Position numbers and translations under genes: made by a program
In this document: positions 1 to 64,000 of the stretch, one piece after another
Numbering within the stretch: the stretch's first letter is position 1
Layout of the letters: every line of letters starts with the position of its first letter
DNA from: Candidatus Altimarinota bacterium
GTDB taxonomy: Bacteria > Patescibacteriota > Gracilibacteria > Absconditabacterales > Absconditicoccaceae
NCBI GenBank assembly: GCA_021734475.1
Contig: JAIPIU010000001.1
Location: 62,001 to 126,000, forward strand
Length of the DNA: 64,000 nt
Direction: 5' to 3'
The notes under the pieces: generated by a model
What the model was told of the DNA's origin: nothing
The model's input: the letters and a program-made list of their open reading frames with translations, nothing else
Database searches by the model: none

Positions 1-1376
1 CTTAACGGTTCTAAACCGGTTTTTGTAATTAAATAAATATTTCATTTATCAGTGAAACAGTATAATCAATTTCTGAGCAAACTAGATGAGCATCATTTCA
101 TGTTTTCATCTTTCATATATTCTACCAATGTTCATCTTATACTATCATTTACAGCTCACATAATAGCAGATTTACTTCATGCTATCATCATATCTTTTTC
201 TACAGATATAAACTGAGGAAGACCAAATTTACTATTTTCGATTGGACTAAAATTAAATATTTTAGTTTTTTTATTCATAGCAGGATCATCTAATTTAGCT
301 AGATCTGTTAGATATATTATATTAAATCATGCATAGTAGTCAGCTTGTAATATTTTTCTGAGTTGTATTATATCTTCTACTCGTCTTCATTTAGTTTCTA
401 GATGAGAAAGTTTTTGTAAAATTTCATTATATTTTATTCATTTTTGATCTGAAGTAGGATCCATAGATTTAAATAAATAAATATCTTTTTTGATATCATC
501 TATGGTTACATCTATTACTGTCCCAGATTGAGTAGTAAATGTACTTCATTTTTGTTCTAATAGTTGAGACAATACACTATACAATAAAAATAGTACGATA
601 AGTGCTAATATCAAAACAGTAATATGATATTTATTTGAAAAAAATACATCTTTTATTTTCATTAATTTAGAGTTCTTCAATGAGTTTTTGAAATTTTCAC
701 CAATCGCTGATTTTTTTGGCATAGCTCAATGTATACGATAATAGGCCATAAATCATATATTTTCTTTTTGAATTCTAGTTAAAAGTAATTGTTCAATAAA
801 ATCCAATAAATCGGATTGTTCATTATCAAGTATATCTTCTACCTCCTTTAGATCTTGATCATCCAATACATCAGATATTTTTGTTCATACATATATTATT
901 TCATCATTTTTTTCTATATCTCATTCTACAAAATCAGAAAATAAATCTGATTTAGCTCTATTGTCTATACCATTGTGTAGAGAATAATATACTTTGTTGT
1001 CTCTAAATATCATAATCGTTAGATCTCAAATCATAGATGCCATAAAAATATTGTCTACTATAATTTGAATATATCATTTTATGAAAAATCTTTCTACATC
1101 ACGTACCTTATCTGCAAATAATCTTAGTTTAGTGTTTAATGCTTCTAATCCAGTTTCCAAACTAGATTTTATATCGTTTATATCATATATATCTTGGTTA
1201 CATAATTCTATAAGTTCTGCAAAAAAGTCTTGTACCAGATCTTTTTGAAAATCAAGAAACTTTGTTTCTTCAAACAAAATGTTTGATCTAATTTGTATCC
1301 CATTAGACAGACTTTCTTTGAAAGAAAGCAGATTTTCATTTTCAAAATAGTTAATTTTTTTTTCCTTTATTTGCAT
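1..1376 (-). CDS. Single-pass membrane protein, unknown function (3' end outside window)
   Basis: I do not recognise this protein. The frame stays open from the ATG at 1376 to the window edge (458 codons) once TGA is read as Gly. About 240 residues of acidic, probably cytoplasmic sequence come first, with a stretch around residues 120-170 (MIGDLTIMIF, NDEIIYVGT) that loosely recalls PP2C/SpoIIE-type phosphatase cores. A clear membrane helix follows at about residues 248-268 (TVLILALIVLFLLYSVL). The rest, presumably extracytoplasmic, contains an Arg/Glu-rich helical part. It is the last visible gene of a minus-strand group after the amidase and the TagA-like enzyme, so an envelope role is possible. 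The phosphatase resemblance is only an impression. Confidence 0.75.
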
Positions 1377-1511
1377 TACAGGCGTTGAAACAGTAAAATT
1401 TTATGAGTTATTAAGCAGTATATTGTTTGTTAGTCTATTTTAAATCAACAAACAATACATACAATAAATTATAAATAATAAATTTTTGTATTTGTCTATA
1501 AGTACAAATTT

Positions 1512-2315
1512 TTAACTCTTTTTCAATACCAAGTACCTAAAAACATATCAAAAACAGGACAAAGAATTGTATACCTTTACAAAATTTCTTTTGGGGTCGG
1601 TCAAAAGCCTCCATAACCACTCCAGTTTAGCCTTTCTAAATACCAAAGGAGCTCTCTTTTGTTCTCATGCCCAAAAATCAAATAATCATCAAGTATTTAT
1701 TACAAGTAGTCTATTTTCTTTTATAAATTGAATATTATCTGCTGTCCATAGTTCTTGTATTGGTATTTGAGGTGTAGATCTAGCTAATAACAAAATATTT
1801 ATTGTATCCATATAATCATTCAAAGAGTTTTTAGCTTTTTGTCGATTGAATTCACTAAATCAATTTTGAGCATATACTACATTATATCATTTGTATGTTA
1901 TATAGTCTTTAGCTTTTTCCAATAAATTATCATGTGTTCAATACATCAATAGACATATTTTTTGGTTACCAAATTTTGTTTTTATATAATCCAAAAAATA
2001 TGGCACAAAATCGGTTCAATTTAAATTACTTAAAGTGTATGTTCATTCTTTTGTTACACCCAAAAGTCTTGCAAAGAAATAAAAAAATTGCAGTGCTATT
2101 CAATCAGGTAAAAGAAAATCAGATTTCAATATAAATTTTTTGTAATCCTTTTGTATAGTAGTTTTTTTGTGTGTATCAAAAAGTTTTTGTGCAACTACAA
2201 CCGCAAAATAAATAAAATTAACAATACTAAATCATTCTTTTTGGTATTTATTCAGAATTTCTTCACTAGCTTGTCTATTATTTCATTTAAATAATTTTGC
2301 TAAAACGCTTTCCAT
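1512..2315 (-). CDS. WecG/TagA/CpsF-family glycosyltransferase (GT26)
   Basis: The 267-residue protein has the marks of the WecG/TagA/CpsF family, which adds an N-acetylhexosamine(uronate) to a lipid-linked sugar during wall teichoic acid or surface glycan synthesis. The acceptor-site motif LLPDGIALQ lies at about residues 68-76, and the conserved C-terminal block RAPLVFRKAKLEWLWRLLTDP is present (family: QKRAP..R...LEWLWRL). Length is close to the usual 240-270. It starts 15 bases after the stop of the amidase-SpoIID gene and is probably cotranscribed with it, linking glycan synthesis to wall remodelling. The usual V-G-x-G-x-P-x-QE loop reads LLLARSTPQIPIQE, so that region is divergent. Substrate cannot be told from sequence. 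Confidence 0.85.
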
Positions 2316-2330
2316 TATTTATCAAAAAAA

Positions 2331-4313
2331 TTAAAAACTCTCAATTTTAATTCATGGATAATAATATTTTAATATTTCTTCGTATGTCCAACCATTCTTT
2401 GCCCAATATTCTGCTCCTTTTCAGCTCATTCCCACTCCATGTCACAAGAAGCTACTACATTTAGTTATGTCCATATTGCTTATTAGATACGGAGTATCCC
2501 TCCATCACCGTTTTTCTTCAGCAGAATACGTAAATCACATAGAACAATTGAAATAGGGTAGTATAGGTATATATCAATCAAAAGTAATTATTTTATTTTC
2601 TGTTTTTTTCAAAGCCATAAACCATCTTTTCAAAGTTATTTCCAATCCAGCTCAAACATATTTTTGAAAAACGTCGGCATCATCTACGGCATTATAATCT
2701 GCTCAGATTGGTATGTTGGGATGAGTATTTTTCATATAAAATAAAGCATAAGTTTTTGATACTAGAGACATAACTATATTTTTTTCTATACTTTCTCAAT
2801 CATTAGTTTCTACTATACCTTTCATATAGTCAGAAAATGGAAGATCATTTATTACAACAAATTTATTCAATTCATTTCATTTTTTATCTTTTACTTTATC
2901 TTTTTTTATAATAATATTTCATCTAAATATATTCCATGGTTTTTTAAAATAAGATTTTCTATCATAATTTTTGAATACAATCAAGTCTTTTGTAGTATTT
3001 ATAATTAATTCATTTCAATTATATTTATTTCATCATATCTCTAATATTAAATTTGAGTCTCAATCTATAGATATGTTTCATCATCTATCAGAATATATTT
3101 TTCAATCTAACTGAAATTTACAAATTCATAGACATGAGATATCATATTTATTAAAATCAAAACTTAGTTCATATAATAATACTTTTATATTTTCTTTACT
3201 TAGACTTTTGGCTTCTTCTTTTGATATTTTGTATTCAATTTTATTTATGCTATTTTTACTTTTCTTAAATCAGTATTTTTCTTTCATTTCTTCTATAGAG
3301 TTTTTCATCTGTTCACGTAATGAAACTACTCATTCATATGTTAATTTTGATTTTACTTGTCATCTATTGCTAATATAATCTACTAGTTTATCAGAAATTT
3401 TTTTAACTTCACTTATATTAGTATTCAATAAATCATAGGTATTTAGTCATTTATAAACTTCATCTCTTATATATGGAAATATATTATATAAATTTTTTCC
3501 TGGGCATGCGGTGCTTCATGCGTCTTTATGTCAAGCTATACTAAATCATTTTTGACTTTCAATATACGGAAAATCTTTTATATCTTTATGATAAGTGGTC
3601 GTATATTTAGGATTTATTTTATATTTTTTAGCCAATACTGTAGATAATCTTATTAACGATTCAATAGCCTTTGCACTTGGTTTTTCTATTTCAAAATTTC
3701 CCATCAAAGATATACCTATACTAGGAGAATTATTCCATTTTGCATGAGCTCATATTACTCATTCTCATCAAGCTCTTCATTCATATATATTACCCATAGG
3801 ATCTATCAAAAAATTGTATCATATATCTCACCATCATCTTTTTACTGTGTGATATTTATATATGTCTTGTATTTCTTTGATTGCGTCATCTTTTGTTAAT
3901 ATACCAGAAGAAATTTTAGCTGTATGATGTATTATTATTTTTGTTTTATTATTTTTGATACTTTCAGTCCATCTCAAAGAGTTTTCTCCAAAATATCTAT
4001 TATACGAATCTATATTTACATCATTATAATAATAAGCCAATAAATAATTATTAGCAACTTCTTTTATATATTCACTTATTATAGCATTACTGTCTACCTC
4101 TTTTGTTTCATTTATATATTGTTCTTTATTTGTATCTGTAGGAGTATTGATTTTAACTGGAGATAGTCTCAATGATTCATCAGCTCCTCGTTGTGTACGA
4201 GATATAATATTTATTCATTGCAAGTTCCAATCTCAAGCAAATCAATAAGAAAAAAACAAAGCTCCCAATAAAATTACAAAAAAATACTTAACAAAATTCA
4301 GATTTAATTTCAT
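2331..4313 (-). CDS. N-acetylmuramoyl-L-alanine amidase fused to SpoIID/LytB domain
   Basis: This 660-residue exported protein joins two peptidoglycan hydrolase modules. An N-terminal membrane or signal segment (about 8-26) is followed by an Amidase_2/PGRP domain: RTQWGADES near residue 42, IIIHHTA at about 127-132 (zinc His), GWGDIGYNFLID, and GHKDAGSTACPG near 265 with the second zinc His and Cys. The C-terminal 200 residues are SpoIID-like, with EEKWGWRDTPYL and a closing GHGVGMS-GAEYWAKNG-YEEIL-YYYPG block. Amidases strip stem peptides; SpoIID-type domains act as glycan-cleaving enzymes on the stripped strands. The Trp in RTQWGADES is CGA and the first Trp of EEKWGW is CGG. Start is the first ATG ahead of the signal segment. 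Head of a three-gene envelope operon. Confidence 0.9.
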
Positions 4314-4459
4314 ATATAAATATTTATAATACAAAAAAACAATTCAACTATAACTTATATATAAATGTATATAAAATTCAAAGGATAAAAAAGTTGAAAC
4401 TGATAAGCAGAAAACTAATAATAATTCTGTATATTTAATATTTAATCTTATATTATTCA

Positions 4460-5392
4460 ATGTTTACTCACTTACACTGACATAGCACATTTTCTTTTCT
4501 TGATGCTATAGGTAAACCCAAACATATAGTATCAAGAGCAAAACAACTCTGAATGGAAGCTATAGCTATCACAGATTTTAATTGAATGTATGGTTCTATA
4601 AATTTTTATTTAACAGCAAATGAAGAAAATATCAAACCAATAATATGAGTAGAAATATGATTTGTCTTAGATGTTGAATCAGTATCCAACCCCAAGGCAA
4701 TATGAAATATAGTGTTGATAGCAAAAAATAACGAATGATATCATTCACTTATGGAATTAACATCATTTGCAAACCAAGAATGAATAAAGAATAAACCAAA
4801 AATAGATATATCTATACTAAAACAAAAATCTGATTGATTGATAGCTATTATATGATGAGAAGATTCTTTTATTTGAAAAATGTTAACAAATTGAGAATCG
4901 GAAGATAGAGTAGTAGAGGTAATCAGAATTATAAAAGATATTTTATGAAAAGAAAATGTCTATCTAGAAATGATTGCTCAGGACGAAAATATTTTAAATG
5001 ATACTCAAAAAATAAATCATAATATATTATCTTTTTCTAAAGAGTTATGATTAGATTGCGTTGTGAATAATAATTATTTTTATCCTAGTCAAGAAGAAAA
5101 AGCTGCTCGAGAAATGGCTCTAGCTATCAAAGATGGAAATAAAATGTATGAATCTAATAGAAGAAAACCAAAATGAGCTTATCATATAATGTCCCAAGAA
5201 GAAATAGAAAATGTTATGTTAGCAAATTGATACAAAGACTCTCAAATACAAGACTGGATTTTTAATAATGAAAAAATAGCAGAGTCTATAAATTATGAAA
5301 TTAAACTTTGACAATATCTATTTCCAAATTATGAAACTCCAGAAGATATAAAAAACATCTATGAAGAAAATAAAGATCAATTAATTCAATAA
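4460..5392 (+). CDS. Stand-alone PHP-domain protein resembling the DnaE N-terminus, metal site degenerate
   Basis: The 310-residue protein aligns by eye with only the N-terminal PHP part of bacterial DNA polymerase III alpha: FTHLHGHSTFSFLDA at residue 2, then AIAITDFNGMYGS, IIGVEIGFV and a late NNNYFYPSQEEKAAREMALAI block. No polymerase palm or fingers follow; the gene ends at a TAA abutting the convergent gene. The first H-x-H is kept, but the canonical TDHGN His is Phe (TDFNG) and the TND-H of the last motif is NNNYF, so metal binding looks impaired. It could be a structural remnant, a polymerase accessory, or another PHP phosphoesterase. The end is a proper stop, so I do not call it truncated by mutation. 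Confidence 0.75.
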
Positions 5393-6289
5393 TTATTCTT
5401 CTTTTTTGATTTCCTCTGTTATACTTTTATATACTTTATATCGATAAGTCACAAAAAATGCTTCAATTATAGCGTTTATATAAGCCATTAAAATTAGCAT
5501 TGCTATCACACTTATAGCTATTATATATCATACAATCTTACTTTCTATTACATTCAACCATATAGCTATATATACAATCAAAAATGGTACTCCCATTATT
5601 ACTATGGCATTTATCAAAAATCTGATAGTTAAAAAAATTTGTATAAATACAAATTTTATAGTAGTTCAAAAATTTAGGAATGTTAAATATACACTGCGTT
5701 TTATAGCTCCAAAAACTTGATGTCATTCTATTACAATAGCAAATCTAGCATATGATCGTAGTATAGTTGCAAAAAGAACAGCCGCTCATCGTATTATTAC
5801 CAATATTATTACAAAAGTATTGTCTAATATGTTTAACATAAACAACCTAAGTATAGTTATAATATACATAAAAAAACTGAACGTAGTAGCTAGAGCTTCA
5901 AATTCAAACATTACAAAAAAATCATTTATACCTTTACCCAAAGCTTTACCTGTTTTTTTTATTCAATCATTTAAATAATGGATCAATGATGATTCTCATA
6001 CAGGATATAATAAAAAGTATCATAAAAAAACAAATGATACAAATATAATTACCCATAGTGTCATGTTATTGTCCTGAGATCGATTTATTATATATTCTAG
6101 CGCTTTTCATGTTGAAATACTTTTATCATATCTATATGTTAATAAATTATTTATATTCCATACCATTAAATAAACTATACTTATACAATGACAAAAGGTT
6201 ACTAAAAAGCTTAATCTTATTAGTTTAGTATCTTCTGTTATTTTATTTATAGATTCTCTTAATATTTGTCTAAACATATTTAATAGCAA
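5393..6289 (-). CDS. Polytopic membrane protein, unknown
   Basis: The 298-residue hydrophobic protein has about six predicted membrane helices: near residues 25-45, 65-90, 120-145, 148-170, 205-230 and 240-270. A short basic, amphipathic N-terminus (FRQILRESINKITEDTK) and a charged C-terminal tail (ITEEIKKEE) are likely cytoplasmic. Architecture recalls the DUF-type membrane proteins with an N-terminal 'glycerophosphoryl' or DUF975-like fold, but I see no diagnostic motif. It is convergent with the PHP gene, whose stop is directly adjacent. Two ATGs are possible (6289 and 6277); I took the upstream one. Confidence 0.7.
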
Positions 6290-6438
6290 TCAATTAATAA
6301 CTGTTATTTGATACTTATCAACTAATTAATATTACTGATTATAATAATTTTAACAAGCTAATTTTTTAATTAATAAGTATTGCTTTCTTTAAAAAAATAT
6401 CTAAAGTATGTTCATTTATATATTCAATTAAATTCCAA

Positions 6439-7308
6439 ATGAGAGTATTAAGAAGAATTATTTTTATTTTGGTTTTATTATGACTAATTTTTGTTGTTTA
6501 TCGTTTTTTTAATCCACAATGAGCAGATAGCTTTCTATCAAAGTTTAAGTGAAATTTAGATATATCTCAAACAACAACCCAACAAGAAGACGAAGAAGAT
6601 GCTGAAGTTATGTCATGAGATGTGTTATCTCTTAAAGAAGATACAATTACACAAACATGAGAAAATTTAACTCAATCATGAGAAGATACAAATGAAATAT
6701 TAGCTCTTACGTCCAATATGAGTTGATATAGAGAAATAGTTTCAGAAAATCAAGAAGTTATATCTAGCTGATGACCTTGATATAAAGATCCAGATTATGA
6801 TTATTATATTAGATTTCCTAATTCACGAACAGATTATGATATGCAAAAAATTTTCTGAAAAGATATAAAATCTATAATTACATTTTGATATAGCGGTACC
6901 AATTATTTTAAAATATATACAATAGATCTAAAGTATTATATAGCTAAACAAAAAACAGAATTTTCTGGTTTACAATATTTAGATCAAGATGATAAAAATG
7001 CTTATCTATACAAATTATTTGATTATTCAAAATCAAAAGATCCTGAAATTATAAACAATTCAAAAACTGCAATATATATAATACAAACATTTAGATTATT
7101 AAATATAACACAGACTGAAACAACATCAACACAAACAACATCAACACAAACAACATCAACACAAACAACACCAAAACCCACTACATCAGCTCCAACTACG
7201 CCAGCTTCAAAGCCTACAACAACACAAACCACTACTACACCAAAACCAACTACAAATCAACAGGATCTAAATGATGCTAAATCACTCTTTGATAATTTTA
7301 TAGAATAA
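6439..7308 (+). CDS. Membrane-anchored protein with Thr-rich repeat tail
   Basis: The 289-residue protein begins with a basic signal-anchor (VLRRIIFILVLLGLIFVVYRF). An acidic Ser/Thr/Gln linker follows (TTTQQEDEEDAE), then a globular part of about 130 residues, then a low-complexity tail made of TTSTQ units at 7111-7166 passing into TTPKPTT-type sequence, and a short acidic end. Such Thr/Pro tails usually form extended stalks exposed outside the membrane. The function of the globular part is unknown. A good terminator follows at 7332-7354, so this is likely a single-gene transcript. Confidence 0.75.
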
Positions 7309-7331
7309 TATCTTTTACATATTTTTATTAT

Positions 7332-7354
7332 AAACCGCTAATGCGGTTTTTTTT
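7332..7354 (+). terminator. Intrinsic terminator
   Basis: A 7-bp stem (AAACCGC/GCGGTTT) with a TAAT loop runs straight into a T tract, 24 bases after the preceding stop codon. Confidence 0.8.
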
Positions 7355-7442
7355 CTTGTTATTCTTTCCAAAATTTTTATATACAAAATACACTTAACAG
7401 TATTTACTGTTTTTTACTACATTTACAATATTTACATACAAA

Positions 7443-8855
7443 ATGAACCTTACTCTCAAACAATACATTGACTGAGTCCAGTCTTGAAAACTAAATCCAA
7501 GTGAAATAATAAAATATTATTTTGATAAAGCACAAAAATTAAATTCTGAATATTTTTCGTTTATCAGATTTCATGAAGATTATATTTTAGATAATACTTC
7601 AAATTTTAGCTCAAGACCATTACATTGAGTGCCTATTTGAATAAAAGACATTATCCTTACCAAAAATTATATTTCATCTTGTTGATCTCATATGCTTAAA
7701 AATTATATTTCTCCATATTCTGCTACATGTTTTCTAAATCTTGAAAAAAATTGATGACTCATGATATGAAAAACCAATATGGATGAATTTGCAATGTGAT
7801 GATCTACAGAAAATTCATATTTTGGAATTACCAAAAATAATCATTGAGTAGATCGTGTTCCATGATGATCTTCATGATGATCTGCTGTAGCTGTTGCCTC
7901 TGATTCATGTATAGCAGCATTATGAACTGATACCTGATGAAGCGTACGTCAGCCAGCATCATTTTGTGGTATAGTTTGACTCAAACCTACATATGGTAGA
8001 GTATCTAGATATGGAGTACAATCTATGGCATCTAGTTTGGATCAAGTTGGTACATTTACCAAAACAGTTGAAGATGCTAGGATTTTACTATCTTCAATTG
8101 CTTGATTCGATCCACAAGATTCTCAAAGTGACAAGAGAGCAGACAATATAGATTTCTTGGACTATTCAGATCCTAAAAATTTTAAAATTTGATTACCTAC
8201 AGAAGTTTTGTGAGAAGGATTAGATCCAAAAGTAAAATCAAAATTTCTCGAAACCATAGAAAAACTTAAATCTGAATGATTTCAAATTGATGAAATATCT
8301 ATTCCACCATTAACATATTCTGTACCTATGTATTATACACTTATGCCTGCTGAAGTTAGTACCAATCTAGCTAGATTAGATTGAATTAAATTTGGCTTAC
8401 AAGAAGATACCACTAATTTTGATACTATGATGGACTATTATTCCAAGATTAGATCTTCATGATTTGGAGATGAAGCCAAAAGAAGAATATTGCTTGGGAC
8501 ATTTGTTCTTAGTAGTGCAAATTATGAATGATATTATATCAAAGCACAAAAAGCTAGAGATCAACTAAAATCAGATTTTGATAAAATATATTCATCCTAC
8601 GATATTATTATTATGCCTACAGTTCCAGAAGTGGCTTGGAAAATTTGAGAAAGGTCAGATGATCCACTAAAAATGTATCTTGCTGATATGTATACTATAC
8701 CTGCAAATATGTGATGATTGCCAGCAATATCAGTACCTATCTGAACAATAGAGGATAGATGAGAAGATATGCCAGTATGAATACAACTCATGGCAAATAC
8801 ATGGCAAGAAAAAAAGATTTTTGATTTATGAGAATGGATTGAAAAAAACAATTAA
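7443..8855 (+). CDS. gatA: Aspartyl/glutamyl-tRNA(Asn/Gln) amidotransferase subunit A
   Basis: The 470-residue protein is an amidase-signature enzyme with the GatA layout. The catalytic Lys is in GVPIGIKDII (about K68), the Ser-rich loop is [16 protein letters not shown] (about 140-155) and the nucleophile region is GTDTGGSVRQPAS (about 161-173). GatA releases ammonia from glutamine for transamidation of Glu-tRNA(Gln) or Asp-tRNA(Asn) within GatCAB. Several of the invariant glycines in these loops are TGA, making this one of the clearest proofs of UGA=Gly here. gatB and gatC are not in the window. No Shine-Dalgarno is seen before the ATG. Confidence 0.95.
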
Positions 8856-8896
8856 TTTATTAATAAGACATCAATTTATTTATAAATTTTTATACA

Positions 8897-9754
8897 ATGA
8901 AAAAAAATATTTTCTATGTTCTAATTCTTGCTTTTTTTGTTTCATTTTCTACTGTATCAGCTCAAGATTTAGAAGCCGAAACAGAAGTGATATCAAATCA
9001 TACACAGACAGCTACTATTACATTAACTATAGAGGCTCCTACATCTATTATAGAGCAAAAAAGTTTATTGGAAACGGCTGTTATTTATTGAATAGATGCT
9101 AATACTCTTGTAAAAAGAGTTAAAGAACACTATTGAAATCAGTTTAATCTAAATGCAGATGATTTAATAAAAAATATGGAAAAAGAATATTGAGTAGATG
9201 TGGAAATTGTTAAAAATATAGCACAAGAGCTTCAAAGCACTAGTCCAGCACCAGCTAATCAAAAAGAAGAATTTATAGAAATGGTGACAAACAAAGAAAT
9301 TATGAGTAAAAGGGAATTTGTTTTTCGATCGGTAATTATTATTTTATGTCTATACTTTTTGAGTTATTTCCTTACCAATCGAGAATTATTACATCACAGA
9401 ATACACAAAAGTTTTTGGAATATATTGATAATTATTAGCTTTGTATGATATGCAATAATAGCCTGAGTATATTTAATCAACGAGATATACAATATTAAAG
9501 TTTATTTACCTATAGATGAATTCTATCAAAACTTACGAATATGACTTGTTATTATTTTCCTATGATTCTCTCATGCATTACGATATCTATTCTATTACAG
9601 AGTTATCAATAAAAAGGCAAGATCTCATAAAATACAACATCATCATAAAATACATCCTACACATATAGATCACAAAGCTTCAGAACATAAAACGACTCAT
9701 AAACATAACAAAAAACCTGCTAAACACACAACTAAGAAAACAAAGAAATCTTAG
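8897..9754 (+). CDS. Exported membrane protein with His/Lys-rich tail, unknown
   Basis: The 285-residue protein has a signal peptide (KKNIFYVLILAFFVSFSTVSA, cleavage plausible after residue 22), an extracytoplasmic helical domain of about 115 residues, three membrane helices between about 140 and 235, and a cytoplasmic or external tail very rich in His and Lys (HKIQHHHKIHPTHIDH, then KHNKKPAKHTTKKTKKS). The His cluster could bind metal or polyphosphate/nucleic acid; this is inference. No family recognised. A short hairpin terminator follows. Confidence 0.75.
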
Positions 9755-9780
9755 TTTATAAATAATTTATCTTCAAAAGA

Positions 9781-9806
9781 TCACATTTTAATGTGGTTTT
9801 TTGTTT
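9781..9806 (+). terminator. Weak intrinsic terminator
   Basis: CACAT/ATGTG stem with a TTTA loop followed by a T-rich run, 27 bases after the stop codon. Confidence 0.55.
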
Positions 9807-9921
9807 TTATTTAGTATTTTCAATATTGTAGTTATTCTTAATTTATTATTGACAATCTCTTGAAAATAGGATTGAAAAGAATATAAACAAAATCAGTTTA
9901 TTTAACTATTTCTAATACAAA

Positions 9922-11793
9922 ATGACAGAACATATAATAGATGAATTTCAAGAAGAATTAGAAGAAGATTATCAAGAATCTTGATTTTCCAAAATATGGA
10001 AAATATTGAAATATATAATTATCATAGTGTTGATTATTATAGGTATTTCTGCTATTGTTCGTAAGTCTGGATGATCTACATCGCAAGATACAAATACTAG
10101 TAACAATATTTTTACACAAGAATATGTAGTAAGATGAGATTTAACTAGAGATGAAAAATTGTATTGATTGGTAATGTCAAATAATATTTTGAATATCATG
10201 AGCTCTGTATGATGAACTCTGTCTTATTCCAATTGTCAGCCTTGAAAAAATGTTTTTGCATGAGAAATGCTTTATCATATAACTCCATCAAGAGATATCT
10301 CTACACAAAATTATCAAATACAACTTTCCTATATATCCAAACAGATGGATAATTTGGAGGATATAATTTCATCTACACAAAAAAGTTTTGATATTCAATC
10401 TTCTTTGCTTCAAGATCAAAAATTGGTAAATGATCAGAACTATTCTTTATTTAAAAATAATTTGGAAAATATCAAAAAACAAAAAAATCTAAATTCTGAT
10501 GATATGGATGTTTCATTGGACAATATGGATGAGCAATTGGATTTACTAAAAAAATCTCAAGATACGGATCAAGATAAATTAGATTCTAGTTTAGATAATT
10601 TTAGATTACAGGCACAAAATACAGTAATAGATGCTATGAGAAATCTAGATATGATTTTTGGTATATCGGACTCATCTAGCAATTCTAGTATTGAATCTGC
10701 ATTGTCAGCCTCCAATACAAATCTAAAACAGAGAGTGAAATCAGAATTTAATAATTTAGATAATGATATTGATGATATATTAGATATGGATGAAGATGAC
10801 CTTATAGATTATTTTCAAGATTTATGAGAATTATTTCAAGATGCGGCACAAGCAGTTGATGCTTCTATAGCTTCAGAAACTTTCCCACAATCATCTATAT
10901 CATGACCATCTATAGAAACTTACTATTCTATTTTTTCAGCTTATTCTAATGCTATGTTTTCTTTAAAGTCAAACTTTGAAAACTTAGTCTTTGCATATGA
11001 TGCTACCAAAAATAATTATAATACTCAAATTGATGTAATGGAAAATAATCTTGATTCTTTGGATGATAATAAAATCAAATCAACAGACCTTACATTTGAT
11101 TCCAATATCAATTCTATGCAAACACAATTAAATTCCCTAAAATTATCTACAGATAGTTTACAAAAACAGATCCAAAGTCTTGATAATACTGAGAATATAC
11201 AATTAGCTCAGCTCAAGAGTCAGTATATGACATTGCAACAAAATTATGAAGTATTGGCAAATAATTTATGATGAGAAATCATTAGATCTACTATAGATTG
11301 AATTATCAAAACTTCTCAAATATCTCAAGACAACAAAGTAGCTCCCAATACAATGCTTTGTCAGATAGTACCCAGAAAATCTACATCTACAAAGATTCAA
11401 ATATATTCTTCTAATCAAATTGAGATATGAACTAGAGTAAAATTATTTGATTGAGATCAAGAGATTGGACAGGGGAGTATAGATTTTCAATTACCATATG
11501 TAGACGCTACTACGCAAAATTATATTTACGAAATCATATCTTCAAATTTGAATTTAATCGAATGAAAAAAACTTTTAATATTATTGGAAGATAAAGAAAT
11601 CCAGGATTGAAATATATTAATACCTCTTGATTATGTTCAACCCAAACTTGATTGACATTATGTTTATATCAAAGTTCAAAACGATCAATGACAGTCAGCA
11701 GCATTTAATAAAAAAATACAAGTCTGAGATATAGATAACGGTTATATCCAGATCCTATCCTGACTACAGATTGGTAATATATTGTTAAAATAA
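9922..11793 (+). CDS. Membrane-fusion (HlyD/MFP-type) adaptor with very long coiled coil
   Basis: The 623-residue protein has an acidic cytoplasmic N-terminus, one membrane helix (about 30-46), then the first half of a barrel-sandwich lipoyl-like domain (VGGTLSYSNCQPGKNVFAGEML, about 95-118). About 330 residues of Gln/Asp/Asn-rich coiled coil follow, then the second lipoyl half (GEIIRSTIDGIIK...VAPNTMLCQIV, about 450-485) and a beta-barrel C-terminus. This is the periplasmic-adaptor layout of RND and ABC exporters, but the coiled-coil insertion is far longer than the usual 60-140 residues. The RND pump follows two genes downstream, so they probably form one exporter. An outer-membrane partner is not expected in this phylum, so the long hairpin may span the cell surface or contact a host. 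Confidence 0.85.
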
Positions 11794-11804
11794 TATCATC
11801 ACTA

Positions 11805-11837
11805 GTCATTCCGGCCTTATTTTTGCAGCCGGAATCT
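11805..11837. repeat. Dispersed palindromic repeat, copy 1
   Basis: GTCATTCCGGC ... GCAGCCGGAATCT: inverted arms ATTCCGGC/GCCGGAAT around an A/T-rich centre. It lies between the MFP gene and the next CDS and could act as a transcript-end hairpin. Confidence 0.85.
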
Positions 11838-11867
11838 ATTAATTAATTTATATTATAGTTAATCAAA

Positions 11868-12203
11868 ATGCCTACAATTAATCTTTATAGAACATCAGAA
11901 ACTGCATCTAAAATTAAAAAGGACACAATAGATGAACTTAGAAAATTTGTCGCAGATATACTTACTTGTAGTGAAATAAAACTTCTTCCAAATGAGGTAA
12001 GTATAAGACCTATAAATGTCGATAACGATAAAGATATGATAGCTCCAGTAGAATGTGATATAGCTGCTTACAATTTTCCAGCTCGTGCAGCCAAACAAGA
12101 TTTAATATGTACAGAAGTTAGAAAATTTTTATTAGAAAATATAGATTGAATTAGTGATGCTAAAGTACGACTCCAATTATGTGAATTATGACACAGTATA
12201 TAA
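11868..12203 (+). CDS. Tautomerase-superfamily-like small protein
   Basis: The 111-residue protein starts MPTINLYR, keeping a proline directly after the initiator Met as in the 4-oxalocrotonate tautomerase/MIF superfamily, where it is the N-terminal catalytic base. Length and the order of predicted elements (beta strand, long helix IKKDTIDELRKFVADIL, strand NEVSIRPINV, strand CDIAAYNFP, helix, strand AKVRLQLCELGHS) resemble the single-domain tautomerase-like DUF1904 group. It sits between the two genes of the RND exporter, but a link to export is not obvious. Identification is by fold pattern only. Confidence 0.55.
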
Positions 12204-12215
12204 TTCTTCTCTACT

Positions 12216-12264
12216 GTGATTCCGGTCCAATACCTCAAGAGGTTTAGGATTGCAGCCGGAATCT
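12216..12264. repeat. Dispersed palindromic repeat, copy 2 (longer centre)
   Basis: GTGATTCCGGTC ... GCAGCCGGAATCT with an internal CCTC-AAGAGG inner palindrome. First arm has one or two mismatches to the family consensus. Confidence 0.8.
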
Positions 12265-12290
12265 ACTATTTATCATTCTATAATTAATAT

Positions 12291-12860
12291 ATGAAGTTAC
12301 TAGAACCTAATATAGAAGATAGAACATTTCTAATTCAATTTTGAGATATTGTATCTGAATTTTGACAAGAGATTCCTCGATTAAAAAAAATTGAAAATTT
12401 AAAATATTTCACAGATGCTAATGTTTTCAAATCAGAATTGTTTAATACGCTTTGAATAGATCATCAAGAAACAATATCTCCATATATTTTAACAAAAGAT
12501 GATAGATGAAAGGAATATATATGATGATTACTTAGTTTCTCTCAATCACCAGAAATGTTTACTGATCCTAATAATGAACTTGTTAGACAAGAGCTAGAGT
12601 CAGCAAAATATGCATATATTACATGCTTACAAATCAGAGATGTTCTGAGATGAGGTAATTATGGGATAGAATTACTTTCAAAAGCATTTGAAAAAATATT
12701 AGATAGATTTGAAAAGGTTTGGTGAGTAGTATCCAAACAAGAACTTCTATCTTATTATGCATATTTCTGAGCAAAAATAGAAAATCAAATAGATAATAAT
12801 GATAATCTATTTTTGATAACTATGGATAGACAATGATTCAAAAAAAGAAAATGATTATAA
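12291..12860 (+). CDS. Hypothetical protein in RND cluster
   Basis: The 189-residue soluble protein has no signal or membrane segment and is mainly helical and acidic. I recognise no motif; segments such as GNYGIELLSKAFEKILDRFEKV and QELLSYYAYFGAKIENQI look amphipathic. It ends 25 bases before the RND pump gene and is probably cotranscribed with it, so it may be a cytoplasmic partner or regulator of the exporter. Confidence 0.7.
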
Positions 12861-12885
12861 GATTTAAAATATAGACTATTAAAAA

Positions 12886-15800
12886 ATGACAAATTTCCTT
12901 AAACAAAATAAACTAGTTATTGTTATACTTGCTATATTTCTAGGAGTGTATTGATTTTATAGTTTGATGACAATTACCAAAGAAGTTACCCCCAATATCA
13001 GTATTCCATTTTATAGTGTAGTAGTTACATATCCATGAGCTGACGCTCAAACTATAGAAGAACAAGTAACAAATAAACTTGAACAAAGATTCAAATCCAT
13101 CACTTTTCTCAAAAAAATAACTTCTACTACTAGTTACAATTTTTCTGTCATTACATTAGAATTTCTAGCACAAAAAAAAGATAGTGATGCTATCAATGAT
13201 CTAAAATCTGCTGTAGATCAAATATATTCTAGTTTACCATCAGATGTAAAATATCCTACAATCAAAAAAATAGATATTAATGATTATCCGGCATATGTTT
13301 TTTCCGTTGCTAGTAAAAATTCATTAGAAACTTTATATCCTATAATCAAACCATTAGAAGATCAAATAAAATGAATCAAGTGAGTATCAGAGGTTTCCAT
13401 TATAGGTAAGCCATCTCAAATAATTAAAATAGATTTTAGTTTTGATAAATTAGCAGAATTAAATTTAGATATATGATATATAATTTCTCAGCTTAGATCA
13501 TCTTTTATCAAACTACCAGCTGATAAAAAACAAATTCAGGGTTCTTTATATTCTTTTGAAATAGCTACATATCAGGATGATATACAGTCCATTATTCAAC
13601 AGATCAAAGATTATGAAATACTATATCTTCAATCTAAAAATATAAAAATTAGTGATATAGCTAAAGTTACTTTCACATACAAATGAAGTCAAAAAAAATC
13701 TTTTCTTTATTATGACAAAGATACTGTCAGTGCTTTATCTTTTCAAGTGAGTAAAGTACCATGATATGATATAAACAATTTCACTATACAATTAAAAGAG
13801 CTAATAAAAGAATATTCCAATCAACATCCAGATTTAAAAGTTATAGAAATTCAATCTAGTGAAAAATCTATAAAAAAAATATATAATCTATTTTTCGAAA
13901 ATTTTTTCCAAACCTGATTTTTGGTATTTCTAATTATACTAGTTTTTTTATGATTTAGATCATCAATTATTATTGTATCTTCATTTATATTGGTCTATCT
14001 AATTAATTTCCGAGTCTTTCAAGTTACATGAAACTCATTTAATAATATCATATCTTTTGGATTAATACTGATTCTGTGAATCATGGTTGATAATTTGATC
14101 GTGATATCTCAATGAATAACATCATCATACAATGAGAATTGAAATATACGAAAAGCTATAGCATCATCATTAAAAAATTATGCTAGACCAGTAGTGTTTG
14201 GAACACTTACTACTATAGTTATATTTTTGCCAATGTATTTTGGACTTAGTGGTATAGTATGAGAATTTATGAAACCATTTCCTTTCGTAGTTTCGACTAA
14301 TTTAGCTATATCATTAGTGATTTCATTAATAGTATTGCCAGTCTTGTTCTGATATTTCTTATGAAAATCAAAAATCAAAGAAGCCAAAACAATTTGATTT
14401 CTAACCATGTTATGACAAAAAATGTGAAGGTTTTTTCACAAGACCAATCAAAAAAAGAGATGATCTCGATTGACTATGATAGTGTTTTGGTTTATGTTTT
14501 TATTTTCATTTGTTTTAATATGAATCTGACTGATTAAGATAGATTTTCTATGAGATTCAGATTCAGAAAATATTTGGATAAATATTAAATATGTTGCATG
14601 AATTTCTACAAGTGAAAATCAAGAATATACGAGTACTTTGCTCAAAGATATATCTACTCATCTAGATCAAAAATATGGAAATATTATAGAATATATAGAA
14701 ATTAATTTATGAACACTGTGACTTCAGCAATGAATCAAAGATCCAAACAATATAGCAAATTTTTCAATTAAATTAGTATCAGAAGATGATAGAAATATCA
14801 AATCATATAAGATGAATGAAGAAATTCAGGAGTATCTAAAAACTCAAATCAAACCTAAATATAATTTCTTACAAGATATATCTAGTCTTACTCTGCAGTG
14901 ATGACCATGAGGCGGTAGTAAACCGATATGATTTTATCTGATATGAGATGATTATAACCAGATATGAAAATATATAGCACATATTATGCCCTTAATCTCC
15001 AATATAAAATGAGTTTATAATTTGGAATCGTCTCTAGAATACACCAATTGAAGGTTTAAATATGTATTAGATTCCAATAAGTTGAAACAATTAAATACTA
15101 GTGCTTTGTCTATAGTTACAATGTTTGCTGGTATCAAAAATGGAGAATATGAGCCCAATTGAATATTAATCAAAGATTTTAATGAATTTGGTAACGATCC
15201 TATTTCTTTAATATGATTTGTAGATTATCAATGAGAAATAGATAATCAAAAAATCTGAAACATATACTTAGATCAGATAATTCAAAAAAAATATTTTCAA
15301 CCAGAATTAATTAGTATAGATAAAATCAATTGATCAAAAGCTATTTTGATACAGTCAGACAAAACTTCAGATACTGCATTGTGAGATGTCACAGCACAAA
15401 TAAATCAGATTATCAAAGAAAATCCTTTACCTCAATGAGTAAGATACGAAGCATCAGCAGATATTCAGGAACAACAAGCTGTAGGTCAAGATTTGGGTAG
15501 AAGTATGTTGATATGACTATTTCTAATGTATTTAGTTTTGATTATACAATTCAAAAATATTAAATATCCTACTATTATTATTTCTAGTATATTTTTATCT
15601 ATAGCATGAGCTATATTTATTCTAGCTATCACTGGTATGACATTTAGTTTTCCAGCTCAAATATGAATATTTTGAGTATTGTGAGTATGAGTAAACCAAA
15701 TGATTATCCTCATAGAAGAATTCAAAGAATTTTATGAAAAACAGTGAGAATCTAAAATTCCTAGTCTTCAAAAAAGTATAGCACTTAGATTTGTGCCGAT

Positions 15801-15984
15801 ATTTCTGACAAATTTTACTACTATATTGGGACTTACAATTTTAGCTATCAAAGATGAGCTTTTTGGGTCTATGGCAGTAGCATTTATATGATGATTACTA
15901 TTCTCATTTTTCTTGACTATGCTTTATGTGCCATCATTATTGAGATTGAGTTCAAAAAACTATTATTGAAATTTAGAAAAATAG
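12886..15984 (+). CDS. RND-family (AcrB/HAE-type) efflux transporter
   Basis: The 1032-residue protein shows the RND layout: N-terminal helix with KEVTPNISIPFYSVVVTYPGADA, porter domains, a TM2-6 bundle, a second large loop and a TM7-12 bundle (residues about 870-1020). Near residue 400 the TM4 motif reads GIMVDNLIVIS where AcrB has VDDAIVVVEN: the first relay Asp is kept and the second is Asn. TM10 carries GVLGVGVNQMIILIEEF. Together with the upstream MFP it should form a proton-driven export pump; with no outer membrane partner visible, its substrate might be lipids, peptides or toxic compounds at the single membrane. Convergent with the next gene, with 3 bases between the stop codons. Confidence 0.9.
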
Positions 15985-15987
15985 TTA

Positions 15988-16449
15988 TTACTCAATTCTA
16001 CCATATCTCGGAAAAAAACTATATACAATATTATAAAAAGATCATACGACCTTATCAAGTCACTTTTCTTGTTTAAACATTCTCTCAGTCAAAATTCATT
16101 CAAGCTTAAACATCTCTTGTTCTACTATTTTTCCAATTTTATGAAATTCTGGATTTTCTATATTTTCATCTTTTTCATTCAAATCTCTAAATTTCCAGAA
16201 CATATCTGGATCTACTTCATAGAATCTTTTGAACAAAACTCATCATTTGGTTTTCAATGATTCCAATTTTTCCACTATATATTCATCTATCATTTTTTTG
16301 ATTTCTTCTTTTTCTTTTACACTCAAAGATTTGAAAATTGGACCAAAAACTTCATGTGCTTCCAATTCACACAAATATGGTATATAAGTTTTTTTTTCTT
16401 CCAAGTTTTTTATAATACTAAGAATTTGTTGTTTTTCGCTTTCAGTCAT
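15988..16449 (-). CDS. Hypothetical helical protein
   Basis: The 153-residue protein is highly charged and helical (EKQQILSIIKNLEEKK, KEKEEIKKMIDEYIVEKLESLKTK) with no membrane segment. I do not recognise the family. It follows RecJ on the same strand but is separated from it by a hairpin and a composite repeat, so it probably has its own promoter. Confidence 0.7.
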
Positions 16450-16472
16450 ATCAACTATAAACTTTCTAAAAG

Positions 16473-16508
16473 AAAAAAATCTGATTAGACTTATAAGTCA
16501 GATTTTTT
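16473..16508. terminator. Bidirectional hairpin terminator
   Basis: AAAAATCTGA / TCAGATTTTT inverted repeat with A and T tracts on the two sides, between the helical hypothetical gene and the RecJ 3' end; it can stop transcripts from either side. Confidence 0.7.
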
Positions 16509-16565
16509 GTTTGCGCCCGTTTTATAACAATTTCAGTAGAGTAGTCAAATGTATTTTCTCCGTTT

Positions 16566-16694
16566 GTCATTCCGGCGCTATTGTTGCAACTGGAATCTTA
16601 AACGTTTAATAATCGTTTTTCCTTAGATTTCGGTTGCATTCGTTCAGGAGAAAACAACCCTTTGACTTCGCAAAGGACAAGAACCGGAATGACA
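16566..16694. repeat. Composite palindromic element, copy 3 (129 bp)
   Basis: Begins with a normal short copy (GTCATTCCGGC ... ACTGGAATCT, 16566-16598), then continues through a GC-richer stretch with CCTTTG-ACTTCG-CAAAGG and ends with CCGGAATGAC at 16684-16693, the inverse of the beginning. The whole therefore has long-range inverted ends, like a small non-autonomous mobile unit. Its end is 2 bases from the RecJ stop codon. Confidence 0.8.
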
Positions 16695-16696
16695 GT

Positions 16697-18352
16697 TTAT
16701 CTCCAATCTACTCAATCCAAAAAATAACCTCCATTAAAGCTATCTTTTCTAGCTTTTCATACTAGATTAACTTTTTTCTTCTCAATTTTATCACATTCAC
16801 TTCATTTTCATCGAAAAAGACTATTTATTTTTTTATCGTCCCATATTCAGTACATTTTCATATGCCCATTCCCATTTTTACCAACTTTTTCTATTTTATT
16901 TATTTGAAAATTTTCAATCAAAAATACTGGCTCTTTATTACCTTCTCCAAATGGTGCTAATTTTTCTATATCATTCAATGTTTCATTATTCCACTCATGA
17001 GAATATATCTTGGTATCAACTTTAAAAGATTTTTCTAGGTCAGAATCTTTTATATTTTCTCTACAATAATTCTCAAAAAAATCTTTCACTTCATCTAATT
17101 TATCCAAATCTACAGCCAATCATCAAGCATGTTTATGTCATCCAAAACGTAGTAGCTTATCTCAAATTTTTGATAGCATATCCATTATATCAAAATATCA
17201 TGGTCATCTTAGGCTAGCTACAGCCATATTCTTTTCTTTATCTATTTTAAATATCACAGATGGTTTATTATATTTTTCTGCTATTCTACCAGCTACTATA
17301 CCTACTATACCTTCATGAAATTCATCATTGGATACTATCAATATTTTTTCTTGATGTTTCAGTGCTTCTTCAGCTATTTTAAAAGCCGTTTCTTGTAGTT
17401 TTCTTCTTTCGGTATTTATTTCATCAATTTTTTCCAAATAGGCATGTTGTTCTTTTCAGCTATACAAAAGTATATTTAGGCTATCATAAGGAGATTGAAT
17501 TCTTCCTCATGCATTTATTCTTGGTCATATAACAAATCATATATGAAATGTATCTACATTTTTTTTTAGATTTAAATAATTCAAGAATCAGCTAAGAGAA
17601 CTTGGTATTTTATGTCTTTGATTGTTGATCAAATCTAATCAATTTTTTACTATTACTCTATTTTCATGAATAAGTGGAACAACATCAGCTACTGTTCATA
17701 TAGCTACGATAGGTAAGAAATAATTAAAAATCTGATTTTTTTCATCTGCATTAAATTTTGATTTAGATAATATCGCATTAATCAATTTGAATGCTACTCC
17801 TACTCATGCAAGTCATTTAAATTCATAATTACTACTTATCTGAGGATTTACTACTGCAAAAGCTTGCGGTATTTCATCATGTTCTTTATGATGATCAGTT
17901 ATGATTACATCTATTCATTTTTCTTTTGCGTACAGAACTTCATTAACACTAGCAATTCAGTTATCCACAGTAATTATCAAACTTACTCATTTATTTTTTA
18001 TCTCATCGATATGATTATTTTTCATTCCATAACCATCTTTGATTCTATCAGGATATTGGACACTAACATTTCTATAATTTAAAAATTTAGTAATAAATTT
18101 ATAAATAGCCCAGCTTGAGGTTACTCCATCTACATCATAATCTCAGAATATCATTATTTTTTCATTGTTTTTTAGTGCTCTAATTATTCTATCAACAGCT
18201 ATTCACATATCATTCAACAAAAAAGGATCTAGCCAATAATCAGCTAGTTTAGGGTTTAAAAAATTTTCTACATTATCCTGGATTCACCTTACTTTGAATA
18301 GTCTCGTAAGTAGCGATTCATTTGGATTTTCATATTGAATATTGAAGTTCAT
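16697..18352 (-). CDS. recJ: Single-stranded-DNA-specific exonuclease RecJ
   Basis: The 551-residue protein has the DHH-family order of RecJ: MIFGDYDVDGVTSSW (motif I, about 77-92), TVDNGI, ITDHHKE (the DHH motif, about 160), NPQ, and LIGTVADVVPL-type AIGTVADVVPLI. The DHHA1 part follows with SNDEFHEGIVGIVAGRIAEKY and RFGGHKHAGGL, then a C-terminal OB-like region with LAPFGEGNKEP. RecJ degrades ssDNA 5' to 3' in recombination and mismatch repair. It is slightly shorter than typical (about 570). The stop lies beside a composite repeat element, which may have reshaped the C-terminus. Confidence 0.93.
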
Positions 18353-18502
18353 GTACACATATTTGAGAAGATTTGAAACATAACTTAGTAACTAGTTATT
18401 GGTAATTAGTTTATTAGTCCCAATTACAAATAACAAATATACAAATAACTAATTAGGTTTCAATTACAAACCTAAAATTTAGATTGTTTTTTATATTTAA
18501 TA

Positions 18503-18530
18503 TTGACATAAATCATATAATCTTTATATA
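18503..18530 (+). promoter_or_regulatory. Putative sigma-70-type promoter
   Basis: TTGACA at 18503-18508, 16-base spacer, TATATA at 18525-18530, 27 bases before the ATG of the following gene. Confidence 0.6.
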
Positions 18531-18557
18531 TGAGATTCACATAAAAACAAAATATAT

Positions 18558-19073
18558 ATGAATAAACCAGAAATGTTAAATTGTCCCTATTGGGATGATG
18601 AACTAAGATTAGCTTCACAAGAGGCTTCAAATTTCGAAGATTTGGCTGTAGTTGCCGGTAAGATTCTTATTAAAATGTATAAAGAAAATAAGGATATTAT
18701 TATGATTGCAGGCCCTATGTGGTCAGGTCCTCTCGGACCCAAAGAGAACCTCAAAAGATTTGAAGCTGCTACCAAAGCTTTCGTCAATGCCGGATATCAT
18801 GTATTTCGTCAAATGCCTTTTCAGGAGGCAATGAAAAGAATTCAAAAAGAACATGGATATGAGTATCCGAATAAAGAACTTTTGGAGGAGTTTTATGGCG
18901 TAGTTTTCGCTACAGGACTCATTTCCAAAATTGCTTTTATTCCCGGATATTCTCATTCTTTTGGAGCTTTGTGGGAATATGACGAATGTCCAAAACATGG
19001 TATTGTACGAAAGGTTTTACCCAAAAATTATCTCAAAACCCTTGCTTCCGGCAAGAAGATCAGAGGTCTTTAA
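18558..19073 (+). CDS. Hypothetical protein, probably horizontally acquired
   Basis: The 171-residue protein is open without any TGA; all 13 or so glycines are GGN, and base use is visibly richer in G/C than in its neighbours. Its core (IIMIAGPMWSGP, AATKAFVNAGYHVFRQMPF, IAFIPGYSHSFGALWEYDE) resembles the Rossmann-like nucleoside 2-deoxyribosyltransferase/DUF4406 fold: an N-terminal I-AGP loop, a late 'D/PGW..S.Ga..E' helix start. I would not name it further. A CGA codon in GIV[CGA]KVLPKNY would be read as Trp by the host but was probably Arg in the donor. It has its own promoter and strong terminator, so it is a self-contained unit. Confidence 0.8.
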   Translation: MNKPEMLNCPYWDDELRLASQEASNFEDLAVVAGKILIKMYKENKDIIMIAGPMWSGPLGPKENLKRFEAATKAFVNAGYHVFRQMPFQEAMKRIQKEHGYEYPNKELLEEFYGVVFATGLISKIAFIPGYSHSFGALWEYDECPKHGIVRKVLPKNYLKTLASGKKIRGL

Positions 19074-19092
19074 TTCTCAAAAACTTTATCAC

Positions 19093-19123
19093 AAAAATCC
19101 CACCGTTTCGGCGGGATTTTTTT
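19093..19123 (+). terminator. Intrinsic terminator
   Basis: AAAATCCCaCC / GGcGGGATTTT stem with a GTTTC-type loop and eight T, 20 bases after the stop of the foreign-looking gene. Confidence 0.85.
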
Positions 19124-19132
19124 TATTCTACC

Positions 19133-19167
19133 GTCATTCCGGCGAGATTATTTTGCAGCCGGAATCT
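19133..19167. repeat. Dispersed palindromic repeat, copy 4
   Basis: GTCATTCCGGC ... GCAGCCGGAATCT. The TAG stop codon of the minus-strand gene 19166-20509 lies at the edge of this copy, so the repeat supplies part of that gene's end. Confidence 0.85.
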
Positions 19168-20509
19168 AATTAAATAATTCCAATTGTTCATCGTCTTTTA
19201 TACTTTCATTCTCTATTCTCTTGAATGCATTCCAATCTCAATATCTTTCTACAATATCTTTTCTATCTTCTTCATCCATATATTTTAACAAGTAATTCAA
19301 AATATTTTTAAAATTTTCTACATCAATATCTATTTGCCAGTAATCATAATCCCATATCATTTCAAATTTATCTGCCAACTCATTGTGTTCCAAATAATCT
19401 CTCAATGTGAAAAACACTTCACGAGCTCTTCTATCGCTATTTATTTCCATATTTCGTGATTGAGTTTTTTCTCATCTAATTTTTTCTTCTATATGTTCTA
19501 TATCGCTTTGATTGATAGCGTCCAGCCACATCGGGTATTGTTCTTTACAAAAATCTACTCTGTATTGGATTTCTTTCATTATAGAATTTATCATCTCTTC
19601 TTTTAAATTTATTTCTACATTATTCTCTATTTCCAATATTTCTTTGATTTTTCTCTCTTCTATTTTCAAATCTCTGTAAATTTCCCAAATATAATCCCAA
19701 AATCAGATTTTATCATTAAATTTTTTTATAAGTTCATTTCTGAGTTTTTCATTAGTATTTTTATTCAAAATTATTCTAGATATTACAGTATCCATATATA
19801 TAGCTTTCAAATTTCTAGGATCTTCTTCTTCATAATAATTTATTTTTTTTCAAAAAAATTCTTTTACATTGTCTCTTATATTTCTTTCCAATCATAGTTG
19901 AGTTCTTCATGTTTTTATATCATTAATCTGTTTCTCTATATTCATAAAATTACCTTTGTGACTAAGTTTTTTAGTTATACTATTTCTTTTATTTTTCAAT
20001 AAAAATATACTATTTTTTTCCATCCATTCTTTTATTTTTTTATAATTTTCAGAATCCAAAAATCTGATTATCATATCTTCTCATATTTTGTAATTTTCAG
20101 GATTATTTATTTTCAGTGCTCATAAAAATTCTTCAAAATCACTAGGAGATGAACCAAATTCTTCAAATTTTTTATATATTGCTTCCCATTTTCTATCTCA
20201 TTTATTCTCTTTTTTTAATTTATTTATCAATTGTTTTACTTCATTTAGTTTATCCATAATTTCTTTTTTCTGACTTTCCAATTCATCTTTTTCTTTCAAT
20301 AAATTTTCCAATTCACCAGCTATGTAATCTTTCATATTTAGATTTCACAAATATTTAGATTCAGCTTCTTCAAAACATTTTTTCAATAATTCTTGATATT
20401 GATCTATAATTTCTCCAGCTCTAGAAAAATTTCCTTTTACAAATTCATCCATAGGTAGAGTATTATATATATGATTTATCAGCTTTGAATGAGAATATTT
20501 ATTATACAT
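19166..20509 (-). CDS. Long helical/coiled-coil hypothetical protein
   Basis: The 447-residue protein is rich in Lys, Glu, Asn and Ile. A coiled coil at about residues 65-105 (ELENLLKEKDELESQKKEIMDKL and following) is followed by several helical segments and an acidic C-terminus (ESIKDDEQLELFN). There is no signal peptide or membrane helix. The family is not recognised. It shares with the proteins at 20.9 kb and 52.3 kb a Lys/Asn/Glu-rich, coiled-coil composition, which may only reflect the low GC content. Confidence 0.75.
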
Positions 20510-20570
20510 TATTTCAGTTTTTAATTAAATTGTCAATAATATACTTTATTTAATATTAAAATCAATATTT

Positions 20571-20598
20571 TTGACAGATTTTCAAAAAAATTTATAAT
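20571..20598 (+). promoter_or_regulatory. Consensus promoter for the 20.6-26.1 kb cluster
   Basis: TTGACA (20571-20576), 16 bases, TATAAT (20593-20598); both boxes match consensus. The first ATG follows 28 bases later. Confidence 0.75.
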
Positions 20599-20625
20599 TA
20601 GGTGTATTATTTATTAATTAATAAT

Positions 20626-20898
20626 ATGGACAAAAAAGCTATTCTTATTTCTATTCTCAAAAAACTTGTTCCTTATCGAGACTTAGCAGAGTGAATTTTA
20701 GCGTTGATTGAAGAATCTGATATAAGTTCAGAAATGATAGATTGAATACTAAATCTTATTAACAAAGAGATAAACAAAAATAAAAAAGTAAAAAATATGT
20801 CTTTGTTTCAAGAATCTTTGAATTTAGTAAAAAAAATTCAAGAACAAGAAAATTTATCTAATACAGATAATTTAGATGAAATATTAAATAAAATTTAG
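20626..20898 (+). CDS. Small helical hypothetical protein
   Basis: The 90-residue protein (DKKAILISILKKLVPYRDLAEGILALIEE at the start) looks like two to three amphipathic helices with alternating Ile/Leu and charged residues. It directly follows a consensus promoter and ends 14 bases before the 1273-residue gene, so it is the first gene of that transcript. A chaperone or immunity-like role for the giant downstream protein is possible but unsupported. Confidence 0.65.
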
Positions 20899-20912
20899 TA
20901 AAAAAATACAAA

Positions 20913-23900
20913 ATGTGAGAAATAGATAATATAAAATACAAACTTGATACCGACAACCAAAAATGAGTTATATCTGAAAAAGAGTTTAACGATAATTTTT
21001 CTAAATTAAATGAAGATGATTATAAAAATATTAGTGAATGATTAAAAAATAGTGAGAAAGAAATTTTTGAATTACTTCAAGCTCCATTGTTTGATTATAT
21101 TCAGAGTAAAAATACATTAACAAAAAACACTTTAAATATAAAAGAATTACAAATAGCTAAGCTATTTTTTTTATCTTTCTGATATGATTGAAATAATTCT
21201 TCTGAACGAAAAAAAACAATAAAACAAAAAGAAATCGAAGATTATATGCGTTATAATAATATATTTTTTAAATTCTGACAAAACTGATGGGAAGAATTTA
21301 AAAAAACATTTAAAGGTTCTTTTTTAAATATTTCAAAAGAATGAAAAGATATAAGTTATCATTTATGACCTATAAATACTAATAATCCAGATCTCAAACG
21401 ATTAAATACAGAATGATTAAAAACAACAATACAAGTGAAGGAAGAAATAAGAAATAAACAGGTAAAAATAAATAATAATATAAAAAATATTGAAAAAAAT
21501 GAAGTAAAAACAAGAACACTTTCTCAAAAACTAGAAAAATTGAAAAACGATAATAGCATATATGCTTTGGATGAACTTACTTCGGCTCCAAATTGAATAT
21601 TATACAATGATAATATCAAAGAAATGACAAACAATGAACAGCAAAAAATACAAAAAATTATCGAAAATGTATTTAGTAATCCAAGTATAAATTCAACTCA
21701 AGTAATGAATTATGTTTGGAAATTTCATTCATCCTTGTCTGATGAAAAATGGTCAAATAAAACATGAAAAAAAATAGAGTGAAGTAGTTTGTCGATATTG
21801 GTAGATAATCAAGTTGGTATGAGAATTGAAATTATCAATACTTGTTATCAACTTGCACAAGCAAAATGATTTGGAGAATTACAAACAAAACCAGAAACAG
21901 CGAAAAAAAATTTAGTAAAATTATGTAATATTCTAACATGAAGATTCAATAGTACAGGTAAAGGGAGAATGCTGCAAGAAGAAGATGATAAAAAGTTTAA
22001 TAATCCAGAGTTAGCAAGAGGTATTTTGGAAAATTTGATGCAAATAAATGGAACAATAGATAAAATCAGTCCAGTTGATATACTCAAAGATAATCCTAGT
22101 CTAAAAAACCAAGAATGTGGAATTTTTGTTACAGAAATTAGTCAAAATATACCACGACCATTATCTTGAGAGTTTGGAATATTGGATCTTGTATCTGTTG
22201 ATGAAACAACAAAAATATCACAATTATCGCCGACACTACAAGCAAGAGCTATCGTCCTAAAAAAGATTTCAGAAAAAATAAAATCTGACAATAAACAAAT
22301 TCCATTTGAAAGTGACTATGTTCAAAAGCTTAAAAATTTTTGAACAAATCTTGCCAAAGAACAACAAGCAAAATTTGAAATTCAAAAAGAAAAATTCAAT
22401 GAAGAAATCAAAAAAGCTGGTTGGTATACTACAAGTGGTTTTGAAAAATCAGCACAAGAATATGGATTGCAATGAGCAGATACAGATATTTTCAATCTGT
22501 ATAGAGATTTTGCAGTTAATAGTTTTTGGGCTGGTCAGCTTTCTGATGAGGTAGATGATCAAGTTATGTGATATGCAAAAATGTGAGCTATGATATGATG
22601 AACGATTGTAACAATGATGATTTTCCCACCTGCTTGAGTTTGATATTTATGATCAGCAATAGCAGTTTGAGTTACATCAACAGTATTGACACAAGTACTA
22701 TATCAAAAAATGAATTATAATAGTTTTTCAGAATGAGCTTTAGATATATGAAGTCAATTTGTTTTTGATACAGCTACAGCATTCCTAGGTATGAAAGTAT
22801 TTTGACCAATTATCCAAAAAGTACCTTGATTTTTCAATAATGTAAAAAACATAACTTCCAATGTTTGAGTTACTCTTTTTGATGTAACGTTGTGATCAAC
22901 AGCAGAAGGAATAAGGCAAATAGGAGTAAATGAACTATTTGATAGACAACAAGAGGTAGATATTTTTCAAATGATAAGAGCATGATGAGTTATGGCAACA
23001 GTTTTTTTGATGGTTTCTGGATGATTTCATGCTAAACTCCCAATAGATGATATGCTTAAACATCTTAGAGCAAACGATCCAAAAACCAATCCTACTTGAT
23101 TCAAAAATCTTAATATTACAGAGTATAATTATAATCAAAGTTTAAATCTATTAGAACTAAAGAGTAAAAAATTATCCAATAATAAACCTGAAATCATACA
23201 AAATAAAAATTGAAAAAATTGAATTTGAAATCAAGATAATATACAAAATAAAACTGAATATAATGCTTACATACAAGATATATTCGATCAGAAATTTAAA
23301 TTAGATCAAGTTCAAATACCAATAAAAAATGGTAAATGCGAATATCATTTTTTTGACGCAAATTGAAAAGAAATATATATAGATCCCAAAGCAGAATCTG
23401 GAAGTATATATCATGATATGACTATCCAAACTTTTAAAAAGTCTGTTAATGAAGATGTAGATATGTGGTGAAATAGCATTTATACGCTCAAAACGCCTTA
23501 TTGATTTTCAAAAGATACAAAGATTCCTTGAGATATGGATTATGCTACTAATGCAAAATGAATGAAGAATTTCTTATATAATCTAAAACAAAAATCATGA
23601 CAAATTAAAAATTTTGAACTTACAGGTAATATTGATCAAAAAATAAAAATTGAATGAATATCTAGTATAAATGATTTATTTACTTTAAATGGTAAAATCA
23701 AACCAGAGATAGAAAATATGATAGATAATTGAATGAGTAATGGTCAAAAAGTCAGAATAAGCTATGATTATTTGGTAGATATAGATGTGAGTAATCAAAA
23801 TGTAAAATGAGCTATAAATAGAGAATTATTTGTAGAAGATTGAACTAAATTCTACGAAGTAGATCCTACAAAAAGTATTGAAATAAATGTAGGTTGATCA

Positions 23901-24734
23901 TCTATCAAAATGCTAACTCCTGATTGATATATGAAATATTCAGAGGAATTATTTATGTCAGATTTCAAAAAAGATATTTGATCAGGGTTAGATAAATTTA
24001 AAATAGCTAAGAGAATAAGTGATTATACTGACGCATTTACCAAATTACCTAAATCAAAAAATTCAAATATATTTCAAAGAATGTTAGATTATATCAAGAT
24101 ACCTCTTGTAAAATTACAAGTAAATAAAGCTAAGAGAAATATTTGTCTAGAATGATTAGAAGAAACTATAAGGCAAAGGAAATTAAATAATCCAGATGAT
24201 CCAGTAATTAAATGATTAGAAGATGTTCTGGAATTTACAAAAAGAGTTTCAAAAGAACACCAAGAAATATCCAAAGGTAAAAAAGAACTTCCTACCAACA
24301 TATGAGATTTTATGTCAAAAACAGGTAAAGTAAAACAAACTGTTCTAAAATATAAAAAAGTTAAAGAAGTTTTGGATAACTCTGAGTTATTAAAAAACCA
24401 AGAATATAAAGAGAAATTTACAAGAGATCCTATTTTTACAGAATATGTTAAAAAAATAACTAAATTAAATGAAAATGATTTAACAAACATAGATAATAAA
24501 CATTTAACACAAGTACAACAAAGAGAAAAACAAATTCAAATAGAAACGATAGAAGAAACAAAATTAATAATTATGTGAGATCCTATAAAATTAAAGAAAT
24601 TTTCTGAAGATTTAGAAATTAATTATAAAAATAGTATGGAAGAACTAAATTCTTATGATTATTCTTGAGATCATGGATTTGCATATTATTTTGATTACTA
24701 TATAATTAAAAATGCAGATAAATACAGAATTTAA
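20913..24734 (+). CDS. Giant (1273 aa) protein with central Gly-rich hydrophobic region, unknown
   Basis: One uninterrupted frame of 1274 codons when TGA is Gly. The first 540 residues are hydrophilic and helical. Residues about 545-680 are the only hydrophobic part and are unusually rich in Gly (MGAMIGGTIVTMMIFPPAGV, LGSAIAVGVTST, then VMATVFLMVSGGFHA), giving two or three membrane-inserting hairpins. The remaining 600 residues mix beta-rich segments (FELTGNIDQKIKIEGI, RISYDYLVDIDVS) with Lys-rich helices. There is no signal peptide. Such a layout, long soluble arms flanking a buried Gly-rich hairpin, is seen in pore-forming or translocated toxins, but no family is recognised. It lies in a four- to five-gene cluster of unknowns behind a consensus promoter. 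Confidence 0.8.
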
Positions 24735-24760
24735 AATATTTTATCTAAATAAAAATTTAA

Positions 24761-25273
24761 ATGGAGAGCATAAACTACAAAGAAAAATCACCATATAGAA
24801 TTAATCTTCAAAGAGATGTAGATCCAAATTTATCTAATAATATAATTTCAATTATATCTTCTATGGAAGATGATAATTATATTTTAAAAAATTCTGACTG
24901 AAGTAATTATGAGATCGTAGATTGAATTAAACGTTTTATAACGCCCAAAGTTATAAAATTTGATAAAGATAGAATAATTCATTTTATTGATGATGAAGTA
25001 TTCCTTGTAATGTACAAAGATAAGTCAAAAAGAGATATAGATAAATGATTACATGAAAAAAATAATATAGATTTTTTTGATTACCAAAGTCCTCAAATTA
25101 TTTGATCAGTGGATAGTGAAGAAAATTATTATTTGATATTAAAGACTAGAAAATCTCCAAACTGAGATACAAATGAAAAAACATACAGATGAATAATTCT
25201 AAATCCTACAATTTGAGTTAAAAATATAGAAGATCTTCATACAAGCCAAATAGAAGATATACTCAATAAATAA
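24761..25273 (+). CDS. Hypothetical protein
   Basis: The 170-residue soluble protein follows the giant gene by 26 bases and precedes the HD protein by 23. It looks alpha/beta, with strands such as RIIHFIDDEVFLVMYKD and NYYLILKTRKSP, and has no recognisable motif or membrane segment. Its place suggests it belongs to the same transcript. Confidence 0.7.
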
Positions 25274-25296
25274 ATTTAATATACAAATTTTAAAAG

Positions 25297-26100
25297 ATGA
25301 GAAATAATCTTAATTTAAATATCAATATTATAGATATAAATGAACACAAGATAGAATTACCAACTTCAAAACTTTTTAGAGAAATCGAAAATAAAAAAAA
25401 ATTATCATTTATATTGCAAAATACAGATATTACTCAATCTATAATTATCAAAGCACAAAAATTATCTAACAAAAACCCTTATCATAATTTTGGTCATCAA
25501 TTATGAGTTACTGAATCTGCTATTCTTATAGCAAAGGCTCAATGATTACCCAAAAAAGATATTAATCTTTTATCCTTAGTATGACTTTTTCATGATGCAT
25601 CACATACATGAATTTGTAGATTGAATGATGAAGAAATTGCTTATGAAGATATGATGAAATTAATCTCAAATGAAGAAATCAAACAACTATGATGTACAAA
25701 AAACGATATAAAAAGACTTATATTGTCCACAAAGTTTTCTTCTCGTGGTCAATCTGATTGAATACTAGAAAAAATAATCCAAGATTCTGATTTATGATCA
25801 ATATGATATGGTCCATATTACATGTTGTATTCTACAATGTGAATCGTAGATGAGTATAAATTTTCAATATTAGATTATGTTAATCAAGAAAAACAATTTA
25901 TATCATATTTAGAGAATATAAATTCTAAAATATTTTTGTCAGATTGAGCAAATCAAGTTTTTATGGATCCAAGGGAGAGTCTAAAACAAATTTCTCAATG
26001 GCCTCAAGAAGTAATTGATTATGCATATAGTAAAAAATATGAAGATATATCATTCGCTGATTTCAAAAAAAATATAGATTCTATAATAAATAGAAATTAA
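25297..26100 (+). CDS. HD-domain phosphohydrolase
   Basis: The 267-residue protein carries an HD superfamily metal site: PYHNFGHQLGVTESA (H at about 63-68), LVGLFHDASHTG with the H-D doublet at about residues 99-100, and a later QDSDLGSIG with the fourth Asp. Spacing resembles small nucleotide or cyclic-nucleotide phosphohydrolases of the H..HD..D type. Its substrate is unknown; alarmone, dNTP and cyclic nucleotide hydrolysis are all known for the superfamily. Being last in the cluster with the giant protein, it may regulate or process something in that system. Confidence 0.8.
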
Positions 26101-26137
26101 TAAAAAAATCCCCATTTTCTGAGGATTACTTTTATAT

Positions 26138-26170
26138 GTCATTCCGGCATTATTTTTGCAGCCGGAATCT
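26138..26170. repeat. Dispersed palindromic repeat, copy 5
   Basis: GTCATTCCGGC ... GCAGCCGGAATCT between the convergent HD gene and clpP. Confidence 0.85.
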
Positions 26171-26180
26171 TTTAATAATT

Positions 26181-26753
26181 TTAAGATATAATTTTATCTA
26201 TCAATCAATATTTCAAAGCTTCTTCAGGATTCATCCATTTATTTCTATCCATATCCTTTTCTACGGTTGAAAGTTTCTGACCTGTATGATTTGATATAAT
26301 TTGAGTAAACATTTTTTTAACTTTCAAAATCTCTTCAGCTTGGATAACTATATCACTAGCTTGTCATTCAGCTCATCATAGTGGTTGATGAATCATTATT
26401 TTACCATGAGGCAAAGCATATCTTTTTCATTTTGCTCATCCAGCTAATAAAACAGATCACATAGATGCTGCCAATCATACACATATAGTCTGTACGTCAC
26501 ATTTTATATATTGCATAGTGTCATAGATAGCCATACCACTATAAACCTCTCATCCAGGAGTATTTATATACATAATAATATCTTTATCTGGATCTTTTTT
26601 TTCTAAAAATAATAGCTGTGCTACTACAGAATTTACTAGATTGGGTTCAATTTGATTTCAAACAAAAATCACTCTATCTTCTAATAATCTAGAATAAATA
26701 TCATAAACTCTTTCTCATTGTTTAGTTTTCTCTATTACGCTTGGTATTAGCAT
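26181..26753 (-). CDS. clpP: ATP-dependent Clp protease proteolytic subunit
   Basis: The 190-residue protein is Clp[20 protein letters not shown], the nucleophile Ser in GLAASMGSVLL (about S98), the His in [11 protein letters not shown] (about H123) and Asp in the [13 protein letters not shown] region. It lacks an obvious propeptide, starting [24 protein letters not shown]. ClpP forms the tetradecameric chamber that works with ClpX/ClpC-type unfoldases, absent from this window. Catalytic-loop glycines are TGA-coded. It is transcribed alone, convergent with the HD gene. Confidence 0.95.
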
Positions 26754-26992
26754 CTATCTATAATTTATAATTTAAAATTACAACAACTAAGTATAACCTT
26801 TCTTATACATATTTCAAACTCCAAATAACTACAAATAGCCTATTTAACTTTACATTTACTACTAAAAATATCTAGTTAGTTAAGTATTTGCCTTATTTAC
26901 AATATATATTCTATTTATTTTTTACTTGAAATATTCTCTACAAAAAATATAAAAATACATAATTCTTGATTATTTATTCGTTAAAGCAAAAT

Positions 26993-28459
26993 ATGAAAAA
27001 AATAAAAATTTTAAGTCTGATTTTATTCTGATTTATCTTTTCTTTTTGACTTACGTCATGATCTGATGCCCAAGATTTAAATACTCTTTTGGAACAGGAA
27101 AAAACTACTGTTATGAATCTTTATAATTCTACTATAGATACTGTTGATGATGTATTTAAAGATACATGAAAGCCAGTTTCAGAGACTATAATATATAAGA
27201 GTTTACTATGTCTATGAGCTATATCTACTCCTATAGATTCTAGTTTCTTACAATCAGCCAAAACTGAACTTAAAAATGATATCTTGCAAGAATATATAAG
27301 ACTTTATTGAAAAGTTAGATGATATGAATTATGACTTTATACTGATTATACGGGTGTAAAAGCTGAAATACATTATTTCGATACTATTTTTACTCCACTT
27401 ATAAATCAATACAAAATAGATAATTTGCTATCAATATCATGAATGGTGCAAGAGGTTAGAGATTATACAAATCAAAACGCAGAGATGCTATCTACAATTA
27501 GTAATAATATTATCAAAATACAATGAGCTGTAGATGCATATAATAATTTAAATCAAGATATTAATAATTTTCAAGATTGATTAAGCTCATCTCAAGAGGA
27601 TTTTTACGATAAATTACAAAATGCCAAAAAAGTTAGTATTCAGATTTTAGATTCAAATCTACAAAATAATATAGATAAATTTGTAAAGAGATACAAAAAA
27701 TTGCCTTGATTACAGTGATATCTATTATCTCAAAAACAATTAAGTTTAGACTGATTTAGTGATTATGCTCAATCTGAAATAAATAAAATATTTGGTGTAA
27801 CTTATGATCAAGATCAGTATTCACAAATAAGTGAATCTGTAAATCAACTAAAAGAACAGTTTTACAATTGAGATAGTTTGAATTGTACTAATATACTTTC
27901 ACAATATTCCAATATTACAGATATCAAAACTTCTAATATTATTCGTGATATAAATTCTTTAAAGAACTGATTAAATGTTTGATCAGTATCTATTAGTACT
28001 TGATTATCTACTTCTGCTCAAAACACAGCTACTAATGCTATCAAGACTTTTTATGCTCAACGTTTAAGATCAGATTTAAATGATTTTAGATCTTTTATTT
28101 ATCAAAAAATAAAGGAACTCTACGATCAATATATCAATATCCCAGTTCAATCTGAACCAGAAAATAATTCAGACACAACATCTACTATCAATCTAAATAT
28201 TCCAGAATGATTTTCTTTTACCAAGCCATTTACGACTGATGAGGTCTCTGATTGAGTATCAGTTTTGCAACAAATGCTTACACAATTATGATTATATTCA
28301 TGAACTATAAATTGAATATATGATTCTATCACCAAAAATGCTGTCTACAATATGCAATTACAAAACTGACTTTTGAAATGATATGAAAACAAACCAAACG
28401 TTCGATGACGAGTTTGACCAGCAACTAGAAATCTATTAAATAAACTTATTGGCAATTAA
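26993..28459 (+). CDS. Secreted protein with C-terminal peptidoglycan-binding (PGB1) domain
   Basis: The 488-residue protein has a signal peptide (KKIKILSLILFGFIFSFGLTSGSDA), about 350 residues of Asn/Gln/Ser-rich helical sequence, then a C-terminal PG_binding_1 domain: VSVLQQMLTQLGLYSGTING, YDSITKNAVYNMQLQNGLL, VGPATRNLLNKLI. PGB domains anchor proteins to the wall. The helical part may be a spacer or adhesive region. It lies 23 bases upstream of a pilin-like gene, and the two are likely cotranscribed, suggesting a joint surface role. Confidence 0.85.
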
Positions 28460-28482
28460 TATTTTAATTTGTTAACGTTTTG

Positions 28483-29625
28483 ATGTTATCAAAAACCAAA
28501 TATCAATGATTTACATTGGTTGAAATGATTATAGCAATTGTATGATTTTTTATATTGATGGTAGTGGTACTAGCAGCTTATATGCAGATATTAAACGTAA
28601 GAGATAGTGTAGATGCTAGACAAAATCTTATACAAGAATCATATTATACTATGGAAAAGTTTAATATTTTTCTAAAAGATTTTAGAATAGATTACGAAGA
28701 ATATTTCAATAGGGGAATATTATGATGCAATTCTTCATGAACAGATTTTTCTCGAGATGTATCAACAGGTTGATATTGTAATATATTTACAAATTATTGA
28801 AATTGAAATAATACAAACTGACCATCAGATGAATTTTCATTATATTATTGTAGTTCATCTTCCACTGCATCAGCTCCTATTTATGTATTTACTGGCTGAG
28901 AATGATGAGCATGGACTTGATGTGCTATATCATGATACCAGTCTTTTGGACAATATGAAAAAATGTTTCGAGATGTAAAAAATGATGTTGATACTATTAC
29001 CAGTCCTGTTTGAGATGAAGATGACGAAAATATGGGTGAATGACCGGATGCAATATTAAATTCGACTTGAGTCCAAGAATTATATCTAATTTCTCAAGAT
29101 AAAACTCAAAGAATTTTTCTCAGAAGGTTTTTAGTAGAATCATGAGATCGAAATTGAAACTGAGTCATATCTTGAGATACAGAATATCGATACAATATAC
29201 AAATTCTTAGATTAAAATGATTAGATGCATGATCAAATCATAATTTTGATATAACTAATTCTGTATGAGTATATGATTGAGTTGTAGATACGCGGGTTTG
29301 TGATGCTGATTATTGATTTGTATGTAACTGATCTTGAGTATGACAATCTTATTCATGATTTAGTATGCCATTGGATTCCAATGATTGATGGGTAAATCTA
29401 TTTCCAAAAAATGTAACAATTGCAGATCGAAATATATCAGTTTTTCCGACCAAAGATCCCAAATACGCTTGGAGAGAGGGGTTACAGATCAATCCTTATT
29501 TTACTATAAATTTCAATAGTAAATTATATGGAGAAATTCGACGAAAAAGAATAGGAGATTCAATAGAGGACTTCAATCTCAATTTACAAACCACATTCAA
29601 TACAAAATCAGTTTATACCAAATAA
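28483..29625 (+). CDS. Type IV prepilin-like protein (pseudopilin)
   Basis: The 380-residue protein begins with a textbook prepilin signal, SKTKYQG|FTLVEMIIAIVGFFILMVVVL, with Glu at +5 of the mature chain and the cleavage Gly (UGA codon) at residue 9. The following ectodomain is large and unusually Gly-, Ser- and Cys-rich (LGCNSSG, YCNIF, LYYCSSSS, GCAISGY), suggesting disulfides. Size exceeds major pilins and fits a minor pilin or pseudopilin. The processing peptidase and assembly ATPases are not in this window. Type IV pili are thought to serve host attachment in Absconditabacteria. Confidence 0.88.
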
Positions 29626-29651
29626 TATTTTAATTCATGTTTTAATTAGCA

Positions 29652-31877
<2,226 letters not shown>

Positions 31878-31900
31878 TTTTTTATTCTGTTATCAAATAA

Positions 31901-32389
31901 ATGATTTATATAATCATTTCATTACAAATTATTTGTGTTGTTGTAATGGTTTTTTTATGGAAAACGATATCTTCTTCAAAGAAAGAAATGGTAGCTATGT
32001 TAGATAATAAAAATTTTGATAAAATAAATTTACATGAACAAATTCTTGTTAAATCAATCAAAAAATATAATTTACAAAACTATGCTATAGCTACTTCAAT
32101 AAGTCTTATAAATCCATTTTGAGTCTTACTGTATTTAAAAATAGCAAAAATAGTAACTTTAATTTCTGTAATATCAATAATATTGAGTGCTATAATAGCA
32201 TATTATGTATTAATACCAATCGGTTTATTATTACTATTTTTTTCTTTCAATGTTTGAGCTGACTATAATAAAGATATAATGCGAACAGAGAAAAATCCTT
32301 ATTTTTTAAAATACCCTGGTAAAAAAATAGTAGTTAAAGAATTCCGAGAATATTACTACAAATTACTAAATAATAAAAAAAATATTTAA
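31901..32389 (+). CDS. Small polytopic membrane protein, unknown
   Basis: The 162-residue protein has an N-terminal membrane helix (IYIIISLQIICVVVMVFLW), a cytoplasmic charged stretch, then a hydrophobic hairpin of two or three helices (about 68-130: ATSISLINPFGVLLYL, VTLISVISIILSAIIAYYV) and a basic tail. It recalls the DUF4234/superinfection-exclusion type of small membrane proteins but nothing is diagnostic. It follows lysS by 23 bases. Confidence 0.65.
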
Positions 32390-32415
32390 ATATCCCTACT
32401 CCCTAAATTTTCCCT

Positions 32416-32988
32416 ATGCCCCAACTCTTCGCAAACAAATATCGCACCCAATCCATTAGACTTCCAGAGCGAGATTATTCATCTTGATGATGATATTTTT
32501 GCACCATCTGCGTAGATAAACATCAACGTTTATTGTGAGAGATTATAGATTGAAAAATAAATTTAAGTGAGATATGAAAAATAGTAGAGCAGTGTCGATT
32601 TGATATTACAAACCATTTTCCCAATATTGAATTAGATGAATACGTCATCATGCCAAATCATATTCATGGTATTTTGTTTTTACATGAAAAAAATAATCAA
32701 CCCGTAGAGACACACTACAGTGTGTCTCCAAATAATGAGACACGCCATGGCATGTCTCTACACAAAATAAACCAATTTTGAAAAATGCATAAAAATTCGA
32801 TTTCCCTTATCATTAATCAATTCAAATGATCCGTCACAAGACAAACAAATAAATTAAATTTAAATTTCCATCGACAATCCTGATTCTACGAACACGTGAT
32901 CCGTAACAATCAAGACTTGCAAAGAATTCAAGAATATATACAAAATAATACATGTAAACGACAAAATGATGAATACTATATATCCTAA
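32416..32988 (+). CDS. REP-associated tyrosine transposase (RAYT, Y1/HUH)
   Basis: The 190-residue protein matches RAYT enzymes: RLPEWDYSSGGGYFCTICV at the N-terminus, the HUH metal motif VIMPNHIHGILFL (about 76-88), FHWQSGFYEHVIRN, and the catalytic Tyr in QRIQEYIQNN near residue 170. Family Trp positions (EWDYS, QCWFDI, FHWQ, CKWQND) are all CGA. RAYTs cut and join at palindromic REP hairpins and are linked to their spread. The gene itself carries a double hairpin insertion at 32704-32762, in frame, encoding about 20 residues between the HUH motif and the QF segment. It looks intact and so possibly active on the repeats of this genome. Confidence 0.9.
32704..32762. repeat. Tandem hairpins inserted in the RAYT gene
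   Basis: AGACACACT-ACAG-TGTGTCT and GAGACAcGCC-ATGGC-aTGTCTC sit side by side, with outer arms GTAGAGACA / TGTCTCTAC. The insertion preserves the reading frame. Confidence 0.85.
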
Positions 32989-33026
32989 AAATTCTTAATT
33001 TTAAATTATTAATTCTTAATTCAAAA

Positions 33027-34313
33027 ATGCCCCTATCAAATACCCCTCCAAAATGAACAAGCGATCGATTCCCCAAAGAATTTACCGTCCGTAAATATAT
33101 TTTTGATACACGAAGAAATGTATGTGAAAAATTTTGATATGAAGAATATTTGTGACCATTAGTAGAAAATGCTGATATTCGGAGAGCAAAATCTTGAGAA
33201 GATGTATGATGAAGTGAACTGACATTGATCACAGATAGAACTGGTAAGGTTAGTGATTTAGCACTTAGACCAGAGATGACACCAAGCGTTACTCGTATGG
33301 TAAGTAGAATATATGCAGAGACTCCCAAACCAATCAGATTTTTTTCCATAGCAAATTTTTATCGTAACGAAAAACCTCAGAGATGAAGAAATAGAGAGTT
33401 TTGGCAACTAAATATAGATATGTTTGGTAGTGAGTCTCTATATGCAGACACAGAAATATTACAAGTAGCTATAGAAATTATGTTATCATTTCAAGCTCCC
33501 AAAAATTCTCGACGTTTGTATCTAAATTCTCGTCAGATTATAGATTATATTATTGACCAAGAGTTATGATTAGTCGCAGATAAGAAAACTGAAATAGTAA
33601 GGCTGATGGATAAGCGAGAAAAATTAAAAAAAGAAGATTTTGTCTTGATGCTAAAAGATCATTGATTAATTGAAGATCAAATAAACAAAATCATTACTTA
33701 TCTATGAATAAATAATGTTAATGAACTTGTTAAACACTTTCCAAATATAAACACTAATAAATGATATACTGATTTAGTTAATATATTTACTAAATTATCT
33801 TCTTTGTGATACGATTGATGCTTTGAGTTTAAATGAAGCCTTATTAGATGATTTGATTATTATGATGGTGTTGTTTTTGAAGTTTTTGATATGCATCCAG
33901 AAAATAGACGCGCAATGTTTGGAGGTTGACGTTACAATTGATTAGCTGAAATATTTGGTTCCAAATCTTTTCCTGCAGTATGATTTGCACCATGAGACGA
34001 AGCAATGAAATTATTTTTGGAAAGTCGATGAATGATAGAAAATATAGTTGATGATCAAAAAAAAGAATTATATTACATACCAATGCTTTCAGAATTATAT
34101 TATGATATATATTATAAATTAGCAAAGACATTGAGAGATTCTTGATCTCTAGTCCAACAATGATTAGATGTTCAGGGACTTGGTAAAGCATTACAATATG
34201 CAGATAAAAAATGAATACCATATGTTGTTATTTTTTGAGAATGAGAAAAACAAGCTGGAATCTACAAAATCAAAAATATGAAAACATGAGAAGAGCAATC
34301 TATTTCAATCTAG
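33027..34313 (+). CDS. hisS: Histidyl-tRNA synthetase
   Basis: The 428-residue protein is a class II HisRS: GTSDWFPKEF and YIFDTWRNVCEKFGYEEY at the N-terminus (both Trp are CGA), motif 2 [30 protein letters not shown], HisA motif LIRGFDYYDGVVFEV, motif 3 GGGRYNGLAEIFG and PAVGFAPGDEA. The C-terminal anticodon-binding domain is present (YYIPMLSELYYDIYYKLAKTLRDSG). It forms His-tRNA(His). It lies 38 bases after the RAYT gene and 25 bases before a small membrane protein gene. Confidence 0.95.
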
Positions 34314-34338
34314 TCTTTATTTTTAACCAAAAATAAAA

Positions 34339-34725
34339 ATGGAAAATGCAATCGTTATAGCAAAAATTCTTGCTCCATTATTACTAGTTTTTTGACTATC
34401 TATGTTTTTGAATGCAAACTGGTATAAAAAAATTATTACAGAACTGCCAAAAAATCTTTTATTAAATTTTTTTATGGCAACTTTTAAATTTATGTTTGGA
34501 GTGTTGATACTGACATTCTATAGTTCATGGACATTCTCTTGGGCTTTGATTATTACTATCATGTGACGATTGAGTGTTGTTATGACATGAATATATCTCA
34601 TATACCCAAAATTTCTAAACAATATTATGAAAGTTTATACAAAAAAATCTGTACCTGTGATAGTTTGAATTATAATTTTCATACTATGAGTAATATTTAT
34701 GTATTATTGATTTCTAGCAGCTTAA
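34339..34725 (+). CDS. Four-helix membrane protein, unknown
   Basis: The 128-residue protein has four membrane segments (about 3-22, 39-60, 66-87, 104-126) and short basic loops. No motif is recognised. It follows hisS by 25 bases and ends before a strong terminator, so it is probably the last gene of the lysS-hisS transcript. Confidence 0.65.
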
Positions 34726-34743
34726 TAAAAAATATTTTCTAGA

Positions 34744-34775
34744 AAAGCCTGATAGATAAACTTCAGGCTTTTATT
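34744..34775. terminator. Intrinsic terminator (bidirectional)
   Basis: AAAGCCTGA / TCAGGCTTT stem followed by T-rich sequence, 18 bases after the membrane protein gene and 5 bases before the stop of the convergent small gene. Confidence 0.8.
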
Positions 34776-34780
34776 CTATA

Positions 34781-34924
34781 TTAATGATTACAGATAGCGT
34801 AAAGCATTAGCGCCGCCATAAATACTACTACAGCACCTATAGCAATTCTCCAAAACCATTTTTCTCCATTTTTGGAGATTGGAACATTCTCATCGTTCCA
34901 TGGCTTCTTTTCTTGTTTTTCCAT
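34781..34924 (-). CDS. Small single-pass membrane protein (47 aa)
   Basis: A 47-residue frame with a charged N-terminus (EKQEKKPWNDENVPISKNGEKW) and one membrane helix (IAIGAVVVFMAALMLYAI). Both glycines are GGN. The frame ends in TAA just before the shared terminator. Being short it could be chance, but composition, terminator placement and a clear hydrophobic helix argue for a real gene. Confidence 0.55.
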   Translation of the reverse strand: MEKQEKKPWNDENVPISKNGEKWFWRIAIGAVVVFMAALMLYAICNH

Positions 34925-35013
34925 ATATATAATTTTTATTGTGGGTGAATAGTGTATAAATATATAAAGCTAAAAAGCAATATTTTTTTATAAAAAAGTC
35001 AAGTATTATTAAA

Positions 35014-35041
35014 TTGATTTTAATATCCGACTAAGTATAAT
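35014..35041 (+). promoter_or_regulatory. Putative promoter of galE
   Basis: TTGATT (35014-35019), 16-base spacer, TATAAT (35036-35041), 32 bases before the galE ATG. Confidence 0.6.
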
Positions 35042-35072
35042 TCACGCTTGAATTTAATGCTTTTTTTATAAA

Positions 35073-36152
35073 ATGGAAAAATTAAAAATACTTATAACCT
35101 GATGACTTGGTTATATATGATCTCATACCGCTGTGGAATTTATACAGGCATGATATGATGTTATTATAGTAGACAATCTATCCAATAGTCATATGTGAGT
35201 CTTAGATAATATCAAAAAATTGGTTTGAAAAAAAATCAAATTCTATGAAAATGATATTAGAAATTATAATGCTCTAGAAAAAATATTTATAGAAAATCCT
35301 GATATAGATTGAGTTATACATTTTGCTGCCAAGAAGGCTGTCTGAGAATCGTGTCAAGATCCATTTTTGTATTATGAGAATAATATAAGCTGAACAATAA
35401 ATTTGATAGAAAATATGTTGAATCATAATATCAAAAATATCGTTTTTTCTTCTACTGCTGTTGTATATGATGCACTTAAACTTATTCCACCATTCTCTGA
35501 AAATGACCGTCTAAATACTACTAACCCATATGGTACCACCAAACTTACTATGGAATATTTGCTCAAAGATATGTCTACACACAAAAATTTTAATTCAGTG
35601 ATTCTTAGATATTTCAATCCAATATGAGCTCATGAATCTGGTTTGATATGAGAAAACCCAAAATGAATACCAAGTAATTTAGTGCCATTTATTTACAAAG
35701 TTGCAAATCAAGAAATAGAAAAATTACAAATACGATGAGATGATTATAATACAGAGGATGGTACAGGAGTTAGAGATTATATCCATGTAGTAGATGTTGC
35801 TCAAGCTCATTTGTCAGCTTATGATCATATCAAACAATATATCAAATCACAAGAAGTTGCTGAAGAACAAAAATGACTATATGATTATTTCAATATAGGT
35901 ACATGAAATGGTAAAACAGTAAAAGAAATGATAGAAATAGCCTCCAAAGTTACAGAAAAAGATATTCCTTATGAAGTTGCTCCTAGAAGATCATGAGATG
36001 TAGATGTTTTGATAGCAAATCCACTAAAGGCAAAACAAGTTCTAAACCGAGAGCCACAAAAAACTGTATTCCAAGCTATGGAAGATGGTCGAAATTTCAT
36101 AAACAAACACAAAGAAACTCTTGAAGATAGTCCCCAAAACATTACCAAGTAA
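35073..36152 (+). CDS. galE: UDP-glucose 4-epimerase
   Basis: The 359-residue extended SDR begins with the NAD-binding ITGGLGYIGSHTAVEF, followed by [17 protein letters not shown], the catalytic Ser/Thr (SSTAVVY) and the Y-x-x-x-K at NPYGTTK. The C-terminal half has [39 protein letters not shown], and [14 protein letters not shown]. It interconverts UDP-Glc and UDP-Gal (or the GlcNAc forms) for surface glycans. Trp codons in LQIWGDDY, LNWEP and DGWNF are CGA. It probably shares a transcript with the glycosyltransferase gene starting 35 bases downstream. Confidence 0.93.
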
Positions 36153-36187
36153 TTAGTTAAAAGATTTTATTTTCAAATCCTTTTTCT

Positions 36188-37345
36188 ATGCCTTGAATAT
36201 CATTATTACAGTTTATATTGATTATTTCAGCTGTTATCTTTTTCTTGTTTTGATTAGATTTATACAAACGCAAAAAGATGAATGTTTTACATATGATAGT
36301 CTTTTTTGGGTGATCAGTTTTTGTAGTATTATCAGCTTTAAATCAAAATATATTAGATCAATTTTGACAAATATTTGGTGTGGCTAGATGAGCGGATTTA
36401 TTGGTTTATATATCACTTATCGTGTTATTTTATTTTTATATAAATTTACTTAATAATCATACCAAAGATAAACATAACCTTACTAGATTAGTTTCTCGGC
36501 ATGCTATATTAGATACTTATGAAACCGAAAAAGAAAATATCAAAAATTTTAAAAATACAGATTACAAAGATGAATTCGTTTTGAATATTAGAGTTTATAA
36601 TGAAGCAGAGGCAGTTTGATCTGTAATAGATGAAATCCTAGCAGCATGATTTCGCAAGCTAGTTCTTATCAATGATTGATCCCAAGACAATACTCTTCAA
36701 GTTCTCCAAGAAAAAAAGAAACAATACCCCCATGCTTTACTTATTATACTTTCACATACAATCAATAGAGGAGGCTGAGCCGCTAATCAAACTTGATATA
36801 ATTTTATCAAAAAATATTGAGACGAACTAAAAATCAAACGATTTGTAGGTTTTGATTCAGATGGTCAGATGGACATCAAGGATATGGAAGTTTTTATAGA
36901 TAGAATTAGAAACGAGGAAGTTAGAGTAGCTCATTTGATAGAAAAAAAAGCAGATATGTCTGTTTACAAAAATAGACCAAATGATCTATATATATGATCA
37001 AGATTTGTGTATTGATGAAAGGCAAAAAATATTCCTAAGTCTAGAAAAATAATTCTTTTTATATCCAAAATAGTTACTAGAATATTTTATTGAACCAAAG
37101 TCTCTGATCCACATAACGGATATAGAGTAGTTAGTTTACCATCTCTTAGAAAAATAAATTTAACAGCAGATGGTATGCATTACGCAAATGAATTAAATGA
37201 ACAAATCAAAAAGTTAAAATTTAAATATGAAGAAGTTCCGGTTCATATACGTTATACTGATTATAGTCTGACTAAATGACAAAAAAATTCCAATAGTATC
37301 AAATTAGCTATGGAAATGATTTATAGAAAAGTATTTTTCAGATAA
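36188..37345 (+). CDS. DUF2304 membrane domain fused to family 2 glycosyltransferase
   Basis: The 385-residue protein begins with three membrane helices in the DUF2304 arrangement (about residues 5-95, ending LVSRHAILDTYETE). A GT2 catalytic domain follows: FVLNIRVYNEAEAVGSVIDEIL, LVLINDGSQDNT, NRGGGAANQTGYNFI, FDSDGQMDIKD (metal DxD-like), and a KVSDPHNGYRVVSL acceptor segment. It should transfer a sugar from a nucleotide or polyprenyl donor at the membrane. In other CPR genomes DUF2304 and GT2 genes are often neighbours, so a fusion is natural. galE just upstream may supply its substrate. Confidence 0.88.
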
Positions 37346-37353
37346 ATTTACTA

Positions 37354-37381
37354 GTCATCTCGAGCGTAGTCGAGAGATCTC
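37354..37381. repeat. Short palindromic repeat (second type)
   Basis: GTCATCTCGAGCG-TAG-TCGAGAGATCTC: near-perfect inverted arms CTCGA/TCGAG. Type resembles the GTCATCTCGAGCGTAG repeats common in many bacteria. Confidence 0.7.
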
Positions 37382-37441
37382 TTAAATTTATAAGTTGAAG
37401 AAAGTCTACAACACTTAATTTCCTATAATTAAAAAATATAA

Positions 37442-37469
37442 TTGACTTACATATAAAAATACATATAAA
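37442..37469 (+). promoter_or_regulatory. Putative promoter
   Basis: TTGACT (37442-37447), 16 bases, TATAAA (37464-37469), 36 bases before the ATG of the next gene. Confidence 0.55.
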
Positions 37470-37504
37470 ATATAACGTAATAAAATAAATTTAAAACAAA
37501 CATT

Positions 37505-37789
37505 ATGTCAGAAATTAGAATTAGAAAATCAATTGTTGAAAAGTACATCCAAAAGTTTGCTAAAAAAATTCAACATATGGATGGAAAAGTATTGCCGGCT
37601 GTAATGCTAGAATTACAAGCAGAAGAGGGAAGTCTTCGAAATGTCAATAATTATAAAAAAATTATCAAGTTTTCTGAAGTGACGCTTCAAAGTGTTTTCT
37701 TTTGTTGGTTTTCGAATGGATCCGGAAACACTTGGTTTCGAAGAATGAAAGCCGAAGAAGAAAAACTTCGACTAAGTGTTAAAAAGTAA
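37505..37789 (+). CDS. Small basic protein, probably horizontally acquired
   Basis: The 94-residue basic protein (about 20 Lys/Arg) has no TGA; its glycines, including NGSGNTW, are GGN. It contains three CGA codons in L[CGA]NVNNY, WF[CGA]RMK and KL[CGA]LSVKK, where Arg would suit a basic helical protein better than Trp. That is the donor pattern expected of a gene recently gained from a standard-code bacterium. Family unknown; the basic helices allow nucleic-acid binding. It has its own promoter and a perfect terminator. Confidence 0.75.
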   Translation: MSEIRIRKSIVEKYIQKFAKKIQHMDGKVLPAVMLELQAEEGSLRNVNNYKKIIKFSEVTLQSVFFCWFSNGSGNTWFRRMKAEEEKLRLSVKK

Positions 37790-37805
37790 GTTATTATTTA
37801 CAATT

Positions 37806-37832
37806 GAGGAAGTTTTACTTCCTCTTTTTTTA
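37806..37832 (+). terminator. Intrinsic terminator
   Basis: GAGGAA / TTCCTC stem, G-TTTTAC loop, followed by seven to eight T, 16 bases after the stop codon. Confidence 0.9.
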
Positions 37833-37849
37833 TAATTTTTTTAAAAGTA

Positions 37850-38311
37850 CTAAGACCTCATACTTTTAATATCTCTATCCATCTGCTTTTTAATGTCCTT
37901 TTCTTTCAATATTTGTTTCTTTTCTACTTTTCTCATCAACTTTCCTATTCATATTTTTAATTTCACTAATCATCTTTTATCTAGATATACTTCTAGTGGA
38001 ATTGCTACATTTCATGACTTATCTAGCATTGCAGATATTTTTGCCAATTCTTTTTTTGTTATCAATAATTTTCTTTTTCATTTAGCTACGTATCATCAAA
38101 TCTGAGCAATAGATGCTTTTTCATACAAAGGTATATCCATATTTATAATTCGTAATTCTTTATTATCTATTCTTATTATTGCATCTTTAATATTCACATG
38201 ACCATATTTAATAGATTTTACTTCATGTCATTTCAAAACTATTCCGACATTATAATCTTTGTCGAAACTATAGTCGTGGTAAGCATATCTATTTTTTGTA
38301 ATTATTTTCAT
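37850..38311 (-). CDS. smpB: SsrA-binding protein
   Basis: The 153-residue protein is SmpB: an N-terminal KNRYAYHDYSFDKDYNVGIVLKG, VKSIKYGHVNIKDAII, then LYEKASIAQIGGY, KRKLLITKKELAKI, IPLEVYLDKRGLVKLKIGI and a basic tail (KKQILKEKDIKKQMDRDIK) that folds in the ribosome mRNA channel. Length matches the family. It carries tmRNA to stalled ribosomes; I found no ssrA gene in this window. It starts 24 bases after the stop of the upstream SDR gene and may be cotranscribed. Confidence 0.95.
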
Positions 38312-38335
38312 AAATTTAATCAGAATAAATAATCT

Positions 38336-39043
38336 TTATTTTTCTATACTAATATCATGTAACCATATTTTATCTGGTCTAGTTAAGATATATCAAATAA
38401 CATCAGCTATATCAGCAGGATTAGTAAAGCTTTCAGTCGAAAAATCTTCGCCAGCTTTTTGAAACATATTAGTATTAGTCCCACTTTGATAAACTCAGGC
38501 AACTTTTATATTTGTATTTTTAAGATCAATTTTGAGGGTATCAGTAAATCATCTAACACCATATTTACTTGCCGTATAAACTGATTGCCCTTCTTGTGCA
38601 ATAAGTCCTGATTTAGATATTATATTTATAATCGCAGCTTCATCTCTTGTGCGAAGTGATGGAAGAAAGAAACGCGTAATATGAATTAGTGCTAGTAAAT
38701 TAGCACCTATTACTTCATCAATAATTTCTTTTGAAATTTTATCAAGATGCATAAGTTTTTGTCGGATTCAAGCATTGTTAATTAAAATATCAACAGCACC
38801 AAAATCAGAAATAATAGATTTTACAACAATTTCTAATTCATTAGTTTTAGTAATATCACAAGTATAAAACTTGGAATCCAAAGCTCCAATATTCTTTACT
38901 TCTTGAGTTACTTCAATTAGTTTCTTTTCGTTTCTAGCGATAAGGATTAATTTAGTATTTTCTTTTGCTAATCTAAAAGCTATTTGTTTACCAATTCCAT
39001 CACTTGCTCCAGTTATTACAATTACTTTATTTTTTAATTCCAT
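38336..39043 (-). CDS. Short-chain dehydrogenase/reductase
   Basis: The 235-residue classical SDR has the NAD(P) motif VITGASDGIGKQIA (TGxxxGxG), ILINNAGIWQK, the catalytic Ser in IINIISKSGLI and the YxxxK at VYTASKYGVRGF. Trp of NNAGIWQK is CGA. Substrate cannot be told. Glycine coding is mixed: about two thirds GGN including the nucleotide loop, the rest TGA, unlike neighbours where TGA dominates; it may be an older acquisition partly adapted to the host code. Confidence 0.9.
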
Positions 39044-39120
39044 GATATTGTATTATAATATATTTAAAATATTATCTTACATTTACAAATATCTTTTAGT
39101 AATTTACAATTAGTAATATT

Positions 39121-39774
39121 TTAATCTTTTAATTGATCCTGTAACCATTCCACAAATGGAGATATCTTTTTAAAATCTTTTACCAACTCTTTTTCAAAAT
39201 CTTCTCATTTAATTTCTTTATCACTTACTGGTCTTTCTACTATCCAATGTTTTAATTTTAATAATTCAATATTTGGATTATCTTTTTTATATCATCTAGG
39301 AGCAGTTTTTACTGATTCATCATAAAGAATATATAATTCTGATTTTAAAATTTTATCAATTATTTTTTTCAAATCTTTTCATTTTTTATCTATTCATCCT
39401 CTTATTATTCCAGTAGTTCTGGAGTCTGGCATATAAAGTCATCCCGCTATAAATGATTGATTCCCCGGTTGAATATGTAGATAGAAGCAGGGTAGTCAAC
39501 CTCTTTTTCAAGTAGGAGTAATTTCTATTCCAAAATTTGTTTTATATGGTGTTTTATCTTTTGAAAATCTAGTATCTCTGTTTATACGAAAAATACAATT
39601 ATTAGCTTTGAGATCATATCCTAGATCATAAAATTTAGAGACTTCTTTTATCAATCTACCCGCCAAAGCCAATACTTCTTTTCTAATTGATTGATATCTT
39701 TCTCTATTTATATCAAACCATTCGCGATTATTATTTACTTCCAATTCTTCCAGAAATTTCAATATCTCTTTCAT
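39121..39774 (-). CDS. DUF2461 / TIGR02453 family protein
   Basis: The 217-residue protein matches the DUF2461 family: FLEELEVNNNREWFDINRERYQ at the N-terminus, NCIFRINRDTRFSKDKTPYKTNFG in the middle and GGLYMPDSRT later. The biochemical role of the family is unknown. The ATG at 39774 is chosen over a TTG two codons upstream. It is separated from the SDR gene by 77 bases. Confidence 0.88.
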
Positions 39775-39805
39775 TACCAAAATCTAAAACCTAAAACCAT
39801 TAACC

Positions 39806-39854
39806 GTCATTCCGGCGCTTGTCCTGTAAGGGTTAAGTTTTGCAGCCGAAATCT
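39806..39854. repeat. Dispersed palindromic repeat, copy 6 (with internal hairpin)
   Basis: GTCATTCCGGCGC ... GCAGCCGAAATCT with one mismatch in the right arm and a longer centre (CTTGTCCTGTAAGGGTTAAG). Confidence 0.8.
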
Positions 39855-39899
39855 AATTATATTCCCAATATGCTAATTACTGATAATAAATAAAAAACT

Positions 39900-41324
39900 T
39901 TAGAATCTGATTTCATCTGCTTTTATTCTCCATTGTTTCATACTATCTCTATCTCTTATAGTTACAGTTCCGTCTTGTATACTTTGATTGTCTATGGTGA
40001 TACAGTACGGAGTTCAGATTTCATCCTGTCTGCGATAACATTTTCATATATTACCACTATCGTCAAACTCACACATATAATCCTGACTTAATTTATCAAA
40101 AATTTCTTTAGCCATATTTACTTGTTCTTCATCTTTTTTAACCAAGGGTATTACAGCAAATTTTATTGGTGCAATATTTTTATTGAATCTAGCAACTACT
40201 CTTGTTTGTTCATTTCAGTTTGCATCGCTATATTTTTCTTCATCATAAGCATCTATCATAGCTGTAAGTATTGCTCTAGTCAAACCCCGGCTTGGTTCTA
40301 TACAATGTGGTACATATCTTTTGCCAGATTGAGGATCAGAATATTGTAAATCTTTTCAGCTAAATTTTATATGTTGATTGAGATCATAGTCTGTTCTATA
40401 TGCAATACCTTGTAATTCTCATCGTCCTCGTGGAAATTTATATTCTACATCACATGTTCACTTACTATAAAAACTTAGTTCATCTTTATCATGATCTCTA
40501 AATCTTAGTTTTTGCTCTTTGATTCATATTTCGTTTATCCATCGTTCTTTACTTTGTTTTTTCCATTCTTCAAAACACTCTAATCAAATCTTTTCATCAT
40601 TTTCTACGAAATATTCTATCTCCATCTGATAAAATTCCCTCACTCTAAACATAAAATTTCCTGGAGTGATTTCATTTCTAAAAGCTTTTCATATCTGGGC
40701 AATACCAAATGGTATCCTAGATCTAGTAGTATCCAATATATTTTTGAAATTTACAAATATTCCTTGTGCAGTTTCAGGTCTAAGATAGATATCAGTACCT
40801 TGTCATTCGATAGTTCCTTGTTCGGTTTTAAACATTAGATTAAATTGCTTTGGTTCTGTCCAATCAAAAGATCAACATTTTGGACATTTGATTTTAAATT
40901 GATTTATAAATTCTGTCTGTTGCTCAAAAGATCGTGCTCATACTGCTATATTATCAACTTTGATTCTTTCATTTATTTGTTCCAGATTTAAGTTATTTTT
41001 TTCTATATATTCTTCTATTAGTTGATCTGCTCTCAATCTACTTTTACATTTTTTACAATCTATCAAAGGATCTGAAAATCATCAAACATGACCTGAAGCT
41101 TCCCGTACTTTGGGATTCATAAGTATCTGTGAATCTAGTCAAATTATATCATTTCTTTTTTGTACAAAAAACTTCCATCGATTATTTTCGATATTTTTTT
41201 TAACTTCTACACCATATGGTCATAAATCTCGGGCATTAGCCAATCATCCATAAATATCACTACCAGGATATGCAAATCATCTTCTTTTTGCCCACGCAAC
41301 AATATTATCCAAACTAAACGTCAT
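39900..41324 (-). CDS. glyS: Glycyl-tRNA synthetase (alpha2 type)
   Basis: The 474-residue class II enzyme is the dimeric GlyRS type. Visible blocks: [54 protein letters not shown], paired zinc-type Cys (CKKC, CPKC), motif 2 [40 protein letters not shown] and CIEPSWGLTR. Trp in NAWDLG and GWGEL is CGA; Trp in KVWEASG and EPSWG is CGG. GGN-reading and UGA-reading glycine tRNAs should both be charged by this enzyme, so it is central to the recoding. A C-terminal anticodon domain is present ([21 protein letters not shown]). No nearby tRNA gene is seen. Confidence 0.95.
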
Positions 41325-41360
41325 AAATCTATAATTAAAAAATTAAAAGCCTTTTTCCCC

Positions 41361-41394
41361 GTCATTCCGGCGAGATTATTTTGCAGCCGGAATC
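41361..41394. repeat. Dispersed palindromic repeat, copy 7
   Basis: GTCATTCCGGC ... GCAGCCGGAATCC upstream of glyS. Confidence 0.85.
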
Positions 41395-41405
41395 CAAACT
41401 AAGTG

Positions 41406-41424
41406 AGTCCCGCTTCAGCGGGAT
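41406..41424. repeat. GC hairpin
   Basis: TCCCGCT-TC-AGCGGGA perfect short inverted repeat directly after repeat copy 7; role unknown. Confidence 0.6.
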
Positions 41425-41536
41425 AAAAAAATCAATTACAAATATATACTAATAATAAAATTCTCTCCACTTTCAATTCGTTTTAACCTTTTAACGCTTC
41501 AATGTTTTAAAATCTAATAAAAAAGCTTAATAAAAT

Positions 41537-41565
41537 TTGACAAATAGACTTAGCTAGATTATAAT
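41537..41565 (+). promoter_or_regulatory. Full-consensus promoter of structured RNA 1
   Basis: TTGACA (41537-41542), 17 bases, TATAAT (41560-41565). Both hexamers and spacing are ideal, and no ORF follows for 800 bases. Confidence 0.8.
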
Positions 41566-41571
41566 AGTTAA

Positions 41572-41990
41572 ATAGATCTTTCTCCAATAATATTAAACAG
41601 TATAGATTGTTTAATGCTATAGGAAGACGGTCATTGTAAAAACAACTCACCATTGCAATTTTGCATTAGAGTTTATGTTAAACAGTATATTGGATAAAAT
41701 ATCGCTGTCTGGCTTTTATCGTATACAACAAATGCTACAAAAACAAAAAATAAAATGAGCCTAATCTATTTATTATTTAATTAGCATACAAATTGTTGTT
41801 TATGATCAGATTGATTATATTTTGTTTTAACGTATTTGTTGTAGCATAGGTAAGTATATTTACAAGCCGACAATATACCGTTTTAGGCTTACGGATCCCT
41901 ATTGTTCCAAATTGATACAAAATTTATCTTTTGGTATGGTAAAAAGGTATACTAGTGTGTTGTCTCTCTGACCTCTTCCGAACCCTAAAA
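41572..41990 (+). ncRNA. Candidate structured RNA 1 (about 415 nt)
   Basis: The gene-free region behind a consensus promoter has extensive pairing. A 5' hairpin (ATTAAAC 41592-41598 / GTTTAAT 41609-41615) is followed by a closing stem GGAAGAcGGTCA (41622-41633) with TGACCTCTTCC (41969-41979). Inside, GTATATTG (41685-41692) pairs with CAATATAC (41871-41878), nested with TGTCtGGCTT (41706-41715) and AAGCCGACA (41864-41872). ACAACAAAT and ATGCTACA can each pair with the TATTTGTTGTAGCAT segment, as alternatives. Length suits RNase P RNA or tmRNA, but I cannot find the conserved RNase P core or a tRNA-like end with CCA. Boundaries are estimates. Confidence 0.6.
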
Positions 41991-41996
41991 AAAGTA

Positions 41997-42024
41997 TTGA
42001 CAAATATTGATTTGTGGTTATACT
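41997..42024 (+). promoter_or_regulatory. Promoter of structured RNA 2
   Basis: TTGACA (41997-42002), 16 bases, TATACT (42019-42024). The AAAAAGTATTGACAAATATT block is shared exactly with the promoter at 57675. Confidence 0.75.
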
Positions 42025-42030
42025 ATCGAC

Positions 42031-42217
42031 GTCATCTTCTCTCAATAAAATATATTAGAATTTTAAAAATCTAACATATATTATAGGAAGAAGGTATCCT
42101 AGCTTTGTACAGATTGTTTACAATCTATCTGGTAATCCACTCCAAAGGATTATAAAGTTCATCACCAGCTTGGTTTTGGCACCAGTATTACAGCGCTAGC
42201 CTCTTCCTTTTTTTGTG
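42031..42217 (+). ncRNA. Candidate structured RNA 2 (about 185 nt) with own terminator
   Basis: Organised like RNA 1: a 5' hairpin (TTAGA/TCTAA), then TATAGGAAGAaGG (from 42082) closing with CCTCTTCCT (42200-42208), followed at once by seven T. Inside are AGATTG-TTTA-CAATCT and TAATCC/GGATTA hairpins, the latter nested within CTGGT/ACCAG, and CTAGC/GCTAG just inside the closing stem. No ORF of note. Together with its promoter this strongly suggests a stable small RNA. It does not show the SRP GGAAGC-type loop or a 6S-like single rod. Confidence 0.65.
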
Positions 42218-42293
42218 CCTTTATTTTTGGCCTTCTATTCATAAGTTTTTATATCTTAATAAATAGTATATTCTAAAACACTTATAAAAACAG

Positions 42294-42323
42294 ACTCTCC
42301 TTTTACAAAAGGAGAGTTTTCTT
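42294..42323 (+). terminator. Intrinsic terminator
   Basis: ACTCTCC / GGAGAGT stem with a TTTTACAAAA loop followed by TTTTC; between RNA 2 and the HIT gene, possibly a backup stop for the RNA transcripts. Confidence 0.75.
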
Positions 42324-42384
42324 ATTGAAAATTTTTTTCAAAACCTTAGATATAATTTATGATTTATAATTTACGATAATTTAA

Positions 42385-42846
42385 ATGTCTGATTGTATCT
42401 TTTGTAAAATTACAACATGAGAAATTCCATCAATAAAGTTGCGAGAAGATGATAATTTCTTAGCAATATTAGATGTGTTTCCAAATACTAAATGAATGAC
42501 ATTGGTTATGCCAAAAAATCATTATGATTCAGATTTATTTGAAATAGATGATCAAGAATTTTATACCAAATATCTACTAGCTAGCAAAAAGGTAGTTGAA
42601 ATACTCAAAAAATGATTATGAGTAAATAGAGTAGCTATGGTAATGGAATGAATGTGAGTAGATCATGCTCATATCAAATTATATCCATTACATTGAGTTT
42701 GACCAGAATGGGAAGCTCATCGAGCGAAACAAGAAATATATTTTGATCAATATGAATGATATGTTTCTACTCAATTATGACCAAAAGCAAGTCCAGAAGA
42801 TTTACAAAAAATTGCTGATGAAATTAAATCCAAAAACTGACTATAA
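42385..42846 (+). CDS. HIT-family protein with altered HxHxH motif
   Basis: The 153-residue protein starts CIFCKITTGEIPSIKLREDD, typical of HIT nucleotide hydrolases, and continues ILDVFPNTKGMTLVMPKNHY. The His triad reads DHAHIKLYPLHG at about residues 93-104: the first two His are kept, the third is Lys. The nucleophile (middle His) remains, so some AMP-lysine or Ap4A-type hydrolysis is possible. The tail (YFDQYEGYVSTQLGPKASPEDL) fits the bacterial branch of the family. It precedes aspS by 22 bases. Confidence 0.9.
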
Positions 42847-42868
42847 TTTTTAAATTTTAATAATATAG

Positions 42869-44641
42869 ATGTTGCGTACACATACATGTTGAGAATTAAC
42901 TTCAAAAAATGATTGATCAAATGTTACATTATCATGATGGGTAAATAAAACTAGAAATTTATGATGAATGCTATTTGTAGATCTTAGGGATAGATACGGT
43001 ATAACTCAGATAGTATTTGATCCTGCAAACAAAGATTTATTTTCACAAGCAGAAAATATTAAATCAGAATATGTAATCAAAGTTGATTGAAAAGTTAGTC
43101 TTAGACCATCAGATCAGACAAATAAAGATATGACTACATGAGAGATAGAAATACATCCACTATCACTAGAAATACTTTCAAAATCTGATGTATTACCTTT
43201 TCCTATAGTAGATAACCCAAATACAAGTGAAGAAAATAGATTTAAATATAGATTTTTGGACCTTAGAAGAAGACCAGTATTGAAAAATATAGAATTTAGA
43301 ACAAAAATGCTAAGTTTTACCAGAGAGTGGTTTTCCAAAAGATGATTTTTTGATATACAGACTCCAATTTTTACTGTATCTTCTCCAGAGTGAGCTAGAG
43401 ATTATCTAATTCCATCTAGGGTCAATCCATGAAAATTTTATGCTTTACCACAGGCTCCTCAACAATACAAACAATTACTTATGGTTTGATGAATAGATAA
43501 ATATTTTCAGATAGCTCCATGTTTTCGTGATGAAGATCCTAGAGCTGATAGACATAGTTGTGAATTCTACCAAGTAGATTGTGAAATGTCTTTTGTAGAT
43601 CAGGAAGACATTTATACTACTGTAGAATGATTTATGAGAGATATAACTAGAGATTTAGTGCCTCATAAAAAAATCACAACAGATTTTGTTAGAATGAAGT
43701 ATGTAGATGCTATAGATAAATATTGAACAGATAAACCTGATCTTAGATTTGGTATGGAATTTGTAGATCTTACAAATATTTTCAAGGATTCGGGTTTTTC
43801 AGTTTTCAAAGATGTCTCCAATTCAAATAAATGAACAATCAAAGCAATAAATCTAAAAAATAAAAATCTATCTAGAAAAGAGATAGATGAACTTACAAAA
43901 GTTGCACAAGAAGCAAAAGCAAAATGATTGGCCTATATTTCTTATACAGATGAATGACCACAAAGTAGTATCGTGAAATTTTTTAATGAACAAGAATTAT
44001 CAAATATAAAAGATATTATGAATGCAGAGATTTGAGATACAGTACTTATAATAGCCGATCAATATGATACAGCCACCAAAGCATTAAATAAAGTTAGATT
44101 AGCTATTAGAGATAAATATAATTTGGTAAACAAAGATGATTTGTGTTTTGTTTGGATAGAAGATTTTCCTATGTTCGAAAAAAATGAAGAAACTTGAAAA
44201 TTAGATTTTGCACATAATCCATTCTCTTTTATCAAATGATGAGTAGAAGCTTTTGATACTCTAGATCCTATGGAATTGGAAACTACTCAATATGATCTAA
44301 TTATAAATTGATATGAATCTTTATCTTGATCTATTCGTAATCATAGTCCAGAAATTTTATTAAGAGTTTTTGAAGCAGTATGAATGTGAGAAAAAGAAAT
44401 CAAAGATAAATTTGGAGCAATGTATGATGCATTCAAATATTGACCACCTCCACATGGATGATTTGCAATCTGATTTGATAGATTTATGATGATATTATTA
44501 GATGAAGAAAATATACGTGAATGTTATGCTTTCCCAAAATCCGGTAGAGCAGAAGATGTAATGATGTGAGCTCCAGGCACTATAGATCTAGAACAATTAA
44601 ATGAATTATTTATAAAAGTAGATTTACCCAAAGATAAATAG
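42869..44641 (+). CDS. aspS: Aspartyl-tRNA synthetase
   Basis: The 590-residue bacterial-type AspRS has the OB fold ([34 protein letters not shown]), motif 1 [18 protein letters not shown], motif 2 [31 protein letters not shown], the bacterial GAD insertion (about 290-410), GGSIR-like [12 protein letters not shown] and motif 3 [16 protein letters not shown] followed by [11 protein letters not shown]. Many core glycines are TGA. Length equals the family. Spacing to the LtaS-GDPD gene is 6 bases. Confidence 0.96.
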
Positions 44642-44647
44642 CTTTTT

Positions 44648-47128
44648 ATGAATATAAACAAAAAGATAAAAAGAATATACAAAAAAATTATCAACTACAT
44701 AAAATATTTTTTCCTATTATTTAAATTCAGATTACATCCTGCAGCAATAGCTTTTCTTTTTGCTATATTTTTGATTATCAAACAATTTGTATTTTTTCAT
44801 GCATATCAGGCTACGATTAGATGATTTTACAATTATTTCTTATTTTTCATAAACGACTTATTACTTTTGTCATTTGTATTTCTATTGTGATATATCACTC
44901 TTAGCAGCAAGAAATTAATTATAAAAATTATATCTAATCTTGTAAATATTTTTATAATGATCACATTTTTAATAGATATTTTTACTACTAAATTTTTTCA
45001 AAGTAGATTGTCATTGTTTGAACTTAGTTGATTCTTGGATATAGTAAATTCTTGAGTAACATGATCTTATATGTGATTTACTCTAGTATCTATATTATTA
45101 TTTATCTTGATAAATCATGTTTTACTTAGATATTTCAAGTTCCCCAAAAATAGAAAATTAATTCTATCTGTGATCATACTCTTCATATCTATATCTTTTA
45201 CTATTAGTAAGTTTTCTAGTTATAATAACATCAGACTTCAAAAAAATATTATAGCATTCAATATAACTAATATAGCTTCAAACAATACTGATAATTTACA
45301 AACAGTATCAAAAGATAGGGAAAAATATGAAGATTATTTTCATATTGTTAAATGAAAAAATAAAAACCTGAACCTAATCCTACTTTTTGCAGAATCATTT
45401 TCTGCTGCTGATTCACTTAGAGCTGGATGAATAAAAGATAACTTTCCATATTTTGACAAAATACAATCTCAATGAATCACATTTACAAATTTTATTTCCA
45501 ATTGATGTACATCTGACAATGCTCATATAGCTGTATTCCAATGAATAGAGCCATTATATTGTCCAGATAACAAAGATCTAAAAGCCTATTTTAAATACAA
45601 AAGCTACACAGATCCACTTCCTGTATTTTTCAATAATTTGTGATACAAAACCATTTTTCTTAGCTCAGCTGGTCTAGGATTTTTGGATCAGAGATGATAT
45701 CTCTTATGATTAAATTTTCAGGAAGTTATATGAGAAGAACTATTCAAAGATAAAAAGAAATATACTTTTGATTCAGCTCCTGATTACTATTTATACGAAG
45801 AAGCTATCAAAACTGTATCCAATCAAACTTGAAATTTCTTTTTGTGACTACAAACTATTTCATCACATACACCATATTACACACCCTATGGAGATTCATC
45901 ACAGGATATGTTTCAGTACGTTGATAGAAATTTATATGCATTCTACCAAAAGCTCAAAAGAATCTGATTTTTTGATAATGGAATTTTGATTATAGTATCT
46001 GATCATAGAAAAATGCAACCACTTACAAAAGATGAAATAGATGTATTTGGAAAGATAGCATACGCTAAAATATTAGCAACTGTAGTAGGTTCGTGAATCA
46101 AACCCAATACTTTCAATAATAATATTGTTCAACATGTAGATTTTTTTAGTTCTATCAAAAACTATCGATGAAGTGGAAATATTACTATATCATCGATATA
46201 CAATGATCCAATATTAAATACAGTCAATAGAGATCGATGAATTACATATTGTGCGTATTTTGATAATAAGTACTGAGCTATTACTCAGTCGTGAGATTTT
46301 TATAAATTTAGAAATAATTCACAGAGCTTATCATGAAGTGAATTTCAAAAATATATAAATGCATTCCAAATATTTCAGTCAGATTTGTTTTCATGAAATT
46401 TGGATATATTAAAAGATACAGTAATACTTTGACATAGATGAGCATCAGCTCAGGCTCCAGAGAATACATTTCAAGCTTTTCAATTAGCAAAAGATTATTG
46501 AGCAGATTGAGTAGAGTTTGATATATCTTATACCCAAGACAATGTAAATATCATAGAACATTGACCAAATCTAGTAAATACAAACTGTGGTGCAGACAAA
46601 CAGATCAAAGATTATACTTTGGATTATATCAAAAAAAATTGTAGATTCAAAAACTGAGAAAAACCAATGACATTAGAAGAAATACTAAGTATTATCAAAG
46701 ATATGTTTGATTATTATTATCTTGAAATAAAAGTTTATGACACGTCCAAAGCAGCTCAACAAACATTAGATGCTATTCAAACAGTAGAAAAACTCTGACT
46801 TCAAGACAAGGTAATATTTATTTCATATGATCCTACTGCTAATCATATCATATGATCTTACAACTGAATTATCGCTTGATGGGATGACTACAATACATGA
46901 TCAATAAATATAATCAAAAATTTTCCTCATCCATATTATTTATTAGAGAAGTGATATATCAACCAAGAAGTAGTAGATAGAATTGATTTAATTTGAAAAA
47001 AATTAGTAACTTATACAGTCAATGACCCATTAGAATTTGAAAAATTATACAAACTGTGAGTTAGGGTTTTTATGACGGACAATATACCATTAATAAAAAA
47101 TAAACTTTTGGAAATTATAAAAGAATAG
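44648..47128 (+). CDS. LtaS-like lipoteichoic acid synthase fused to glycerophosphodiester phosphodiesterase
   Basis: The 826-residue protein has five N-terminal membrane helices (about 30-195), then a sulfatase-fold domain like LtaS: LLFAESFSAADS (metal Glu, about 246), NGCTSDNAH with the nucleophile Thr (about 287), TISSHTPYY and IIVSDHRKM (Asp-His, about 451). From about residue 594 a GDPD domain begins: VILGHRGASAQAPENTFQAF, ADGVEFDISYTQD, IIEHG, YLEIKV and a late TYTVNDP. LtaS polymerises glycerol phosphate from phosphatidylglycerol; GDPD cleaves glycerophosphodiesters. One chain could thus make and trim the same polymer. Start is 6 bases after aspS. The H-R-x-A and D/E metal residues of GDPD look intact. 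Confidence 0.9.
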
Positions 47129-47148
47129 ATTTTAAATATTTTCTAATT

Positions 47149-47850
47149 ATGTTAAATAAACTAAAATCTGACTTAAAAAAACTCTCTGTTAATAAAAAGG
47201 TGGAAGTGTTTTCAAGGTTTTTCAAAACATGAAAAGGGGAGTATGGCCAGTGAGATAAATTTCTATGAATTTCTGTCCCATTACAAAGGCAGTTAGCAAA
47301 ACAGTATTTATGATTAGATTTTGATGATTTACAAAATTTACTAAATTCAGATATTCATGAATATAGATTGGTAGCATTACTTATACTAGTCCAAAAATAT
47401 TCTAAATGAGACGATAAGCTAAAATCAAAAGTTTTTAAATTCTATCTAAAAAACACCAAAAGAGTTAATAATCGAGATTTAGTAGATTTATCATCTTATC
47501 ATATAGTTTGAAATCATTTATTAGAGTCAGATAAATCTATTCTTTATAAATTAGCTAAATCAAACAATCTTCGAGAAAAAAGAATATCAATAGTCTCTAC
47601 ATATACATTCATCAAAAATCATCAATTTCAAGATACTTTTCAAATTGCAGAAATTTTATTAAATGATACTCATGATCTAATTCACAAAGCTGTTTGATGG
47701 ATGCTTAGAGAAGCGGGTAATAGAGATCAAATAGCAGAAGAAAAATTTCTAAAAATTCATTATAAAAATATGCCTAGAACTATGCTTAGATATGCAATAG
47801 AAAAATTTGAAGAATCCAAAAGACAAAAATATCTCAAATGATTAATTTAG
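47149..47850 (+). CDS. DNA alkylation repair protein (AlkD-like HEAT fold)
   Basis: The 233-residue helical protein matches AlkD-type 3-methyladenine glycosylases: [29 protein letters not shown], then the [20 protein letters not shown] block where active members have W-x-x-VD, repeated helix pairs, and [16 protein letters not shown] near the end. These enzymes use HEAT-like repeats to grip DNA and excise bulky alkylated bases. Where AlkD has VxxWDLVD, here the Trp is Arg/Asn (NNRDLVD), so catalytic details may differ. Confidence 0.85.
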
Positions 47851-48169
47851 ATATATCTTATTTATAGCAATATATACGTTTTTATTTAGCTACAAAGATT
47901 ATACACATAATAAATCAAGTCAAAATGAAATGGCGGATCATTTTGACTAGAGTTTTTGAATACTTTTGGGTCGATGCCAAAAGTATTTTGTCGTCTGGGG
48001 ACAAAACCCCAGTAAACGTTAAATATTAAAATAGATTCTCCATATGGACAAATTCCAATAATAAGGAGACAAGATTGCTTTGCTATTCTCAATGATTTTA
48101 TAAAAAATTTATTAGCAATTTAAATCTAAATTTATAAAGTAAAATCAGATTTATTTTTTATGTATTTCA
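47851..48169. other. Gene-free stretch with three consecutive hairpins
   Basis: No convincing ORF. GTCAAAATGA/TCATTTTGAC (about 47919-47946), AATACTTTTGG/CCAAAAGTATT (about 47959-47987) and CTGGGG/CCCCAG (47995-48012) follow each other, richer in G/C than the surroundings. AGATTGCTTTGCTATTCTC near 48072 looks like a decayed copy of the repeat found inside ExoIII. The 68-residue frame on the minus strand runs through these hairpins and is not credible as a gene. Confidence 0.65.
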
Positions 48170-48781
48170 ATGAAAAAAATATTATTTATATTGGTAATAT
48201 TTTCAGTATTATTTCTATCTGCATGTAATAAACAATCTACCACCAATATACAAAGTTCAGAAGAATGAGCTACATGTAGTCTAAATGATCCAGAACCAAC
48301 ATGTTCTACTGATACAGTCCTAGATAATTCAAACTTTAAAATAACAACTACAGCATTTCAAAGTGGATGAAAAATTCCTGGAACATATTCTTGTATGTGA
48401 AAAAATATAAATCCTGATTTAGAAATATCTTGAGCTCCAAAATGAACACAAAGCTTCGCTCTCATAGTTCACGATCCAGATGCATCTAAATGAGATCGAA
48501 TACATCGAATGCTACGAAATATTCCAGCTTGATCTACAAAAATAGAACAATGAAATACTCCAGCTTGATCAACAATATGAGAAAATTCTCGATGAAAAGC
48601 TGAATATCGTTGACCATGTCCACCTAGTTGAACTCATAGATATTATTTCAAATTATATTCTCTAGATACTAATTATTGAGATTTACCATCACAGATGACA
48701 TTAGAGGAGTTTGAAAATATTACCAAACCACACATACTTTGAACTACAGAAATTATGTGAACTTATAGCTCAGTTAAATAG
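48170..48781 (+). CDS. PEBP / YbhB-family lipoprotein
   Basis: The 203-residue protein has a lipoprotein signal (KKILFILVIFSVLFLSAC, lipobox LSAC) and a phosphatidylethanolamine-binding-protein fold: [68 protein letters not shown]. The family binds small anionic ligands; its bacterial role is unclear. The Trp residues in DWIHW, LWNIPA and NSWGK are all CGA, lining up with the well-known HW..WNIP signature. Probably tethered to the outer face of the membrane. Confidence 0.92.
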
Positions 48782-48811
48782 TTTTTTATTTATTATATAT
48801 ACCCAGATACA

Positions 48812-49039
48812 ATGGCTAAACAAAACAAAGTTATGAAACTAATTATTATTATCACATTCGCTGTATTTATATTATCTACGCTACTTATGTGAGCATTACA
48901 GTTTTTTGATATGCAAGAAAAAATCGACACTACTCAAACATGAGAAAATCTAACTTGAGTTAGTATAGAAACATGAATAAATCTTAGTTGAGATATCTTG
49001 GATTCTACTTGAACTGAATTAACTTGAGAATCTAACTAA
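48812..49039 (+). CDS. Small signal-anchored protein with Thr/Gly-rich tail
   Basis: The 75-residue protein has one membrane helix (KLIIIITFAVFILSTLLMGALQFF) and a Thr/Gly/Asp tail with TGENLTG, ETGINLSG and TGTELTGES, similar in style to the DTLTG repeats of the surface protein at 59 kb. Unknown function; likely surface-exposed. Confidence 0.65.
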
Positions 49040-49063
49040 TATTTTAATTTATTAATCATTTAT

Positions 49064-49999
49064 ATGAAATTAATAGTTGATCATAGTTCTAGATTTGCAA
49101 AAATGCGTGCTCATACAGCCACACATTTGCTACATTCTCAGTTAGTAAAAATTTTTCCAAATACCAAACAGGAATGAAGTCAGGTTGATAGCGATTATTT
49201 GAGATTTGATTTTAGTTCAGATAGATTACTTAGTCCAGACGAAATATCTGAAATAGAGAAGAATATAAATCAGATTATTTATCTAGCTTGTGATATTGAT
49301 GTACAAGAGATGACTATCGATGAAGCATCCAAACTAGGGGCTAAAATGTTTTTTGAAGATAAATACGGTGATACCGTTCGTGTAGTTCAGATTACTAGTC
49401 ATTCAGAGCATAGCGAAGAATCTAGTTTAAAATGAAGTATCTCTATAGAACTTTGCTGATGAACCCATGTAGCTAATACCAAAGATATCTGATGTTTTAC
49501 TATTATCTGACAAGAAGCAGTAGCTTCTGGTATCAAGAGAATTACAGCTCTTACATGACCAAAAGTATTAGAAAAAATCCAAGAAGTTCAGTCTATTTTA
49601 GATATGACAGTCAATAAATTATGAATCAAAACAGCTACTCAGCTCCAAGATAAATTAGACAAAACTCTTAGAGAATATGAAGAAATGCAATCCAAGATAG
49701 AATCTTTAGAAACACAAATGATTGTTAGTACACTCAAAACTATTGAATCAAAATCAGATAAAAATTTCGATAAAATAATCCAATTAAATTCTGATTTAGA
49801 ATTCAAAAATATATCCTTTCATGCAAAATCAATTTTCTCAACATGAAATATTTTAATTTTCAATAATCAGTGAAATTTTCTTATTCTGTCAGACTCTAAA
49901 CAGGCAAAAGAACTAACAACTAAAGTTTGACTCAAATGATGATGAAACGAAAATATGGTGCAGGGTAGAGACCAAAAAGTTTTAGAAATTTATGCATAA
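49064..49999 (+). CDS. Alanyl-tRNA editing protein: AlaRS editing plus C-Ala region
   Basis: The 311-residue protein corresponds to the back part of alanyl-tRNA synthetase: RAHTATHLLHSQLVKIF (HxxxH zinc/editing motif, about 16-20), GSQVDSDYLRFDFS, then [37 protein letters not shown], a coiled coil (about 185-225) and a C-terminal GLKGGGNENMVQGR block like DHHA1/C-Ala. It should hydrolyse Ser- or Gly-tRNA(Ala). No aminoacylation domain is attached; either AlaRS is split in this genome or this is an AlaX-like factor. An in-frame palindromic repeat inserts about nine residues (SHSEHSEESS) just before the CGGTH strand. Confidence 0.88.
49398..49423. repeat. Palindromic repeat inside the editing-protein gene
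   Basis: GTCATTCAGAGCATAGCGAAGAATCT, the well-known GTCATTCTGAGC-type bacterial repeat, in frame and translated as SHSEHSEES. Confidence 0.75.
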
Positions 50000-50001
50000 A
50001 T

Positions 50002-50379
50002 ATGATTAAATGTAACTATATAATTCTATCAGAATGAATTACTCTAGATCAAATTACATGACTAGCTTCAGTTCATAATGCTTTAGAAAAAATTTCAACA
50101 TCTAATTTTCCTTTTGTAGTAAATAAAATTGCTATGCTATCATTTTTCGAGAGAAAACCAAATGATCCATATACTTATGAAATAGAGCGAAAATTATTCA
50201 ATAATGATACGTTATTAAAAAATGAAAAAGTTAATGTAGATTTCAAAGATAAATTAAAACATAAATGGATAAATATTTTTCAATGAATCGAATTAAAAGA
50301 AGATTGAGAACTTAGACTATCCGTATATCATGATTGAAAAGAAATAAATAGATATTCTATAGAGGTAGAAAAGAAATAA
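50002..50379 (+). CDS. Hypothetical protein (DUF6941-like)
   Basis: The 125-residue protein resembles small beta-rich proteins of the DUF6941 type: an N-terminal CNYIILSEGITLDQITGLASVHNALEKI, a FPFVVNKIAMLSFFERK strand and a C-terminal WINIFQGIELKEDGELRLSVYHDGKEI repeat. The function of that family is unknown. The start codon is 2 bases after the preceding stop, so it is translationally close to the editing protein. Confidence 0.6.
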
Positions 50380-50402
50380 TTTAGAAATTATTTTGATTAT
50401 AT

Positions 50403-51278
50403 ATGAAAATCGCTTCACGAAACGTAAATTGAATTAGAGCAGTACTTGCTAAATGATTTTATGATCGAGTCAAAAAAAATGATCGAGATATAATCTGTCT
50501 TCAAGAGACCAAAGCTTTTGAGTCCCAATTACCTGCAGAATTTCGTTTTCATATGAATGATTACAACCGAGTACGACATGCTGGTACCAAGCCTTGATAT
50601 GCTGGTACAGCGACATTATATAAAAAATCCTTAAATCTGATTTCATCCAAATCTCATTTCGCAGATTTAGAACATTTCCATGAAGACGGCAGAGTAGTAG
50701 AGACTAAATTTTCTTTTTCTAGTCATTGCGAGGAGCATAGCGACGCGGCAATCTTAGAAAAAGAAAATAATAAGATTGCTTCGCATAGCTCGCAATGACA
50801 GTGATTCACTCTTCTAAATATCTATTTTCCCAATTGAAACAATAGATCTGACTGAACAGAAATGCTTAGCTACAAGCTTAAATTTTACGAACATTTCATT
50901 CATTATATAAATACTCTTAGATCCAATTGAGAAGATATAATTACAACATGAGATTTCAATATTTGTCATCGTCCTATCGATATCGCTAGACCCAAAGAAA
51001 ATGAAAATTCAATCTGATTTCTTCCTATCGAAAGAGCTGAAATGGATAAATTATTGGAAAACTGATATACTGATGTATTTCGTCATTTTAACCCTGATTT
51101 AAGTGATCAATATACTCGATGGTCTTATCGTGCATGAGCTAGACCTAGAAACGTATGACGGAGACTAGACTATTTTCGAGTATCTCAAAATATTATTCCA
51201 ATGATAAAAAATATAATTCACCAAACTTCAGTAGAATGATCCGATCATTGTCCTATTAGTTTAGAATTAAGCTTATAA
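50403..51278 (+). CDS. xthA: Exodeoxyribonuclease III / AP endonuclease
   Basis: The 291-residue EEP nuclease has MKIASWNVNGIRA, ICLQETKA (metal Glu), [54 protein letters not shown] and a closing GSDHCPIS. It nicks DNA 5' of abasic sites in base-excision repair. The Trp in SWNVNG and the first Trp of TWW are CGA and that of GWRLDYF is CGG, all at positions nearly invariant in the family. A 78-base palindromic repeat (50722-50799) interrupts the gene in frame and adds about 26 residues at about 107-132 between two core strands. Confidence 0.95.
50722..50799. repeat. Long palindromic repeat inside xthA
   Basis: GTCATTGCGAG..GCATAGCGACGCGGCAATCT and AAGATTGCTTCGCATAGCTCGCAATGAC form inverted arms around a short A-rich centre. 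It keeps the frame and is translated. Confidence 0.9.
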
Positions 51279-51322
51279 AAAAAGTGCTAGCTAATAAAGC
51301 TGCACTCTGTCTTAATAAATTT

Positions 51323-51607
51323 CTACAATTTAATCGCTTTTTTACCTTTGCCTGTTTGAAGAAAAGCAAACTGTGGTGGCTTTGAATCATCACCATTTGG
51401 ATATTGAAATCCAATAACCTTTACATTGGATATTCTTTCGATATCATTTTCAATATCAATATATTTACCTCCCCAGTTATCAAAACTTCCACTCGGATTT
51501 TTAATTTCTTTTGCAAGATTGTTCCATGTAGTATTCATAGGAACAAAATTTCCTTGCATGAGAACAAAATTTTTTCCAAAAGCCTTTTTAATTTTTCTTT
51601 TTTCCAT
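51323..51607 (-). CDS. Small hypothetical protein, probably horizontally acquired
   Basis: The 94-residue protein has about ten glycines, none coded by TGA, in clear contrast to its neighbours. Sequence includes PSGSFDNWGGKYIDIEND and FAFLQTGKGKKAIKL. Family not recognised. It lies 20 bases after the DUF1599 gene, which also uses a standard-code pattern, so both likely arrived together. A 21-base direct repeat spans its start codon and the start of the DUF1599 gene. Confidence 0.75.
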   Translation of the reverse strand: MEKRKIKKAFGKNFVLMQGNFVPMNTTWNNLAKEIKNPSGSFDNWGGKYIDIENDIERISNVKVIGFQYPNGDDSKPPQFAFLQTGKGKKAIKL

Positions 51608-51624
51608 TGTTCATAAGTTTTTGT
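51604..51624. repeat. 21-bp direct repeat, copy A
   Basis: Identical to 52144-52164 (CCATTGTTCATAAGTTTTTG and one more T); overlaps the start codon of the small foreign-looking gene. Confidence 0.8.
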
Positions 51625-51627
51625 GTT

Positions 51628-52170
51628 TTAATTTTCAGATCTTTTAATCAAAGCAAATACCGAATAATTTATTATATCCTGATATCCAGCTTCTACTCCT
51701 TCAGAAACGGATGTCTTACCATTATTATTTTCAATTTGCTTGATCCTGAGTAGTTTCATCAATATAAGATCAGTAAATGACATTTCTCTCATCTGTCTCC
51801 AAGCTTCGCCATAGTCATGATTTTTTGCTTCCAAAAGATCAGAAACTTTTTTAGCTTCTTGATGATAGAGTTGTACAATATCATTTTTACTAACATCAGT
51901 TTTTAGATCAGGATTTGAAATTTTGATCAAAGCCATGATACAGTAATTGATTATACCGATATATTCACTATCGACACCATCATCAATTTTCTGTTCCTTT
52001 AACTCCTGAATAGTTCTTATCCGATTTGCTTTTATAAAGATCTGATCTGTCATAGATGGAAGTCTCATAATTAGCCAAGGACTGCCATAATCTTTGATTT
52101 TTTCAATAAAGATTGATAAGCATCTGGTATTTATTATCTCCCACCATTGTTCATAAGTTTTTGTTGCCAT
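51628..52170 (-). CDS. DUF1599 (nucleotide-modification-associated) tandem-domain protein, probably from Bacteroidota
   Basis: The 180-residue protein contains two copies of the DUF1599 unit: KIKDYGSPWLIMRLPSMTDQIFIKANRI and KNHDYGEAWRQMREMSFTDLILMKLLRIKQIEN, each followed by a GVDSEYIGIINYCI or GVEAGYQDIINYSVFALIK segment. The two-copy arrangement and wording are typical of Bacteroidota. All seven glycines are GGN. Codon 50 (52021-52023) is CGG where the family has Arg (KAxRIRT), so the gene still carries the donor code. The family is tied to modified-nucleotide metabolism in phage contexts. Confidence 0.88.
   Translation of the reverse strand: MATKTYEQWWEIINTRCLSIFIEKIKDYGSPWLIMRLPSMTDQIFIKANRIRTIQELKEQKIDDGVDSEYIGIINYCIMALIKISNPDLKTDVSKNDIVQLYHQEAKKVSDLLEAKNHDYGEAWRQMREMSFTDLILMKLLRIKQIENNNGKTSVSEGVEAGYQDIINYSVFALIKRSEN
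52144..52164. repeat. 21-bp direct repeat, copy B
   Basis: Lies within codons 3-9 of the DUF1599 gene; identical to 51604-51624, 540 bases away. Confidence 0.8.
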
Positions 52171-52294
52171 AATTTTTTATTTTTTGTTGTTGATGTATAA
52201 CTACACATTTTATATAAAAAGTCAATAATAACTTGAATTTTACTTTCGATTTATTATATTGACAAAGTATAATTTATATATTTAAATATGAGAT

Positions 52295-55114
52295 ATGAAT
52301 AATAGATTTTATGTAGATTATTTGATAAAATATTTTTGATCAGAAAATTCAGATTTTGATATTCAAAAATATAAGACTGAAGTAGATAATCAGCTTTTGA
52401 AAATTTGACTTGATATAAATAATTTAACGGCAACCCTTGTTTTAAAAAAACAAGATTTTGAGAATTTAAATTCTCAAATAACAGAGAAAAATATTCAAAT
52501 ATCAAAATTAAAAGATTTTATAGATCAAAAATCTTGAATAGATTCTCTAAAAGATCAAATTTCAAAACTTTCTGAGAATCTAAATAAAATAGAAGAAGAA
52601 ACTAAAGTTTTGGAAACTAATAAATGAAAATTAAATGATGAGATATTAGAAATAGAAAAATCTATCCAAAAATTAGAAAATCAAAAATCTGATCTAGAGC
52701 TATCATTAGAACCTATGTTTGAGCTATGATTACAAAATTATATAAATCAAAAAAAAGAACAAATACATAGAATCTTAACACAAAACGAAATAAAAAGAGA
52801 GACACAAAAAAATAAGTTTTCAAAAGAATTTGATATAAACTCAAAAGATCAATATCCTTTGGATGATTTCAAAGATATGCCAGAAATATTAGAAACCTTA
52901 AAATCTACTTTTGAAACAGAGAAAAATAATTATATCCAAACTAAGCTCGATGATCATAAATTTGAATATTCTCAAAATATTATTGATAATTTTACTAAGA
53001 TTATAAAAAACTATGAAGATTATAAATTATCAGCTGAAGAATGATTAATTTTTGAAGATATAGATTACAAACATCTAGATAGTATTTTCAAATCTACATT
53101 ACATCGAAATAAATCTTTTTTCCCTTATATGAAAGAAATTAAGGAGTTGATATCTCATCCTTTATTTAAAAGACAATGACAGCTAGCTTTAGATGATCTC
53201 AAAAGTTATTCATCAAAAATAAGTAAAACTCAAGATCGTAAAAAATTCCAAAAATTTAGTACAACACTAAATACACTAATGTTTGATTATAATATACCCA
53301 TTGTTACAATTTCAGATGAAATTATAAATCAAAAATCAAAAGAGGAGCGAGATTTTATTATCAAAGATCCTCAAAAAGCTGATAATTATTCTAAATATAT
53401 AATAATAGATAAAGAAGCTATAATCAAACTACAAAAAATAGTAAATTTATTCAATGAAACTAGACCAATAAGTTTTAAGTGATTTGAAGGAAATATAGTT
53501 TTATTAAATAATTTACTTATACAACTTGCTAATTTGTTAGTCGAAGATGAAGAATCCCTATATACTTCATTAAATAAAATAACTAAATCTAATATAGATA
53601 ATTTAAATAAAATAGTTGATGATTTATTGGATATAGTTGAAAAAAATAATATTTGAAGAGATGTATCACAACAAATAGTTATGTTTCAAAATATTATTTG
53701 GACTATATATACTTATTTTGAAGAAATTTATTGATCAGATAATATAGAAAAGATAAAAGCAATATTGGATAAATTGGTATGGCATATTATAGAAAAAATG
53801 TATATTGAAACATTTAGTCAAACAATAATAGATGATAATGTACAAAAAAATAATTTATTCAGCCTCTATACAGATATAGGAGTTCTAATGAGATCTGCTT
53901 TGGAAGATAATCTTTTGTTAAATCAAATGAAGGAGAGTATAAAATTTAGAAAACCATTATCCCCAAATGAAAATAGAAATAGTAGATTAATGTGTTTATT
54001 TGATATAGAAAAAAAATTAACACACTTTATAATTTGTAAAAATATTTATGATATATCCAAAAATTTATTTTTAGATAATGAAATCGAAGAATGAGATCGA
54101 CAAGCTTGAGCAGAGCTATATATATCTTCTCCAGATTTTAAAGTACCTCCTATAGATCCTATATTAATTTCGCCAGACAAATTTGGTACATGAAGTCATG
54201 AATATATGTTTGAATCATATGATATATCAGATTCATCAAATTATTTAGCATATGTAAGGTTTTTTAATATTTCAGATTTCAAAAAATATGAGACACTAAA
54301 AAAATCAATATGCAAAAATTGATGAGAATGATCGGAACAAGAAAAATTAAAAAATTTATTAAATATGTTATCACACAAAGATAAAGATCTAATGAGTACT
54401 ACTTTTGTATTTCAAGAATTTACACCTATTTTTGTTCATAAAAGTTTTGAAATTTCAATAGATTGAGTAAATTCTGATTGATTAAAGTATATTATATGAG
54501 ATAAAAACTATGAGATGTTTAGAACATATTTGTTTTATAATTTTATGGAAGCTAATAGAGATCATGATTCTATTATTACAACTCCTCAAGATTTGGTAAG
54601 TCCATCAGTATCTAAGCCATCTCCTGATTTAGATACTATTAGAGTAATTACTATTAATCCTGATATGCCTAGAACTATAGCAATACCTAGAAATAGCTGA
54701 TGAACTAAAAATTTTGAATACAAGAGAGAGACTATAGTTATACAAAATCCTAAATGTACTACATGACCATCTTGATTTAATGAAGCTAAAAAACGTTGAA
54801 AAAAACTTTATGCATATGCTCATCTTATAAATGATTTTCCTACAAGAAAAAATTCAATAGAAAAAATTAGATTAGATACTTGCAAAGATTATGAAGAATT
54901 TTTGGAAAAATTAGAAGAATTTAGATCAAAATATGCAGATTCTGTTAATTTAGTAGTTAGAGTAGAGACATATAGATCAGAATTTGAAAAATATGATTGA
55001 GCAAAAGAAAAAGTAGTTTATAAGATAGCAAAGACAAAAAATGCTCCTCAAAATATTATAGAATGAGGAAAAAAGAAAAGGTGAAGACCACCAAAAAACA
55101 AAGAGAATATTTAA
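52295..55114 (+). CDS. Large coiled-coil protein with C-terminal AT-hook
   Basis: The 939-residue protein has a long coiled coil at about 40-165 (IDSLKDQISKLSENLNKIEEE, LEIEKSIQKLENQKSDLELS), a mostly helical middle of about 450 residues, and a C-terminal 300 residues with a beta-rich part and a region of Pro/Ser. The last 20 residues are basic and end GGKKKRGRPPKNKENI, a classic AT-hook core R-G-R-P; its Gly is the TGA at about 55080. No signal peptide. SMC-like, cytoskeletal or nucleoid-organising roles are possible. It is followed within 17 bases by another coiled-coil gene. Confidence 0.8.
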
Positions 55115-55131
55115 TTTAATAAAATATAATT

Positions 55132-56337
55132 ATGTACAAACAAGCTAAGATCAAAAATCAATCCGAAGGTATTAAAAACTGACATATATTTCCTATTAAA
55201 TGAGTTTTTAAACGAACTCAAAGCAAAGAAATCTTAACTTCACAATTATATCAAAACTTGCAAAGATCCTTATCTCCAAATGAATACTTCTTCAAATGAA
55301 ATAATGGTTTATTTCAAAAAAACAATCCTCAACACAATAAAGAAATTTATAATTTATTTCAGTCTTATATAGTTATAGATCCAGATAAATTACCAGCGAA
55401 TTTTACTAAATTATTTGAATTAGATATAAATTCTGAAGATATTCAATCTCAAGTAGAATCTATATTTAAAAAAGCTAGGTTGTTAGATAAAAATTCTGCT
55501 AGAATAATTTTTGTAGAAGATAAAATAGTTATATTTAGAAATGAAGAGAGGTTGGTTCATAAGTGATCAAAACTTACTAAATGAGAAAAAAAACGCTCAG
55601 AAATTACAACAACATTCAATACTTTTTCGAATATTTATGATGCTGTTAGAAGTCAGTATCATACAATTCAGTCATCTCAAGAGAAACAAGATGATTATAA
55701 ATTTTTACAACAAGATATTCTCAAATTAGCTCAAGAAATTCAGACTTTATGATATTGAGTAAAAGATTGAGAATTTAAAAGAAAATTAAACTGAATTATC
55801 TGAGATATAGAAAATGCTACAAATTTTAAAATTCTATGAGCTAAGTTACAAAATTTACAAGAACTTACATTTACAAATAGATCTATAGATTCAAAGTTAT
55901 TAGAATGAGCAAAAAATAAATTTTCCAAAAGATTCAAAGATTTACAAAGTATTATATGAATAGTTACAAATCAATTACTTGATTTAGAAAACATCCTTAC
56001 AGAATATCAAAATTCATTAGAATTATTTTTAGCACAAATACAATTTACTGATAAATGATTAAGCTGGGAAAATTACAATAATTGATATCTTAGATTAGAG
56101 CAGAAATACTGAATAATATCTCCTTTTGATATTTTTTATAAATGGATTGAAAAATATAAGGATAATAAAGAATTATTCCCCAAAGTTTTACATTATATTC
56201 AAACTTTCTTTGAAGTATACAAAGATGAACATCAGAAAAAACTCTCTTGAATTGATGTAAACCCAAAAGAATTTAAAGATTTTGAAGAAATTAAAGATAA
56301 TCTTAAAAATCTAGAAAATATAATTATTAAAACATAA
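55132..56337 (+). CDS. Coiled-coil hypothetical protein
   Basis: The 401-residue protein is helical with coiled-coil stretches (about 205-235 and 270-300) and no membrane segment. Its first 120 residues appear globular (GHIFPIKGVFKRTQSKEIL, ARIIFVEDKIVIFRNEERLV). Starting 17 bases after the AT-hook gene, it is likely its partner. No family recognised. The stop is 3 bases from the convergent peptidase stop. Confidence 0.75.
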
Positions 56338-56340
56338 TTT

Positions 56341-57564
56341 TTATTGAATCCAGTATAAATATAGATTATTTTTATCAAGTATTTTAGCTATATCTTTTAT
56401 ATCATTTATAGTCAGATTTTTATATTTCTGTAATATTTGATCCAAAGATTCAATCTTATTATAAATTAGATATTGTCATCATACAAAACTAGCCATTTCA
56501 TTGGAACTTTCTATTCACATTTGTATTTGTCCTATATTATATCATATCGCATTATCAAATTCTTCTTGTCAAAATTCTCAATTGGCAATTTTTTGTATTT
56601 CTTCATATATTTTTTCGATTCCAAAATCAAATCTTCATTTATCTATACCAGCTCTTATCAAAAATGTACCAAAATCTTGATTACTACCATGCATTGCCTT
56701 GATATAATAACACAATCCTTGTTTCTCTCTTATATTCTGAAACAATCTAGATGACATATTTCATCACATTATAGTAGCCAGTACATTTGCTGCATATCTC
56801 TCATCATGATCTCCGCTAAATCCAACAGAAGATATTACAAGATGGTTTTGTTCTGTCTTTTTATCCCAAAATCATTTATTACTTTGTGGTAAAATACGTT
56901 CAAATTTTGGTTTATCTAATTTTTTATTCTCTGCCAATCATCCAAATATATCAGATATTTGATGTTTAATTCATTCCATATCTTCTATTTTACCAGCTAC
57001 AATTATTATCAGATTATCTTTTGTATATAGATCAGCTTTATGTTTAAACAACATATCTTGAGTAAATGATGATATATTTTCTATTGTTCATATTATAGGT
57101 CGTCAATAGCTGTTGTCTCCATAGAAAAAAGTTTGCCATTTTTCCATTACTAGAGCCATAGGATTATCTTCATACATTTTTAATTCTTGTATTACTACTC
57201 ATTTTTCTCTCTCCAATTCTTCTTTGGGAAATTGAGGATTTATCATCATATCTCATAGTACATCTATAGCTTGAGATATAAAATTAGGAGCACATTTTAC
57301 ATAATATCAGGCATATTCTTCTCCTGTATATGCATTAAATTCTCCTCCAAATTTATCTACAGCTTCAGCTACTGATTGAGGAGTAGGGTATTTTTTTCCT
57401 CATTTAAAAAATAGATGTTCAAGAAAATGACTTATTCAATTATTTTCTTTATTTTCATATATACTTCATGCTTTACACATTATTTCTACAGTAACAGAAT
57501 TGATATCTTCCATTGGAACAAAAATACATTCAATTCAATTAATTTTCTCTATACTATACTTCAT
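56341..57564 (-). CDS. M16 family zinc metallopeptidase
   Basis: The 407-residue protein carries the inverted zinc motif HFLEHLFFKGGKKYPT (HxxEH, about 53-57) with the downstream Glu in the VVIQELKMYEDNP segment, NAYTGEEYAGYYVKC, and YGWPIIGTIENI. The second half has the inactive M16 lobe (LATIMGGNMSSRLFQNIREKQGLCYYI). Size fits the single-chain PqqL/mitochondrial processing-like members. It probably degrades small peptides or processes exported proteins. The Trp in GWPI is CGA, a position where the family has Arg or Trp. Confidence 0.92.
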
Positions 57565-57674
57565 AAAAATTATACATTTAATAACTAAAAATTAAGTACC
57601 AATAACTAATAATTAATAGCACGCAACTATCAACAGTATTTTTATTTTAGAATATGTAAGAATACGAAAAAGTA

Positions 57675-57702
57675 TTGACAAATATTAAATATGGGTTATA
57701 CT
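57675..57702 (+). promoter_or_regulatory. Promoter of the SLH-like gene
   Basis: TTGACA (57675-57680), 16 bases, TATACT (57697-57702), 31 bases before the ATG. Sequence AAAAGTATTGACAAATATT is shared with the promoter of structured RNA 2. Confidence 0.75.
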
Positions 57703-57733
57703 ACTCTAGTTTTAGGATATAACCAATGTGTGT

Positions 57734-59164
57734 ATGGAAGTAGGACCAAAAACACAAAAAAACATTATCAAGGCATTATTTATTATTCCACTGTTTATAG
57801 TGTCTTTTACAACAATTTCTTGTGTTACCCAAGCTTATGAATTGGGGACAAACCAGGAAAACTCAAAAACTTTTAATACAATTCTCAAGCCTCAGGCTCC
57901 TAGTAAATTATCATCTTTTATAAATAAGGTAGTTGATTTTGTCTCTCAGACAACAAAATCTTCTGAAGAAATTAGTATTGTATGACAATCAAATGAAAAT
58001 AATAATGATAATCTTTGTAAATTAGGTGAATTAAACAATAATCTTACAGATATTTCAAACAATAAATACAAAGATTATATAAATACTCTATATCAAAGAT
58101 GAATAGTGATATGATCCAATAATAAATTTATGCCTGATGATGATTTACGTTTTTATTGTATGATCAAGATAATCGTAGATTCATATCGTTCAAAAATTTG
58201 ATATGATATAAATACACAAATCTGACTTTCTCAAAAAAATTATTTACCTTATGTATTTTCTTGAGTAGATAAAACATCTCTAAAATATCTAAATACGGCA
58301 TATGAATTATGATTTTTGCATTGAATAAGTGAACATTACATATTGGATGAAGACGACTATCTAAAACAAAATGTAGATTTTACAACAGTCAAAAAACTAT
58401 TAGAAAATGTAAATAAACAATTTCCTTTATTGGTAAATAATGATGTTATAAATCAGCTTCCATTAAATTCTAATTTTGTAAAAAGATGAGAATATACTAA
58501 ATATATAGTAGATTTATTTGAATTTCCTATAGAAACTTGAATAAACTCATGTTCAGGTTACAATTCAACTTTATGAGAAAATAATTTTTCAGATATAATG
58601 GATAATGATTATAAAGAAGATATAGAAGTTCTTGCTGAGTTATGAATAATAAATTCTCAAGCTCATAAATTTTATCCTGATAATTATCTTCGTAATTATG
58701 AATTTATTATAATGTTAACAAAAACAATACTTTACAAAGAAAATCAAGAGCTAAATATATATACATTAGATCATACATCAAATATATCAGATTTAGATTC
58801 TAATGCTTCTTATATAAAATATTTTGAATATGCTTATCACAACTGATTTATTAATTATTGATTTGATCCTAATACATGAAAACCTATGGTTTATCCAAAT
58901 AAATTTGTAACAATTCAAGAAATAAACAATATATTATCTAAATTGGTTGGTGAAGAAATTAATTTCAAAGCTAAATCTTTTGATGGTTTAGTTACTAGAT
59001 GAGAATTTGCTGATATGCTTGTAGACTGATTTGCTTTAAATGACTTATATAAGAATTCTGATACTAATAATATTAATCATATAGAATCATCTATTTCAGA
59101 TAATCTATTAATAAAAGAGATTTGATGACGATTGAAATCAGCAAAATTAATATCAAAATTATAA
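57734..59164 (+). CDS. Exported surface protein with S-layer-homology-like repeats
   Basis: The 476-residue protein has a signal peptide (KNIIKALFIIPLFIVSFTTISCVTQAYE) and three to four SLH-like units of about 50-60 residues: YQRGIVIGSNNKFMPDDDLRFYCMIKII, IEVLAELGIINSQAHKFYPDNYLRNYEFIIML, YAYHNGFINYGFDPNTGKPM-YPNKFVTIQEI, and a final VTRGEFADMLVDGF. SLH domains bind secondary wall polymers or pyruvylated glycans. A GTG six bases upstream (57728) is an alternative start. A terminator follows, so it forms its own unit next to another surface gene. Confidence 0.8.
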
Positions 59165-59182
59165 AAAATATATTAGATAATA

Positions 59183-59225
59183 AATACTATCGACACAGAT
59201 GTTTTATCTACGATAGTATTTTTTA
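59183..59225 (+). terminator. Intrinsic terminator
   Basis: AATACTATCG / CGATAGTATT perfect 10-bp stem with an 18-base loop and a T tract. Confidence 0.85.
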
Positions 59226-59242
59226 AAAAAGTATAATAAAAT

Positions 59243-59271
59243 TTGACAAAGTCAATTTATGTGGATATAAT
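59243..59271 (+). promoter_or_regulatory. Full-consensus promoter of the repeat surface protein
   Basis: TTGACA (59243-59248), 17 bases, TATAAT (59266-59271), 36 bases before the ATG. Confidence 0.8.
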
Positions 59272-59307
59272 GTAGTGTATAATATTTTTATTATCAGATT
59301 AACTAAA

Positions 59308-61281
59308 ATGCCAAGTGTAAAAGAGCATATCAAGACACATTCAAAGAATGTTGCTTATCATTTCAAAAAACACCATAAAAAATATCTTTTTGGTGTTATA
59401 TGATGAACTTTAGCTGTTAAGTTATTTTTGACTTTGATTACTAGTTTATGACTTTATGAATCATTGCCAGCATTTGCTCAAGAGGCTTTTGATAATCAAG
59501 AAATTATACAAGAAGAGTTGATCCAAGATACCAAAATTTTTGTTGAAGAAAATACTATGGGTAATTTTGAATATACATGAGATACATTAACATGAGATAC
59601 ATTAACATGAGATACATTAACATGAGATACATTAACATGAGATACATTAACATGAGATACATTAACATGAGATACATTAACATGAGATACATTAACATGA
59701 GATACATTAACATGAGATACACTAACATGAGATACACTAACATGAGATACACTAACATGAGATACACTAACATGAGATACATTAACATGAGATACATTAA
59801 CATGAGATACACTAACATGAGATACATTAACATGAGATACACTAACATGATGATTTGTTGCTGATCCAGAAAATACCAGTAATTTATGTGAAGTTTCAGA
59901 TTTTAATTTTATCAATCCTCTGAGTTGAAGTAAGGTAAAATGAAATATAAATATATCTCGAACATACAATTCTACAGATTGTACTTGAAAAAACTTCGAT
60001 ATATATCTATGGGATCATAATAATCAACGAATATTAATTTGAACATCATCATATTTAAATACTCGATATCAATTTGATTCTACTAAATTATATTCAGGAT
60101 TTTATAATATATTATCAACTACTTGAATAACTATTTATACATGAGAATATTCAGGATTAAACTCATATTTTTATACTTGATATACTCTTAAATTTGTAGA
60201 TCAAGACAATGATATAGTCTATACTTGAGATTATTTTACTATAGATAATCAGTTACCAATCCTATCATGAATAAATTTAACTTTTACAGGTAATTATAAT
60301 ATATGATATATATGACTTAGCTGAATAGTAAATATTTCATTCAATTCAAATGAAGAGCTTACGGGTGTTATTGTAAATATACTTTGAACTAATTCAGATT
60401 TTATTAGTAAGGTTTGATTAGCATATAATTATAGCAGAACTCTAACAAATCAAAATTCTGGTACAAATGTTTACTATAATATAAGTTTTCAAGATTTAGC
60501 TGGTAATACTTGAAGTGTATATTGAACTTCTACTGTTTTATTTGATAAAGTTATACCAGTTTTAGATGATTTAATATTTTCTTGAACAAATGAAGATATT
60601 TTAATATCTCGATCTGGAAATGAATTAACCAAAACTGATTTTATTTATGCTCTTACTTGAAATCAAACTTGAGAATTAATATCTATTTCTGATTACTCAC
60701 AAACATGAAATATCAATCTTACATGATTGGATATAGATGAAGTTTATAATTATAATGTTACATTTACAGATCCAGTAAATAATAAACTTACCATTTGATG
60801 AAGTTTTCATTTTTCAACATGATGAAATGTTGTTTTTATTTATAATACTATATCTACATCAACCAATAGTTGAACTATGTTAAATTTTGATGTATCTACA
60901 TGATCTACTGGAAATATAAATAGTATGGCAAATATTATAAAAAAAGAAGTCTCAAAATTTAATGAGTGTAAAGATTGAGTAGATATAACAAAAATAAATA
61001 TAAAAATAAACGATGAAAATATATGATTGAATATGCCAAACTTTGAAAAGAGTTATGTTAGAACTATTGTTAATTCATTTACTATAGTAGTAATGGATAA
61101 ATTACAACAAAAAACGCTCGATACTGATGATCTTGAACGCATAATAAAGAGATTTGATGATTTCTTGGTTATTCTAAAACTTATAAGAGATGATGAAAAT
61201 CAATGTAAACAAAATATGTCAAATTATCATATAAGACTATTTCAAAAAGCTCTTTCAGAATATAATATTTCAATAGAATAA
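59308..61281 (+). CDS. Large exported surface protein with 18 DTLTG repeats
   Basis: The 657-residue protein has a His/Lys-rich N-terminus, a signal-anchor (FGVIGGTLAVKLFLTLITSLGLY), then AFAQEAFDN, an acidic linker, 18 perfect DTLTG pentapeptides (about 92-181), and about 360 residues of Ig-like or fibronectin-like beta repeats rich in Tyr, Asn, Thr and Gly. A helical C-terminal domain of about 120 residues follows (SYVRTIVNSFTIVVMDKL, DLERIIKRFDDFLVILKLI). It is a candidate host-contact or adhesion protein. The stalk-like repeats put 18 Gly (all TGA) in one run. Confidence 0.85.
59581..59850. repeat. 15-bp coding tandem repeat, 18 copies
   Basis: GATACATTAACATGA repeated 18 times with only a T/C change in the Leu codon (TTA or CTA), so the protein unit DTLTG is unchanged throughout. 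Confidence 0.97.
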
Positions 61282-61283
61282 TA

Positions 61284-61679
61284 TTAAACTTTTATAATAT
61301 TTACTTCCCTGATATTCACAGATTTTTTGATTATTTCAATATTTAGATAATTTATTAATCATAATTTATCTATAAATTTTGGTCGTTCTATAACTATATA
61401 TTCATATTGGTGAATCTGATCTAATATTCATTTTTCTACCAAATCACTATAATGTTCTATTCTATACATATCTATGTGTAATAATTTATCTTCATAGATA
61501 TTTATATATGCATAAGTTGGGCTTTGTACTATATTTTCATCTATTCACAATCATTTAGCAAATCATTTTGTTAACAATGTCTTACCAGCTCATAAATCTC
61601 ATCTCAATAATAAAACTTTAGCTTCTTTAGCTAATTTATTTCATAATTTTAACATCTCTATCGGTGAATTTACAATCAT
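61284..61679 (-). CDS. tsaE: tRNA threonylcarbamoyladenosine biosynthesis ATPase TsaE
   Basis: The 131-residue protein has the Walker A LLRGDLGAGKTLLTKGFAKGLG (about 24-45), SPTYAYINIYEDKLLHIDMYRIE and YIVIEWPKFIDK, the TsaE signature of an acidic Walker B followed by IEW. The Trp is CGA. TsaE works with TsaB/TsaD/TsaC to make t6A37 in ANN-decoding tRNAs. It is slightly shorter than the usual 150. Convergent with the surface protein gene. Confidence 0.93.
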
Positions 61680-61770
61680 ATATATAACTTATATATAAAA
61701 TCTTGAATCTAGTAAATTAAATCTTATAAAAAACAGTATACAGATTCGATATTTAATTTAAACTAAAATT

Positions 61771-62658
61771 ATGAAATTTTTTATAATAGATTGATCCGGC
61801 TTTCTTTATAGAGCATATTATGCATATCCACAAATATCAGATAAGGATTGACACAATATAAATGTGGTTTATTGATTTTTTCGTATGTTGTTGAAAATTA
61901 TATGAGAAAATCCAGATTATTTTGTGATTGCTCGAGATTCTCCAGTAAAAACTATTAGACATGAATCATTCCCAGAATACAAAGCAAATCGTAAAAAAAT
62001 GGAAGATGATTTCAAAAGACAAATTCCCTTAACTCAGGAACTTACAAATGCTCTTTGAATACCAAATTTAGTAGTAGATACTTACGAAGCTGATGATATA
62101 ATAGCAACATTAACAAAAAAATATAAGTCAGATCAAGATTTGATTATAGATATATATTCTTCAGATAAAGACCTTAAACAGCTCTTGGATAGAAATGTAT
62201 TTTGTATAGATCCATTGAAGTGAATCAGAACTGATACTAAACTTTTTTTGCAAGAATTTATGTTTGATCCTAAGTATATACTTGATTATTTAGCTCTTAC
62301 ATGAGATAGTGCCGATAATATAAAATGAGTAGCTTGAATCTGACCAAAAAAAGCATCTGAACTTATAAAAAAATATAATGATATTGATTGAATTTATTCT
62401 CATATAGATGAAATATCTTGAGATATCAAAGATAAATTAATACAAAATAAGGAAGAAGCTTATACCAGTAGAGATTTGATTCAACTTCATGATATAGAAA
62501 CTTTAAATGAAGAAACTATATCAAATTTTAAATTAGACCTAGATTTTAATAAGTATAAGAAAATATTAATAGAGGAGTATTGATTCAATTCATTCGAAAA
62601 ACCACTAAATGAATTAAAAAAGAAATTTGAAACTCCAACTCAAAATTCATTATTTTAA
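61771..62658 (+). CDS. Stand-alone 5'-3' exonuclease (PolA N-terminal FEN-like domain)
   Basis: The 295-residue protein corresponds to the 5' nuclease domain of DNA polymerase I: IIDGSGFLYRAYYA, FVIAWDSPVKTIRHESFPEYKANRKKMEDDFKRQIP, TYEADDIIATLTKKY, IYSSDKDLKQLL, LALTGDSADNIKGVAGIGPKKASELI (H3TH motif). No polymerase domain follows; the frame ends in TAA. It should remove RNA primers and flaps during Okazaki processing. The Gly of the ITGDxADN motif and of the H3TH loop are TGA; the Trp of AWDSP is CGA. Confidence 0.93.
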
Positions 62659-62667
62659 CATTACACA

Positions 62668-62701
62668 GTCATTCCGGCTTTATTCATTGCAGCCGGAATC
62701 T
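62668..62701. repeat. Dispersed palindromic repeat, copy 8
   Basis: GTCATTCCGGC ... GCAGCCGGAATCT, 9 bases after the 5' nuclease stop codon. Confidence 0.85.
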
Positions 62702-62710
62702 TAGCATAAT

Positions 62711-62740
62711 AAAAAAAGACGCGATTAAGCGTCTTTTTTA
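62711..62740. terminator. Strong intrinsic terminator (bidirectional)
   Basis: AAAAAAGACGC-GATTAA-GCGTCTTTTTT: perfect stem with A and T tracts on each side, between the convergent 5' nuclease and membrane protein genes. Confidence 0.9.
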
Positions 62741-62752
62741 ACTTATAAATTA

Positions 62753-64000
62753 TTAATCTATTAACTCAAATACAATTAATTGACTACCACCTCCAAGGCT
62801 TTGTCATAATAGATTATTTAATAATTCTCAGTATTTCTGTTGATCTCAAGATTTCAAAATATTGTATATTCATAAATATTGTCATAAAACAGATTTTTCA
62901 TCCTGACTTAGTTCTTTCATTTGCTCTTCTAATTCTTGTATATTGCCTTGATATTCTATATATAATTTAGCTACATCTAATAGTTTATTTTCATCTAAAT
63001 CTTTTCACATTATATCTGCTATATCTCATATAGCTTGACCATCTATTATTCTCTGAGAAAATACATCAGCTATAAATTGAACTAATTGATTAGCATCAGG
63101 GAAGAATCTAGCAACAGCCAATTTAGCTCTCAAGAATAACATTTCATCTTCACTCAAATTACCAAAGCTTTCTCTTATCAAACTATCGTCTATACTATAA
63201 GCATATTTTGCTCATATATTATTTGAATAAATAAACTTGATATATCATTCTCTAAACATTTTTGTCATCATACTCAAAGCTCAATGATCTTGTATAGTTC
63301 AGTTGATTGGATCTCTTTTAGCAAAAAATCTATCAAATAAAGACTGATTTCATTCTCACATTACTACTGTTGCTATATTTGGATCTATTACAAAATATTT
63401 CATATTTTCATTTTTAAGTCTATGATAAGTCTTACATGAATCATTATCAGATGCTTCCTCCCAAAATCGACTTAACATTCAATCTAATTTCAGATTTCTT
63501 TGATTTTTTAAGAAATATTGGATATATGTTCATGCTATCAATACTCAATTACTGTCTTCTCTATCTTCAGTTAGATTAATAAATTTATTATAGTGTGGGA
63601 ACTGTAGATCAAAAACATCTTTCCATCAGTATCAGTATTTTAATACTTCTTGTCATTGGAGAACATCATTATATTCAACAGATTGTCAGACATTCATCCT
63701 ATATCGTAAAAATGGTCATCCTGCTCATTGTGATGAGATTCTAATAAAGTTTAAAACAAATTGTAAACTTATCCATAGTCACAATATAATTATAACTAAT
63801 CGTAACATTATATTATCATTTTCATCTTTTGAATGATCTCGTAAATTTTTCATAAATACAGCAAACACCATAGTGCTCCACATTATAAGTCATATACCAT
63901 ACCATACTATACCTCATCCTATTAACCATCGTATTCATCGTCATACTATAGCTACAACAGATAAACTTACTAGGTTTTTATTATATCTCAAAAATCCGTA
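62753..64000 (-). CDS. Polytopic membrane protein, C-terminal part (5' end outside window)
   Basis: An open frame of about 415 codons from the window edge to a TAA. The first 60 residues visible are membrane helices (LVSLSVVAIVGRGIRWLIGGGIVWYGIGLIMWSTMVFAVF), then another helix (LRLVIIILGLWISLQFVLNFI), then about 300 residues of soluble sequence with VLKYGYGGKDVFDLQFPHYNKF, TYIQYFLKNQRNLKLDG and FVIDPNIATVVMGEGN. The layout, helices followed by a large C-terminal domain, resembles GT-C type glycosyltransferases, but no motif is diagnostic. Confidence 0.7.

Follow-up and report, generated by a model that had tools for sequence, protein, structure and literature searches.

The closest described system is the genetic code of Absconditabacteria, for which Shulgina & Eddy 2021 (PMC8629427), extending NCBI translation table 25, predicted the reassignment of CGA and CGG to Trp beside that of UGA to Gly. 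Sequences with divergent coding rules are also known from phages. Code-11-compatible phages of Gracilibacteria/Absconditabacteria are devoid of in-frame UGA and are thought to retain access to standard-code hosts (PMC10746230), while code-partitioned phages carry stop-recoded late genes (reviewed in PMC10746230). The DNA studied here is a window of 64,000 nt, which is the whole stretch that was described initially, from Candidatus Altimarinota bacterium (GCA_021734475.1, JAIPIU010000001.1, positions 62,001 to 126,000 of the forward strand). We analysed ~684 kb of this source genome (G000; assembly ~97% complete, estimated contamination 3.06%) and ~660 kb of G070, a congener that belongs to another species of the same genus. 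The glycyl-tRNA synthetase (GlyRS) of the source genome is 73-78% identical to those of SR1/Absconditabacteria genomes and UBA5124, identifying the organism, by its sequence, as an Absconditabacterium (SR1), i.e., a tiny, host-dependent bacterium.

A preliminary description of the window claimed that UGA encodes Gly and CGA/CGG encode Trp, and noted, rightly, that the latter had been predicted in the literature. As judged from codon and tRNA comparisons, the ordinary genes (hereafter, native genes) do follow this double reassignment, already known for the group, since the column tally, Pfam scores, codon exchange with relatives and tRNA identity elements all agree. In the tally, five native proteins, in which CGA/CGG had been replaced by X, were compared with standard-code homologs. 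Trp was the majority residue in 14 of the 30 CGA columns (the rest being L, F, I, A, Y, S or E) and in two of the four CGG columns (the others being L and F); pooled, 16/34 columns were Trp-majority and 0/34 Arg-majority, the remainder being mostly hydrophobic. UGG columns had a Trp majority in 14 of 22 cases, and UGA columns a Gly majority in 74 of 104, in agreement with NCBI table 25. The columns of CGT, CGC, AGA and AGG were mostly Arg, as had been stated for conserved Arg positions. In native orthologs of the two species, we counted 158 exchanges between CGA/CGG and UGG, against 166 conserved UGG. That CGA/CGG are still read as Arg and the earlier alignments arose by chance is practically untenable: the Pfam score of TilS slightly favours Arg (129.1 vs. 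127.6 bits), but the absence of any Arg-majority column among the 34 and the 158 exchanges with UGG refute this reading for native genes.

Every codon of the preliminary description that we looked up was there and in frame, and native CGA/CGG columns were never mainly Arg. Exonuclease III (ExoIII; 50403..51278, forward strand) carries CGA 50418, CGA 51117 and CGG 51159 in frame, all three facing Trp in 8/8 homolog segments, and its Pfam score is 96.9 bits with Trp vs. 70.9 bits with Arg. In GlyRS (39900..41324, reverse strand), the in-frame CGA 41229-41231 and CGG 41103-41105 correspond to Trp in 15/17 and 17/17 homologs, respectively; its Pfam scores are uninformative on Trp vs. Arg, the invariant Trp residues falling outside the scored domains. 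The PEBP family protein (48170..48781, forward strand; four CGA codons) gains 17 bits from the Trp reading (136.5 vs. 119.5 bits with Arg), and native genes with informative columns in general favour Trp. The CGA cited for the amidase-like protein (2331..4460, reverse strand; 38 UGA codons) exists and is in frame at 4188-4190. The native genes of the window also include a LysRS-like protein (class II D/K/N core; 29652..31877, forward strand) with four CGA codons. Histidyl-tRNA synthetase (HisRS; 33027..34313, forward strand) did not conform to its description: the motifs D-x-FP and T-x-R had been proposed to hold invariant Trp, but standard-code homologs show I/L/V and A/L/I there, and hydrophobic residues predominate in its CGA/CGG columns, none of which is Arg or an invariant Trp.

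The search for Trp-type tRNAs with UCG or CCG anticodons, suggested in the preliminary description, revealed both in the source genome, with the identity elements G73, no A20 and A/G1:U72; relatives of the tRNA-UCG occur in 34/49 family genomes. A tRNA-UCA (L016 238-311) is of the Gly type (G1:C72, C2:G71, G3:C70, U73), and TrpRS is encoded by a single gene. Hence, native UGA would be decoded by the tRNA-UCA, and CGA and CGG by the Trp-type tRNAs. The only RF1/RF2-type factor found in the ~97% complete assembly is a PCRF-domain protein with the PxT (PET) motif of RF1, and therefore UGA is free for Gly; neither RF2 nor a second tRNA set was found in this assembly. The source genome thus shares with the described Absconditabacteria code (PMC8629427) the clade, the three reassigned codons, UCG/CCG tRNAs that have G73 and lack A20, the Gly-type tRNA-UCA, a low GC content and the use of mainly AGA for Arg. 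It represents an advanced case of the known double reassignment: more Trp is encoded by CGA+CGG than by UGG, and CGA reaches 52 per 10,000 codons (all native ORFs) vs. <37 in the published data (Pfam-aligned codons). With CGA now a major Trp codon in this genome, the published computational prediction is confirmed and open to proteomic testing.

The reassignment holds as a rule for ordinary genes; it does not hold genome-wide, since a conserved minority of genes follows the standard code. In approximately 6-8% of the scorable genes of the source genome, there is no UGA, Trp is encoded by UGG only and CGA/CGG occupy conserved Arg positions. The distribution of the UGA share of Gly codons per gene is bimodal: 23 genes have a share of exactly 0, the interval from there to 0.10 is empty, and the mode lies at 0.7-0.8. 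Two genes of this class lie in the window. One (18558..19073, forward strand) has 13 Gly codons, none of them UGA, and a syntenic, UGA-free ortholog in the congener (78% identity), in which its single CGA aligns with CGG. The other encodes a DUF1599 protein (51628..52170, reverse strand) with no UGA, four UGG and one CGG in the motif K-A-N-[CGG]-I-R-T; its Pfam score is 192.3 bits with Arg vs. 186.2 with Trp, and distant homologs exist in two Chryseobacterium phages. The class products include thymidylate synthase, purine and PRPP enzymes, glycine-lipid acyltransferases and outer-membrane-like proteins; GlsA and GlsB score above the NCBIfam cut-offs of Bacteroidota models.

The class was compared in depth within one genus pair, the source genome and its congener, with ortholog classes and codon partners scored inside the aligned region only. 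All pairs were concordant (184 native-native, 18 standard-standard and 0 cross-class), the class state being kept in 18/18. Swaps of UGG to CGA/CGG against conserved UGG numbered 0 vs. 71 in the class and 158 vs. 166 in natives (p=1.3e-18). CGA/CGG faced other Arg codons or UGG in a ratio of 10:0 in the class, where such sites are few (27 aligned, six of them facing neither Arg nor Trp), and of 2:158 in natives (p=1.6e-14). Own GGA sites faced UGA in 0/102 cases in the class vs. 193/449 in natives. Moreover, UGA serves as a stop common to both species after a conserved C-terminus (L037 11692-12312 and L306 3910-4578), and one congener gene ends TGA-TAA where its counterpart ends TAA. Collectively, the class has no UGA encoding Gly, UGG as the only Trp codon, CGA/CGG as Arg and UGA as a possible stop; on this codon evidence, a second, stably inherited standard-code class exists and is conserved between the two congeneric species.

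The class genes also differ from natives in their leaders. Among the class genes of the two species, 77% and 96% have adenine at position -12; the corresponding fractions for natives, whose leaders carry T at -19 to -22 (U-tract), are 36% and 41% (p=1e-5 and 2e-8). Adenines at -11 to -14, -6 and -3 constitute the Bacteroidota translation signal (PMC6847099), and class leaders are of this type, with no SD, although enrichment of the -3 adenine was seen in the source genome and not in the congener. The Bacteroidota promoter TTTG / TAnnTTTG was not enriched upstream of class genes over natives, in a comparison of low power.

Given the codon and ortholog patterns along with the Bacteroidota-type leaders, we lean towards the explanation that, beside the native double code, selection maintains the class genes in a form that standard-code translation machinery can read, most probably the machinery of a Bacteroidota host or prey, in which their products would act. 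More tentatively, we speculate that an episymbiont with a code altered at three codons may keep chromosomal genes in the code and initiation grammar of its Bacteroidota host because these genes or their messages are translated there; like phage-carried metabolic genes, they would then provide the host with nucleotides, glycine lipids and surface proteins.

The main rival to selection for host reading is recurrent transfer, in which uptake of Bacteroidota host DNA would time and again bring in class genes, or replace them by host alleles, so that they are always young; their CGA/CGG would be either tolerated or mistranslated as Trp by this cell. We regard it as rather unlikely, although the GC content of class genes exceeds that of natives (0.35 vs. 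0.27), their families and leaders are Bacteroidota-like, certain class genes in other genomes resemble recent acquisitions, as with the ThyA of G025, which is 89% identical to that of Elizabethkingia, and Vampirococcus lugosii gained 126 genes by horizontal transfer (PMC8080830). Our own first-pass reading of the UGA-free genes as recent transfer was overturned by the ortholog test, since neither state nor divergence differed between the sister species. Four-fold-site divergence (0.484 in the class vs. 0.498 in natives), median identity of ortholog pairs (67.6% vs. 69.2%) and the between-species GC4 shift (-0.057 vs. -0.064) match those of natives, and 14/15 class pairs are syntenic, 13 of them with native neighbours, which argues that the class is as old as the natives. 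Class GC4 is also partly ameliorated (0.21 vs. 0.134 in natives), and ThyA of the source genome clusters with those of G070, G069, G034 and G027 (99/98 support, in a tree with one Bacteroidota ThyA). A codon-bias effect, e.g., of strong expression, without any coding difference is quite improbable: some ribosomal-protein genes of the one-contig genome G025 lack UGA, but UGA makes up just 0.32 of the Gly codons there, so that this genome is a weak test of UGA avoidance, and the UGA-rich DnaK-like gene of the source genome (34 UGA vs. 13 GGN), the 11/12 leading Pfam domains that favour Arg in the class, the absence of UGG/CGR swaps from the class (0 vs. 71), the Arg partners of CGA/CGG, the shared UGA stops and the different leaders speak against it. 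Contaminant or chimeric contig pieces, which the 3.06% estimate might suggest, are extremely improbable, as the genes lie singly or in short islands flanked by native genes, at positions that the two separate assemblies share, and a UGA-free ThyA is present in a one-contig genome too.

If selection for host reading operates, codon meaning would mark the place where a gene is intended to be read, and the host-directed gene set of an uncultured parasite, as well as the host phylum, could be deduced from DNA alone. If transfer is constant instead, these genomes would gauge the speed at which genes adapt to a new code. Under either explanation, the current annotation of Arg/Trp sites in class genes is wrong.

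To the described Absconditabacteria code (PMC8629427), the source genome adds the conserved standard-code chromosomal gene set, of which our literature searches found no report in these bacteria. Like code-partitioned phages, it holds two gene classes with different codes in one genome; however, those phages switch over time in one host cell, whereas here a cellular chromosome is involved, with no second tRNAs or RF2 found. The class resembles the code-11-compatible phages in being UGA-less sequence tied to cells with UGA as Gly, but it comprises chromosomal metabolic and envelope genes amid native genes rather than phage genomes, and its CGA/CGG evidence shows an Arg reading, which goes beyond compatibility with both codes. 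Finally, the class shares gene families, leaders and GC content with ordinary horizontal transfer from Bacteroidota, yet it differs from such transfer in that two species keep the class state at orthologous loci, whose divergence resembles that of native genes.

The window (contig C3, 62001-126000, of the 1.17 Mb assembly G000) has a GC content of 27%, and its GlyRS shares 73-78% identity with genomes named SR1, Absconditabacteria or UBA5124; hence, the organism is an Absconditabacterium. The preliminary description had proposed that UGA is read as Gly and CGA/CGG as Trp, and the six cited CGA/CGG codons that we read were all in frame and at the positions given. Five proteins of the native majority of genes (GlyRS, ExoIII, HisRS, ValRS and SufB), translated with CGA/CGG masked and aligned to standard-code bacteria, bore out both reassignments: Trp held the majority in 14 of 30 CGA columns and Arg in none, the corresponding counts for CGG were two and zero of four, and Gly was found at 74/104 UGA columns. 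UGG columns carried Trp in 14 of 22 cases, and most CGT/CGC/AGA/AGG columns carried Arg. Moreover, the Trp reading gave higher Pfam scores than the Arg reading for ExoIII (96.9 versus 70.9 bits), PEBP (136.5 versus 119.5), ValRS (279.6 versus 256.3), the SufBD core (258.9 versus 249.9) and a native Nudix protein (48.7 versus 38.3). In 11 same-clade genomes, G000 CGA codons were partnered by CGA (139), UGG (89), CGG (17) and AGA (1), and in 449 native genes CGA and CGG (52 and 4 per 10,000 codons) encode more Trp than UGG (46). In-frame inserts that resemble one another (SSHCEEHSDAAI..., SHSEHSEESS) interrupt ExoIII (window 50720-50810) and an AlaRS-like gene (about 49400-49430) and have the appearance of repetitive palindromic elements that are translated; a RAYT-like Y1 transposase is encoded at 32416-32988.

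The expected tRNAs with UCG (L024 227-300; G1:U72, G73, U20) and CCG (L026 115-188; A1:U72, G73, U20) anticodons are present. Since tRNA Trp-CCA has A1:U72 and G73, and the Arg tRNAs (GCG, UCU, CCU) have A73 and, by our D-loop reading, A20, these identity elements suggest that both are charged with Trp. The UCG tRNA has relatives in 34/49 family genomes; we read it as having G37 and a 4-bp anticodon stem with an A-C mismatch at the outermost pair, and it is identical in the congener G070. A tRNA-UCA with Gly elements (L016 238-311), one TrpRS, one TyrRS and a single PCRF-domain release factor with the PET motif of RF1 were found, and neither an additional set of tRNAs nor an RF2 that could serve standard reading was found in the G000 cell. 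A second tRNA-Asn(GUU) of unusual body (L013:188-261) and a tRNA-like gene of ambiguous anticodon (L029:182-254) were also seen.

Genes with at least 10 Gly codons, taken from 604 kb of G000, show a bimodal use of UGA for Gly: its share is exactly zero in 23 genes, between 0 and 0.10 in none, and above 0.3 in most (mode 0.7-0.8). Two UGA-free genes lie in the window (18558-19073 and 51628-52170). In this class, CGA/CGG occupy family Arg positions, as in ThyA (residue 35, which is Arg in all five homologs, with the PDB as a further source), PurB (STVLRNLG) and PurC (VRGY). The Arg reading raises the Pfam scores of PRPP synthetase, Nudix, acyltransferase, formyltransferase, ASL_C, ThyA, SAICAR synthase, methyltransferase, DUF1599 and radical SAM; the single exception among the domains scored is Lyase_1 of PurB, which has a slightly lower score with Arg. 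In both species, the final conserved residues of one ortholog pair (L037 11692-12312 and L306 3910-4578) are followed by a UGA, with unrelated sequence beyond, and L306 4601-5188 stops at TGA-TAA, its G000 counterpart at TAA. The remaining UGAs of apparently mixed genes sit 5' of the true start.

Reciprocal-best orthologs between G000 and G070 (another species of the same genus), scored over their aligned parts, comprised 184 native-native, 18 doubly UGA-free and two native-intermediate pairs, and none was UGA-free in one species and native in the other. GGA codons of G000 faced UGA in 0/102 class versus 193/449 native cases. UGG faced CGA/CGG in no class case against 71 conserved UGG, versus 158 against 166 in native genes (p=1.3e-18), and CGA/CGG were partnered by other Arg codons and UGG 10 and 0 times in the class versus 2 and 158 times in natives (p=1.6e-14); the latter two tests are independent of the UGA rule defining the class. 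These results show that the genes fall into two classes in which codons differ in meaning, a division preserved in both species. The UGA-free genes are not simply recent transfers: most pairs are flanked by native neighbours in the same order, their four-fold-site divergence (0.484 versus 0.498) and median identity (67.6% versus 69.2%) match native values, and their GC at four-fold sites has shifted towards each genome's own value, by the same amount between species as in native genes. The strongest rival, repeated replacement by host alleles, must account for the native-like divergence, the matching GC shift and the perfect class concordance of ortholog pairs. We infer instead that selection may keep the class readable by a standard-code system.

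The class encodes ThyA, PurB, PurC, formyltransferase, PRPP synthetase, Nudix and DUF1599 proteins, a FabH-like synthase, PhoH, a weak match to a beta-barrel porin, and the glycine-lipid acyltransferases GlsB (415 bits; curated cut-off 300) and GlsA (300 bits; cut-off 260), whose models are named for Bacteroidota; its secreted proteins have signal peptides that are Bacteroidota-like by eye. The UGA-free ThyA of five genomes from three genera forms one group (support 99/98), and G000 holds a second, UGA-containing ThyA. In two congeneric genomes both types are nearly adjacent (L274:3342-5279, L276:7862-10178), with IleRS on one side and an acetate kinase-like gene on the other, and the same Arg alternates CGG/CGT. 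The one-contig genome G025 has a UGA-free ThyA that shares 89% identity with that of Elizabethkingia, so separate acquisitions also occur. A ThyA homolog in G050 (L284 / L241) is written in the alternative code, with seven UGA, and CGA/CGG at two G000 UGG positions; thus, the gene can be recoded. In G025 (L334), ribosomal-protein genes avoid the UGA used by its other genes, which is expression-linked codon bias.

Class leaders carry A at -11/-12/-13 in 77/77/74% of G000 genes (native, 50/36/41%) and 88/96/68% of G070 genes (native, 45/41/39%). The Bacteroidota initiation signal consists of adenines at -11 to -14, -6 and -3 (PMC6847099); a Bacteroidota promoter signal was sought upstream of class genes and none was found. 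Native leaders in both species contain no Shine-Dalgarno motifs and are instead T-rich over positions -19 to -22 (T ~60-65% per position), an initiation signal unusual for the clade. Together, leaders and gene families point to Bacteroidota as a likely host or prey. As for the native code, exactly the same reassignment was predicted in Absconditabacteria (Shulgina & Eddy 2021, PMC8629427) and restated for Absconditabacterales (PMC13092985, 2026), so the double reassignment as first noted was already known. G000 is an advanced example of this known reassignment, although its codon frequencies can be compared only approximately with those in PMC8629427, where counts cover Pfam-aligned codons only.

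Follow-up and report, generated by a model that had tools for sequence, protein, structure and literature searches.

Two gene-free RNA loci of an Absconditabacteria genome as candidate members of a structured RNA family absent from Rfam

Positions 41537-42214 of the window, by which we mean the whole analysed stretch of 64,000 nucleotides from Candidatus Altimarinota bacterium, carry two transcription units, one after the other, that contain no protein gene, which raises the question of what their RNAs (RNA1 and RNA2) might be. On balance, we lean towards stand-alone, trans-acting structured non-coding RNAs, with no expression data, partner or activity to hand, and we lean to a like degree towards an RNA family that is absent from Rfam and, as far as detected, restricted to one SR1/Absconditabacteria-type family. 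Conserved folds, common ends and a stand-alone gene structure are shown by comparison; transcription is inferred. The novelty would lie in the class of RNA, large structured non-coding RNAs of unknown function being already a known kind.

Both units have a promoter of their own (Table 1), and no ORF of 60 or more amino acids (genetic code 25) is found between the glycyl-tRNA synthetase and HIT-family genes (41324-42385). RNA1 and RNA2 share a leader hairpin, followed by TATAGGAAGA and a closing CTCTTCC, and the body of each starts with GGAAGA and ends with UCUUCC; the RNA1 body stops at 41979 and lacks a U tract. An earlier note, made from sequence alone, had claimed that each RNA has its own consensus promoter, that both are gene-free transcripts of matching architecture (hairpin, common sequence and CTCTTCC close) beginning with a small hairpin, and that RNA2 ends in a U tract. 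The claims about promoters (12/12 and 11/12), architecture and U tract (TTTTTTT) held; gene-free transcripts held as regards the absence of ORFs, transcription itself being inferred without expression data; and the initial hairpin holds in the window and is optional in copies from genera g14 and g3. Upstream of the RNA1 promoter (41355-41430), a GTCATTCCGGCGAG...GTCCCGCTTCAGCGGGA sequence with a palindrome resembles a dispersed repeat.

Table 1. Features of the two RNA units and their flanks (positions in the window)
Feature	Position	Strand	Basis
Glycyl-tRNA synthetase gene	39900-41324	minus	flanks RNA1 side
RNA1 promoter, TTGACA-17-TATAAT	41537-41565	+	sigma-70 consensus match 12/12
RNA1 leader hairpin, AUCUU..CC..AUA arm and UAU.GG.AGA.GGU arm	41576-41632	+	model R1; covariation, 8 sequences
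RNA1 body, 358 nt, closed by P1 GGAAGA.GGUCA/UGACC.UCUUCC	41622-41979	+	fold z; homologues in g1, g14, g3, g19
RNA1 hairpin with A-rich loop (AAAAACAAAAAAUAAAAUGAGCCUA..) and 3' bulge	41724-41800	+	model R3; helices checked per sequence
AGCCUAA, proposed kissing partner of 41883-41889	41758-41764	+	read from sequences; unproven
UUAGGCU, proposed kissing partner of 41758-41764	41883-41889	+	read from sequences; unproven
RNA2 promoter, TTGACA-16-TATACT	41997-42024	+	sigma-70 consensus match 11/12
RNA2 leader hairpin, AUCUUCUCUC arm and GGAAGAAGGU arm	42034-42095	+	model R1; covariation
RNA2 body, 122 nt, P1 GGAAGA.GG/CC.UCUUCC	42086-42207	+	fold z; three g1 genomes aligned
RNA2 conserved core, CUGGUAAUCC..GGAUUAUAAAGUUCAU..CACCAG	42129-42185	+	likeness to segment after RNA1 in G027 (g19)
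U tract after RNA2 (TTTTTTT)	42208-42214	+	sequence
Terminator-like hairpin between RNA2 and HIT gene	42292-42319	+	12-pair stem; terminator scan
HIT-family gene downstream, syntenic marker	42385-42846	+	Pfam HIT, E 1.9e-9, code 25

The whole RNA1 transcript has a fold z of -3.6, with none of 100 dinucleotide shuffles as good, and the whole RNA2 transcript one of -2.2 (4/200 as good). In the minimum-energy folds, the terminal UCUUCC pairs with GGAAGA to form P1, closing a multi-branched body, and the same GGAAGA strand is predicted to be able to pair with the leader instead. By predicted energy, P1 is more stable than the leader-hairpin state by 6.7 kcal/mol in RNA1, 1.0 in RNA2 and 3.4 in RNA3, a third RNA of the same genome. 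The leader covariance model R1, with members in g1, g14 and g3, scores the leaders of RNA1 (41570-41635) and RNA2 (42028-42099) at 71 and 67.6 bits, and R3, a model of the A-rich-loop hairpin of RNA1 from the same three genera, scores that hairpin at 60.8 bits, each of these sequences being itself in the model. The AGCCUAA/UUAGGCU pair within RNA1 is kept in three g1 species; its kissing partner is not seen in g14 RNA1, and kissing as a universal property of RNA1 was dropped for that reason. In the L005 locus (G002), the apical loop of the RNA2 leader hairpin is enlarged by an insert of about 75 nt, and the base of the hairpin is kept.

Covariation across related genera, on which the inference of a functional folded RNA rests, had been proposed by the earlier note as a check, and it supports the leader, the RNA1 hairpin, and the RNA3 hairpin and kissing helix. 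In the leader hairpin (eight sequences), 92.6% of the cells are paired and both sides have changed in 8 of 22 pairs; its covariation score of 0.334, compared with 0.190 in shuffles, is equalled by none of 500 shuffles, and sliding the register lowers the paired cells to 35-53%. The RNA3 core is 90% paired with both sides changed in 14 of 25 pairs, again with 0/500 shuffles as good by the main measures. Its long-range kissing helix between loops is paired in every sequence (100%; both sides changed in 4 of 6 pairs) through the variants ACUAGC/GCUAGU, ACUAGA/UCUAGU, AUUAGC/GCUAAU and GCUAAU/GUUGGC. The structures of the leader and RNA3 were derived from the very sequences that were scored. The lower helices of the RNA1 hairpin are rebuilt from other base pairs across g1, g14 and g3, the versions by species being ACAACAA/UUGUUGU, UAUUGG/CCAAUA, CUAGAU/AUCUAG, UAAAAG/CUUUUA and GGGG/CUCC, each carrying a bulge of 4-7 nt on its 3' side. 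RNA1 and RNA2 are thus not products of chance but real, conserved folded RNAs, their transcription being inferred.

The 1.17-Mb genome contains exactly three copies of the sequence TATAGGAAGANGG, each at the start of an RNA, namely RNA1, RNA2 and RNA3 (contig 1). Relatives of RNA1, RNA2 or RNA3 are found in g1, g3, g14 and g19, all of one family, and further g14 members were found in HIT-gene neighbourhoods. R3 detects G027 (E = 0.001) and G035 (E = 0.026) of g19, both upstream of the HIT gene; since g19 contributed nothing to the model, RNA1 homology extends beyond the genera from which it was built. Of 353 genomes in the class, at least 9 gave R3 matches for RNA1; they belong to a single family, and strict filters missed g19. 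Such patchiness fits an accessory role better than a universal or essential housekeeping one. A pattern scan across GTDB picked up SR1-type genomes that include candidate division SR1 bacterium LacPavin_0818 and CG_4_9_14_3_um_filter_40_9 and Candidatus Gracilibacteria bacterium S5_H10; credible matches are all from SR1-type or uncultured genomes. Matches in Brachyspira, Melioribacteraceae, Thermodesulfobacteriota and Rhodobiaceae were put down to chance by their sequence context and low R1 scores. Viral contigs gave a single pattern match, apparently by chance inside a gene (R1 17.8 bits, E 0.24), and no match to the RNA2 core pattern.

RNA1 in G027 is followed by GGUAAUCCAAACCCAAGGAUUAAGAAAGU, which resembles the RNA2 core with a score of 33 against a null maximum of 29 (1000 shuffles); this likeness is weaker in other sequence pairs, and in some it is not significant. 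The RNA1-RNA2 tandem is likely to be ancient, the RNA2 part being moderately supported. Homology between the RNA2 and RNA3 cores has no support in the sequences by eye and was rejected. The subtypes RNA1, RNA2, RNA3 and g4 RNA (of genus g4) have common termini and different interiors by sequence comparison; their common origin, which rests on the termini only, is likely and not proven. Constant ends with variable interiors would also be expected of remnants of MITE-like mobile elements, with GGAAGAAGG...CCTTCTTCC as terminal inverted repeats by chance, and the tandem copies in g4 could be cited in support. Against this very unlikely explanation, the copies are preceded by promoters, their interiors covary as RNA, their number per genome is low and their position is kept across genera.

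Several RNA1 and RNA3 copies in g14 and g3 start, by eye, at GGAAGAAGG right after the TATAAT or TATACT box, and in the L079 and L073 tandems the leader hairpin is the sole linker between RNA1 and RNA3. The small hairpin is therefore probably better regarded as an optional leader or linker, and since the leader can be absent in g14 and g3, GGAAGA and UCUUCC most likely mark the two ends of the functional body. We propose that the promoter-proximal leader hairpin would form first during transcription and hold the GGAAGA strand until the 3' UCUUCC has been synthesised; an exchange of strands would then let P1 close the molecule and free the leader for trimming. The leader would be dispensable where transcription starts at GGAAGA. 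The common termini may be recognised by one processing enzyme or binding protein, and the finished RNAs may act in trans as scaffolds of an RNP or RNA assembly, not as regulators of the next gene. The exchange between leader and P1 is an argument from energies predicted by model, and its order of folding is inferred.

In g1, g3, g14 and g19, RNA1 is found upstream of a HIT gene, whether or not a partner RNA accompanies it, which might suggest a cis-regulatory leader or attenuator of that gene. This is very unlikely, because a U tract and a terminator hairpin lie between RNA2 and the HIT gene, and because a protein-sized ORF fills the same place in several HIT loci of g4, g7 and g15. Moreover, RNA3, in the same genome, ends against a convergent tRNA gene, and the g4 RNAs face a thioredoxin-like protein gene that converges on them, so that neither leads a gene. 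Riboswitches and leader RNAs belong to the mRNA of the gene that follows them, which does not fit the terminator signals and convergent genes seen here.

Stand-alone RNAs might still be divergent forms of known ones. No Rfam family matches the window RNAs at its gathering threshold, and raising the limit to E = 10 brought nothing credible, only chance-level matches to unrelated families, which were discarded. RNase P RNA and tmRNA resemble RNA1 in length range and in having a closing helix, but both are encoded elsewhere in this genome and neither model scores the window RNAs, which excludes these identities. RNase P RNA (RF00010), expected as a single gene per genome and at times diverged in CPR genomes (PMC8172020), has no match in the window or the region at E up to 10 and lies at C3:280915-281255 (95.9 bits); tmRNA (RF00023), marked by a tRNA-like domain and a tag reading frame, and of which ARAGORN finds none in the window, lies at C8:10879-11340 (69 bits, above the cut-off).

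A divergent housekeeping RNA, 6S or SRP, could be entertained, as SRP RNA is unmatched in the region and in the class sample including this genome (0/36 genomes for RF00169, 0/25 for RF01854), and 6S RNA (RF00013), unmatched in the region, has only a weak candidate of 25.7 bits, below the cut-off, elsewhere in the genome (G000:C1:83316-83466; L137:3817-3967, minus). RNA2 is like 6S RNA in being stand-alone, with a transcript near 184 nt whose ends pair mutually. However, its predicted fold is a branched body instead of a rod with a bubble, its leader hairpin precedes the closing helix, and it has no 6S score. Three subtypes coexist in one genome, the RNAs are patchy whereas SRP RNA is undetected sample-wide, none has an Rfam score, and the predicted folds lack both the SRP domain IV hairpin and the single 6S rod with a central bubble, all of which makes a 6S or SRP identity very unlikely. 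As SRP RNA is undetected in all sampled relatives, its absence says nothing about the present RNAs. The earlier note had named an Infernal match to a known family as a refutation, and none occurred; its claim that features of tmRNA, RNase P, SRP and 6S are lacking held by the Rfam scan, ARAGORN and fold comparison, and its reading of a new class or a very divergent known RNA is supported, with the new class favoured and transcription still inferred. SRP RNA is possibly missing or unrecognisable in this lineage. The 6S candidate lies directly downstream of a gene for a small RRM-like RNA-binding protein (L137:4075-4437, minus; by sequence alone).

Much larger RNAs occur in the sister genus g4, where G031 has tandem RNAs of 817 and 788 nt with a similar leader and P1, G068 two copies, and G069 one full and one shorter copy; they range from 680 to 820 nt and have the termini of the window RNAs. 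Five sequences give 207 predicted pairs with 89% of the cells paired, and both sides have changed in 90 of these pairs, compared with 42 on average and at most 53 in shuffles, counts that are optimistic because the structure was taken from the alignment that was scored. R1 scores the g4 leaders weakly (27.7 and 24.4 bits), and no Rfam 15 family gives a credible match to the g4 RNAs. Their kinship with RNA1-3, resting on the termini and these weak scores, is probable without being proven.

ROOL and GOLLD, two large RNAs whose function is unknown, are held by kissing loops and have a disordered loop inside (PMC12286853). The present RNAs are comparable to ROOL, GOLLD and OLE as large bacterial non-coding RNAs that have many branches and kissing loops (PMC12286853), and self-assembling RNA-only multimers of the ROOL/GOLLD kind would be consistent with the g4 tandem RNAs of 680-820 nt with the same termini, the covarying loop-loop helix of RNA3 and the long A-rich loop of RNA1. 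On the other hand, there is no evidence of intermolecular contact, the bodies in the window are just 122 and 358 nt, and neither the window nor the g4 RNAs match ROOL, GOLLD or OLE credibly in a scan of all Rfam 15 families. The window RNAs also differ from these in lying beside host housekeeping genes, not in phage, and in having subtypes of very different length with common termini, the smallest body being 122 nt. Multimers are thus possible but unlikely. Equally doubtful is a bolder reading of a superfamily of 120-820-nt RNAs with one interchangeable terminal module (leader strand, GGAAGA and UCUUCC), whose members would co-assemble through kissing loops and intermolecular exchange of identical terminal strands into RNA-based or RNP particles in SR1/Absconditabacteria.

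The genomes of SR1/Absconditabacteria are small. On the preferred reading of stand-alone, trans-acting RNAs, such RNA takes up about 0.7 kb in this one and about 1.7 kb in one of g4; a strongly promoted, conserved, gene-free RNA in a small genome points to an important, undescribed RNA function. The constant ends around a variable core (GGAAGA...UCUUCC plus leader) offer a handle for finding further members, and the same handle would serve in testing a conformational switch in RNA biogenesis. Two other loci bear some of these marks. A leader-bearing RNA of about 190 nt in g14 (G024, L138:2489-2556, minus) has a core unlike RNA1-3; it starts with GGGAGAAG, which is able to pair with the CUUCUUUC of its other end. 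In G032 (L084, reverse complement, 149-450), an element that is bounded by GGAAGAAGG...TTCTTCC and has a promoter of its own is filled inside with TTGCTTTG-like repeats.
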